From Acetatifactor sp. (GTDB lineage Bacteria > Bacillota > Clostridia > Lachnospirales > Lachnospiraceae): a stretch of 44,504 nt of DNA. The position numbers and the translations under genes are program-made. The notes under the pieces are model-generated. The model was not told the origin of the DNA. It did no database searches and saw only the letters and a program-made list of their open reading frames with translations. The stretch covers positions 1 to 44,504 of the forward strand of contig JAIDME010000217.1 in assembly GCA_029050705.1 (NCBI GenBank), read 5' to 3'. This document shows, in pieces, positions 1 to 44,504 of the stretch (the stretch's first letter is position 1; each line of letters starts with the position of its first letter).

Positions 1-97
1 ACACACACAGATTGAAATGTATGAAATGCCTTTTCATCATACGTACACCTCTTTTCATACTTCCACAAATCCAACGGGATTTTACGATTCTTCTGTG

Positions 98-163
98 TGC
101 ATAGATTCTGCTTTGCGGAATCGTAGATTTTTTTAGCGGTTGTCCTTTAACCGCTTAGAAAAT
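98..163 (-). terminator. Stop-codon-proximal compound hairpin downstream of potC
   Basis: Reverse strand AGATTTTCTAAGCGGTTAAAGGACAACCGCTAAAAAAATCT, with outer GCATAGATT/AATCTATGC. Confidence 0.6.
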
Positions 164-955
164 CTATGCACGCTTGTCCCTGGCATTGCGGGCGTTGATA
201 ATGATCAGCAGCACCATCACCACCGCGAACATCATCGTGGACAACGCATTGATCTCCGGGCTGATACGTTTCCGGGTCATGGAGTAAATGTAAATAGGCA
301 GTGTCTGGGTGGTTCCGCTGGTAAAATAACTTATCACGAAATCATCAATGGAAAGCGTAAACGCCATGATCATCCCCGTTACAATTCCGGGCGTGATCTC
401 CGGCAGCACCACCTTGAAGAAAGCCTTCACCGGAGGACAGCCCAGATCCTGAGCCGCTTCATAAAGGTTAGGATCCATCTGACGCAGCTTGGGCAGTACG
501 GATAAGATCACATAGGGCAGGCAGAAAGTAATATGAGCCGCAAACAGCGATCCCATTCCCAGACTCCTCCCGCCGAAAATCCTGACTGCGAACACAAACA
601 GCAGCATCAGAGACACGCCGGTTACAATCTCGGGATTGACCATGGGAAAGTTTGTAATATTCATCATGATACGTCTGGGCAGGCGCTTCATGGAATTGAT
701 GCCGATCGCCGCCATGGTGCCCAGCACCGTGGATGCCGCCGCTGATACCACTGCGATGAGCAGTGTATTGCACAAAGCTTCCAGAATCAGCCTGTCCTCG
801 AAAAGCTTCCTGTACCAGCGCAGGGAAAATCCGCCCCATACCGTGCGGCTGGCAGTCTCCGTGTCATTGAAAGAGTACACGATCAGCACCAAAATAGGGG
901 CATATAAAAACAGAAAAATGAGAAAGGTATAAATACGCGCACCTGCCTTTTTCAT
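164..955 (-). CDS. potC: Spermidine/putrescine ABC transporter permease (PotC-like)
   Basis: ORF of 263 aa with several TM segments and an EAAxDLGxxxxxAFxxVxLPxI permease loop (EAAQDLGCPPVKAFFKVVLPEITPGI); directly downstream of potB/potA. Confidence 0.9.
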   Translation of the reverse strand: MKKAGARIYTFLIFLFLYAPILVLIVYSFNDTETASRTVWGGFSLRWYRKLFEDRLILEALCNTLLIAVVSAAASTVLGTMAAIGINSMKRLPRRIMMNITNFPMVNPEIVTGVSLMLLFVFAVRIFGGRSLGMGSLFAAHITFCLPYVILSVLPKLRQMDPNLYEAAQDLGCPPVKAFFKVVLPEITPGIVTGMIMAFTLSIDDFVISYFTSGTTQTLPIYIYSMTRKRISPEINALSTMMFAVVMVLLIIINARNARDKRA

Positions 956-1779
956 AGCAGCATACCTCCTCCTTCCACAGCCTCGCCGTCATCAAACTGA
1001 TTCATGATACCCATGCAGATCAGAATGATCACCATCAGCACCAGTGACACGGCGGAACCCAGATTGGGATTGTAGGCGCTGCCCAGAAACTGCATATCAA
1101 TCAGGTCGCCGATCAGCAGATTCCCGCCGCCGCCCAACATTTTTGATATGATAAACGTACTCACTGCCGGAACAAATACCATGGTGATGCCGGAGATCAC
1201 ACCGGGCATACTCAAAGGAATCACTACTTTCAAAAAAACTTCCCTGCTGTTGGCACCCAGATCCTGAGCCGCTTCTATCACACTCTTGTCAATTTTGGTC
1301 AGCACTGAATATAACGGCAGAATCATATACGGTATATAGTTGTAGACCATGCCAAGCACCACTGCTCCCGCTGTGTTGATCATATGTATCCGGGGAAGCC
1401 CTACAGCAGCCAATGCCGAATTGATCAGGCCGTTATCCTCCAGCAGTGTCATCCATGCATAGGTACGCAGCAGGAAATTCATCCACATGGGCAGCATCAC
1501 CAGCATCACCATGACATTCTGACGCCTGGCATTCATTTTGGCAATGATGTATGCCAGGGGATAACCCAGTCCCAGAGAAACCGCAGTTGCCACCGCCCCC
1601 AGCCAGATGGAACGTAAAAATACATTGGAATATTGTCCTACGCTTAAAATATTTTCTAAAGTAAAGCTGCCTGATTTATCCGTAAAGGCAAAGTATCCTA
1701 CCAACAGCATAGGCAGTACAATGAAAATGGTCATCCAGACAGTGTAAGGCGCAGAAAGCAATTTTGAATCAGACTTCAT
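952..1779 (-). CDS. potB: Spermidine/putrescine ABC transporter permease (PotB-like)
   Basis: [25 protein letters not shown] permease loop; the likely start is the internal Met ([15 protein letters not shown]), since the longer ORF to 1899 overlaps potA. Confidence 0.88.
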
Positions 1780-2917
1780 CCTCATTGCCCTCCTCTTCCG
1801 CCAACGCCTCATTGGAAGCATTCCTGTCTTCTCCCATTTCATCACTGAAGGTACTGTAGTCTCCGAACATACCGGAATATTCTGACTTGGCCATGACATG
1901 AATATCGTTGGGAGTAAGGGACAGTCCTATGTGGTCACCTGTCTCACAGCATTCCGTAGACTGTATCATCCACTTAAAGCCCTCCACATCCACAATGATC
2001 TCATAGTGCACGCCCTTAAAGGTCACAGCCGTGACATCCCCGGTGATCAGGGTGGAATCAGGCTCCACTACCTTGATGTCCTCCGGGCGTATCACTACAT
2101 CCACAGGTGTATTTTTGCCAAAACCGGCATCCAGACAACGGAAATTATGCCCGGCAAACTTCACGGAATAGTCCTCCTGCATGACGCCGTCCAGTATGTT
2201 GGATTCCCCGATGAAATCAGCCACAAAAGCATTCCTTGGCTCATTATAAATATCCATGGGAGTGCCGATCTGCTGTATCATACCCTTGTCCATCACCACC
2301 ACGGTATCGGACATGGACAGGGCTTCCTCCTGATCATGAGTGACGAATATAAAGGTAATCCCTGTCTGCTGCTGTATCTTTTTCAGTTCCGCCTGCATAT
2401 CCTTGCGCAATTTCATATCCAGAGCGCCTAACGGCTCATCCAACAGCAAAACCTTAGGTTCATTGGCCAATGCCCGGGCAATGGCTACTCTTTGCTGCTG
2501 CCCGCCCGAGAGCTGACTGATGCCGCGATGAGCATAGCCGGACATATCCACCATAGCCAGCATTCTGTGCACAGTCTCCTTGATCTGCTTCTCGCTGCAT
2601 TTCTTCAGTCGCATACCAAAAGCGATATTGTCATAAACATTCAGGTGAGGAAACAAAGCATATTTCTGGAAAATTGTGTTGACTTCCCTCTTGTGCGGGG
2701 GTAGGTTGGTTATGTTTTTGTCATAAAAAAAGACATCCCCTGCATCCGGTCTGATGAAACCGGCAATGGTGCGAAGCGCTGTGGTCTTGCCGCATCCGGA
2801 GGGGCCTAACAGGGTAACAAACTCCCCATCATGTATCTCCAGATTAAAGCCTCCCAGAACCTGCTCCCCATCATAAGAAACAGTGATATCTTTTAAGGAA
2901 ATAATAGTATTTTTCAA
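1769..2917 (-). CDS. potA: Spermidine/putrescine ABC transporter ATP-binding protein (PotA)
   Basis: Walker [10 protein letters not shown], signature [15 protein letters not shown], Walker [17 protein letters not shown]-like C-terminus. Confidence 0.95.
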
Positions 2918-3044
2918 TTGCGGTATCTCCTTTGCGGTTTCAGCATGACTTTTTCAGATGTAAATGCAATGAGATAACTATACGGGATATCAGGGGGGTT
3001 GTCAATCATTTCCCCTGTTTTTTGTATAAATTGGATATACATGC

Positions 3045-3098
3045 TGCTTCCTTAATCGGCTATACTCGCCGCTACGCACAGCGCTCCCTCAGCTCACT
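3045..3098 (-). repeat. Degenerate S8 peptidase 3'-end remnant
   Basis: Reverse strand GGAGCGCTGTGCGTAGCGGCGAGTATAGCCGATTAA = GALCVAASIAD*, parallel to GALCVASSLPG* of the intact S8 gene. Confidence 0.6.
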
Positions 3099-3231
3099 TA
3101 TGTCAAGTTGCGAAACCCTTGCAGAGAAATCATTTTATTACCTTCATGTTTTGTCATCCACAAAAACAAAAAATCCGATTTGAGAGCAATATGACACTGC
3201 TCGCCCTTGTGGATTTGCTCCATGCCTGTTC

Positions 3232-4164
3232 CTAATAGAAATTAGCAATTCTCCCCTCATTTATTCCATAAATAAGATAATGCTTATACAGCTCACCCCT
3301 GTCATATCCAAATGCTGCTTCTAAATCGGAATATCTGTCGGCATAATCTATATAATCAAATTTATCTATCGTTACTTCTGTTCCCCCGAAATTAGCAATT
3401 CTCCCCTCATTTATTCCGTAAGCGAAATAGTGTTCATAAAGTGCATCTCTGTCATACCCAAATGCAGCTTTTAAATCGGAATACCTGTCGGCATAATCTA
3501 TATAATCAAATTCGTGCATCCTTCCTCCAATGGAGGCATATGTATCTGCCAACCAGGGATTGTTGCTGTCAATATCTGTAGGATCCCAATTTCTGCAGGG
3601 AGAATCTTCCGGTATTTTGATTGCTGTAGGCTTTCCAAGTTCCAATTGTTCTTCGCTGTCAGAGTATACAACTACGGTTGTACCGCGTTTACAGTTATCA
3701 TATATCCATTTGGCATCCTCGACAGATACTCGGACGCATCCTAACGATGCGCCTTCTCCAAGTTTATTGTACTCTTCCCATTCCAAAGTATCAGGGGATG
3801 CAGACAAATAGGGTACGGAATGGAACAGGATTGATTTATTAAAGCGGACTGCATATCTTCCATAAGTGCCATCTACCATTAGACACCATTCATAATAATT
3901 GGAAGTTTCAAAACTACCTTCCGGAGTATCATGTCCCTCTCTTCCACAGGAACAGACCATTGCCTTAACAGCTGTCAGAGTGCCGTCTTCATTTTGCTGC
4001 CTGATCGTAATACAGTTTAGAGCTTTGTTTACATAAATAATATAATCAGGTCTTGTATCATCTGCGGTATTTAATTCTGCCGCACTTACATTGACTGCAG
4101 AAAATAACATAATCAAACATACAAAACTTACTAAACTTATGATGGACGCCTTAAATATTTTCAT
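3232..4164 (-). CDS. L,D-transpeptidase (YkuD fold) with two C-terminal ~45-aa tandem repeats
   Basis: Signal peptide; LFHSVPY and SLGCVRVS catalytic motif; repeats FDYIDYADRYSDLKAAFGYDRDALYEHYFAYGINEGRIANF / FDYIDYADRYSDLEAAFGYDRGELYKHYLIYGINEGRIANF. Confidence 0.85.
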   Translation of the reverse strand: MKIFKASIISLVSFVCLIMLFSAVNVSAAELNTADDTRPDYIIYVNKALNCITIRQQNEDGTLTAVKAMVCSCGREGHDTPEGSFETSNYYEWCLMVDGTYGRYAVRFNKSILFHSVPYLSASPDTLEWEEYNKLGEGASLGCVRVSVEDAKWIYDNCKRGTTVVVYSDSEEQLELGKPTAIKIPEDSPCRNWDPTDIDSNNPWLADTYASIGGRMHEFDYIDYADRYSDLKAAFGYDRDALYEHYFAYGINEGRIANFGGTEVTIDKFDYIDYADRYSDLEAAFGYDRGELYKHYLIYGINEGRIANFY

Positions 4165-4291
4165 ATTAACTTCATTCCTTTTCTCTTTTGCATTTGATGT
4201 AGCTTTGTAATTCTATCATATTCTCAAAACAAACTCAACATTCAATTTATTAAGATTTTCTACACTATTGACGCACTGAAGACGAACAGGA

Positions 4292-4456
4292 TACTGTGTT
4301 AACTCACTCCGGTATACTCTCTGCTACGCACAGCGCCCCCCAGCCAACCCGGTCGTTAGGCAATTCCGCCTCCCCTCTTAAGGGTCTCGCCCCTTTCCTC
4401 AGATACGCCTTCACCTTCTCCCCATACAAAAACGGGTCATTCCCCCGCACGATTAC
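4292..4456 (-). repeat. Partial duplicate of the S8 peptidase 3' end (pseudogene fragment)
   Basis: 4323-4450 matches 11138-11265 with one mismatch (ccgCctcc vs ccgTctcc); encodes VRGNDPFLYGEKVKAYLRKGARPLRGEAELPNDRVGWGALCVA then ESIPE*. Confidence 0.93.
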
Positions 4457-4608
4457 CGCTGGTGTCAAGTAATTGCTACAGATTTTTTTAACTTTTTGCC
4501 TCGATTTTCCTTGAAAAATCGTTGGCTGGTGTTAGCTTATTGCTGTTTTACCAGGAGGTGCTGTTACATTGTTGCTGCACATGCTCTACCATAAATTTCC
4601 AATAGCTA

Positions 4609-5211
4609 TTAATTTAGATTTGTGCTGTTTTCTATATGCGACTGCATACTAAATAAAGAAATTTCAAAATGCATTTCCAAAGCATCAATATACTCTCTAC
4701 ATTCAATTTCCATCGGACAAGCAAGAAGTAAACTCTTTCCTGTTACTTTACTAACCCCAATATGTATATCCCAATCTTTTAAAATATCCATTCCAATCAA
4801 GATATTTCCTTTTCGATCATAATTCAGGCATATCTTATCAGATGATATCTTTACTCCACCTATCATAAAATCAGATATTCCGTGCTCAAATTTCATGGCT
4901 GGACACTCCATTTTTTCATCATCCGTAACCAGAATTTCATGCCTTAATCCTCCAGATTCAATTCCATAACTGAGAAAATATGGTGTACCATTCATAACAT
5001 CTATCTTTTTCAATGTTTTGAACAATGTGTCAGAAACTTTTAGCCTTTTGAGCGGAATGGTACTGATCGAACAACCTGTATCAATTTTCACTTTAATATC
5101 ATAAAAAGGCGCTTTAAAATTATCTAGACAAAAACTGGCTTCTGTACTGAATGAACCGCCTATCCCACAAGTTGTAGGCAACATTTCAATCTCTATATAT
5201 TTATTCATCAT
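4609..5211 (-). CDS. Retropepsin-like aspartyl protease
   Basis: IKVKIDTGCSISTIP (DTGxS active-site motif) and NILIGMDILKDWDIHIG (retropepsin-like C-terminal motif). Confidence 0.7.
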   Translation of the reverse strand: MMNKYIEIEMLPTTCGIGGSFSTEASFCLDNFKAPFYDIKVKIDTGCSISTIPLKRLKVSDTLFKTLKKIDVMNGTPYFLSYGIESGGLRHEILVTDDEKMECPAMKFEHGISDFMIGGVKISSDKICLNYDRKGNILIGMDILKDWDIHIGVSKVTGKSLLLACPMEIECREYIDALEMHFEISLFSMQSHIENSTNLN

Positions 5212-5482
5212 ATACAGCCATATCCTTCAATTCCTCTTTATCATTATAAATAGGAATTATCGTTTTTGGCTGCATAACCCAACTATCATATTCCTGATTT
5301 TGCACATCTCCACAAAACACAAGTTTTCCAATCGCACTCTCTGTATCGTCAAATAATAAGATCATATACTCATTATATATTTCACTAAGTTGTTCCGCCT
5401 TTGCCATCATGCTAATATACAAATCTTTTAGTGTATACTTCTTTTTCAGATATAGCCATTCTTTCGTGCTCCTTCCCTGCAT
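5201..5482 (-). CDS. Hypothetical small protein, translationally overlapping the retropepsin-like gene
   Basis: 93-aa ORF overlapping the next gene by 11 bp on the same strand; true start may be downstream. Confidence 0.55.
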   Translation of the reverse strand: MQGRSTKEWLYLKKKYTLKDLYISMMAKAEQLSEIYNEYMILLFDDTESAIGKLVFCGDVQNQEYDSWVMQPKTIIPIYNDKEELKDMAVYDE

Positions 5483-5549
5483 ATATACATTCAGCTACAT
5501 TATTTCCTTCTATGCTTCTTATTATGTTCTCTCTCAGAATTATACCATA

Positions 5550-5585
5550 AAGCAGGCGAATATAAAATCATCTTCGCCTGCTTTA
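5550..5585. terminator. Hairpin upstream of the retropepsin operon
   Basis: aaagcaggcgaatataaaatcatcttcgcctgcttt. Confidence 0.7.
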
Positions 5586-5684
5586 TTCTTCTCTCCACGT
5601 TCTCTCATTTTTCGGTCAATAAAGTTATTCTATTTCAAAGCAACAAACCAACTTGACGTGTTCGCCACAAAAATATGAATCTGC

Positions 5685-5942
5685 ATTAACTCACTCGGCA
5701 GACTCGAACTGACTCACAGCCCGCCCCAGCCCTCTTATGTCAAGTTAATGTCTCAAACTTTTTTGAAGTAAAATCGCTGAAACTCACATAACTTCGTTGG
5801 GTGTACGGTTAATTATTGCTAAGTTAGGGCAAAATAATGGTGATTATTGTCCAACAGTTTTTAAGTTAAATCAACTTTACCAATAGATATTTCTAAACAA
5901 AAGCCCCTCAACCCCTCCCTCAGATACTGGTTTGCCACTTCT
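5685..5942 (-). repeat. Split, degenerate S8 peptidase 3'-end remnant
   Basis: 5905-5942 reverse strand GGAGAAGTGGCAAACCAGTATCTGAGGGAGGGG resembles S8 GEKVKAYLRKG; 5685-5732 reverse strand GGCTGGGGCGGGCTGTGAGTCAGTTCGAGTCTGCCGAGTGAG resembles GWGALCVAxSxP*. Confidence 0.6.
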
Positions 5943-5943
5943 C

Positions 5944-8322
5944 CTACTTCAATTCTAGTTCAGTTCGAATAACTTTTATATTCTGTGCCATCTGAACAAT
6001 TGTCTCATGCGTGATGGCCTTTGAAAGCTTTGCCTCCAAATCGATTAGAACTTCACTCATAAGTATGTTACCTTTACTGTTTCGGAATAGCGAAGAATCT
6101 ACTTTAGACAACGCTTTATTTTTTGCATTTTCCAAATATTTTTCTGTTTTGGTCCGATTTTCCATTCCCATGCGCAATTTTCCAATCTGAATCTGAAGCA
6201 AAACATCGTTATTCCGCTGTGCCAATTTCATATGAATCTTTTTTCCTAACGTATTTGTCTCTAGCAGTATTTCTCGCCCGAAGTCAGAGACTTTATAGCT
6301 ATTGTCATCATCAATCTGGGCTACCAGTTCCCGTAGTAATAATACATTCGTACTTGAAAGGTTATCCGAAAGAAACATGTTCAAAGCCAAATCTATATTT
6401 GCCAGATATGCGTTCAGAGACAGGCGATCAGAAGCCTTTTGCATAGTAGCTTTCACCACGGTTTCCGCAAGCAAATTTGGCAGACATTTCCAGCCAATCT
6501 TTTTATACTTATCTTCAATGTTCCTCACCAATTCATCCTTAAAATTAGGGAAACACTGCTGATTGGGCACAGGATTTCTACCCGTTAACACATAATAAGT
6601 AATCATCCCAATGCTGAATACATCCACTGCCGTATTTCTGGTACCAGTTTCATGCTCATCCGTCTGCTCTGGTGCCATAAATCCCTGAGACATCTTACCT
6701 AAAGCCACCGTCAATTCCGTTGCACCTTTATGCCATGATAAGTCGAAATCCAAAATCACCACTTCTGGTATGTCATCTGAATATTCCCCATAAAAATCTT
6801 TAAGTATCACATTTTCCGGTTTTAAATCCCGATGCAAGATGCATTCCTCCAGATTATGGGACTGACAAATAATCTCAGCCATCTTTTTCAGAACTTGTAA
6901 TTTCTTATGAAATGACTGAAGCGCTTTTTTATCTATCGCATCACGAATTGTATATCCATCCACAAAATCCATAACTATACATGCTGGCACCTCATAAGAA
7001 GAATGTATTTTTACCATACCCTCCACATCATGCTCTTTCAATATTTTCATGGATCGGATTCCTCTACGGAAACAGCTTAAATATCTTACTTCATCCTTTA
7101 CTTCGGGAAGCAGAATCTTCACAGCAAATCTCTCTCCAGCGCCATTATATGCCTCATACACATTGCCAAATGCACCTCTTCCTACCGGTCTTTTTAACAG
7201 ATATCCATGCAGAATCTGTCCGTCATTGGAATCAACTTTCACATACCACGCTGCATAGAGCTGCATTGAATATGTTTTGTAGAATTCTTGCAATTTTTTT
7301 ATCTGTTCATTGGTTGGCACTGTATCAGCAGGTAAAATTTGTGCAATATTCCCATTTAATATATCCCTTAATTTATCCAACCCTATATCCAAACATTTCA
7401 TTGCTTCCGGGATATCTTCAGGTGCATATATTTTTCCTTCATATACCGTAGGATACTCTATGTCTTTCGGCAAATATTTGTGGATACTTTTAAGTATTTC
7501 CTCAATATCAGAATGATTCTCGTCTTCTGGGGTAGGAGAATATGAAATACAACTGATACCATAATCTCCAAACTTTCTCATATCCTCTGGTAAAATATTC
7601 GCACCAATATAATAATTATCATTTCCGGCAATCATTCCCTCTATTGAGATATCATTCAGCAATGACAGAAAACTATTTTCCCTTATATCAAAACCAACAA
7701 TCACCAGATTCTTTCCATTCAGTAATGTATTCAACACACTTTTAAGATTTCTGTCCCTATATGTCTCTCTTTTCTCCTCCTCTGTAAACACCCATGAAGA
7801 TGCATCGCTAATTTCACCATGAGGGAAGAAGACAAATTTCTCATTACTGGTGGGAAAATTGTTATATTTTAAAAATTCCTTTCTTGTGGCAAAGTCAACA
7901 GCAGTCCGATATACGTTAGAATAAGCATTAAGAATCAATTTATCTATATTAAATGTTATAACTCCACATACATCCAACTGCCAAATCAATTTGTAATTGA
8001 CTGGAATCGGACGATCTTTGTCAGATAAACGTTCCATAATATATTTTTTATATTCATTTTGAGGCAAAAGTTTTTTTAGTTCTTCAAAAACAGTCCAATA
8101 ATTCTCCGATGCCCTCAGCCTCTTTATCCTCTCCTCTGTAGAATCTATGGAATCCTGCATCATTTGCTCATAATTATCAATCATACCTTGTGCCAACTCT
8201 GACCACAAAGGCATTCCGGCAGGACGGGACATACCAGCACCTAAAACAAAAAGAAAGCTTTGCGGATTTTCCTTTATCTTTTTTGTAAGACGCAATAAAT
8301 TTTTATCAGTAGTATTATACAC
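5944..8322 (-). CDS. SIR2-like domain / serine-threonine protein kinase fusion, candidate anti-phage defence protein
   Basis: N-term VLGAGMSRPAGMPLWSELA, GVITFNIDKL, FFPHGEI, NLVIVGFDI (SIR2-like). Middle GRGAFGNVYEA, FAVKIL, ILHRDLKPENVIL, VILDFDLSWH, GFMAPEQ, AVDVFSIGMITYYVLTGRNP (Hanks-type kinase). Confidence 0.88.
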   Translation of the reverse strand: MYNTTDKNLLRLTKKIKENPQSFLFVLGAGMSRPAGMPLWSELAQGMIDNYEQMMQDSIDSTEERIKRLRASENYWTVFEELKKLLPQNEYKKYIMERLSDKDRPIPVNYKLIWQLDVCGVITFNIDKLILNAYSNVYRTAVDFATRKEFLKYNNFPTSNEKFVFFPHGEISDASSWVFTEEEKRETYRDRNLKSVLNTLLNGKNLVIVGFDIRENSFLSLLNDISIEGMIAGNDNYYIGANILPEDMRKFGDYGISCISYSPTPEDENHSDIEEILKSIHKYLPKDIEYPTVYEGKIYAPEDIPEAMKCLDIGLDKLRDILNGNIAQILPADTVPTNEQIKKLQEFYKTYSMQLYAAWYVKVDSNDGQILHGYLLKRPVGRGAFGNVYEAYNGAGERFAVKILLPEVKDEVRYLSCFRRGIRSMKILKEHDVEGMVKIHSSYEVPACIVMDFVDGYTIRDAIDKKALQSFHKKLQVLKKMAEIICQSHNLEECILHRDLKPENVILKDFYGEYSDDIPEVVILDFDLSWHKGATELTVALGKMSQGFMAPEQTDEHETGTRNTAVDVFSIGMITYYVLTGRNPVPNQQCFPNFKDELVRNIEDKYKKIGWKCLPNLLAETVVKATMQKASDRLSLNAYLANIDLALNMFLSDNLSSTNVLLLRELVAQIDDDNSYKVSDFGREILLETNTLGKKIHMKLAQRNNDVLLQIQIGKLRMGMENRTKTEKYLENAKNKALSKVDSSLFRNSKGNILMSEVLIDLEAKLSKAITHETIVQMAQNIKVIRTELELK

Positions 8323-8644
8323 GCTCTTTTCTCCTTTATCATTATTACAATATTAGCAAAACACTTTATTTGAAAAAGTATATCATATACACCAGTTTAC
8401 AACTTTTGAATACTTTTAAAACCCGACAAAATATAGCGCTCAATTATTTTAATTCAGGAAGCTTAATTTCTTTATAGTTTCGAGTTTTCTACAAAACTGC
8501 TGAACATTATGCTGGCCTGAATTTATTGTTCAATACCAAAACGGGGTTCCTCTACGCTGGCAACCTGGTAGCATGAAAAGGCTTCCTCACTAAATGAGCG
8601 CAGCGTCATGGCGCTATTACTTCGGCAGTTAAATCCCGCAACCT

Positions 8645-9710
8645 TTAACAACCATATTTTTCAATATAATTTAGTTTCCTATGCTTGAACAAACTTGCGA
8701 CTCTTTCCTTATGTTCCTGCAATCTATGCATATAAGCCTCTGTCTTTTGCTGATTCTGCACTTTAGTGTGCGGAATTATTCCGCTATGTATATTTTGTTT
8801 AAGGTTATGGTTAAGGTACTCATCCGGATTTATTTCCGGCGAATATGGCGACGTATAGAATATCTCTATCTCATCTTTGTGTGAATCCAGCCACTCGTTT
8901 ACGATCTTTTCATGATGTACCTTCAGGTTATCCACTATGAACAAGACTTTTAGTCGGCATCTTTTACAAGGCGCTCCATAAGGTCAATAAAAAACTGCTG
9001 GATCATATTTTCTTCATAGCATATGAAGCGGCAGGTTCCATGGTTGGTGATTGCATAAACCATGTTAATTTTTTCTATCTTGTTATAGGCTACTATTTCA
9101 GGCGTCCTCCCTTTGGTTGAATAGCCTTTGACATGGTATACCTGGTTGTTGATGCCTGTTTCATCACCCTAGTATATTTCCGCATCCTCCTTCTCGACTT
9201 TTTCAACGATGCCGGAATATGTCTCATGCATAAATGCATTGAATTTGACATTATCCTGAAAATAAGCTTTCCTTGTCGGACACTGGCAGATCATCCCCCA
9301 ACATTTGCGGTACTCGCTCATGTTCCTAGGGGGTTATAGTAATGCCGTATTTATCATATATGATTTCACAGACTGCTACACGAATCCAAAGCATGAAATT
9401 CAATTTCAACTGGTCAGAATGTTTGTCAATTAATATGCCCTGGATTTCCTTTTCCTGTCCAGGTGATAACTGACGTTTTTCACCCAGTTTACGGCTGCGT
9501 GTCTTTTCTTTAAGGCACTTAGCGCCCTCCCTATTATAGACGCCTAAAAAACGGTCAACAGCATATTTGAAAATGCCCCATGCTTCAACAATATCTTTAT
9601 GTTTGATCCCCTTCTTAAGCATAGAGACTGCCTGTTTTTTAATAACTTCTCTTGTATCCAGATTTTCTGATGTAAGGTTTATATTTTCCATTCCCGCTTT
9701 TCGGGAGCGT
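8645..9710 (-). pseudogene. IS630-family transposase remnant (frameshifted/interrupted)
   Basis: C-term FIVDNLKVHHEKIVNEW...FYTSPYSPEINPDEYLNHNLKQNI (DDE); a further GDETGINNQVYHVKGYSTKGRTPEIV-like region near 9.05-9.2 kb; N-term HTH TREVIKKQAVSMLKKGIKHKDIVEAWGI in the 9326-10111 ORF. Confidence 0.75.
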
Positions 9711-10553
9711 AACAATGGCATAGCCCCCCGTTCTCCCCACAGCTTGGTGAGCACTGGGCGCATGCCTGTCTTCCAGTCCCCGGTTTTTGGAGATTCAAGC
9801 TCGGATTTTTCCGGTGATAGACGTTCGCCATATTTCTTTGGCCGGCCACGTTTCCCCGTGCGTTCAGGCGGGAGATCATACATGACAATGTCAATCCTGA
9901 CGTTACAGATGATGTCAAGGTAATGGAACTCATTTACAAGACCTGCAACGCACTCTTTTGGATACCAGCTGTCACAGAGCAGGAACACCTGCCTGTCCGG
10001 ACCGATCTTATCCATTGCGCGTCCCACAATCTCCGCGGCATTTCCAGCTTTGTCGTTTTTTGTTCCAAAGTCGGCAGCCCAGCGGGACAGATAGATAGCG
10101 AATGGAACCATCAGCCATAACAGGGAATGACAGCAGGATGCTTACCATGCAGAGTCATCCAGATAATTGGAGCCGTTATACGCGACATGGTCGAAGAGCC
10201 TTGAGTGGATTTCAAGCTTTTCGCCTTCCTTTTCCACCATAGTGTCATCAATGGGAAGAAAAAGCGGCTGCTCCTTTAAATAGTCAGGCACCGTCCTCAA
10301 CACTTTGGATAGTGTCACATTCCTCCAGAATTCGTGGTCCAGCCTGTCGGTTTTAATCGCATAGTAGCATGCATTCAGTGATGTGTCTGAAAGATTTGAG
10401 AGCACATGCCTGTGTGCAAATCGTACAGACCGAAAAAAACAGCGCCAATATGGAAACAACAATAAGGAACAGGTTCCTAGTAGTAGGTTTTGTTGCATCG
10501 GAAAAATATTCATCAAAATAAGGTTTCAGTTTGTCCAAGACAGAACTTTTCAT
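9711..10553 (-). pseudogene. IS4/IS701-like DDE transposase remnant, truncated by the IS630-like element and frameshifted
   Basis: Fragments LKPYFDEYFSDATKPTTRNLFLIVVSILAL, PLFLPIDDTMVEKEGEKLEIHSRLFDHVAYNGSNYLDD, VFLLCDSWYPKECVAGLVNEF, KRGRPKKYGERL in shifting frames. Confidence 0.7.
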
Positions 10554-11118
10554 GTATAATAAGCGGTAGAAACAAACTCATCTCTTTTCGTAGGGTTTTG
10601 CTCAACGCTTTATTCACGCAATGAAGAACATGTGTTTGTGTCTTTATTTTAAAATAGTTTTAAACTGGTGTATAATTATGTTACAATGGAAAATATAGTT
10701 TTTCCATATTATTTCATCGACAAAATTCGACATTTTCAGACAATTATCTTTTTTTGTGGACATTATTTCACCGTTTAAAATCATTCTTAAACCTTTTTCA
10801 TATATACTAATTTTTCTTCTGCCTAATTATCCATATAAAAGAATTCGCATTATCACATCAAATCCCTTTTCTTACTTTCAACAAGCCCCCTCACTTATGT
10901 ACTTTATCCAAATCATTTTTTCACTTAGTTAAAGCCAGTATATGGTTCAGTAAACTATTTTATCCATTTACAGTCCGCATACTTTAAGGAATTGGCAGAA
11001 CAAAAATATGCCCACCACCCATTTACAGGCTAACACTTTTCATGCTTTAATAATAAATACACGTTTTAAAAAATAAAGGAATCAGTTCGATTCATCTGTC
11101 CCATAAACATTATCCATT

Positions 11119-13113
11119 TCACCCCGGAAGACTTGAGGCTACGCACAGCGCCCCCCAGCCAACCCGGTCGTTAGGCAATTCCGTCTCCCCTCTTAAGGGT
11201 CTCGCCCCTTTCCTCAGATACGCCTTCACCTTCTCCCCATACAAAAACGGGTCATTCCCCCGCACAATTCCCCACTCCATGAGCAGGGCCGCCGCCCCGG
11301 TGACTATGGGAGTGGCAAAGGAAGTTCCTGTGACGGGCAGATAGCTGCCGTAAATGTCCGGTGCCGTCACTCCCACTCCCGGCGCCACCAGGTCCGGCTT
11401 CACCAGCCCGGAGGTCACAACTCCTATGGTCCGGTCCGCGTCCGCATACCCTCTGCCTGAAAAATCCGCATAGGCATCATAGGTGCTGTCATAGGCCCCC
11501 ACTGTGATGACCTTTGCCGCCGTGGAGGGAATGGTCAGGGTCACCTCCGGTGTGGGACGGTAAAAACCGGTTGTCGCGCTGCGGGCGGCCGCGCTGGGCA
11601 GATAAAAATAATACTGTCCGGTTACGATTTCAATGCCTTCCAGGCGCACCATCCACACCCCACTGTTGATGTACCGCCGCCCGGAGGGGATCAGTTCCAG
11701 ATAGATTTCCTGTGCTGCCGCGTAGGGCGTGGGTTCCCCCATGTAGACCAGCACCTCCGTCTGCTCCAGTCGCAATGTATACTTTCCATTCTCCACAGAC
11801 AGCGGCAGTTCCGACTCCTGCCCTCCGGGTGCGCGCAGCCGAATCCTATATACGTCACTGTAATTTTTCCACAGCTGAATGCTCAGAGAACTCTCGTACT
11901 CTCCCACCGCAATCTCCACATCTGCCGTGCGGGCTGCTGTGCTGATTCCAGATACCGTTCTACCGATTCCGGACGCTGATGTGCCAACACCCTGCATCGT
12001 CTGTCCGCTCCCTGCTCCTGCCCCGTCGATTCTTCCCAGTCTTCCGGCCAGATGACCGGCACTTGCTCCGTCATTTCCGCTGCCTACGCAGATGACCGTC
12101 CTGCCGATCTCCGCCGCATTATCCATGAACCGCTCCAGAAGGGAACTGCCGTCATGGGCTCCGTAGCTGTTGCCGAAGCTTAGATTAATGGCCAGAGGCA
12201 TCTGCAGTTCCTGAGCCTTTCTCACTGCCCAGGTCACTCCCCGCATGATCTCCGTAGTCCTGGGAAAGGATGCTGCGTCCGGCAGCCCAAGCTTCACGAT
12301 CAGCAGCTCCGCCTCAGGCGCCGCCCCGCTGTAGTACTGCGCACCACCAAAAGGACTGGTGTTTCCGCCTCCTCCGCTGTACCCGGCGGCAATTCCGGCC
12401 ACCGCCGTGCCGTGGCCGCTTGTGTCCACCGTGGGAAGAAGCATAAACTGCTGCTGCGGTGTATCCGCCTGTAACGCTGCATTAATCTGTGCCGCGCCAA
12501 ATTCCACCCCCTGCCGAAATCCCGCAGGGGGACGACGCGCAGATTCAACGAATTCCGCCGACATGCCATCATCCCCTATCCCTGTGGATCCGCCCTCCGT
12601 CCCCAGACGCCTTTCTTCGCCCCCGATATCAACATCGGAAAAAGTATCAGACCGCAGAGTCTGATCCCACAGATAACGAATCCTTGTGCTGCCGTCGGAA
12701 TGCCGGAAAACCGGCAGCCGATAATCGATGCCGCTGTCCAGAACCGCCACCAGCACCCCCTTTCCCGTCAGAGAAAAACCCTGCCCGGATAACTGCTGTA
12801 TGCAGGAATCCGCGACAGGGTTCGTCACCTCATAGAAAAAGCGTTTGGGCTTTTCCACATATTCAATTTCCTCCAGTTCCACAACGCGCTCAACCAGTCC
12901 CTCCGGAACGGTAAGCACGGCATATCCTGCAATCAGATACTCAATCTGCACATTTAAAACCGACAGCACATCCAGACTTCCGTGATACTTTACAATCAGC
13001 TCCCAGGTCCTCTCAATGCCGTTAAATCCTACATTCAACTCCTCCGTACGCTCTCTTGTCTCCTCCGATGTCTGCAGCGCCAGCTGCAAAAGGTCCTCCA
13101 GCTTCTGATTCAT
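11119..13113 (-). CDS. S8 (subtilisin-like) family peptidase, Csp/germination-protease-like
   Basis: Catalytic Asp GVLVAVLDSGIDY, His DTSGHGTAVAGIAAG, Ser GTSFATPIVTGAAALL; start chosen at MNQKLEDLLQ behind GGAGGCGTGAC. Confidence 0.92.
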   Translation of the reverse strand: MNQKLEDLLQLALQTSEETRERTEELNVGFNGIERTWELIVKYHGSLDVLSVLNVQIEYLIAGYAVLTVPEGLVERVVELEEIEYVEKPKRFFYEVTNPVADSCIQQLSGQGFSLTGKGVLVAVLDSGIDYRLPVFRHSDGSTRIRYLWDQTLRSDTFSDVDIGGEERRLGTEGGSTGIGDDGMSAEFVESARRPPAGFRQGVEFGAAQINAALQADTPQQQFMLLPTVDTSGHGTAVAGIAAGYSGGGGNTSPFGGAQYYSGAAPEAELLIVKLGLPDAASFPRTTEIMRGVTWAVRKAQELQMPLAINLSFGNSYGAHDGSSLLERFMDNAAEIGRTVICVGSGNDGASAGHLAGRLGRIDGAGAGSGQTMQGVGTSASGIGRTVSGISTAARTADVEIAVGEYESSLSIQLWKNYSDVYRIRLRAPGGQESELPLSVENGKYTLRLEQTEVLVYMGEPTPYAAAQEIYLELIPSGRRYINSGVWMVRLEGIEIVTGQYYFYLPSAAARSATTGFYRPTPEVTLTIPSTAAKVITVGAYDSTYDAYADFSGRGYADADRTIGVVTSGLVKPDLVAPGVGVTAPDIYGSYLPVTGTSFATPIVTGAAALLMEWGIVRGNDPFLYGEKVKAYLRKGARPLRGETELPNDRVGWGALCVASSLPG

Positions 13114-13236
13114 GTCACGCCTCCGTGCCGCCGGTGGCGGCACACTCTTTTCTCTCACAGAAGCCTATGCGTGGGAGTCCGGGCCTAGTACACCCCGCGC
13201 CAATTAATCATATGTTTCCCTTATCTAAAAATCATA

Positions 13237-14547
13237 TCAGTTTCCGTAAAACACTTTCAACACATCCACTGCGTACTTTGTGTCTTTCACTCCTCCGGTC
13301 TCCACTGCCGAGTGCATGGCCAGCTGAGGCAGTCCGATATCAACGCTGGACACAGATACATGGGCTGTGGAAATATTTCCCAGGGTGGAACCTCCGGGGA
13401 TATCGGAACGGTTCGCATAAGACTGAAAGGGCACACCCGCCTGACTGCAAAGTTCCTTCATCCGCGCCGCAGACAGTGCATCCGTTGCATATTTCTGACT
13501 GCCATGGTACTTGATGACAATACCCCCGTTTAAATAAGGCCTGTTAGTGGGGTCCGCCTTCTCCGGATGATTGGGATGTACTGCATGAGCGTTGTCCGCC
13601 GAGATCAAAAAGCTTCCCGCGACCCACTTCAGATATTCACTTCTGCCGGCTCCCAGGCTCTCCGCAATTCTCCACAGAGTATCCTCCAGAAAGGTGGAAT
13701 CCGCTCCCTGCTTCGTTCCGCTGCCCACCTCCTCATTGTCAAACACGGCACACACATTGATATAGTGTTCCGGTTCACTCTCGGCAAAAGCCTTCACTGC
13801 AGCGAAGACACACTGCAGATCGTCCAGTCTGGGAGAAAGCACAAACTCCCCGTTCTCCCCCAGAATGCGCCCCTTCTCCCTTGTATACAGAAACAGATCA
13901 TGGCCTAAAATGTCCTCCTGCTTCACGCCTGCTGCCTTTGCCACTCGCTTCATCAGCCCGTTTTTCGTTTTTCCCTCGCTGCAGTCTGCAAACAGAGGCA
14001 GCATATCCACCTGAGGATTATATGCCACTCCGTTATTCATGTCCCGGTTCATGTGAATGGCCACATTCGGGATCACCAGAATGTCTTTGTCAATATTGAC
14101 TAACTTAGTCAGTATGTTATTCTTCTCCTTCACCGCTATCCGTCCTGCCACGGAAAGAGCTCTGTCCAGCCAGGTTGAAAGGATCATGCCCCCGTACTTC
14201 TCCGTGTTCAGACGTACATAATGATCTTCCACCATGCTTTCCGGAGACTCCTTTACCTTAAATGCGGGAGAATCGCTGTGGGCCGCAACAATATGAAATC
14301 CGACAGTGCCCGAAACAGAACTCCCGAACAAGTCTGCCGCAGGCAGCCGAAACGCTATGACAGAGGAATCGTTTCTGGTGACATAATAGCCTTCGCCGGC
14401 TTCCGGCACCCAGTCCTCTCTCTCTTTCAGCTCCGTAAATCCATGTTCATCCAGAATCGCCTTTACATTTGCCACCGCATGAAAACAGCTGGGACTTTTC
14501 TCAATAAACTCAAGCATCTCTTTGGCGCACTTCTGATATTCCTTCAT
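13237..14547 (-). CDS. apeB: M18 family aminopeptidase
   Basis: HIVAAHSDSPAFKVK, FVLSPRLDDLQ, VCAVFDNEEVGSGTKQGADS, SADNAHAVHPNHPEK, GGIVIKYHGSQKYATD. Confidence 0.93.
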   Translation of the reverse strand: MKEYQKCAKEMLEFIEKSPSCFHAVANVKAILDEHGFTELKEREDWVPEAGEGYYVTRNDSSVIAFRLPAADLFGSSVSGTVGFHIVAAHSDSPAFKVKESPESMVEDHYVRLNTEKYGGMILSTWLDRALSVAGRIAVKEKNNILTKLVNIDKDILVIPNVAIHMNRDMNNGVAYNPQVDMLPLFADCSEGKTKNGLMKRVAKAAGVKQEDILGHDLFLYTREKGRILGENGEFVLSPRLDDLQCVFAAVKAFAESEPEHYINVCAVFDNEEVGSGTKQGADSTFLEDTLWRIAESLGAGRSEYLKWVAGSFLISADNAHAVHPNHPEKADPTNRPYLNGGIVIKYHGSQKYATDALSAARMKELCSQAGVPFQSYANRSDIPGGSTLGNISTAHVSVSSVDIGLPQLAMHSAVETGGVKDTKYAVDVLKVFYGN

Positions 14548-14597
14548 TTCCGGTCTCCTTACTTTATATCATGGCTTATGCGAATCAGCGCCTCCAT

Positions 14598-15914
14598 TCA
14601 CAGGCTGCACTCATATTTCTGCTTGTCTTCCACAGAAATCTCCCTGCCCAGCTGAACCTCAATCAGCTGCAGCTCTGTTTCCGCATATACCGTATGTTTA
14701 CAGCCCGCCGGCATGGATACCACATCCCCGGTTGACACTTTCTTCTTTTCCCCGTCAAGAATCACCGTCCCTGTGCCCTTTGCCACTGTCCACACCTCGT
14801 CCCGATGTTCATGACTGTGATAATGGAGGCTGTTTCCCGGCTTCAGCACCACTCTGATGGTCATGCTCTCCTCCTGAACATCCAGAACGGTAAAACTGCC
14901 CCAGGACTTCTCCGCATATCTGACCTGTCCGGTCATTTCCTCCACAAAAGGCTTGATATAACTGCTCTGCTCCTTGTCCGAAACAAGAATGCCATCACCG
15001 CTGGCTGCAATTATCATATTTTTACAGCCCATGCACAGAATAGGAATATTCAGTTCATTGACCACATGAGTATTTTCGCATCGCTCATTCAACGTAACAC
15101 GTCCCAGCGTCATTCTGTCCATAGTCTCCGCAAACGTGTTCCATGTTCCGATATCCTTCCATGTCCCCCCGTAATGAAGCACACAGATGCTCTTCTCCCT
15201 CTCTGCCACCGCATAGTCGAAGCTGATTTTCTCCTGCGCCGTATACTTTTCATATAAATCCCTGTAATTCGAAAAATCAAGCCGCTCATGTGCTTTTTTC
15301 AGCAGATACCCTAATTTACAGGCAAAAACGCCGCCGTTCCACAGAGCCCCCTGACGCAGATATTCCCGGGCGGTCTCCAGGTCAGGCTTCTCGCGAAAGG
15401 TCTTCACACCGCTGACATGTTCCCTGCTGTTCGGAATAATATACCCGTACTTCTCACTGGGATAGGTAGGTTCCATACCCATCAGCACCAAATCTGCCCG
15501 GCCTTCCTCCGCCAGCCGTGCCAGTTCCTGCATAGCCTGAAAATAGGGAAGCTCCACATAAGGGTCTACGGGACAGATTACCACTGCCTCCTCCTCCGGA
15601 ATTCCCTGTTCATCCTTTAGGTAGCTGGCCGCCAGGCAGATTGCAGGAAAGGTATCCCGCCTGTCCGGTTCCACACATATATTCACTTTATCTCCCAGTT
15701 GGTTCCTGATAGCGCTGACCTGCTTCTTTCCGGTAGCGATCGTGACCTCCGCCCGGCTGTCAACGGCCTTAATCTGCCGATACACGCGCATGATCATAGA
15801 CTCCGGCTGTCCCTCTTCCCCGGGCAGCATCTTCAGAAACTGCTTGGAGCGTACCTCATTGGACAGCGGCCACAGTCTCTTGCCGCTTCCCCCTGACAAT
15901 ATAATGAACTGCAT
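14598..15914 (-). CDS. manC: Mannose-1-phosphate guanylyltransferase (with C-terminal cupin-type isomerase region)
   Basis: IILSGGSGKRLWPLSNE...KQFLKML; C-term HYHSHEHRDEVWTVAKGTGTVILDGEKKKVSTGD. Confidence 0.93.
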   Translation of the reverse strand: MQFIILSGGSGKRLWPLSNEVRSKQFLKMLPGEEGQPESMIMRVYRQIKAVDSRAEVTIATGKKQVSAIRNQLGDKVNICVEPDRRDTFPAICLAASYLKDEQGIPEEEAVVICPVDPYVELPYFQAMQELARLAEEGRADLVLMGMEPTYPSEKYGYIIPNSREHVSGVKTFREKPDLETAREYLRQGALWNGGVFACKLGYLLKKAHERLDFSNYRDLYEKYTAQEKISFDYAVAEREKSICVLHYGGTWKDIGTWNTFAETMDRMTLGRVTLNERCENTHVVNELNIPILCMGCKNMIIAASGDGILVSDKEQSSYIKPFVEEMTGQVRYAEKSWGSFTVLDVQEESMTIRVVLKPGNSLHYHSHEHRDEVWTVAKGTGTVILDGEKKKVSTGDVVSMPAGCKHTVYAETELQLIEVQLGREISVEDKQKYECSL

Positions 15915-15917
15915 GCT

Positions 15918-16041
15918 CGTACCCCCTCGTGTACTTCGGTACGCAACTAACCACCATGAAGAATGCCGGCTCTTGGCATTCTTCGAGGCGAAACTTAGAT
16001 TTTATTAGGTGTTTTTACACCTTAGAAAATCTTTTCGCCTT
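15918..16041 (-). promoter_or_regulatory. Three consecutive hairpins between fcl and manC
   Basis: Reverse strand GGCGAAAAGATTTTCTAAGGTGTAAAAACACCTAATAAAATCTAAGTTTCGCC, GAAGAATGCCAAGAGCCGGCATTCTTC, TGCGTACCGAAGTACACG. Confidence 0.6.
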
Positions 16042-16986
16042 TTAGCGTTCCGCCCGCACAGGATTATTCAGGAAATCCTGGTATGTCAGCCTGATTCCCT
16101 CTTCCAGCTCTGTAGTATAATGATACCCCAGCGCCTCCAGCTTGCTCACATCCAGAAGCTTCCTGGGTGTGCCGTCAGGCTTGGATGCATCCCAGCGGAT
16201 TTCTCCGGTATACCCCACCACCTTTGCCACCATCTCTGCAAGCTCTCTGATCGTCAGATCCTTGCCTGTTCCCAGATTGACGGTCTCATCACCGCTGTAT
16301 GTATTCATCAGGTACACACAGGCATCCGCCATATCATCCACATACAGAAACTCCCGCAGCACAGAACCGCTTCCCCAGCAGACCACCTCCGCCGCTCCGG
16401 ACACCTTTGCCTCATGGAAACGGCGAATCATCGCCGGCAGCACATGGCTGTGAGTAGGGTGATAATTGTCATTGGGCCCGTACAGATTGGTAGGCATGAC
16501 GCTGATGTAATCCGTCCCGTACTGCCTGTTCAGGTATTCGCAATATTTCAGTCCCGAAATTTTTGCCAGCGCATATGCCTCGTTAGTCTTTTCCAATTCA
16601 GAAGTCAGCAGGCAGCTCTCTTTCATGGGCTGAGGCGCCATTTTGGGATAAATACAGCTGCTGCCCAAAAACATCAGCTTCTTACAGCCGTTCTGCCATG
16701 CGGAGTGAATCACATTCATCTCCAGGATCATATTGTCATACATGAAATCCGCAAGTGCTTCACTGTTTGCGACAATGCCGCCAACCTTCGCCGCTGCAAG
16801 AAATACATAATCCGGTTTTTCCTGTCGGAAAAAGTCTTCCACCTCATCCTGCCTGCACAGATTCAACTCCCCGTGGCTTCGCGTGACGAGGTTGTGATAC
16901 CCTTTCTTTTCCAGAACACGGCAGATAGCGCTCCCCACCATACCTTTGTGCCCTGCCACATATATTTTCGCTTCTTTTTCCATCAT
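16042..16986 (-). CDS. fcl: GDP-L-fucose synthase
   Basis: VAGHKGMVGSAICR (Rossmann), GSSCIYPKMAPQPMKE, YALAKISGLKYCEYLNRQYG, TNLYGPNDNYHP. Confidence 0.94.
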   Translation of the reverse strand: MMEKEAKIYVAGHKGMVGSAICRVLEKKGYHNLVTRSHGELNLCRQDEVEDFFRQEKPDYVFLAAAKVGGIVANSEALADFMYDNMILEMNVIHSAWQNGCKKLMFLGSSCIYPKMAPQPMKESCLLTSELEKTNEAYALAKISGLKYCEYLNRQYGTDYISVMPTNLYGPNDNYHPTHSHVLPAMIRRFHEAKVSGAAEVVCWGSGSVLREFLYVDDMADACVYLMNTYSGDETVNLGTGKDLTIRELAEMVAKVVGYTGEIRWDASKPDGTPRKLLDVSKLEALGYHYTTELEEGIRLTYQDFLNNPVRAER

Positions 16987-17002
16987 AGCCTTATCCTCTT
17001 CA

Positions 17003-18046
17003 TCAGCCCCTTAACCTTTTCTCCTGTCTGGCAAGCTCCAGATCATGCTCCGCCATAATGCGGCAAAGCTCCTCATAGCTTGTCTTCTGAGGATTCCAGC
17101 CCAACACCGTCTTTGCCTTAGTGGGATCTCCCCAGAGATTGATGACATCAGTAGGCCTGTAAAATTCCTTGCTCACCTCTACCAGTACCCGCCCGTCAGC
17201 CTTGTCGATACCTCTCTCCTCCATGCCTTTCCCCTGCCATTCCAGCTCAATTCCCGCATAACGGAAAGCGAGAGTGGTAAACTCTCTGACTGTATGCTGC
17301 ACACCCGTAGCAATGACAAAGTCATCCGGCTCCTCCGCCTGCAGCATCAGCCACATACATTCCACATAATCCTTTGCATAGCCCCAATCCCTGAGCGCGT
17401 CCAGGTTCCCCAGCAACAGCTTCTCCTGCAGTCCGCAGGCAATGCGCCCTGCCGCAAGCGTAATCTTCCGGGTTACAAAATTCTCACCTCTGCGCTCTGA
17501 TTCATGGTTAAACAGGATTCCGTTGACCGCGAACATGCCGTAGGCATCCCGATACTCTTTTACAATCCAGTAGCCATACTGTTTTGCCACCGCATAGGGG
17601 CTGTAAGGGTGAAACGGTGTCTTCTCATTCTGAGGCACCTCCTCCACTTTTCCATACAGCTCCGAGGTGGAAGCCTGATAAATCCGGCAGCGATCCGTCA
17701 GTCCCGTAATTCTCACCGCCTCCAGAATACGCAGTACACCCAGCGCGTCCACATCTCCGGAATACTCCGGCGCGTCAAAGCTGACATGCACATGGCTCTG
17801 GGCCGCCAGATTATAAATCTCATCCGGCTTCACCTCGCCTACAATGCGGATGATACTGGAGGAATCCGACAGATCTCCCTCATGCAGCCTGACCCTGTTC
17901 TCCGCAATCAGATGGTCAATGCGGGCGGTGTTGCTGACGGATGCCCGCCGCACAATCCCGTGTACCTCATAACCCTTCTCCAGCAGAAATTCCGCCAGAT
18001 ATGAGCCATCCTGCCCTGTAATACCTGTAATCAATGCTTTTTTCAT
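17003..18046 (-). CDS. gmd: GDP-mannose 4,6-dehydratase
   Basis: [82 protein letters not shown]. Confidence 0.96.
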
Positions 18047-18082
18047 TTTAATGTCTCAGCCTCCAACCTTACCCTCATGCCG

Positions 18083-18637
18083 TCAACAGCACCTGTACAC
18101 AATTCCCTTTGCCAGCTCATCCGCCCTCTCCGATCCGCAGAAAATGCTCAGTATGGCAAGTCCAAAATCGATTGCAGTTCCCATACCTCTGGATGTGATG
18201 ACATTACCTGAAACCTCCACCGGACCGGAAGTCACCTCCGCACCCTCCAGGTGGCTCTCAAAGGAAGGGTAACTGCACGCGCGCTTCCCCCTGAGAATAC
18301 CCTTGTGCCCAAAAATGCTGGGGGCTGCACATATTGCCCCGATGTACTTCCCCTTCGCGTAAAAATCATCCACCTGCGCCATCAAACCCGAATGCGCCTC
18401 CAGATTCTTCGTTCCCGGCATACCTCCGGGCAGCACGATCATATCGTATTCTCCGAAATCAACTTCCTCAAATTTTTTATCCGTTTTCACGGAAATACCA
18501 TAGGATCCGGTAACCTCACTCTCTCCTGTCACCGACACCATATCCGTCTCCACTCCGCCTCTGCGGCAGATGTCAACCACGGTCAGCGCCTCTATTTCCT
18601 CAAAACCCTGTGCCAAAAAAACAGCCAGCCTGCTCAT
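18083..18637 (-). CDS. DJ-1/PfpI family protein
   Basis: AVFLAQGFEEIEALTVVDICRRGG, IVLPGGMPGTKNLE, IGAICAAPSIFG (nucleophile elbow Cys). Confidence 0.92.
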   Translation of the reverse strand: MSRLAVFLAQGFEEIEALTVVDICRRGGVETDMVSVTGESEVTGSYGISVKTDKKFEEVDFGEYDMIVLPGGMPGTKNLEAHSGLMAQVDDFYAKGKYIGAICAAPSIFGHKGILRGKRACSYPSFESHLEGAEVTSGPVEVSGNVITSRGMGTAIDFGLAILSIFCGSERADELAKGIVYRCC

Positions 18638-18796
18638 TGCCTCTTCCTCCTGTTCTCAAATACTTCAATAGTTACAGTATATACATTTTTAGAAAATATT
18701 TCAATTAATTATGGGGAATTCATGGAAAAACACCTGAAATCATGATATAATAACTGCAGAAGAAAAACAAGCGACTGCGAAGAAGGAACTACAGAC

Positions 18797-19285
18797 ATGG
18801 AAATTGAACGTAAATTTACAATAAAACAGCTTCCCGACAACCTGGAGGAATATCCCTCCCACCACATAGAGCAGGCGTATCTCTGCACCACTCCTGTAGT
18901 CCGCGTACGCAAGGAGGATAATGATTACATCCTGACCTACAAGGGCAGCGGCATGATGGCACGGGAAGAACATAACCTGGCGCTGAATGAGGAGGCATAT
19001 TACCATCTCCGCGCAAAGGCAGACGGAAACATTATCTCCAAGAGACGCTATTTGATTCCTCTGGTAAACCCCACGTTTCAGGAGGGTTTTCCCACTCCGC
19101 CCGCAGATTATGAGCTTACCATCGAATTGGATGTCTTTGCTCCTCCCTTCGCACCCCTGGTCATGGCCGAGGTGGAGTTCGGAAGCAGGGAGGCCGCAGA
19201 AGCCTTTGTCCCCCCTGCATGGTTCGACGAAGATGTAACCTACCGCCAGGAGTACCACAATTCCTACATGGCGCTTCGGTTCTGA
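18797..19285 (+). CDS. CYTH domain protein (triphosphate tunnel metalloenzyme-like)
   Basis: MEIERKFTIKQLP (ExExK), VRVRKEDNDYILTYKG, YELTIELDVF...MAEVEFGS. Confidence 0.9.
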   Translation: MEIERKFTIKQLPDNLEEYPSHHIEQAYLCTTPVVRVRKEDNDYILTYKGSGMMAREEHNLALNEEAYYHLRAKADGNIISKRRYLIPLVNPTFQEGFPTPPADYELTIELDVFAPPFAPLVMAEVEFGSREAAEAFVPPAWFDEDVTYRQEYHNSYMALRF

Positions 19286-20901
19286 TGCTTCATTCTGAAC
19301 TTTTTCTCATACATCATCTTGTCCGCACGGCGCAGGGTATCGTTTATGTCATAGTCAATCCTGCTGTCAAAGACCTCATACCCACAGGCTATCCCAATCC
19401 GGATGTCCTCGTGGGTTTTATTGTATTCTTCCGCCAGCTTTTCTATGCGTTCCACGCTTTTCTCACATTCCCGCAGGGAACAACCCTGGAGCAGCGCACA
19501 GAACTCATCCCCGCCCATGCGATAGCAGGAACCCAGATTCAAAAGGCACTCATTGATGATCCTGGCACTCTCACAGATATACTTGTCCCCCACTTCATGT
19601 CCAAAGGTATCATTATAATACTTCAGGTTATTCAGGTCAAACATCACAACAACACATTTATCCGGTTCGAATTCCTCTGAAGCGATACACTCCGCAAAGG
19701 CAGTCCTGTTGTTCAGACCGGTAAGCTGATCGTGGAATGCCTTATTCTCCAGCTTCTTCGCCTGCATACCGATTGCCATAAGCGCCTTCGCATCCCTGAC
19801 GGAATACATCCCGAGAACCAAATTGTATGTAGTAAAGCCCAGCAGACCAAGCGCAGTCTGAGTCATCCCTCTGCTGATGTAATACACTCCCATGTCCAGA
19901 ATCAGTCCCAGAAAACATAATGCGATACAGGTTACATTAATCTTCAGACGCTTGCTCCAACCCCTTGTCATAATCTCCCTGACAATCAAAAACACATCAA
20001 CTGCACACAAGATAAAAAGAGACAAATGGGTCAGCCAAAGCGTCTCACGCAAATCCGCAATTTTCAACAGCTGCAGCCCCAGCTGCACCACCGCGCTGCC
20101 AAGGCAGAAAAAGCAGGGGAGATACCAGCCAAGCTTTTCCGATGAACTATGCAGGCTCTTGATGAAAAAGTTAAAAGGAATCACAACCAGCATCAATGTA
20201 AAATACGGCGCATAGGACACGGCAATGCTTTGGGGAAACAAAATGTGGATCGCATCCACATCCGCGATCTTCCAGAGCCCGACCTGCATGGAAAACAGCC
20301 CCAGCATCATGAGGCTTCTGTCCACCTCCGTATTTCTCCTGTTATAAAGAATGTAAGCCACAAAAGCCAATCCAAGAATGACGGAGACTGCTGCCAGAAA
20401 CAGTGCGGGTAAGTCCTCCATGATCTTGTCCCTGCATATGTCATACTTGCTTCCGTACAGGAAATCGGGGACAATATCCATGGAACTCCTGTAAACCGGT
20501 TCCAATTCTACTTCCACCGTCTTTCCCAGATCCTCGTCCCTTATAGTAATGAAATTCCATTCGCAGCCCGGGGTCCTTCCAAAAGGATTTCTTTCATCCA
20601 CCCGCATCTGATAGACCGTATCACCATCGATCCTGACCTTCACGTTCTGATGATATGATGAGAAAACCAGCGTCCTGTCAGCCACGTTTTCTCCATCCGG
20701 CACAAGAGTACACCTCAGCAGCTGTCCCAGCTGTGCCTTACTGTCCTGCACTGTTTCTATGTTGCAATCCTGCAGAATAACATATCCGGACGTGTCATCA
20801 CGCTGCTGTATATTCAGCCGAAATGATCCAAGCATGAAAAAAAACAGCAATATGATCACAAAACTGCATATCAGATACCCTATTTTTACAAACCGGTTCA
20901 T
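19264..20901 (-). CDS. Membrane-anchored diguanylate cyclase (GGDEF)
   Basis: 7TM-like N-terminus, DQLTGLNNRTAFAE, YRMGGDEFCALL. Confidence 0.93.
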   Translation of the reverse strand: MNRFVKIGYLICSFVIILLFFFMLGSFRLNIQQRDDTSGYVILQDCNIETVQDSKAQLGQLLRCTLVPDGENVADRTLVFSSYHQNVKVRIDGDTVYQMRVDERNPFGRTPGCEWNFITIRDEDLGKTVEVELEPVYRSSMDIVPDFLYGSKYDICRDKIMEDLPALFLAAVSVILGLAFVAYILYNRRNTEVDRSLMMLGLFSMQVGLWKIADVDAIHILFPQSIAVSYAPYFTLMLVVIPFNFFIKSLHSSSEKLGWYLPCFFCLGSAVVQLGLQLLKIADLRETLWLTHLSLFILCAVDVFLIVREIMTRGWSKRLKINVTCIALCFLGLILDMGVYYISRGMTQTALGLLGFTTYNLVLGMYSVRDAKALMAIGMQAKKLENKAFHDQLTGLNNRTAFAECIASEEFEPDKCVVVMFDLNNLKYYNDTFGHEVGDKYICESARIINECLLNLGSCYRMGGDEFCALLQGCSLRECEKSVERIEKLAEEYNKTHEDIRIGIACGYEVFDSRIDYDINDTLRRADKMMYEKKFRMKHQNRSAM

Positions 20902-20925
20902 CCGGATACCCCCTTTTAAATAAGG

Positions 20926-21864
20926 TCATTTTACCATAAAGGATGATACAACATATCCCGCATAAATCGCCAGCAGAGCGCCTCCCTGAAGGCGATACGC
21001 ACGCTGCTTTATCATCAGCGGCACAGTCAGAACCGCCATTACAGCGACTCCCAAGACCGCGTCTACTCTGATCGTGCTGGGATTTAAGCTGATTCCCGTA
21101 ATGGCTGCGGGAATTCCCATGACCAGCACCAGATTCATGATATTCGCCCCCACAATATTGCCAAGTCCCACATTGCCGTAACCCTTGATGATAGAAGCAA
21201 GGGAAGTCACCAGCTCCGGCAGAGAGGTTCCGAGAGCAATAAATGTCACCGCAATAACACGCTCCGGCACCCCCATCGCATCCGCCAGTATAATACCGTT
21301 ATCCACCAGAAGCTTTGCCCCGAAATACAGAAGCACCGCACACACCGCCAGGGTCAGAAGCTGCACCCACAGGGAACCCTGCTTTTCTTCCTTTTTCTCC
21401 CCTTCATCCTCACCGCCCGGAAACTTCACGTTGGCCACGGCATAGACGCAGAAGCATACCAGAAGCGCAATCCCCGTGATGCGGTTAAATTTACCAGTAA
21501 AGAGTCCCACAGCAATCAGTCCCATGGAAATGGCAAAAAACATAGCTGCCCGCCAGGTGATGGAAGACCGTGTCACCTTTTTGGAAGGTGCAAGCAGCTG
21601 GGTCAGCCCGGCAATCAGCGCCGTGTTGCAGATAATGGAGCCAAATGCATTTCCTGCGCTGATATCGGCATTGCCCTTCAACGCCGCCGTGGTAGACACC
21701 AGAACTTCCGGCAGAGTAGTTCCTATGCTGACAATGGTGGCTCCCACAACAATCTCAGGAATCTTCAGCCGCTTGGCAATGGCCACCGCCGAATCCACCA
21801 GCCTGTCCCCGCCCAGACAGATCAGGACTAATCCCAACACAAACAACGCTACAACCTTAACCAT
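20926..21864 (-). CDS. Calcium/sodium antiporter, CaCA family (YrbG-like)
   Basis: Two alpha repeats: GATIVSIGTTLPEVLVS...AFGSIICNTALI and AVTFIALGTSLPELVTS...GNIVGANIMNLVLV; start taken at MVKVVALFV. Confidence 0.92.
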   Translation of the reverse strand: MVKVVALFVLGLVLICLGGDRLVDSAVAIAKRLKIPEIVVGATIVSIGTTLPEVLVSTTAALKGNADISAGNAFGSIICNTALIAGLTQLLAPSKKVTRSSITWRAAMFFAISMGLIAVGLFTGKFNRITGIALLVCFCVYAVANVKFPGGEDEGEKKEEKQGSLWVQLLTLAVCAVLLYFGAKLLVDNGIILADAMGVPERVIAVTFIALGTSLPELVTSLASIIKGYGNVGLGNIVGANIMNLVLVMGIPAAITGISLNPSTIRVDAVLGVAVMAVLTVPLMIKQRAYRLQGGALLAIYAGYVVSSFMVK

Positions 21865-21927
21865 AACAAACTCCTCTCTTCTGCCAAACAGGCAAACATG
21901 CTCAACAAATGGAAGTTTCCAGTCCGA

Positions 21928-21965
21928 ATAAAAAAAGACTCCCAGCACATGTGTGCTAAAAGTCT
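21928..21965 (-). terminator. Intrinsic terminator overlapping the riboswitch 3' end (expression platform)
   Basis: Reverse strand AGACTTTTAGCACACATGTGCTGGGAGTCTTTTTTT: inverted repeat then a T tract. Confidence 0.8.
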
Positions 21966-22050
21966 CGTTCTTTCTGAACCAGAAAGCGTGCACACACGGC
22001 GGCCTGCGCCGGGATATGTTGCCTGCACGTTGTAACTACTCCCCTTTAAC
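21957..22050 (-). ncRNA. yybP-ykoY-type (Mn2+) riboswitch upstream of the CaCA antiporter
   Basis: Reverse strand TTAAAGGGGAGTAGTTACAACGTGCAGGCAACATATCCCGGC...GAACGAGACTTTT: conserved 5' AAAGGGGAGTAG, CAACATAT/CCCGG and 3' CGAGACTTTT elements. Confidence 0.8.
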
Positions 22051-22083
22051 TTAAGAAAAAGTTACCACTTCATGCAAAAAATG

Positions 22084-23988
22084 TCAAGCCGTTTCTAATT
22101 TTGCCAGAAAATCTGCTTCCGCCACAGGCTTGGAAAAAAAGTAACCCTGAAGATATTCGCAGCCCATTTCCTTCAGAAGATCTCTCTGCTCCGCAGTCTC
22201 AACGCCTTCCGCCACAATATTCATCTCCAGATCACGCATCATCGTAACCGTGTGGCGAAGCGCCTTCATGGCCTGCTCGTTTTCCATGGCATACCACACC
22301 ATGGACTTGTCCAGCTTGACAATGCTGAAGGGATATTTCAGCACATTGGAGAGATTTGAATATCCCGTTCCGTAATCATCCAGAGAGAAAGTGACTCCTC
22401 CTACCGCCATACGTTCCATCGTATTAAGCAGAATATCCGTGGCTAATATTGTTTCCGTCACTTCAAGATTAATGCACCCGTAGGGAACACCAAACTCATC
22501 CATAATGCCGTAGAGCATCTCGCAGATATCCTCCTGCATACACTGCACCACAGACAGATTTACTTCTATGTAATCAATTCCCTTTTCCCAAATCTTTTCC
22601 CGCGCTATCATCTCACAGGCAGACCGAAATACAAATTCTCCGATTTTCAAGATCATGCCGTTTTTTTCCGCTATGGGAATAAATTCCTCCGGACTGATAA
22701 ATCCCATTTCATCGTCAAAAAGCCTTACCAGAGCCTCGGCACAGTTAAAGCGTCCTTTTGAGGAGGAATAAATCGGTTGATAATATACCTGAAAGGTCCC
22801 GTTCGCCAGCGCCTGCTGCATAATCTGCTGAATCCTGTTCTCCCGCTTCCTGTTCTCCAGTATCTGGCCGCTCATGTGCCGTACTTCCCCGGCGCTGCTC
22901 TCAAAAGGCACCGTTGTGAAATAATCCACAGAATCCATAATGTCTTCCAGCGTTCCGACTTCTTCCGGGTAATCCAGCTGCATCAGCATAATCTCAAGCT
23001 GAATGCTCATATCCCCTCCTGTCACCGGCCGGCTGAATATATCCTGCATGACTTTCACCACACGATCCAGTTCTTCCTCGCTGTCCTCCACGATTACAGC
23101 CAGCTTACCGTCTGCCAGACCATACAGCTCCGCAGGACGCAGTTCTCCCTTCAGTCCCTCCACCAGCTGTTTCAGCAGGATGCGGCCGGAATCCAGTCCC
23201 ACCGCCTCCCGGATCGGAAAGTAATTTGTAATATTCGCAACTATTAAATGAAAGGGAATCTGTTTTTCCACTTCATCCTTGACCACTTTCTCAAAACCAC
23301 GGTGATTGTATATTCCCAGCAGCTTGTCCTCATCGTCATCAGGACTCTCCAGGGACATATAAAGAAGCAGCAAAGCTAACGAAACCGCAAACTGCAGCAG
23401 CAGGATATTCGGAAATAACACCTGCAGGATAATCCCCGTCAGCGATGCCAACAGATAGAAATATACCGAGGTTTTCTGCCATCCGGTGAGAACAGAGCGA
23501 TATTTCACCACGACAGTCATAGTTGCCGCCATATAGATTGCCGTTGCCACATAAAGCAGCACGAACCCGGGACCATGGCAGTAGCCCTCCTCCAGGTTGT
23601 AGTAAAATATCAGTTTTGTAGCCGGGGATGTGAGAATGAGCAGCATCGTCCAGGAAACCGGAGCATAAAGCACCAGTTTATCCCTCCACGACCAGGTGTC
23701 TTTGTCCTCGCCCGTGGCCGTAAACAGATACAGATAATACAGAAAAGGCAGCACATTAAACGTAATCAGATAAATTACATTTACTAAATTAACGATAACC
23801 GGCATCAAACGATATTCATCGATGACTACCGTGACAATATCCAGCACGTCCGTAATAAGTGAAATCCATACCAGCCAGACAAACACAACCGTCTGGGATA
23901 CGCGAATACTTTTCTTATGATAAAAATGAATGAGAATAATGACGGTAAGAACTAATGCCGCCACGTCATAATGCAGAACATACTTCAT
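22084..23988 (-). CDS. Membrane-associated EAL domain c-di-GMP phosphodiesterase with degenerate GGDEF
   Basis: NCAEALVRLFDDEMGFISPEEFIPIAEKNG, INLEVTETI, DDYGTGYSNLSNVLKYPFSIVKLDKSMV; start at MKYVLHYDV behind GGAGAAGAAG. Confidence 0.9.
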   Translation of the reverse strand: MKYVLHYDVAALVLTVIILIHFYHKKSIRVSQTVVFVWLVWISLITDVLDIVTVVIDEYRLMPVIVNLVNVIYLITFNVLPFLYYLYLFTATGEDKDTWSWRDKLVLYAPVSWTMLLILTSPATKLIFYYNLEEGYCHGPGFVLLYVATAIYMAATMTVVVKYRSVLTGWQKTSVYFYLLASLTGIILQVLFPNILLLQFAVSLALLLLYMSLESPDDDEDKLLGIYNHRGFEKVVKDEVEKQIPFHLIVANITNYFPIREAVGLDSGRILLKQLVEGLKGELRPAELYGLADGKLAVIVEDSEEELDRVVKVMQDIFSRPVTGGDMSIQLEIMLMQLDYPEEVGTLEDIMDSVDYFTTVPFESSAGEVRHMSGQILENRKRENRIQQIMQQALANGTFQVYYQPIYSSSKGRFNCAEALVRLFDDEMGFISPEEFIPIAEKNGMILKIGEFVFRSACEMIAREKIWEKGIDYIEVNLSVVQCMQEDICEMLYGIMDEFGVPYGCINLEVTETILATDILLNTMERMAVGGVTFSLDDYGTGYSNLSNVLKYPFSIVKLDKSMVWYAMENEQAMKALRHTVTMMRDLEMNIVAEGVETAEQRDLLKEMGCEYLQGYFFSKPVAEADFLAKLETA

Positions 23989-24015
23989 CTTCTTCTCCTG
24001 TTTTGCTCTTGTATA

Positions 24016-24050
24016 AACAAGGGGGGCAAAATCCAAAACGCCCCCCTGTC
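24016..24050 (-). terminator. Intrinsic terminator of the tRNA cluster
   Basis: Reverse strand ACAGGGGGGCGTTTTGGATTTTGCCCCCCTTGTTT. Confidence 0.65.
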
Positions 24051-24057
24051 TTCAGCA

Positions 24058-24139
24058 TGCGGATAACAGGACTTGAACCTGCACGTCTGCTGACACCAGA
24101 ACCTAAATCTGGCGCGTCTGCCAATTCCGCCATATCCGC
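24058..24139 (-). tRNA. tRNA-Leu(UAG)
   Basis: Reverse strand GCGGATATGGCGGAATTGGCAGACGCGCCAGATTTAGGTTCTGGTGTCAGCAGACGTGCAGGTTCAAGTCCTGTTATCCGCA. Confidence 0.95.
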
Positions 24140-24235
24140 TTATAAATACTATAAAATATTATACAGTGAAGCCTTCTGTCTTGTCAACAAAGTTTCCGGC
24201 TTGCCCGGCATGCTGTACAGCATAAGTATAATTCA

Positions 24236-24275
24236 AAACCGCCCAACCTCTCATCCGGAGTTTGGACGGTTTTTC
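24236..24275 (-). terminator. Hairpin between tRNA-Lys and tRNA-Leu, terminator-like
   Basis: Reverse strand AAAACCGTCCAAACTCCGGATGAGAGGTTGGGCGGTTTT. Confidence 0.6.
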
Positions 24276-24276
24276 A

Positions 24277-24349
24277 TGAGACATAGGAGACTCGAACTCC
24301 CGACACCTTGATTAAAAGTCAAGTGCTCTACCAACTGAGCTAATGTCCC
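24277..24349 (-). tRNA. tRNA-Lys(UUU)
   Basis: Reverse strand GGGACATTAGCTCAGTTGGTAGAGCACTTGACTTTTAATCAAGGTGTCGGGAGTTCGAGTCTCCTATGTCTCA. Confidence 0.96.
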
Positions 24350-24373
24350 ATATTATTACCAAAAAGTAACAAG

Positions 24374-24445
24374 CAGGGCTAGCTGGATTCGAACCAGCGA
24401 CTGCAGCAGTCAAAGTGCTGTGCCTTACCGCTTGGCGATAGCCCT
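24374..24445 (-). tRNA. tRNA-Gln(UUG)
   Basis: Reverse strand AGGGCTATCGCCAAGCGGTAAGGCACAGCACTTTGACTGCTGCAGTCGCTGGTTCGAATCCAGCTAGCCCTG. Confidence 0.95.
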
Positions 24446-24490
24446 GTATATGACACCAAACGTACTACCACAACGCGATGTTTTCATCAG

Positions 24491-24565
24491 GGTGGATAAA
24501 GGGATTCGAACCCTTGGCCTCCAGAGCCACAATCTGGCGCGCTAACCAACTGCGCTATACCCACC
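24491..24565 (-). tRNA. tRNA-His(GUG)
   Basis: Reverse strand GGTGGGTATAGCGCAGTTGGTTAGCGCGCCAGATTGTGGCTCTGGAGGCCAAGGGTTCGAATCCCTTTATCCACC. Confidence 0.96.
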
Positions 24566-24629
24566 ATATAAGCATCTCAACAGAGGTGCCCGTGCCGTTC
24601 CTCATCCTGAGCAGAGAGAGCATCGGCAG

Positions 24630-24703
<74 letters not shown>

Positions 24704-24768
24704 AAAAAGATTGCACATAAACCGACAAGGCATATTGTATCTTATTCTTATGCAAATGTCAACTCATT

Positions 24769-26109
24769 TCAAAAAGGATTTATTTTTTTCTGTTCAAATC
24801 CCACAATCATGATGCTTCCCGCAATCCATAGCTGGTTTACCCAGACAGTATATTTATAATCCATAATTCCCGCACCCTGCATGGTAAAAAAGAGAACAAG
24901 TACCCCCGCCGAAATTACAACTGCAAAAAAGGGAAATACCCCCGCCAGACGCTCTCTCCACGCTTTGGCAGATTTCCGCGTCTGTGAAAATCTCCCGATA
25001 CAGTCCAACACTACCGCCCCTGCCAGAAGCACAAGCGAAACCGTAAACCAACCGCATGACACCTTCACATAATATTTTGCCAGAATCGGCGTCCCGTTCC
25101 GCATCATCTCATAGTTTCTGCCCGAGTAGGAATCATACGCATCCCCCTCCAGCTGCAAAGGCAGAATCACCGGCGTCACGCTGTAACCAAGCACATCCCA
25201 GCCAATCTGCCTCACCACCATGGGATAATGTTTACTCCACGCACGGCTCACCATTTTTCTCATGACAGACTCAGCAGTTTCCGGTGTCATGGCATCCAGT
25301 TCCGGTTTCAAATACACATCCATATTGTTCGGATAATAGCCGATAACCCATATCGTTTTACTTGTAGCCAGATTGAACGTCTCCGGTTCTCCGCCCCAGT
25401 CCCCCCAGATTGTAGGCCAGCAGAACCGCTTTACAAGCAGCCAGTCCAGGCCTGAGGTATTGCTCCTGCCGTCTTCCCCGCTGCGCTCCGCACCGTATCC
25501 GGCCGCTGCCACTGCCAGAAAGCAGACTGCAGCCAGCAATCCCCTGAACCGACACTCTCTTTTTCGAAGCATTCCGGGCAGTCTTCTCAAAAGCAGTAAA
25601 AGAGGCAGAACCGCCCCCGGTATACAATATTTCGGCCAAAGGAGGCACTGTGCCGTAAAACAGGCAATGCTCCCCCACAAGGCCTTTTCACCGAGCATGT
25701 CCTTCTCCCCTGCCGATTGGCACACACAGGAAATCTCCAGAAGCTCCAGTGAACCGACCAGTGAATAAGGAAGCAGCGCCAGATGACATTGCATTGCCAT
25801 GGGCAGCGTCATCATTGCAAGACTGCCCCACAGACAAATTCGCATATCTCCGACATGCAGACTATTCAGCAGCCTGTAACCTGCATACAAAGCAGCGCCC
25901 AGCTGCAGCAAATAGATCAAACCGTACCCTCTTCCCGCCAAGCGCAGAAAAAACGGATACACTCCCATGTCAACAGGCGTAAAGTCCTGAACTTTCGCGA
26001 AATTACCAGCCATCCAGAAAAAGCCCAGGATTATCTGCACAGTAAAACCTATAAAAAGTATATATTTAATTACAAGCCGTACCGCTCCTGCCGCTTTTCT
26101 CATAAACAC
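24769..26109 (-). CDS. Multi-pass membrane protein of unknown function
   Basis: 446-aa ORF with many hydrophobic segments and no confidently recognised motif. Confidence 0.7.
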   Translation of the reverse strand: MFMRKAAGAVRLVIKYILFIGFTVQIILGFFWMAGNFAKVQDFTPVDMGVYPFFLRLAGRGYGLIYLLQLGAALYAGYRLLNSLHVGDMRICLWGSLAMMTLPMAMQCHLALLPYSLVGSLELLEISCVCQSAGEKDMLGEKALWGSIACFTAQCLLWPKYCIPGAVLPLLLLLRRLPGMLRKRECRFRGLLAAVCFLAVAAAGYGAERSGEDGRSNTSGLDWLLVKRFCWPTIWGDWGGEPETFNLATSKTIWVIGYYPNNMDVYLKPELDAMTPETAESVMRKMVSRAWSKHYPMVVRQIGWDVLGYSVTPVILPLQLEGDAYDSYSGRNYEMMRNGTPILAKYYVKVSCGWFTVSLVLLAGAVVLDCIGRFSQTRKSAKAWRERLAGVFPFFAVVISAGVLVLFFTMQGAGIMDYKYTVWVNQLWIAGSIMIVGFEQKKINPF

Positions 26110-26240
26110 AATTCTCCCGCATTTTCATTCTAGCATTTTCCACCGTCATTTACAAGTCCTCCGATTTCCATAAAAAAGTCAAGCCATCCTGCAATGGGAA
26201 TGCTATACTGATACCACATCGCGATGAGAAAGGAAACAAA

Positions 26241-27704
26241 ATGAGCTATTCAGCACTGGCACATGCAATGATCAGTTATGTGGAATGTCATCTGGATAAT
26301 TTCAGTCTTTCTGAAATGTCCAAGTGCTTCGGCTTTTCAGAAATCTATCTTCGGGAACTGTTTCTGAAAAGTGTCCATACGCCCATTATGCAGTATTACC
26401 GAAAAAGACGGACAATCGTCTCGGCTTTTGAGCTGCTGCACTCCGGCAAAACAATTATGGATATTGCGTTAGATAACGGTTTTTCCAATCATGAATCCTA
26501 TACCAGAGCCTTTCGGAGGATTTTGGGCATGTCGCCCAGCCAGTTTCGGCTGAGCAGACCGCTGATGGGCGGATCACAGCTGGATACGGGTGTCTTCGGT
26601 CTGGAGCAGCTCACTGAAAAAAAGAAAAGGAGTGATGTATTTATGGTCGAACAACGTGACAACAGTACGATCCTGTACGGCATCCGGGAAATCAAATTCG
26701 GTGCCTACGATAGCAATACCATGTTTCCGATCTGCGTCAAAGCAGTATCCGAATATCTGGGAGATGACATCTCCTATGCCTTCATTATGGCGGCAACTGG
26801 CGCGGCTTTCCGCCTGATATGGAATCAGAATGAATGGGATTTAAGCAATATTGATCTCTATCACACGTTAAGAGACTCCAATGAGATATACGGATACGGA
26901 GCAAAAGCCCTGGGAAGAGACTTCTCTTTTCTCGGAAGAGATGCTGATACTGCAAAAGAAGATTTTACGGAATATATCAAATCAAATCTGGCAAAAGGCT
27001 GCCCTGTGATCGCTCTGGGAATCATCGGCCCGCCGGAGCCCTGTATCATCGCCGGATATGACGAGGCACAGGACGCGGTCATGGGCTGGAATTTCTTCCA
27101 GCATGACCCCGAATTTGCATCCGCAGTCAACACCATGGCAAACGGCTATTTCAGCTGTACTGCCTGGTGGGAAAATACGGATACCCAGGCAGTAATGTGT
27201 ATCGGCCCGTTGGCAGATTCCCCTCGCAGCCACAGGGAGATCATCAAAATGGCCGCAGACATTATGGAACCACGGTATGAGGGTCCCTATGCTAAGGGGC
27301 TGACGGCTTATGATGCATGGAAAGATATGCTGCTGGACGAAAAATGGTTTGAACGCAGCGGCAGCTTCGATTCCCTGTTTCCCATGCTGCTGGTTCAGAA
27401 TGATGCCATGACCTGTATCGGCGATGGGCGGAAATGGGGTGCGGAATATTTTAGGGAACTGGCCGGGACATACGAAAAAACAGAGGCTTCCCTGTGCTCT
27501 GACATCGCGGAAGCTTTCCGCAAAGTCAGCGATATTGCAAACGAAATGAACAGTCTGATCGGATACTGGGATGACACTGAAAATATGATTAAGAATCTCA
27601 GCAGCCGCTCTGTCCGCGAAAAGCTCGGCGGATTGATCGACCGCGCCAGGCTTGAAGACACACTGGCCTATAAACAGATCAAAACGTTACTGAAACATAT
27701 CTGA
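26241..27704 (+). CDS. AraC family transcriptional regulator with a large C-terminal domain
   Basis: Two HTHs: NFSLSEMSKCFGFSEIYLRELFLK and TIMDIALDNGFSNHESYTRAFRRILGMSPSQFR; long C-terminal region with BtrH/C39-like appearance. Confidence 0.88.
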   Translation: MSYSALAHAMISYVECHLDNFSLSEMSKCFGFSEIYLRELFLKSVHTPIMQYYRKRRTIVSAFELLHSGKTIMDIALDNGFSNHESYTRAFRRILGMSPSQFRLSRPLMGGSQLDTGVFGLEQLTEKKKRSDVFMVEQRDNSTILYGIREIKFGAYDSNTMFPICVKAVSEYLGDDISYAFIMAATGAAFRLIWNQNEWDLSNIDLYHTLRDSNEIYGYGAKALGRDFSFLGRDADTAKEDFTEYIKSNLAKGCPVIALGIIGPPEPCIIAGYDEAQDAVMGWNFFQHDPEFASAVNTMANGYFSCTAWWENTDTQAVMCIGPLADSPRSHREIIKMAADIMEPRYEGPYAKGLTAYDAWKDMLLDEKWFERSGSFDSLFPMLLVQNDAMTCIGDGRKWGAEYFRELAGTYEKTEASLCSDIAEAFRKVSDIANEMNSLIGYWDDTENMIKNLSSRSVREKLGGLIDRARLEDTLAYKQIKTLLKHI

Positions 27705-27729
27705 TATATTTTTGCTGTGAACATCAGAG

Positions 27730-27763
27730 GGCCGGTTATTTCTCCGCATTTATCCGGCTCTCC
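27730..27763. terminator. Hairpin between convergent genes, possible bidirectional terminator
   Basis: gagggccggttatttctccgcatttatccggctctc. Confidence 0.5.
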
Positions 27764-27766
27764 GAT

Positions 27767-28684
27767 TTATCGTATTAATATTCCGTCAAAGAATTTCTCC
27801 TGAAATTCTATCTGACACAGTATCTCATCATCAGAAAAATCATTCCCTTCTGATGCCACGATCCATTTATCCTCATTATCGTTATACCTGTGATAAACCG
27901 CAATTACTATCCCCGTAAATGTACTTAAAGGCTTGTCCTCCCCTAAAATATATACATCCTGCTCCGCTCCGTCTCCGGCCAATATACCCTTAACATAACC
28001 ATAATTGATCGGATAGTAAATATTTTTGTGCCTTGGATGAAAGCTTCCAAGAGGGCGATCCACTATACCTTCTACTGTAGAACCGATTATCTTTGAATAA
28101 TCCAGCTCAGTCGGTTCCTTATTAACAGTTGCTTCAATGTAATAATGACACCTTTCCCTGCTCTCACCTTCTCCCATATCACAATCCTTTATATGACGAA
28201 CTTTCTCAAAGGAATAATCGTGAAACAACATTTTTAAAGCATCTTTATCTGCAAAAAATGCGGAACACAGAGTTAAAAACACTTTTCCGCCCGGTTTTAA
28301 AACTCTGGTAATTTCGTTGATTACCTTCCTGACTCCCTCTGTGTCCTGATGCGAGATCACATGATAGGAAAACACACGGTCAAAAGCGTCATTGGCAAAA
28401 GGAAGCTTCATCATATCTGCTGCTTTACACAAAAAATCCACCTGGTTTTCCCTCATCTTTTTCTGTGTAATCTCTATGGCCTCCTTCGACAGATCAACTG
28501 CCGTGACTTTGTATCCTTTCTTCGCGAAAAAAACAGCATGTCTGCCTAATCCACAGCCCAGATCCAGTATGGAACGTGCCCCTTCACCGGCCCACTTATC
28601 CGCAAGATAAATACTGTCCTCCGACGGAACCATCCATTTTTCTTTTTCAGCACTGTTCCAGTCCCATTCCTTTGATTGAACCAT
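27767..28684 (-). CDS. Class I SAM methyltransferase fused to a class-I-inorganic-pyrophosphatase-like domain
   Basis: ILDLGCGLGRHAVFFAKKGYKVTAVDLS, ITRVLKPGGKVFLTL; C-term VDRPLGSFHPRHKNIYYPINYGYVKGILAGDGAEQDVYILGEDKPLSTFTGIVIAVYHRYNDNEDKWIVA. Confidence 0.85.
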   Translation of the reverse strand: MVQSKEWDWNSAEKEKWMVPSEDSIYLADKWAGEGARSILDLGCGLGRHAVFFAKKGYKVTAVDLSKEAIEITQKKMRENQVDFLCKAADMMKLPFANDAFDRVFSYHVISHQDTEGVRKVINEITRVLKPGGKVFLTLCSAFFADKDALKMLFHDYSFEKVRHIKDCDMGEGESRERCHYYIEATVNKEPTELDYSKIIGSTVEGIVDRPLGSFHPRHKNIYYPINYGYVKGILAGDGAEQDVYILGEDKPLSTFTGIVIAVYHRYNDNEDKWIVASEGNDFSDDEILCQIEFQEKFFDGILIR

Positions 28685-28723
28685 TGCGCTTCCTCCGCAG
28701 CTTGTCGCTCTTAATAATGCATA

Positions 28724-28859
28724 TATTATACCATGTCAGCAGGAAATCAAGCGCGAACGCAGTGAGCATTTGATTTCACCTGACATGGTAACGAAAGAAT
28801 CTTTGAGCGCGAAGCGCGGCAGACGCGCAGCGGCTGGATTCTTGAGTGTATTATACCAT
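28724..28859. repeat. REP/MITE-like double palindrome bounded by an 11-bp direct repeat
   Basis: tattataccat at 28724-28734 and 28849-28859; inner inverted repeat ACCATGTCAG..GGAAATCAA / TTTGATTTC..CTGACATGGT, then AAGAATC..GATTCTT. Confidence 0.75.
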
Positions 28860-28981
28860 ACTTTTTGACAATTTGGGTAACAGTTCAGCCAACCGACATG
28901 AAAACAATTGCATTTTTAAGGCATGTAAATTATAATATTGGAAAACCAGTAAACGGAATAAAAAGGAGAATGTGAGAAAAA

Positions 28982-29422
28982 ATGAAAAAAGTTTATGCAT
29001 GCGGAATCATCACCATCATCTGTATCGTGGCAACGGTGCTGCTGAGAGGACCCATGGACAATATGGAGCTTGATTATACGGAAGTAAAAGCAATGGTGGT
29101 CAGCTCGGATACCAGCACCACAACGATCAAGACCGGGACCTCAAGATCTACGGTGAACTCATATGAGGTCTATGTCAGCTATATGGGAAAAGTGTATAAG
29201 CTGAAAAATGCCCATAATTCCTATTCCTATCGCGAGGGTTCAACCGTTACCGCTTATCTTTCCGGCGGCAAGTTATATGCAAATGTGGAGGGCGTTCGGA
29301 CTTCTACGCCAATAGCTTATGCGTATTTTACAGCGCTCATCGGTTCCTTTGTCATGCTGCTTGTGACGCTCTGTCTGTGGGCCAATGCTGCACAGGCGAA
29401 GCGGCGTGCAAATAAGCAGTAG
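28982..29422 (+). CDS. Small membrane protein, DUF3592-like
   Basis: N- and C-terminal TM segments around a beta-rich YEVYVSYMGKVYKLKN...GSTVTAYLSGGKLYANVEG core. Confidence 0.65.
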   Translation: MKKVYACGIITIICIVATVLLRGPMDNMELDYTEVKAMVVSSDTSTTTIKTGTSRSTVNSYEVYVSYMGKVYKLKNAHNSYSYREGSTVTAYLSGGKLYANVEGVRTSTPIAYAYFTALIGSFVMLLVTLCLWANAAQAKRRANKQ

Positions 29423-29453
29423 CGCGAAACAGCTTTTCGTTCTGCACATTCAG

Positions 29454-29485
29454 GAGCCGGATAATTGCCTGCACTTATCCGGCTC
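29454..29485. terminator. Intrinsic terminator hairpin
   Basis: gagccggataa ttgcctgcac ttatccggctc, perfect 11-bp stem. Confidence 0.8.
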
Positions 29486-29505
29486 TTATTCTCTCTAAAT
29501 TCCTT

Positions 29506-30450
29506 TTATTTTTTCCCGAAAAACTCTCTTAATATTTCTTCTGCGCACTCACGCCCGAACCATCCTTCTCCCGCATCCGCTCTGGGATAAAGACGGTGCG
29601 TATCCTCTATTTCCGTTTCTGTTAATTCGGAAAAGTCATTTATATCCCTGTCTTCAAGCACTCCCACAAGCTTATGGTCACCATCATTCCGCCTGAAAAC
29701 TCCGATTATTTTTATACGGTCCTCATCTCCAAGCTCGTATTCTTTATCTGTCATGACAATAACATCAAGATGCTCGCAAGGCGGCGTCCCGGACTCTTTG
29801 ATCCAGCCATAGGGCTGGCGGACGTTTCTCGCATAAAAAATACTTTTTACATCCTTTTCAATAAATGAATCAGTTTCGGCAATATACTTGATTCGATTAG
29901 AATAATGATAAGTTTGTTCAATTTTTACTGTGTAATGTACCTTTTGAAAAGCAATCCGCGGTTCGCCGTTCTCCAGATGAATTTTCCCGCAATAGCGAAA
30001 ACCGTTTTTCTTAAGCATATTTTGCATGGGAATATTATCCTCATGGGTATCGATTCGAATATTGCCGGTCTGCTGAAATGCCCATTCCATACAAAATGAA
30101 GCCGCTCCCCTGATGGTTCCGGCGGATGCGATTCTGTGCACCACTCCATAAGGTTCATCATTTAACCACGCGCCGTCTTCAATAATGCGGTAAGCGGGAT
30201 CCTCCTCCGCTGCAAAATAGAACACTGCGGCAATACTTCCCTCTGTACAAACATACAGTTTTTCCTGAGCAATATCATCCAGAAGCAGTTCTTCCCGGGG
30301 ATTGGTTGTTCCCCACTGACCTGCATTGCCATGTTCCGCCATAAATTGTCTCGCACCGGCGTAAATTTTCCGTATTTCTTCCCAATCGCTCATGGACGCT
30401 TTTCTTATTTCCATGTTATATAGTCTCCTCAGAATTCCCTCTTTTGTCAT
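29506..30450 (-). CDS. GNAT acetyltransferase fused to a class-I-inorganic-pyrophosphatase-like domain
   Basis: N-term MEIRKASMSDWEEIRKIYAGARQFM...GVVHRIASAGTIRGAASFCMEWAFQQTGNIRIDTHEDNIPMQNMLKKNGFRYCGKI (GNAT); C-term EHLDVIVMTDKEYELGDEDRIKIIGVFRRNDGDHKLVGVLEDRDINDFSELTETEIEDTHRLYPR. Confidence 0.82.
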   Translation of the reverse strand: MTKEGILRRLYNMEIRKASMSDWEEIRKIYAGARQFMAEHGNAGQWGTTNPREELLLDDIAQEKLYVCTEGSIAAVFYFAAEEDPAYRIIEDGAWLNDEPYGVVHRIASAGTIRGAASFCMEWAFQQTGNIRIDTHEDNIPMQNMLKKNGFRYCGKIHLENGEPRIAFQKVHYTVKIEQTYHYSNRIKYIAETDSFIEKDVKSIFYARNVRQPYGWIKESGTPPCEHLDVIVMTDKEYELGDEDRIKIIGVFRRNDGDHKLVGVLEDRDINDFSELTETEIEDTHRLYPRADAGEGWFGRECAEEILREFFGKK

Positions 30451-30737
30451 TCAACCCGCCTGACATCTGCTTATAAATTCATTTAATTTTATATTCAAAG
30501 CAACACCTCTCTTATAGATTCTGCCTGTTATCTTTTCTATTACATATTAGCCCTCTCTCGCAAAACAAATCAAAATCCCGATTGTTCCACTATTTTTATT
30601 GTATCAAAAGCTTCTTGCGTTTACCACAAAATTCTTATAAAACTTCATTGTGCGTCTTTTTTTATTTTTCATGTGACATTTACGCTCCGTTGCCGTCTTA
30701 TTTTATGAAAGCTTTCAATTCAAAGGATGGAAAGATT

Positions 30738-31295
30738 ATGACGGATGATAAAATTATAGAATGTTACTGGCGGAGAGAAGAATGCGCGATCCGGGAATCC
30801 GACGCCAAATACGGCAGATACTGTCTCGCTATTGCCGACAACATTCTGTACAACCGGGAAGATTCGGAAGAATGTGTCAATGATACGTGGCTTCGGGCAT
30901 GGCATGCGATGCCGCCTGTGCGTCCGGCAAAGCTGAAACTATACTTTGCGAAGATCACACGAAATCTTGCATTGAGCAGATATGCGGCCAGGACTGCCAG
31001 GAAACGCGGCGGCGGCGAGGTTGCACTGATATTGGATGAACTCTCGGAAGTTCTGAGGGAACCGGATGAAGTGGAGTCCCAGTATATGGCGAAAGAACTT
31101 GCAGCGGCGGTGAATTCCTTTGTGCACACTCTGCCTGAACGGGAATGTAATGTATTTGTCCGGAGATATTTCTATTCGGAGGAGATTCCGGAGATTGCGG
31201 AACGATACGGGATATCCGCCCGCAATGTCACGGTCATGCTCAGCCGTACAAGAGGAAAATTAAAGCAGTACCTGGAAAAGGAGGGATTTGTATGA
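30738..31295 (+). CDS. ECF-type RNA polymerase sigma factor
   Basis: EDSEECVNDTWLRAWHAMPPVRPAKLKLYFAKITRNLALSRYA (region 2); LPERECNVFVRRYFYSEEIPEIAERYGISARNVTVMLSRTRGKLKQYL (region 4). Confidence 0.9.
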   Translation: MTDDKIIECYWRREECAIRESDAKYGRYCLAIADNILYNREDSEECVNDTWLRAWHAMPPVRPAKLKLYFAKITRNLALSRYAARTARKRGGGEVALILDELSEVLREPDEVESQYMAKELAAAVNSFVHTLPERECNVFVRRYFYSEEIPEIAERYGISARNVTVMLSRTRGKLKQYLEKEGFV

Positions 31296-32365
31296 AAAAG
31301 TTTGCTTTATATGAAAGCTTTGGTTCTATTGATGACGAGATTCTGGAACGCAGTGAGAAACGAACAAAAAAAAGAGTTTCTGGCAAACTGACAAGATGGG
31401 GAACGCTGGCTGCATGTGCCTGCCTTGCGGTGGTCACGGCGTTCTCCGCACTGGAGTTCTTTGTGCCGGATAGCCGGTACGATACGGAGAATTATACGGG
31501 GCAGCCAACCGATGTGGCTGTAAGCGATATCACCGCGTCTGAAGGCATGTATGTGGCAGGCAATGATGCGCTGGGTTATGATGCACCCGAACACGACGGT
31601 GAGTCTGTGAACAACACCCCGGGTACACCTGATATCGAGCCTGTGATCGGCACCCCGGGCACGCCTGACGGTGAGCCTGTGACCGGCACTCCGGATACTC
31701 CTGATGCCACGCCTGTGACCGGCACTCCGGGTACGCCTGATGTTGAACCTGTGATCAACGAGACTGCTCCCAGTGTTGAATCCGTACCCGGCAACGGGTC
31801 TGTGGCAGACAAACATGTGTCAGTGGAGAGTGCGAAGAAAGAGGGCCGCCTCAGAGACAACAGAGAAACGCTGACCCTTCAGGAAGGTCTGGAAACGGAG
31901 ACCTTGGGCGCTTACCTGCTTGCGGAAGAACCCAGGGGATTTCGGTTGGAATCCCTCAAGAGGACATTGGAAGGCGATATGCTGTTCGGCATCTGGATTA
32001 AATCGGGCGCTTATGATGAGATAGACTGGAAGGTGTCTCTTTACAGTGAGGCCGATGCCGCACGGGTGACGGCGGCTGCCGACACCCGGAATTATGATCT
32101 AAGTCTCTATTCGATTCCCCTTTGTGATTCCGTGCCGGAAGAACTTCGGCAGATCGTTGACCATCCGATCTTTTCTATCGACGAACTGACCCAGGATGTG
32201 GTCAACCGAAGAGCCTACTATGTCAATGACAGCGGCGATACAGCCGGAGCGCGCATGACCTTTGGAGTCCTTTACGGGGAAGTGCTGGTCGAAGTCACCA
32301 CGAAAGGCGTTTCACCGGAATGGGTGTATGAACAGCTGAACAGCCTCAAATCAGATACTCCGTAG
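31292..32365 (+). CDS. Probable membrane-anchored anti-sigma-like protein with Pro/Thr-rich repeats
   Basis: Start overlaps the sigma gene stop; TM LAACACLAVVTAFSALEFF; repeats GTPGTPDIEPVI-GTPGTPDGEPVT-GTPDTPDATPVT-GTPGTPDVEPVI. Confidence 0.7.
   Translation: MKKFALYESFGSIDDEILERSEKRTKKRVSGKLTRWGTLAACACLAVVTAFSALEFFVPDSRYDTENYTGQPTDVAVSDITASEGMYVAGNDALGYDAPEHDGESVNNTPGTPDIEPVIGTPGTPDGEPVTGTPDTPDATPVTGTPGTPDVEPVINETAPSVESVPGNGSVADKHVSVESAKKEGRLRDNRETLTLQEGLETETLGAYLLAEEPRGFRLESLKRTLEGDMLFGIWIKSGAYDEIDWKVSLYSEADAARVTAAADTRNYDLSLYSIPLCDSVPEELRQIVDHPIFSIDELTQDVVNRRAYYVNDSGDTAGARMTFGVLYGEVLVEVTTKGVSPEWVYEQLNSLKSDTP
31613..31756 (+). repeat. In-frame 36-bp tandem repeats (about 4 copies)
   Basis: Degenerate units ggcaccccgggcacgcctgacggtgagcctgtgacc. 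Confidence 0.85.
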
Positions 32366-32453
32366 CAAAGCTCAATGCATCTTCGATGCATGGGGTATTT
32401 GGTCTTCGCTCCGCTGCGGTCAGCGCTGTGCAGGTGCCGCTGGTGCTTTGCGC

Positions 32454-34085
32454 TCACGCCGTCACGGAAGAGAGCAGTTGAAGAAGTGCCGAGTTCCAGT
32501 AGATGGTGACCTCGTTGGTGGAGTAGCTTCCTGTCATATCTACCAAACATCTCGCCGGGGCGGGATGCGCCTCCTTCGTGAACATGCTCTTTATGGTCTC
32601 ATCCGCAATCCAGCTGCAGGGGCCGCCGGAAAGCATGCCGGGCATGGCCTTGCCGCGGAAGCCGGAAGGTCTGTGGTGGGGATGCTTGATAGCATTGGTT
32701 CCGCAGCCTGTGACGAAGCAGAGGCCCATGCAGTTGCGCCCCAAAAGATAATGGAGCTGGGCCGCGGCAGCATCCAGATATTTCTGCTCTCCGGTGAGTT
32801 TCCATGCATCATAGAGATGCAGGCCGTTGTTTGCAACGCTCAGATTGCTGCCCCAGATATACTGTTTTTCGGTCAGGGCAGTGCCGTAACCATCGGCTTC
32901 GGCTATATTAATAAGTTTGTCGGCAAGGGAAAGCATGGCTTGCCGAATGGCCTCCCTTAAAGTGTCATCTGTGGGGCGTTCCGTGTTCAGATAGGCCAGG
33001 TTGCCATAGCTTCCCATATCACTCCAGCCATATCCCTGGTAAATCTTCTCCCGGGCGATGGTCTCGAAATCCGTCCTGTATTGCTCATCCCCGAAGGCAT
33101 TGTACAGCTCCGCTGCCGCCCAGTAGCGCTCATCTGTGTCACAAACGTCGCCGTACTCGCCGGTGGTTATCTCTTTCGGGTTTTTAAAGCCGCCGGAAAG
33201 CTCCATCCCTTTCATGGCTTCGTAGGCTTTTCTGGATGCCTCTTCCAGCCTGCGGGCATAATTCTCGTCGTATTTCCGGTAAAAGCGCACTGCCATGGCG
33301 CACACTGCCGCGAAATCGCCTGTGGCGGTGACGGAGACGGGGCTCAGCACCATTTCTTCGGTCTCGTCCTCAGGCATAATAAAGGAGCAGAAATTATGGC
33401 AGGTCGCCTTGTGGTACAGGGCGCCATCCTCACGCTGCATCTTCATCATCCAGTCCAGCTCATATTTCAGTTCCTCCAGATAATCGGAAACCGCCGCTGT
33501 GGAGGCATCCGGGCTTCCTGTGGCAAAGCCGTCTCTCTCCGGACATTGATAGCTGTTACAGAGGACTTCGTTTCGCTCCGCTGCATATAGGAGTTGTGCC
33601 ACTGCCATGGCGCCGGGACCCACATAGCGGCCGTAGTCACCGGCATCGTGCCAGCCTCCGGTCACATCCCTGGTCTCACTGCTTTGGAAGGCATGGCCAA
33701 TCTGGGTGTGACAGGCCTTGTGTCCATAACATCCTGCGGCGCTTTCCGGAATGTCATATCCGCAGCGCTGGAGATAGAAGAATGTCATGGATTTTCGGAA
33801 CAAATCCGCATATGTGTCTTCTCCCACGGCAAAGGTGTCGGACTCGCCCAGACCGTCTGCGACGATGTAATAGAAACCGCTCTCTGTGACGGCGGAAAAG
33901 TCACCCACATAATCCGTCTCACCCGCGGAGGCATTCTCCACCCTCCTGTCGGCCCTGCCTGTGTACACGCAGGCACCGCTGCTTTTCAGCACGGTGAAGG
34001 ATACGGGTTTATCGGTGCGAATGGTGACATGCTTCCGCATTCCGGGCAGATAACCACACTGGTTTACAAAAATATTCTTGTACAT
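32454..34085 (-). CDS. Glycoside hydrolase family 9 with N-terminal Ig-like domain
   Basis: YKNIFVNQCGYLPGMRKHVTI, DVTGGWHDAGDYGRYVGPGAMAVAQLLYA, YLLGRNCMGLCFVTGCGTNAIKHPHHRPS. Confidence 0.92.
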   Translation of the reverse strand: MYKNIFVNQCGYLPGMRKHVTIRTDKPVSFTVLKSSGACVYTGRADRRVENASAGETDYVGDFSAVTESGFYYIVADGLGESDTFAVGEDTYADLFRKSMTFFYLQRCGYDIPESAAGCYGHKACHTQIGHAFQSSETRDVTGGWHDAGDYGRYVGPGAMAVAQLLYAAERNEVLCNSYQCPERDGFATGSPDASTAAVSDYLEELKYELDWMMKMQREDGALYHKATCHNFCSFIMPEDETEEMVLSPVSVTATGDFAAVCAMAVRFYRKYDENYARRLEEASRKAYEAMKGMELSGGFKNPKEITTGEYGDVCDTDERYWAAAELYNAFGDEQYRTDFETIAREKIYQGYGWSDMGSYGNLAYLNTERPTDDTLREAIRQAMLSLADKLINIAEADGYGTALTEKQYIWGSNLSVANNGLHLYDAWKLTGEQKYLDAAAAQLHYLLGRNCMGLCFVTGCGTNAIKHPHHRPSGFRGKAMPGMLSGGPCSWIADETIKSMFTKEAHPAPARCLVDMTGSYSTNEVTIYWNSALLQLLSSVTA

Positions 34086-34152
34086 AGGAAACCTCTTTTC
34101 CGGAGCCCGCTCTCTGTGGTGAACTCCATTTTTTTATTATAAACTTTATTGG

Positions 34153-34776
34153 TTATGACAATATATTCATAAGTTCCTCAAAATTATCAACCATGTCTCC
34201 TTCATAGGGTACGTTTCTGCTATTAAACAAAATCGTATTCATTCCCACCTTTCCGGCACCCCCCAAATATCCCCTCCTGTCATCTATGTACAAACATTCC
34301 TCTGCTTTCACTGCCAGTTTTTCCATGGTGAGCCGGAAAATGCGCTCATCCGGTTTCCGAATCTTCAGGTCTCCGCTGATGCTGATCACATCAAAATATT
34401 GATTTATATTAAATTTCTCACGCAGATACTTACTCCACCTGCTGGAGTCATTTGACAAAATGGCTAACTTATATTTCTTTTTGACAGCTTTGATAAAATC
34501 CAAAAAGCCATCGTTCAGTTCTATAGTATCCAGATAATCCTTTTCAATTTTTTCCAAATCACCCTGAAATCCCAGCGCCGCCCATATCTCCAAAGAACTC
34601 CATTCTCCCATATCGGCTTTATTCCATGGTTTATATATTTCTTCCGGACTAAGATCAGGAAAAGTCTGCTGAACATATGGAACAAAATCATCTCCTGTTT
34701 GTTTTACTATCACACCATACATGTCCAATATTATAGCTTTCATCCCATCTGTTTCCTTTCTGTTATCCTTTGACAC
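34153..34776 (-). CDS. HAD family hydrolase
   Basis: IILDMYGVIVK, LAILSNDSSRW, CLYIDDRRGYLGGAGKVGM. Confidence 0.88.
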   Translation of the reverse strand: MSKDNRKETDGMKAIILDMYGVIVKQTGDDFVPYVQQTFPDLSPEEIYKPWNKADMGEWSSLEIWAALGFQGDLEKIEKDYLDTIELNDGFLDFIKAVKKKYKLAILSNDSSRWSKYLREKFNINQYFDVISISGDLKIRKPDERIFRLTMEKLAVKAEECLYIDDRRGYLGGAGKVGMNTILFNSRNVPYEGDMVDNFEELMNILS

Positions 34777-34829
34777 TTCAGAGAAATACTCGCCGGTTTC
34801 ATCAAATGCTGTTATTCAAATATTTATAT

Positions 34830-35110
34830 ATCTTGCCCCTTATGCCGTATTTTTGAATGCAGATGAAACAAATTATGTGGAACCTGACATTTCTGTTATA
34901 TGCGACAAAAGCAAGTTGGATGAACGCGGCTGTAATGGCGCACCGGACTGGATCATTGAGGTTGTTTCCCCCAGCACCGAACGGATGGATTATGGGATAA
35001 AGCTTTTCAAATACCGTTCTGCCGGAGTTCGGGAATATTGGATCGTTAATCCTTTCACACACAGTAAATGTCTATGACCTTGAACATGATAAAGGCACCC
35101 ACAATCAATC
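34830..35110 (+). pseudogene. Uma2 (DUF820)-family endonuclease fragment, frameshifted
   Basis: ADETNYVEPDISVICDKSKLDERGCNGAPDWIIEVVSPSTERMDYGIKLFKYRSAGVREYWIVNPFTH, then TVNVYDLEHDKG in another frame after the CACACACA tract near 35060. Confidence 0.75.
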
Positions 35111-35430
35111 TTTATCGTCGTGGTGTTGCATCCGCATCGCCGCAAATAGTTGATGAGCGACTGCTATTCTATTCATACGACACAATATGCGTAATTTCAT
35201 TTGGTATATTCTTTACTGCTGTCTTCAAAAAAGCGGGAACCAGATTTATCATGAATAACCAATCCCGCTGACCGCAAAGAAAAATCACCACTTGAAGTTT
35301 TAAAACCAATATCCATACTTTTTCTCCTGCATTCTGACAAAGTCTTGAACTGCAAATCTGACTGCCCATGCAAAACACTACATATAGCTTCGCAAATTGG
35401 AAGTTCATCCTTTCATTTACATATATACCT

Positions 35431-35991
35431 CTATGTAAATGAATACTCACAATCTGCTTGTCCCTTCTGATATGTACATTCGATTATTTCGCCGGGACGC
35501 ATTTTTTCAATATATGTCAAACACCGAAAAATCATCCCATGACCAACAAAAATAACCTTGTCATAATCTGCATACTTGTCTGCCACACGTCGTATTCTTT
35601 GTTTCATATGACTAAGAGATTCCCATCTGAATATCTCATCCGGCGGATACTCTCCATTATATTTAGTGAATTCTCTCGCAAGTTCAAAGCTTTCTTCTGA
35701 TGTTTTATATTGATTATTTTGATCCGGTATCCATTCATGTAAATCAATATCAACTTCAACGCGTATCCCTGTCTCTCTTGAAATAATCTGAGCCGTCTGC
35801 AATGCTCTTGTATACGGAGAAGATACAATAATTTCCGCGCTTTTAAGACGAATATCTTTAGCTGTTATTTCGACCTGTTCTTTTCCTTTTTCAGATAAAG
35901 GTGCAAAATCTCTCCCAAATCCCCAAAATCCGTTTTCAAGCATATGGTCATAAACCGGCTCTCCATGCCTTATAAGATAAAATACTGCCAT
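35431..35991 (-). CDS. Histidine phosphatase family protein
   Basis: FYLIRHGEPVYD, LSEKGKEQVEITA, VSSPYTRALQTAQII, VIFVGHGMIFRCL. Confidence 0.92.
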   Translation of the reverse strand: MAVFYLIRHGEPVYDHMLENGFWGFGRDFAPLSEKGKEQVEITAKDIRLKSAEIIVSSPYTRALQTAQIISRETGIRVEVDIDLHEWIPDQNNQYKTSEESFELAREFTKYNGEYPPDEIFRWESLSHMKQRIRRVADKYADYDKVIFVGHGMIFRCLTYIEKMRPGEIIECTYQKGQADCEYSFT

Positions 35992-36197
35992 GATTTCACC
36001 TCCAAAAGCGTCACAGTAAAAATCTGTGACAAATCATCTTAGAATCGTCTCATAGATTTACATAAAGATGTGCCATGTGCTGCTGTCAAATCTTGCGTTT
36101 ACAAAGTCACTCTTCTCTAACAATGCTTTATATTTGGACTAAACATAGATTTTAAGCAACTGGCAGATAACTGTCTGTTATACTTCATGACTATCAC

Positions 36198-36902
36198 CTA
36201 TACATACTGTAAAATATCAAGAGGTTCTTCCGCTGTTAAAAAACCTTCCATACTGTCACGTTTATGCGGAAATTGATTGGTATACCACTTGGCTTGAATC
36301 GCCTTCATTCCGGCCATTTGGGCACCTTCAAGCTCATTACTGAGCCCATCTCCTATAAAAATACACTCGTCCGCAGTAACGCCCAAAAGATCGGCACCCG
36401 CTTTATAGATACGAATATCCGGTTTTTGCATTTTTACCTCATAAGATAGTACTACCTGATCAAAATACTTATATAGCTTGCTTTGTCTGATAACTTTTAC
36501 TTCTTCAGAAGAACAATTGCTTATTATAGCCAACCGCAGACCCATTGTTTTTAGATGATCCAATAAATGATATACATCCGGATTAACGTATTCAAAACAT
36601 AGTGATTTCGTACTTATCCTTTTATCAATAATTCCGGACAGCGTCAGATCATCAATCTGCTTACTGCATTTTTCACATACATATCGTATTGAGTCCGCAA
36701 AGCATATTTCACCTGAATTTCTGTCTTTTTGCTTTTCATTCCAATATACATCGAATATTTCTCTTTCTATGCCCAAATCAGAACACATTTCATTTTTTGT
36801 ATATTTTTTATGCCCCCATTCAGTGATCAGGGTTTCAAACAAATCAAAGATGACAGCTTTATATTTCATGAATGAATCCTCTTTATCATGATGTCTTCTC
36901 AT
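36198..36902 (-). CDS. HAD family hydrolase (YjjG-like)
   Basis: AVIFDLFETLITE, LAIISNCSSEEV, VKMQKPDIRIY, CIFIGDGLSNELEGAQMAGM. Confidence 0.9.
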   Translation of the reverse strand: MRRHHDKEDSFMKYKAVIFDLFETLITEWGHKKYTKNEMCSDLGIEREIFDVYWNEKQKDRNSGEICFADSIRYVCEKCSKQIDDLTLSGIIDKRISTKSLCFEYVNPDVYHLLDHLKTMGLRLAIISNCSSEEVKVIRQSKLYKYFDQVVLSYEVKMQKPDIRIYKAGADLLGVTADECIFIGDGLSNELEGAQMAGMKAIQAKWYTNQFPHKRDSMEGFLTAEEPLDILQYV

Positions 36903-36912
36903 CTTTTAATCT

Positions 36913-37740
36913 TCAACAAAATCCCTCATGACTGACCAGGGAATCCGCCAGTTCCAGCTCCTGCCTGTTCATTTCTTCACCGTCCTCCAGGCACCAGATA
37001 TTTTCCAGAACGGTTTCCATGTAAAAAAGCTTCCTGATATCTGCCGCCGGATACCCCGACTGCTCGCCAAGCAGTCGGATAACCTCCTCAATGTGCTGCC
37101 TGTCCGGACACACATGAGCAGTATCCGGTTCATTTACTATAAATCTCGGCAGATCCATAATGGCAGGGCCGACAACACCCTTAGGATCAATCATGGCATA
37201 GCTTCCGTCTGTTCTCAGCAGCAGATTATCATGATGCAGATCACCGTGAAGAAGTACCCTGTCCGGATATTTTTCAAACATTTCCGAACAAAATAAGTGC
37301 GCGCGGGAAGCCATATCCTCCTCCACCTGATGACTCACACAATATTCACAGATCTGTTCCAGCCAGTTCAGATAAGTTGTGCCGGAGTCCGCGGGCATAT
37401 GTATCTCCCGGAATACCTGTAAAAACGCCCGAATCCTTTTTTCCAGAGACGTTTCCCGGCGCAGTACCGTCCCTGGGAAAATACGTTCCTCCAAAAGGAG
37501 TCCGGCGCTTTCGTCAAACGCATATACCTTACAGCTATAATGCCCCGACAGCCGCGCCAGCATCTGATACTCGGATTCCAGTTGCGATTTATGCTGATTG
37601 ATCTTCAGGATAACAGGCCCGAAATTCTTTGACTCGGCAGAGAAAACACCATTTGCCGGATGCTCATAGATTACTTCAAGATGATCCAATTCCCATTTTT
37701 TTATTGCATAATTTATTTTGTCCTTCATATCAGGTTCCAT
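36913..37740 (-). CDS. Aminoglycoside phosphotransferase-family (APH(6)-like) kinase
   Basis: VLLHGDLHHDNLLLRTDGSYAMIDPKGVVGPAIMDLPRFI. Confidence 0.85.
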   Translation of the reverse strand: MEPDMKDKINYAIKKWELDHLEVIYEHPANGVFSAESKNFGPVILKINQHKSQLESEYQMLARLSGHYSCKVYAFDESAGLLLEERIFPGTVLRRETSLEKRIRAFLQVFREIHMPADSGTTYLNWLEQICEYCVSHQVEEDMASRAHLFCSEMFEKYPDRVLLHGDLHHDNLLLRTDGSYAMIDPKGVVGPAIMDLPRFIVNEPDTAHVCPDRQHIEEVIRLLGEQSGYPAADIRKLFYMETVLENIWCLEDGEEMNRQELELADSLVSHEGFC

Positions 37741-37816
37741 TTATATTGCCACCTCCTGACCCATGCATTTCATAGCCTTTCAATTCCCGCATTGAGCGAC
37801 GGATTGTATATCTGCC

Positions 37817-38395
37817 CTAACTAAAATAATCTTCAGCCAGTATTGCATATATTACTTTGTCAAATATTCCGTTATTACATTTACCTCCTTGCCGCAGTGT
37901 CCCTTCCCACTTCATACCGGCCTTTTCCTGCATTTTCCCTGAAGCAGGATTTTCATTCGCATGCCATGCATATACTCGATTCATTCCTACTTCTTTAAAG
38001 AAAAATTCAATAACCTTTTTTGTCGCTTCTGTCATAAGACCTTGATTCCACCAATTTTTCCCAATCTCACATGCTAATTCCACCTGACGCAGTTCATCAT
38101 CCGGATGCATTCCAAAATAGCGTCCGATAACTTCACCAGTCTCCTTTAGTTGAATTGCCCAACTATAACGATCCATTTTTTCATATGCATTTAGCCAATT
38201 ATGCGTAAACATATTTGCATTTGTCAACACATCTGCAATACAGTTCATGGGCGCATAATTTGTCCATTTCCAAACATCCTTATCATTCCAGCAATTGTAA
38301 TAAATCTGTTCAAGGTCTTCTTTTTGAAAGCGTCGTAATATCAGGCGTGGTGTTTCGAGATAAACCGTCCCTTTGTGTGTCATTGCTCCAATCAC
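37817..38395 (-). CDS. GNAT N-acetyltransferase (RimJ/RimL-like)
   Basis: LETPRLILRRFQKEDLEQIY, ELACEIGKNWWNQGLMTEATKKVIEFFFKEVGMNRVYAWHANENPASGKMQEKAGMKWEG. Confidence 0.92.
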   Translation of the reverse strand: MIGAMTHKGTVYLETPRLILRRFQKEDLEQIYYNCWNDKDVWKWTNYAPMNCIADVLTNANMFTHNWLNAYEKMDRYSWAIQLKETGEVIGRYFGMHPDDELRQVELACEIGKNWWNQGLMTEATKKVIEFFFKEVGMNRVYAWHANENPASGKMQEKAGMKWEGTLRQGGKCNNGIFDKVIYAILAEDYFS

Positions 38396-39003
38396 CTCCG
38401 AGTATTCAGCTGTTCATACGCTGCAATGAAGTTGTCATGGGGACATAGAATCATATTATTGTCAACCATGTATTTCATATATTCATAACATGCCGATTCT
38501 AGTGATATATCAAGCGCAGCATCAACAACATCATAATAAGGGGGTTTTCCCTCTCTGTCCCATGCAAGCTTGTCCGCAATAAAAAGCGACATTTCATATT
38601 TGGAAGCGTCTTTCTTTAATGTAGTATGACATTCTATAGCCGATAATATATCTTCGTCAATTATATTAAAATATTCAGCGGCACATATTTTAGATATGCG
38701 CTGATGAAGCAAAAAAGGATATTTTTTCTCCGCTTCGCATATGTCAAAATTATTTTCATATGCATACTTAAACATATCCGCCGGCTTGATTATTGCACTT
38801 ATATCATGCAAAAGTCCTCCGATAACACACTTATCCCGGTCTAAACCATATCTTTCCGAGATAAATACATTTCTTTCTGCCACATTTGATACATGAATAT
38901 AAGTATTATATTTACCGTTAATCGAAAGAATGCTTTTTACATCTGTCTGAATATCTCCGCTAAGCGTTTCTGTTTTGATATAGGCGAAATTATCAAATAT
39001 CAT
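38392..39003 (-). CDS. HD domain phosphohydrolase (YqeK-like)
   Basis: THVSNVAE-type His, GGLLHDISAIIKP (HD), AIECHTTLKKDAS, LFIADKLAWDREGKPPYYDVVDAALD. Confidence 0.82.
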   Translation of the reverse strand: MIFDNFAYIKTETLSGDIQTDVKSILSINGKYNTYIHVSNVAERNVFISERYGLDRDKCVIGGLLHDISAIIKPADMFKYAYENNFDICEAEKKYPFLLHQRISKICAAEYFNIIDEDILSAIECHTTLKKDASKYEMSLFIADKLAWDREGKPPYYDVVDAALDISLESACYEYMKYMVDNNMILCPHDNFIAAYEQLNTRR

Positions 39004-39025
39004 TTCAACCTCTCCTCTTCTGATT

Positions 39026-39345
39026 TTACCCTTCCAAAAGTATCGCTGTAGATTTGCTCATGAATCGCTTTTGTATATACAATATGATAACTGTTTTAAT
39101 GCTTCCGAATAAATCCTCTTCGCTTACAACATGACTAATATAACTTAACGGCACATAGTCACTGACGCCATTTCTAACCATTTCAACACAAAGATTTGAC
39201 ATAAGGACTTTTCCTTTACTCCCTGCACCTGATGCACCGTCAGCCAATACGAATGTCGTTTGATCCGGGGATATGTAATATGCATCACCATTTATGCCAC
39301 TCGTTCCTACAATACTGTAACCTTCACATAATGCAATTTTCCCAC
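39026..39345 (-). pseudogene. PP2C-like phosphatase remnant
   Basis: Reverse-strand reading GYSIVGTSGINGDAYYISPDQTTFVLADGASGAGSKGKVLMSNLCVEMVRNG; truncated N- and C-terminally. Confidence 0.5.
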
Positions 39346-39352
39346 CTGCTAA

Positions 39353-39922
39353 TCAGTAACTCTTTCCGAAGACAATTTCCACGGTAATCTCATTTACCAG
39401 ACCACTTTCTTCGTCAAACTCAAAGAAATATTTATATTTACCATCATCATAGCGCAGAGTGCCCCAGTCGGTCTCTATGCCAAGCTTGTAGTCGGCCATG
39501 GCCTCTTTGACTCCGGCAGAATCCAACGTGGAGAAATCAATGCCATTAACCAACGCATGAGTGTCCTCCATGGAAAAGGTCAGTTTTGAAATAGGACAAA
39601 GAGACAGCATTTTGGACTCCCTGCCGGGATTATATACCATTACTGTAATACACGGGTGGTCATCCTTGTATATATGGATCAGATCATCGCAATAAGAATT
39701 TGCATCCAAATCTCCATAGGGAATCGCGCCCACGGCGCCGGCTTTGTAGAGCCGTTCCTCATAACCATCATCGGTTTTAGTCAGTGTATACATGTAAGAT
39801 TCTCCAATAATGAGATCTGTGCCGTTAACCGTTACCACCGGAGCAACTCCGCTGCCGCCGCAGCTCGTCAGGAACACAACCAGCAGAAGTAGAGTGCCTA
39901 TAATAGATAGTTTTGCTTTCAT
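39353..39922 (-). CDS. Predicted lipoprotein of unknown function
   Basis: MKAKLSIIGTLLLLVVFLTSCGGSG signal peptide with lipobox LTSC; start behind AGGAAACGAT. Confidence 0.75.
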   Translation of the reverse strand: MKAKLSIIGTLLLLVVFLTSCGGSGVAPVVTVNGTDLIIGESYMYTLTKTDDGYEERLYKAGAVGAIPYGDLDANSYCDDLIHIYKDDHPCITVMVYNPGRESKMLSLCPISKLTFSMEDTHALVNGIDFSTLDSAGVKEAMADYKLGIETDWGTLRYDDGKYKYFFEFDEESGLVNEITVEIVFGKSY

Positions 39923-40205
39923 ATCGTTTCCTTTCTTTTTGTATTTATTATATGTTTTCCATTCGCATACACTATACACTATTTTGGGAGAAACCGCAAT
40001 TCCCCAATACATTTGAGTTTCCCCATTTTTTCCAGGGATTAATTTTATTTTATAAAAGAAATGGAAAAACACAAAACCTTTGTTATAATTAAATCACCAC
40101 AATCAACCAATGCAATTGAGACGGAAACTTTAGTTAAAGCATTTGCAAATATATCGCAAGCATTATTATTAAAATAATTTATATATATGAAAGGATGGAA
40201 TTGTA

Positions 40206-40967
40206 ATGAGTATAATTGATGTTAACAGGGATTCATGGAATAAACAAGCAGATCGATATCAAGAAAATGCGACGTTTTCTTTTGATGAGGTTGACTATGG
40301 TAATAGTTCTTGTCCAAAAGAAAAAGATCTAAAATTAATTGGTGATGTAAAGGGGAAAAAGATACTTGAATTAGGCTGCGGAGGTGCAAATTGTGGTATA
40401 GCGCTTGCGAAGCAAGGCGCAAAAATGACTTGCTTAGACCTATCATCAGAGCAAATTAAGTGTGCACAAAATTATGCTAAGAGAGAAAATGTGGACATAC
40501 GATTTATAACGTCTGCTATCGAAGAGACGAGTAACTTTGAATCAAAAGAATTCGATAAAGTAATATCTATTTGTGCATTTATGTATGTCAAAGATATTGA
40601 TAAGGTATTTCAAGAAGTAAATCGAATGTTAAAATTAGGTGGAACATTTGTATTTAGCTTAAATGACCCGATTTTTTATTCGGTAGCTTTCGGATCCATT
40701 TGGAAGGAAGATGGAATTAGTGATAATTATTTTTATAGTGGAGAAGAAAGATGGAAGTGGTTAGATAGTGATGATTTTGATTTTATTACGTATCGAAGAC
40801 CCATTTATGAATATATTAATTTTTTAGTAGATGCAGGATTTAGTCTTGAACGGTTTTATGAATTTGGATCAGCGAAGCAAAATGCCTCAGAAGAGGAAAT
40901 AGCACTTTATAAAAAGTATCCATCTCTAATGGTATTTAAAGCAAATAAGGTACGAGAATGCAATTAG
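40206..40967 (+). CDS. Class I SAM-dependent methyltransferase
   Basis: KKILELGCGGANCGIALAKQGAKMTCLDLSSEQI, VNRMLKLGGTFVFSLNDP. Confidence 0.92.
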   Translation: MSIIDVNRDSWNKQADRYQENATFSFDEVDYGNSSCPKEKDLKLIGDVKGKKILELGCGGANCGIALAKQGAKMTCLDLSSEQIKCAQNYAKRENVDIRFITSAIEETSNFESKEFDKVISICAFMYVKDIDKVFQEVNRMLKLGGTFVFSLNDPIFYSVAFGSIWKEDGISDNYFYSGEERWKWLDSDDFDFITYRRPIYEYINFLVDAGFSLERFYEFGSAKQNASEEEIALYKKYPSLMVFKANKVRECN

Positions 40968-40984
40968 ACTATAAGCGGCTTTAT

Positions 40985-41606
40985 AACGACTGTTTTAGGA
41001 CGTTTTAGACCTAACCTTAAAATTAGTACCACTCTGCCGCAAAAGGTCAAGAATGAGCCGTATATACCTTCCCGGAAGGATGTAAAGAGGATACTTGAGG
41101 AAATAAAAGATTCTCCGTTCGAGATTCCCATTACTCTGGCCTGCTACGGAATGCGGCGTTCTGAAATTTGTGCCCTGTAGCCTGAGGACATAGACGGTGA
41201 TATTGTGCACATATCAAAAAGTATGGTACAAGACGCACAAAAGAAGTGGGTAGTCAAAACTACAAAGACGACGGAAAGCACCCGGGAAATCATCATCCCC
41301 GCGGAACTGGCGGAGAAAATAAGAGCACAGGGCTACATTTACAAAGGACATCCAAATTCTATCACGAAGCATCTTAAGCGCGTGGAGGATGCACTGGATA
41401 TACCACGCTTCCCTCTCCACAAGTTCCGACACTATTTTGCCAGTCAGATGTCCGCTCTTGGGGTGCCGGATGCAGATATACTCAAAATGGGAGGCTGGGA
41501 GACGGATCATGTGATGAAATCCGTATACCGACATTCTATGTTGGAAAAGGAAGAACAGGCCAAGAGGGAGGCAGCTGAAAAGTTTCGAAGCACCCTTTTT
41601 TCTTAG
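40985..41606 (+). pseudogene. Tyrosine recombinase/integrase remnant with in-frame amber
   Basis: LSTTLPQKVKNEPYIPSRKDVKRILEEIKDSPFEIPITLACYGMRRSEICAL*PEDIDGDIVHI...LHKFRHYFASQMSALGVPDADILKMGGWETDHVMKSVYRHSM. Confidence 0.85.
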
Positions 41607-41680
41607 ACTATTTCATGACAAAAAATTCATAAATCTATGCTTTAACATATTAAAACAGAGCTTTATAAATAGCCGACGAA

Positions 41681-41730
41681 AAAGCCGCAAATCCTTGATT
41701 TCACTAAACAAATCATGGATTTGCGGCTTT
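41681..41730. terminator. Strong hairpin, probable terminator between integrase remnant and tRNA-Pro
   Basis: aaagccgcaaatccttgattt cactaaac aaatcatggatttgcggcttt. Confidence 0.8.
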
Positions 41731-41740
41731 CATTAAGTAG

Positions 41741-41815
41741 TCGGGGTGACAGGATTCGAACCTGCGACCTCCTGGTCCCAAACCAGGCGCTCTAGCCAAA
41801 CTGAGCCACACCCCG
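41741..41815 (-). tRNA. tRNA-Pro(UGG)
   Basis: Reverse strand CGGGGTGTGGCTCAGTTTGGCTAGAGCGCCTGGTTTGGGACCAGGAGGTCGCAGGTTCGAATCCTGTCACCCCGA. Confidence 0.97.
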
Positions 41816-41858
41816 AAGACAAAACAGTGAAACACTGTGTTGTTCATTATATCCCATT

Positions 41859-42347
41859 TTATCGAACACTGTCAAGGTATTCGATGCTAAAATGAAGCTT
41901 GTTCTCTTTGTCCAGTTCCATGATTATGTACGATGGTTTGTGCCCTTCCTGTCTGGGATAAGACAGACTGCCCGGATTTATAGCCGTAACATTTTTATCC
42001 TTATCCACTACCGGTCTGTGGGTATGGCCGTACATCACAATGTCTGCCTCTCTGGCCACCGCTTCCCGCTTCAGCACTTCATTTCCCATAGACACATAAT
42101 AATTGTGCCCGTGCACAACCCACACCTTGTAGGGCCCAATGTCCAGCATCAGTTCCCTGGGCAGATCCGAGAAGAAGTCGTTGTTCCCCAGAACAATCTG
42201 CACCGGACAGTCAGCCGCCTGAGTCAGGGCATACTCGCTGCCCTCCGCATCCCCGCAGTGAATCACCATGTCAGGCTTCTGCTTCTTCAGCACCCGGAAG
42301 TAATTGTCATTCATCTTGTGTGTGTCACTGACAATCAGTATTTTCAT
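41859..42347 (-). CDS. Metallophosphoesterase (YfcE-like phosphodiesterase)
   Basis: ILIVSDTHKMNDNY, MVIHCGDAEGSEY, VLGNNDFF, WVVHGHNYYV, YGHTHRPVVD, INPGSLSYPRQ. Confidence 0.94.
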   Translation of the reverse strand: MKILIVSDTHKMNDNYFRVLKKQKPDMVIHCGDAEGSEYALTQAADCPVQIVLGNNDFFSDLPRELMLDIGPYKVWVVHGHNYYVSMGNEVLKREAVAREADIVMYGHTHRPVVDKDKNVTAINPGSLSYPRQEGHKPSYIIMELDKENKLHFSIEYLDSVR

Positions 42348-42368
42348 TCTTTTTCCAATCCTCTTTCA

Positions 42369-42974
42369 TCAGCCGAAATATTTTTCATATTTTTTCAATT
42401 CTTCCTTCATCAGCTGAAGTGCCTTTCCTCTGTGGCTCACAAGATTTTTCTCCTCACCGGTAAGCTCGGCAGTGGTTTTATGCAGCTCCGGGACATAAAA
42501 AATCGGGTCATAGCCAAATCCACCATTTCCCTTTTCCTCATATCCGATCCTGCCCTCTATGGCCGCCCTGGTAGTCAGTTCCTGTCCCCCCGGCAGCACC
42601 GCCGCAATAGCACATACAAATCTGGCCGTGCGCCTCTCATCCGGTACTCCCTGCAGCCGCTGAATCAGATTGGCATTTTTCACACTGTAAGATGTGTCCT
42701 CACCCAAATATCTTGCAGAATAAACCCCCGGCTCTCTGTTCAGATAATCAATCTCCAATCCGGAATCGTCGGCAAGCACGATGGCATTCGTACGGGCTGC
42801 TACCGCTCTCGCCTTTTTCAATGCGTTCTCCTCATAGGTACTTCCGTTCTCTTCTATGTCGATAGTGATGCCGGCTTCCTTCATGGACCGTACTTCCAAC
42901 CCAAGGTCCGCAAGTATCATTCTGACTTCTTTCATTTTTCCGGCATTGCCGGTTGCAAACACGATTCTTTTCAT
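42369..42974 (-). CDS. rdgB: XTP/dITP diphosphatase (HAM1/RdgB family)
   Basis: IVFATGNAGKMKEVRMIL, VLADDSGLEIDYLNREPGVYSARYLG, GFGYDPIFYVPEL, KNLVSHRGKALQ. Confidence 0.95.
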   Translation of the reverse strand: MKRIVFATGNAGKMKEVRMILADLGLEVRSMKEAGITIDIEENGSTYEENALKKARAVAARTNAIVLADDSGLEIDYLNREPGVYSARYLGEDTSYSVKNANLIQRLQGVPDERRTARFVCAIAAVLPGGQELTTRAAIEGRIGYEEKGNGGFGYDPIFYVPELHKTTAELTGEEKNLVSHRGKALQLMKEELKKYEKYFG

Positions 42975-42994
42975 TTTATGAACATTTTCCTCCG

Positions 42995-44080
42995 TTATTC
43001 CTCTGTTGCTGCCAGTGCCTCCACAGCCTTTGAAATTGCCGACACAAATCCGCCCGCAAGCTTCTCCTGATAACTCCCCTGGCCCAGCAGATACTCCTCC
43101 TTGGGATTAGACAGGAAGCCCAGGGAAATCTCCGCCGCAGGTATTTTCAGCTGCTTCAAAACGCTCTCTTCATCTGCCGCCTTCAGTCCCACAGCCCGGT
43201 TACTGGCTGCGATAGTGACTTCCCTGGTAAGAACATCCGCCCAATCCGGATTGCCAAATCCCGGAATATAATAATCCTCATTATAAAATCCCGTGATTCC
43301 ATAAGCTTCAGTATCTGCCTGGTCCGCGTCTGCACACAGTCGGATATAGAAATCCGCCTCCACCTCCTCCGCAAACCGCACCCTTTCTTCGGATGGAATA
43401 TCCGAATCCTCAGTCCTGGTACAGTAAATACGGACATTCTGAAGGTTAAACTGCTTTTGTATCTGCCTTGCCACCTGCAGTGTGACATCCTTCTCCATCA
43501 GGCTGTAATCAGCAATTCCCGCCTCACTTCCCCCGCCGGCCGGGTCAAGCACAACAATGTAATCGTAAAGCTCCGTGGGTTCATACCAGTTGATCGTCAG
43601 TCCGCGGCTGTCCATGGTACTCCGATACTCCAGCACGCGGTTCATCTCAATTCTCAGCAGTATACCGTCCTCCTGCACCTCACACTGCGCCGCAAGCAGA
43701 GGTGCAATGTCGCCGTTTATATGATTCTCCTCGTAAAATTCTTCCTCTCCGCCATGAATATACAGAAGAAGCTCTCTGTCCACATATCGGTTCTCTATGG
43801 TCACATTTTCCGCCCTGACTCCCTTTGACAGCGGCACACAGAAGGAACCCTGTATGCTGTCATTCGCCTGCAGCACGAGCGTCCTGTCCCCCGCCGTTTC
43901 TCCCTGCTGCCCTGAATTCACAGGCACACCGGAGGGGTCCTGAGACACATCCGCAATCACAATGGTCTTGTTGGCTGCAAAGAAAAGCATTGACGTCATA
44001 CAAGTCAGAAAAATAAAAGTCCAAACTACACAGACCGCTATCATGTTTTCACTTTTTTTCCTGTCATCGTTCCGTTCCAT
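42995..44080 (-). CDS. N-acetylmuramoyl-L-alanine amidase-like (Amidase_3) protein, probably catalytically degenerate
   Basis: N-terminal TM; YIVVLDPAGGGSEAGIADYSLMEKDVTLQVARQIQKQF, YCTRTEDSDIPSEERVRFAEEVEADFYIRLCADAD, PAAEISLGFLSNPKEEYLL. Confidence 0.82.
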   Translation of the reverse strand: MERNDDRKKSENMIAVCVVWTFIFLTCMTSMLFFAANKTIVIADVSQDPSGVPVNSGQQGETAGDRTLVLQANDSIQGSFCVPLSKGVRAENVTIENRYVDRELLLYIHGGEEEFYEENHINGDIAPLLAAQCEVQEDGILLRIEMNRVLEYRSTMDSRGLTINWYEPTELYDYIVVLDPAGGGSEAGIADYSLMEKDVTLQVARQIQKQFNLQNVRIYCTRTEDSDIPSEERVRFAEEVEADFYIRLCADADQADTEAYGITGFYNEDYYIPGFGNPDWADVLTREVTIAASNRAVGLKAADEESVLKQLKIPAAEISLGFLSNPKEEYLLGQGSYQEKLAGGFVSAISKAVEALAATEE

Positions 44081-44504
44081 CGTTATGAGTCTTCCTCGCC
44101 TTCGGCGGCCTTGGGCCTAAAAACTGGTAATAATATGTCTTCATCATACCGTTGTATATCTTCCGATTCTTATCGGCTTTTCTGCCAATATCTCTTTCTG
44201 CGTTCTCGTACGCCGTAATCATATACAGACTCCAGGAATCCAGCGCTCTGTACCTCTCCCCCAGGCAGGCATACAGTGCGGGCAGTTCCTCCTTTTCCTG
44301 CATCCTCTCCCCATATGGAGGATTGGTAATCAGAAATCCATACTTTTTCGGATGGCTCAAATCCGCCACACTTCGCCTTTGAAAATGAATCAGTCCGTCT
44401 ACCCCCGCGAGCCTTGCATTCTGCCTTGCAATGCTTACCATTTGCTCATCAATATCATATCCCTGAATATCCGGTGCCGCCGACATATCCACCATCTCCC
44501 GGGC
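44064..44504 (-). CDS. RNA guanine-N2 methyltransferase (RlmL/THUMP-type), C-terminal part, runs off the window
   Basis: IQGYDIDEQMVSIARQNARLAGVDGLIHFQRRSVADL, GFLITNPPYGERMQE. Confidence 0.88.
   Translation of the reverse strand, partial: AREMVDMSAAPDIQGYDIDEQMVSIARQNARLAGVDGLIHFQRRSVADLSHPKKYGFLITNPPYGERMQEKEELPALYACLGERYRALDSWSLYMITAYENAERDIGRKADKNRKIYNGMMKTYYYQFLGPRPPKARKTHNDGTER

Follow-up and report, generated by a model that had tools for sequence, protein, structure and literature searches.

The 3' end of an S8 protease gene as a probable recurrent integration target in Acetatifactor and related Lachnospiraceae

Our analysis supports the 3' end of an S8 protease gene as a recurrent target of site-specific integration, where each arrival leaves behind a displaced copy of the gene's tail. 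The gene lies in a 44,504-nucleotide stretch of DNA, hereafter the window, which corresponds to positions 1-44,504 of contig JAIDME010000217.1 in the assembly GCA_029050705.1 of Acetatifactor sp. (Lachnospiraceae). We put at roughly 80% the probability that S8 serves as an integration platform for elements carrying three adjacent large serine recombinases (LSRs) and that the window holds at least three stacked cassettes, a reading in which we infer both catalysis by the LSRs and the order of arrival. S8 is encoded on the minus strand with its stop codon at 11119, so that the displaced tails sit downstream of it, and the array extends away from S8 in the direction of potABC, which occupies positions 2917 and below. 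Its features are the following:

164-2917, minus strand: potABC-type transporter genes, the distal neighbour of the site, with PotA placed likewise in some relatives
3051-3098, minus strand: scar C2, the putatively oldest displaced tail, adjoining potA; score beyond all shuffles
3097-3120, minus strand: class C-like right end (...CAACTTGACATAAG), assigned from its sequence
3232-4164, minus strand: L,D-transpeptidase (YkuD, Pfam PF03734) with C-terminal repeats; adjoins S8 in G036
4304-4457, minus strand: scar B, a displaced S8 tail including the stop codon; 94% over 154 nt to 11119-11272
4458-4579, minus strand: class B element right end (...GTAGCAATTACTTGACACCAGC), collinear over the junction with the triplet-bearing elements of G465, G488, G516 and G028
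4609-5482, minus strand: retropepsin-like protein of 200 aa (DTG motif, by eye) and its 93-aa partner, with DNA identity in G528 and G460
5691-5732, minus strand: scar C1, the end of a displaced class C tail; score beyond all shuffles
5733-5851, minus strand: class C element right end (...GACATTAACTTGACATAAGA), matching L150, L121 and G497
5944-8322, minus strand: SIR2-like and Ser/Thr kinase protein of 792 aa (Pfam SIR2_2 and Pkinase; PADLOC mad6, PD-T4-6, LmuA)
8386-10674, strand not assigned: degraded insertion sequence in the putatively newest cassette, with 22-nt terminal inverted repeats and broken transposase frames
11119-11272, minus strand: current S8 3' tail, in which tail-profile positions 30, 60 and 141 are attachment positions in relatives
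11119-13113, minus strand: S8 platform gene, an intact subtilase of 664 aa with a CspB prodomain (Pfam PF00082 and PF18425)
12724-12736, minus strand: catalytic-Asp motif (between DSG and ID), a further attachment site, vacant in the window, where S8 is split in G028, G014 and G555

The three attachment positions of the tail, all occupied in relatives, lie near 11272 (class B, between EWG and IVRG, position 30), near 11242 (class A, between FLY and GEK, position 60) and near 11161 (class C, VGWG, position 141). The initial annotation had described a copy of the S8 end at 4292-4456, with 127 of 128 positions identical over 4323-4450; this is scar B, in which 4304-4457 repeats 11119-11272, and the abrupt divergence of both tails in their last ~25 bp fits the 127/128 block. 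Over tail-profile positions 33-157 scar B is 98.4% identical to the present S8 tail, and at most 90.4% identical to any other S8 compared. Against S8 tails, scar C1 has a score of 52-54, which none of 300-500 shuffles reached (highest shuffle score 28-31); together with its upstream junction, it aligns to G497 (window 5690-5773, 83.5%, E 7e-16). It had been described as one half of a split, degenerate tail, of which 5691-5732 beats every shuffle and the other half, 5905-5942, was rejected as not significant, its score being equalled by 32 of 300 shuffles. Scar C2, first delimited as 3045-3098, holds in the shorter form 3051-3098, with a score of 45 against the tail of scar B (shuffle maximum 27, reached by 0 of 500 shuffles) and of 35 against 25 S8 tails (0 of 300 shuffles). 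The concern that the degenerate pieces might fail to align with S8 genes is therefore borne out for one of the three (5905), while the other two align significantly.

Each real scar consists of a conserved element right end (…ACTTGACAnnAG) joined to a displaced S8 3' tail, the upstream edge of the scar being a sharp junction with that end and not the product of random erosion. The same three S8 positions carry junctions of this kind in ~20 genomes of related Lachnospiraceae (Acetatifactor and its kin). Class B junctions are present in the window, G028, G465, G488, G516 (with a variant end), G027, G001 and G553; class A junctions in G010, G460 (two), G498, G497, G014 and G494; and class C junctions in the window (two), G497, G019, L150 and L121. 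The class B end occurs in 8 copies among 138 genomes, allowing at most one mismatch, 7 of which adjoin S8 tails and one of which is ended by the end of its contig. A scan of genome contigs mostly returned the known genomes again; new from it were a weak class A scar in L161 and the class C scars of L150 and L121, where the class C right end also adjoins an S8 tail.

Two origins had been proposed for the scars. Recurrent integration at the S8 3' end is upheld by scar edges that fall at the same three positions in independent assemblies and by the cutting of S8 at two of them by LSR-triplet elements. The other, in which S8 paralogues once stood here in tandem, eroded and were then interspersed with cargo, would agree with several same-strand S8 3' ends in a row and with the second S8 paralogue that the genus has elsewhere; we nevertheless regard it as very improbable, given that the scars begin at attachment positions, every one adjoins a conserved element end, none holds S8 sequence from upstream of those positions, and only one S8 or tail is present at this locus in G036 and G014. 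An assembly or binning artefact is scarcely credible. The window's genome is indeed a fragmented MAG (552 contigs, 5.7% contamination), and nearly all the compared genomes are MAGs, but the same junctions recur in ~20 other assemblies, the two tails differ in their ends and flanks, and the match to G036 spans 1,259 bp over scar B and its flank.

The putative parent elements were found in relatives. Three adjacent LSRs stand at one element end in G028, G465, G488, G516, G014, G494 and G553, with Resolvase, Recombinase and zinc-ribbon domains in the triplet of G028, and a small DUF6870-type protein, for which a full-text literature search found no paper, precedes 8 of the 9 triplets examined. 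In five genomes S8 itself is cut, at two positions, by an element with the triplet at its right end: the gene ends at residue 615 (class B) in G028, G465 and G516 and at residues 625-629 (class A) in G014 and G494, and the tail lies beyond the triplet. These elements are therefore inserted site-specifically in a protein-coding gene. The element of G014 is 96 kb long. No triplet joined to a class C right end was seen in the genomes compared, which counts against the platform reading. An IS21-like or Tn7-like transposon, suggested by repeated motifs near the right end and by TGT..ACA-like termini, was rejected: no target-site duplication was seen, and LSR triplets lie at the ends.

The LSR-bearing insertions could also be developmental intervening elements like skin, gin and yin, in which case S8 would act only in the spore or during germination, the recombinases would excise the element to rejoin S8, and the array of the window would have decayed under the constraint that S8 be kept whole. 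The CspB prodomain of S8, the open frames of the displaced tails at LSR-bearing loci and the presence of SpoIVA in all five genomes with an LSR-split S8 are consistent with this possibility, as are two precedents: the sporulation protease gene yabG is interrupted by yin, and gin of Bacillus cereus, which splits gerE, carries three serine recombinase genes and the small recombination directionality factor GirX (PMC5595907). The DUF6870-type protein is a candidate counterpart of GirX. However, SpoIVA was found in 6 of the 8 genomes examined, the window's own genome and G010 being the two where it was not, and we consider this explanation rather doubtful. The target here also differs from that of gin in being a CspB-prodomain protease gene, and cassette arrays with displaced tails are not described for gin. 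If S8 is a germination protease, its split alleles would make it one more of the few genes known to be rearranged in development.

Comparison of the cargo between genomes points to stepwise filling of the site. PotA is close to the S8 array or to a displaced tail also in G036, G528, G553 and G014. The close relative G036 represents a less filled site (S8, L,D-transpeptidase, potABC): it matches window 3203-4457 at 93.6% and lacks a 6.8-kb block, its S8 tail being contiguous with the L,D-transpeptidase as scar B is in the window. This provides the comparison of occupied and emptier sites that the initial annotation had called for, and identical scars around invariant cargo, which would have spoken against a hotspot, were not seen, the cargo varying between genomes. 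The DNA of the retropepsin-like pair (4591-5512) is 90% identical in G528 and 82% identical in G460, where it comes immediately after S8, starting 73 bp past the S8 stop as compared with 78 bp past scar C1 in the window. In L165, S8 is closely followed on its downstream side by DNA 70% identical to the SIR2-kinase gene. Since each cargo of the window adjoins S8 in some relative (G036, G460 and L165, respectively), sequential arrival with the newest cassette closest to S8 is the most likely history.

In the mechanism that we propose, elements with three tandem LSRs, usually following the small DUF6870-type protein, would integrate at fixed S8 codons and split the gene, its 5' part running into the element left end and its tail being displaced and fused to the right end. 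Recombinase-less cargo units would persist as cassettes, each bounded distally by a right end and a displaced tail, and would have stacked between S8 and potABC, the L,D-transpeptidase first, the retropepsin-like pair second and the SIR2-kinase third, all entering beside S8. No circular forms were seen, and recombinase-less arrays keep S8 whole, a state left unexplained by simple attP x attB insertion; we favour the regain of a complete tail by re-entry of units made of tail, cargo and right end through exchange within the tail, repair from an uninserted allele being the other possibility.

A serious contender, to which we give somewhat less than even odds, is that LSR elements made the junctions long ago and that the present gain and loss of cassettes depend solely on RecA-dependent homologous recombination, in which the S8 tail pairs with displaced tails (~40-150 bp) and the incoming DNA is that of other strains. 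The intact S8 of every recombinase-less array agrees with it, as do the mosaicism of the tails between species, with edges that vary, cassette-specific sequence that starts within ~25 bp of the S8 end, away from the attachment positions, and the sister relationship of the S8 and scar tails of the window. Against it, LSR-bearing insertions exist in living lineages, and displaced tails always begin at a few positions beside a conserved end, which argues that the junctions are site-specific. Two further accounts of the tails were discarded: the variable mosaic edges lend no support to a switch of the cassette-borne tail exactly at the attachment position in every case, and DNA-level conservation does not explain the high identity of tails between species, synonymous codon identity in the tail (~0.32-0.55) being no higher than in the body of the gene.

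Site-specific capture at S8 has several known parallels. In streptococcal ICEs a triplet of serine integrases lies at one end, its three neighbouring members all oriented alike with respect to the gene that is targeted, and the ICEs insert in and disrupt mutT, traG and hsdM with very short direct repeats (Ambroset et al., 2016; PMC4701971). They share with the present elements the triplet and the disruptive insertion inside a protein-coding gene, whereas here integration is into an S8 protease gene that offers several attachment codons, and most units are small and recombinase-less. SCC (rlmH; CcrAB/CcrC) and the Enterococcus cassette chromosome are alike in using large serine recombinases and the 3' end of one gene, in stacked elements parted by attachment repeats and in recombinase-less remnants. 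They differ by description in that a triplet stands here in place of the ccr genes, the site is S8 and not the rlmH 3' end, it lies 12-50 codons inside the gene, such that insertion of a full element truncates it, and the displaced tails measure ~40-150 bp as against the short att repeats of SCC. Integrons share polar growth beside a fixed platform and small non-autonomous cargo units reused in other positions; here the recombinases are serine enzymes found in relatives and the platform is a protease gene, and neither an IntI tyrosine recombinase nor attC sites were noticed in the array. We tentatively raise a serine-recombinase counterpart of the integron, in which the tail would be exchanged at each insertion, capture would be polar and leave S8 intact, and cassettes would move across species with LSR triplets acting in trans. 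In such a reading the small cassettes would be units of S8 tail, cargo and right end, several of them with defence-type genes. As far as we could find, there is novelty in S8 as the gene targeted, in its having several codons for attachment and in the cassette arrays with intact S8.

The displaced tails may serve as a fossil record from which the order of gene acquisition can be read in gut Lachnospiraceae, most of them uncultured. The S8 site appears as a hotspot that gathers metabolic cassettes and genes of defence type (SIR2-kinase, JetA of Wadjet, AAA ATPases), and it could be mined for unknown defence genes. The elements are also a source of new serine recombinases whose natural attB sites lie within coding genes, and the DUF6870-type protein is a testable candidate directionality factor. 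For the retropepsin-like cargo, no Pfam match was obtained for the pair and no match for the 200-aa protein in a sequence search of the PDB. Counting against the platform reading, no LSR match was found in the window, the LSRs of this genome lying on contigs C92 and C56. The sole triplet seen in the genome, on C92, is located within a polysaccharide deacetylase gene and has its first recombinase frame broken.

The S8 platform gene has its stop at 11119, so that downstream means towards lower coordinates, as far as potABC-type genes.

S8 gene and right ends (element termini, written up to the junction with the displaced S8 tail) in the window
11119-13113, minus strand: S8 platform gene, subtilase with a CspB prodomain
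4457: right end GTAGCAATTACTTGACACCAGC, class B
5732: right end GACATTAACTTGACATAAGA, class C
about 3098: right end CAACTTGACATAAG, upstream of the oldest scar in the S8 sense

The initial annotation placed a copy of the S8 tail near 4292-4456, and this copy was recovered, with 4304-4457 (scar B) duplicating 11119-11272 at 94% identity over 154 nt. Across tail-profile positions 33-157 the two tails are 98.4% identical; with the other S8 genes compared, neither exceeds 90.4%. Three degenerate pieces had also been proposed, two of which withstood a shuffle test: the tails at 5691-5732 and about 3051-3098 outscore every one of 300-500 dinucleotide shuffles, and the third, 5905-5942, was beaten or equalled by 32 of 300 and is not significant.

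A conserved end lies directly upstream (S8 sense) of every real scar in the window. Ends of this kind also meet S8 tails in relatives, at tail-profile position 30 for class B, 60 for class A and 141 for class C, and the class B junction of the window is crossed without a break by BLASTN matches to G465, G488, G516, G553, G028 and G027. A scan of 138 genomes of the genus gave eight copies of the class B end with at most one mismatch, seven at S8 tails and one interrupted by a contig end. At least about 20 genomes carry displaced tails, a lower bound because short tails are hard to detect. Related right ends with different terminal bases adjoin other genes (an Xre-like EQxVSKWE motif, polysaccharide deacetylase), and right-end sequence and target gene seem to be associated; these ends, with terminal bases GACAGAA and GACATCA, are at L190, L196, L197 and L200 and at L193 and L198. 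An almost empty cassette is seen in G019 (L034, 5820-5890), where about 20 bp or less separate the S8 stop from a class C-like right end with another S8 tail end. Just past the S8 stop in G001 (L029, 2900-2945) and G553 (L078), the last eight S8 codons are duplicated (GTCAGTTCCGGTCTGCCGGAGTGA), perhaps the leftover of a lost unit.

In other genomes S8 itself is split. Inserts cut it after residue 615 in G028 (10 kb), G465 (8.4 kb) and G516 (halves on two contigs), and near residue 625-629 in G014, where 96 kb separates the halves, and G494. Each of these inserts carries three tandem large serine recombinases (LSRs) at its right end, with Resolvase, Recombinase and zinc-ribbon domains in G028. 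Of nine triplets inspected, all but that of G555 are preceded by a small protein, and these eight include one elsewhere in the genome of the window; the protein matches Pfam DUF6870 in G028, its likeness in other genomes being judged by eye. Inverted-repeat, attP-like sequence is expected for serine integrases, and the ends of the G014 insert, joined by eye, would form such a site. G028, G014 and G555 also have an insertion at another S8 site, the catalytic-Asp motif DSG|ID. In G028 (L174/L042, G028:C15:31186-59025) one S8 gene thus contains two insertions. About 16 kb, with a triplet of its own and chemotaxis-like genes, interrupts it at the catalytic Asp, and the 10 kb with triplet and sulfate-assimilation-like genes does so at residue 615. 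The triplet in the window's own genome (L173, G000:C92, 7304-12960) follows a DUF6870-like ORF and has its first frame broken; its right end, ...CTTGACACGAG, adjoins part of a polysaccharide deacetylase gene.

The two features that were tested both place the parent elements in the triplet-LSR kind. Triplet serine integrases are present in streptococcal ICEs (PMC4701971), gin in gerE pairs an RDF with three serine recombinases (PMC5595907), and yin interrupts the sporulation protease gene yabG (PMC10747680). The parent elements resemble SCC in their working but do not count as SCC, because their site is not rlmH. In the open-access papers searched, this S8 gene was not described as a target, nor was there any account of one gene with several attachment codons or of cassette arrays sparing the target gene.

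The window cargo occurs beside S8 in other genomes. In G036, S8 is followed by the L,D-transpeptidase in a contiguous match to window 3203-4457 (93.6%) without the 6.8-kb block; retropepsin DNA starts 73 bp past the S8 stop in G460 and 78 bp past scar C1 (5691-5732) in the window; and in L165 the SIR2-kinase lies downstream of S8 with one other ORF between. G036, G528, G553 and G014 all have PotA as distal neighbour, in G014 directly against the displaced tail. From a starting state S8-potABC, the simplest order would have the L,D-transpeptidase enter first, the retropepsin pair second and the SIR2-kinase third, each next to S8. This architecture recurs in other genomes around different cargo: JetA of Wadjet, phosphofructokinase, an AAA ATPase, a Fic-like gene (by motif) and, identified by eye, a toxin-antitoxin pair alongside an adenosine-deaminase-like gene. 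In the G460 array (L070, G460:C22, 325-4437), the cargo flanked by retropepsin remnants and by a class A right end encodes a 1,370-aa protein whose one match, to LmuA, is weak; it is a candidate for an unknown defence gene. The 3' end of the window's L,D-transpeptidase gene (3238-3526) has two 139-nt direct repeats, 83% identical, encoding repeated YADRYSDL-type units.

S8 is split in LSR-bearing loci where its 5' part was found, and intact in recombinase-less arrays. In the window, the S8 and scar tails are sisters, and cassette-specific sequence begins only within the last ~25 bp of S8; S8 tails are between-species mosaics whose synonymous conservation is ordinary. We favour a reading in which units of tail, cargo and right end re-enter through exchange within the tail, which could proceed via RecA or via LSR action on non-canonical sites; CcrAB activity on attR x attR is reported in work cited in PMC5595907.

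The genomes compared are MAGs nearly throughout; that of the window (contig C132) comprises 3.99 Mb in 552 contigs at 90.5% completeness, in a family of hundreds of genera, with Acetatifactor and uncultured Lachnospiraceae as its named relatives. A spore role for S8 is only suggested, since SpoIVA turned up in each of the five genomes whose S8 is split by LSR-bearing inserts, but a search did not find it in the window's genome or G010. A second, more distant S8 paralogue lies at G000:C239:4734-4907 (about 45% identical over the segment probed) and is also present in many related genomes.

Follow-up and report, generated by a model that had tools for sequence, protein, structure and literature searches.

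Few suicide effectors of bacterial immunity are as common as SIR2 NADases, which are coupled to many different sensors. DSR2 and DSR1 are single large proteins with an N-terminal SIR2 NADase, and in DSR2 (~1005 aa), which lacks a kinase, the C-terminal part is a long helical sensor. ThsA, the SIR2 NADase effector of Thoeris, carries a C-terminal SLOG domain and acts with the TIR partner ThsB, whereas KomC of the Kongming system (KomBC) is a 264-aa stand-alone SIR2-domain NADase that works with KomB. In Lamassu, LmuA of the SIR2 type is accompanied by an LmuB/SMC-type partner, and the SIR2-HerA and SIR2-APAZ-pAgo systems have HerA or pAgo genes. Ser/Thr kinases are tied to phage defence as well, as in Stk2, PD-T4-6 and KKP, none of which is fused to SIR2 and the last of which requires two kinases and a phosphatase, and in MAD6 of the MADS system. 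In the open-licence literature we found no SIR2 NADase described as wired to a Ser/Thr kinase and no description of the joint architecture, which may have been reported elsewhere. Here, we describe a gene in which the two are fused and compare it with these systems.

The gene lies in the window, a 44,504-nucleotide stretch of contig JAIDME010000217.1 from Acetatifactor sp. (Lachnospiraceae). An initial annotation made from the letters alone had read positions 5944-8322 as one 792-aa open reading frame joining a SIR2-like domain to a Ser/Thr kinase. The frame is open over its full length and Pfam finds both SIR2_2 and Pkinase in the one chain, but it is encoded by the minus strand (8322→5944), the plus strand of this interval being rich in stop codons. 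Translation begins at a GTG codon with an AAAGGAG ribosome-binding site ~8 nt upstream. In the closest homologue translation starts at the corresponding residue, which is also where DNA similarity between the two copies sets in. The SIR2-like motifs of the annotation are found at residues 28 (GAGMS), 123 (TFNID), 167 (PHGE) and 209 (VGF), followed in the kinase half by GRGAFGNV (381), HRDLKPEN (497), LDFDLS (524) and MAPEQ (549). Pfam scores are 46.2 bits for SIR2_2 (cut-off 24.5) and 94.9 bits for Pkinase (cut-off 31.7; E 6.9e-27). An independent SIR2 profile, built from eight other SIR2_2 proteins with the window protein left out, matched residues 2-291 at 114 bits and none of 200 shuffled copies. 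These profile scores and shuffles exclude a chance match and confirm the fused gene as real.

The SIR2 domain (residues 1-285; 7468..8322, minus strand) is supported by SIR2_2, the independent profile, AlphaFold2 and Foldseek. Modelled from a 27-sequence alignment that included SIR2 proteins from viral contigs, it reached a mean pLDDT of 84 and a pTM of 0.84; the whole protein, modelled from a two-sequence alignment, reached a pLDDT of 35, so that the usable model is that of the SIR2 domain alone. Foldseek searches of the PDB with this model gave DSR2 as the top match (E 3.5e-12), followed by ThsA and KomC, with TM scores of ~0.70-0.76, and ranked defence NADases above sirtuin deacetylases. 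The SIR2 fold on which the initial annotation depended is thus borne out. The catalytic residues that it had named are likewise in place: N125 (codon 7948-7950), D127 and H168 (codon 7819-7821) are invariant in all 27 aligned SIR2 sequences and in all four fusion proteins known to us, i.e., the window protein and the three homologues described below. Mutation of the matching residues of DSR2, N133 for N125 and H171 for H168, abolishes NAD+ cleavage (PMC11087589). By modelled fold and catalytic residues the domain is of the defence-NADase type, and it would be expected to hydrolyse NAD+.

A linker (residues 286-372; 7207..7467, minus strand) that matches no known family leads to the kinase domain (residues 373-645; 6388..7206, minus strand); three linker residues, R319, L322 and N323, are kept in all four members. 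The kinase had been called a complete Hanks-type domain, and its catalytic residues are indeed intact: the VAIK lysine K402, the HRD aspartate D499 (codon 6826-6828), the catalytic-loop N504, the DFG aspartate D525 and the APE residues P551-E552 occur in each of the four fusions, from which kinase activity is predicted. The DFG motif, however, is not canonical, as its glycine is replaced by aspartate in all four (DFD), a change that might alter magnesium handling or weaken the kinase. The surrounding LDFDLSWHK forms a kinase motif common to the family and provides, from its four members, a sequence signature by which further members can be located. The C-terminal region of ~145 aa (residues 646-792; 5947..6387, minus strand) is poorly conserved, matches no known family and is a candidate sensor.

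Compared with the described systems, the fusion shares with DSR2 and DSR1 the single-chain layout, the N-terminal SIR2 fold and the catalytic N and H. It differs from DSR2 in what follows the SIR2 domain, since linker, kinase and the ~145-aa tail stand where a long helical sensor would directly succeed it. ThsA provides the closest sequence match in the PDB (SeThsA, 7uxt, E 1e-4), but the fusion protein has no SLOG match, and no TIR gene was recognised among the open reading frames around the window copy and its homologues, some of which were scanned with Pfam. KomC resembles the SIR2 domain at a TM score of ~0.7, but no partner of the KomB kind lies beside the fusion. The LmuA profile matches the SIR2 region (residues 22-286), with a fused kinase in place of the LmuB/SMC-type partner; neither the window insert nor the surroundings of the homologues showed a recognisable SMC-like LmuB. 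Neither a HerA nor a pAgo gene was recognised next to any member, the neighbour of one of them (L224) being a TrwC/TraI relaxase-helicase. On the kinase side, the best PADLOC match is MAD6, which covers residues 340-643 without the SIR2 half and scores 81.9 against an NCBIfam cut-off of 460. No MADS methylase or other mad gene was found among the scanned window genes, and the neighbours differ at all loci. The two kinases and phosphatase of KKP are replaced by a single kinase, with no phosphatase seen beside the gene. Pfam and PADLOC recognised no defence gene among the window neighbours scanned. The inability of the initial annotation to match the protein to a characterised system holds for the architecture as a whole, which no single PADLOC, NCBIfam or Pfam model spans. 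The protein is therefore best described as a candidate SIR2-effector defence protein with a predicted control domain new to the type.

Our main reading, to which we assign a probability of roughly 0.55, is that the gene encodes a mobile one-gene anti-phage system of the abortive-infection kind in which the kinase controls the SIR2 NADase. The N-terminal SIR2 domain would be the effector, hydrolysing NAD+ once freed from inhibition, and sensing and switching would fall to the fused kinase, probably together with the variable C-terminal region. On a cue from infection the kinase would phosphorylate the chain to which it belongs or neighbouring chains of an oligomer, phosphorylation would turn on the NADase, and the resulting NAD+ collapse would halt phage growth. 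In this scheme we infer the NADase activity, the defence phenotype, the cue from the phage, and that the kinase acts as switch and not as effector. If it is true, the joining of an NADase and its kinase gate in a single chain would constitute a phosphorylation switch for cell-death immunity, akin to the logic of eukaryotic innate immunity.

The roles of the two halves might also be reversed, with the kinase arresting growth by phosphorylating host or phage proteins, as in Stk2 and KKP, and the SIR2 domain sensing an NAD+ or ADP-ribose signal that controls it. Across the two pairs of homologues, which span phyla, the kinase is the best-conserved part (34-36% identity, vs. 25-26% in the SIR2 domain, with linker and tail at 12-24%), kinase-only defence is known from KKP and Stk2 (PMC11341870), and MAD6, itself a kinase, is the best PADLOC match. 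Against this, the SIR2 domain belongs to the NAD-depleting type found in defence and retains both catalytic residues, N and H, and a purely sensing domain would not require the catalytic His in all members, so that we regard this reversal as unlikely. For the arrangement with SIR2 as effector, the rapid divergence of the tail, seen in few sequences, would suit a part that faces the phage.

The search for the same architecture and its neighbours that the initial annotation had proposed gave three whole-architecture homologues. One (L032) is from the metagenome-assembled genome of a second Lachnospiraceae species and is 67% identical over 692 aligned residues, its C-terminus being cut off by the contig end. 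The other two come from IMG/VR contigs: L220 encodes 794 aa and is 26-27% identical from the SIR2 domain through the linker to the kinase (E 4e-80), and L224 encodes ~789 aa with 26% identity and SIR2_2 and Pkinase Pfam matches of its own. Both were retrieved from the viral contigs by short family motifs; two further matches of the second short motif (L222 and L223) were rejected as chance. Peptide patterns taken from the window protein or from its two-sequence alignment matched no fusion in the viral contigs, other SIR2 proteins used as queries also found none, and whole-protein searches returned mostly unrelated kinases. In separately built SIR2 and kinase trees the four fusions form one clade, with support of 100/98 and 100/100, respectively; in the kinase tree long branches were flagged, and the comparison kinases were mostly Lachnospiraceae housekeeping enzymes, against which alone the clustering was tested. 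The branching order is the same in both trees, (window, L032) with (L220, L224). Because the two trees agree in clade and order, they point to a single old fusion event, after which the domains would have been inherited together as a unit.

The homologues lie outside housekeeping loci, in keeping with the defence role first proposed, and no neighbour is common to the four. The L032 copy is located just downstream of the subtilase gene csp, with a KilA-N gene in between. L220 is a P2-like prophage, as seen from Pfam matches of its gpU, tail tube and sheath genes and from a tail region similar to that of Burkholderia phage KL3 and related phages. Its fusion gene is placed between the repressor and gpD, where KL3 has only a gene of ~91 aa, and hence occupies an accessory position. 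A correspondence of this site with the defence hotspot of E. coli P2-like phages was rejected, as that hotspot lies at gpA-gpQ (PMC9122126). The L224 copy adjoins a relaxase-helicase of the TraI/TrwC type. The KilA-N domain gene beside the L032 copy (7039-7896) is close to a family of phage transcription regulators and was not found in the genome of the window.

With one of four members standing beside the repressor of a P2-like prophage, and the contexts differing among all of them, the gene could serve prophage or element maintenance or lysogeny control, as addiction or superinfection exclusion, instead of general anti-phage defence; KKP shows that a kinase module is able to control prophages (PMC11341870). 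We consider this improbable: the carriers are otherwise unalike, an antitoxin-like partner is not conserved, and superinfection exclusion would still count as phage defence. The three relatives, two of them on a prophage and on an element of the conjugation type, point to a family of single-gene anti-virus defences that would be new, although the mobile setting of these two is partly a sampling effect because both came from a viral collection. More tentatively, and at somewhat less than even odds, the four proteins may represent a new family of single-chain immune receptors, rare yet widespread, whose SIR2 NADase is gated through phosphorylation by a eukaryotic-like kinase and which phages, conjugative elements and integrative islands have carried from one phylum to another.

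Within the sampled searches, the fusion family is of rare and patchy occurrence. The remaining 137/138 genomes of the genus yielded no further fusion, nor did samples of ~300-400 genomes each of the family, order, class and phylum or the plasmid and phage records searched, and SIR2 relatives scanned within the same order had no kinase half; these distribution searches cover samples of genomes, and the genome-wide pattern scan reaches close relatives only. In the window, the gene is carried by an insertion of ~6.7 kb (4458..11118) with a GC content of 37.5%, compared to ~48-50% in its flanks. The insertion is bounded by two 154-bp direct repeats that are 93.5% identical to each other: the proximal one (11119..11272, minus strand) is the present 3' end of csp (gene 11119-13158), and the distal one (4304..4457, minus strand) is the displaced original 3' end. 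The nearest relative (G667) lacks the insertion and has an empty site, with csp directly joined to the YkuD gene, which in the window stands beyond the island. Empty site, direct repeats and low GC together indicate that the island is mobile. Both the insertion with its empty site and the absence of the fusion from the other 137 genomes of the genus and the sampled higher taxa speak against a cellular regulator, i.e., an NAD-dependent deacylase or ADP-ribosyltransferase linked to kinase signalling. Housekeeping members do exist among both SIR2 proteins and Hanks kinases, but the fold is nearer to defence NADases than to sirtuin deacetylases, and we hold such a role to be very improbable.

The transposon remnants that had been noticed around the gene are present, but they are degraded (8645..10516, minus strand) and lie inside this defined insertion: a DDE_3 fragment at 8645-8944 and DDE_5-like pieces at 9326-10516 that fall below the Pfam cut-off. 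No recombinase remains within the window insert. That the gene is itself a decaying passenger among these broken transposases is hardly credible, given its full-length frame and ribosome-binding site, catalytic residues all kept across phyla, and a dN of 0.23 with saturated dS between the window and L032 copies, from which purifying selection on both domains follows.

The 3' end of csp (codon ~630) is a recurrent integration site, used also in L091, L083, L086 and L092. In one genome (G659) csp is split at the same position by a 10-kb element that ends in three large serine recombinases and whose right end resembles that of the window insert. Displaced csp fragments occur in three further genomes (L083, L086 and L092), and the element at csp in L091 combines three large serine recombinases with sulfate-activation (cysDN-like) cargo. 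Elsewhere in the genus, a PD-T4-4_A-like ATPase gene (L085, 2908-4242) and a PDC-M03A-like gene (L087, 2831-3799) lie directly downstream of csp in two genomes, PADLOC matches to broad profiles that hint at a possible defence hotspot at this site.

The YkuD (L,D-transpeptidase) gene of the window has a C-terminal tandem repeat of 125 bp with 86% identity (3238-3512). Two overlapping genes at 4609-5482 on the minus strand have products of 93 aa and 200 aa, both without a Pfam match; the 200-aa protein contains a DTG motif of the retropepsin kind (VKIDTGCSISTIPL). A three-gene operon of the fusion with these two downstream genes was rejected, as they lie ~460 bp away from it and were not seen beside L220 or L224; the L032 contig, which ends inside the fusion gene, is uninformative on this point. 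A homologue of the 200-aa protein with 48% identity is found on the Pseudobutyrivibrio plasmid pNP95, where a small gene is located in front of it too.
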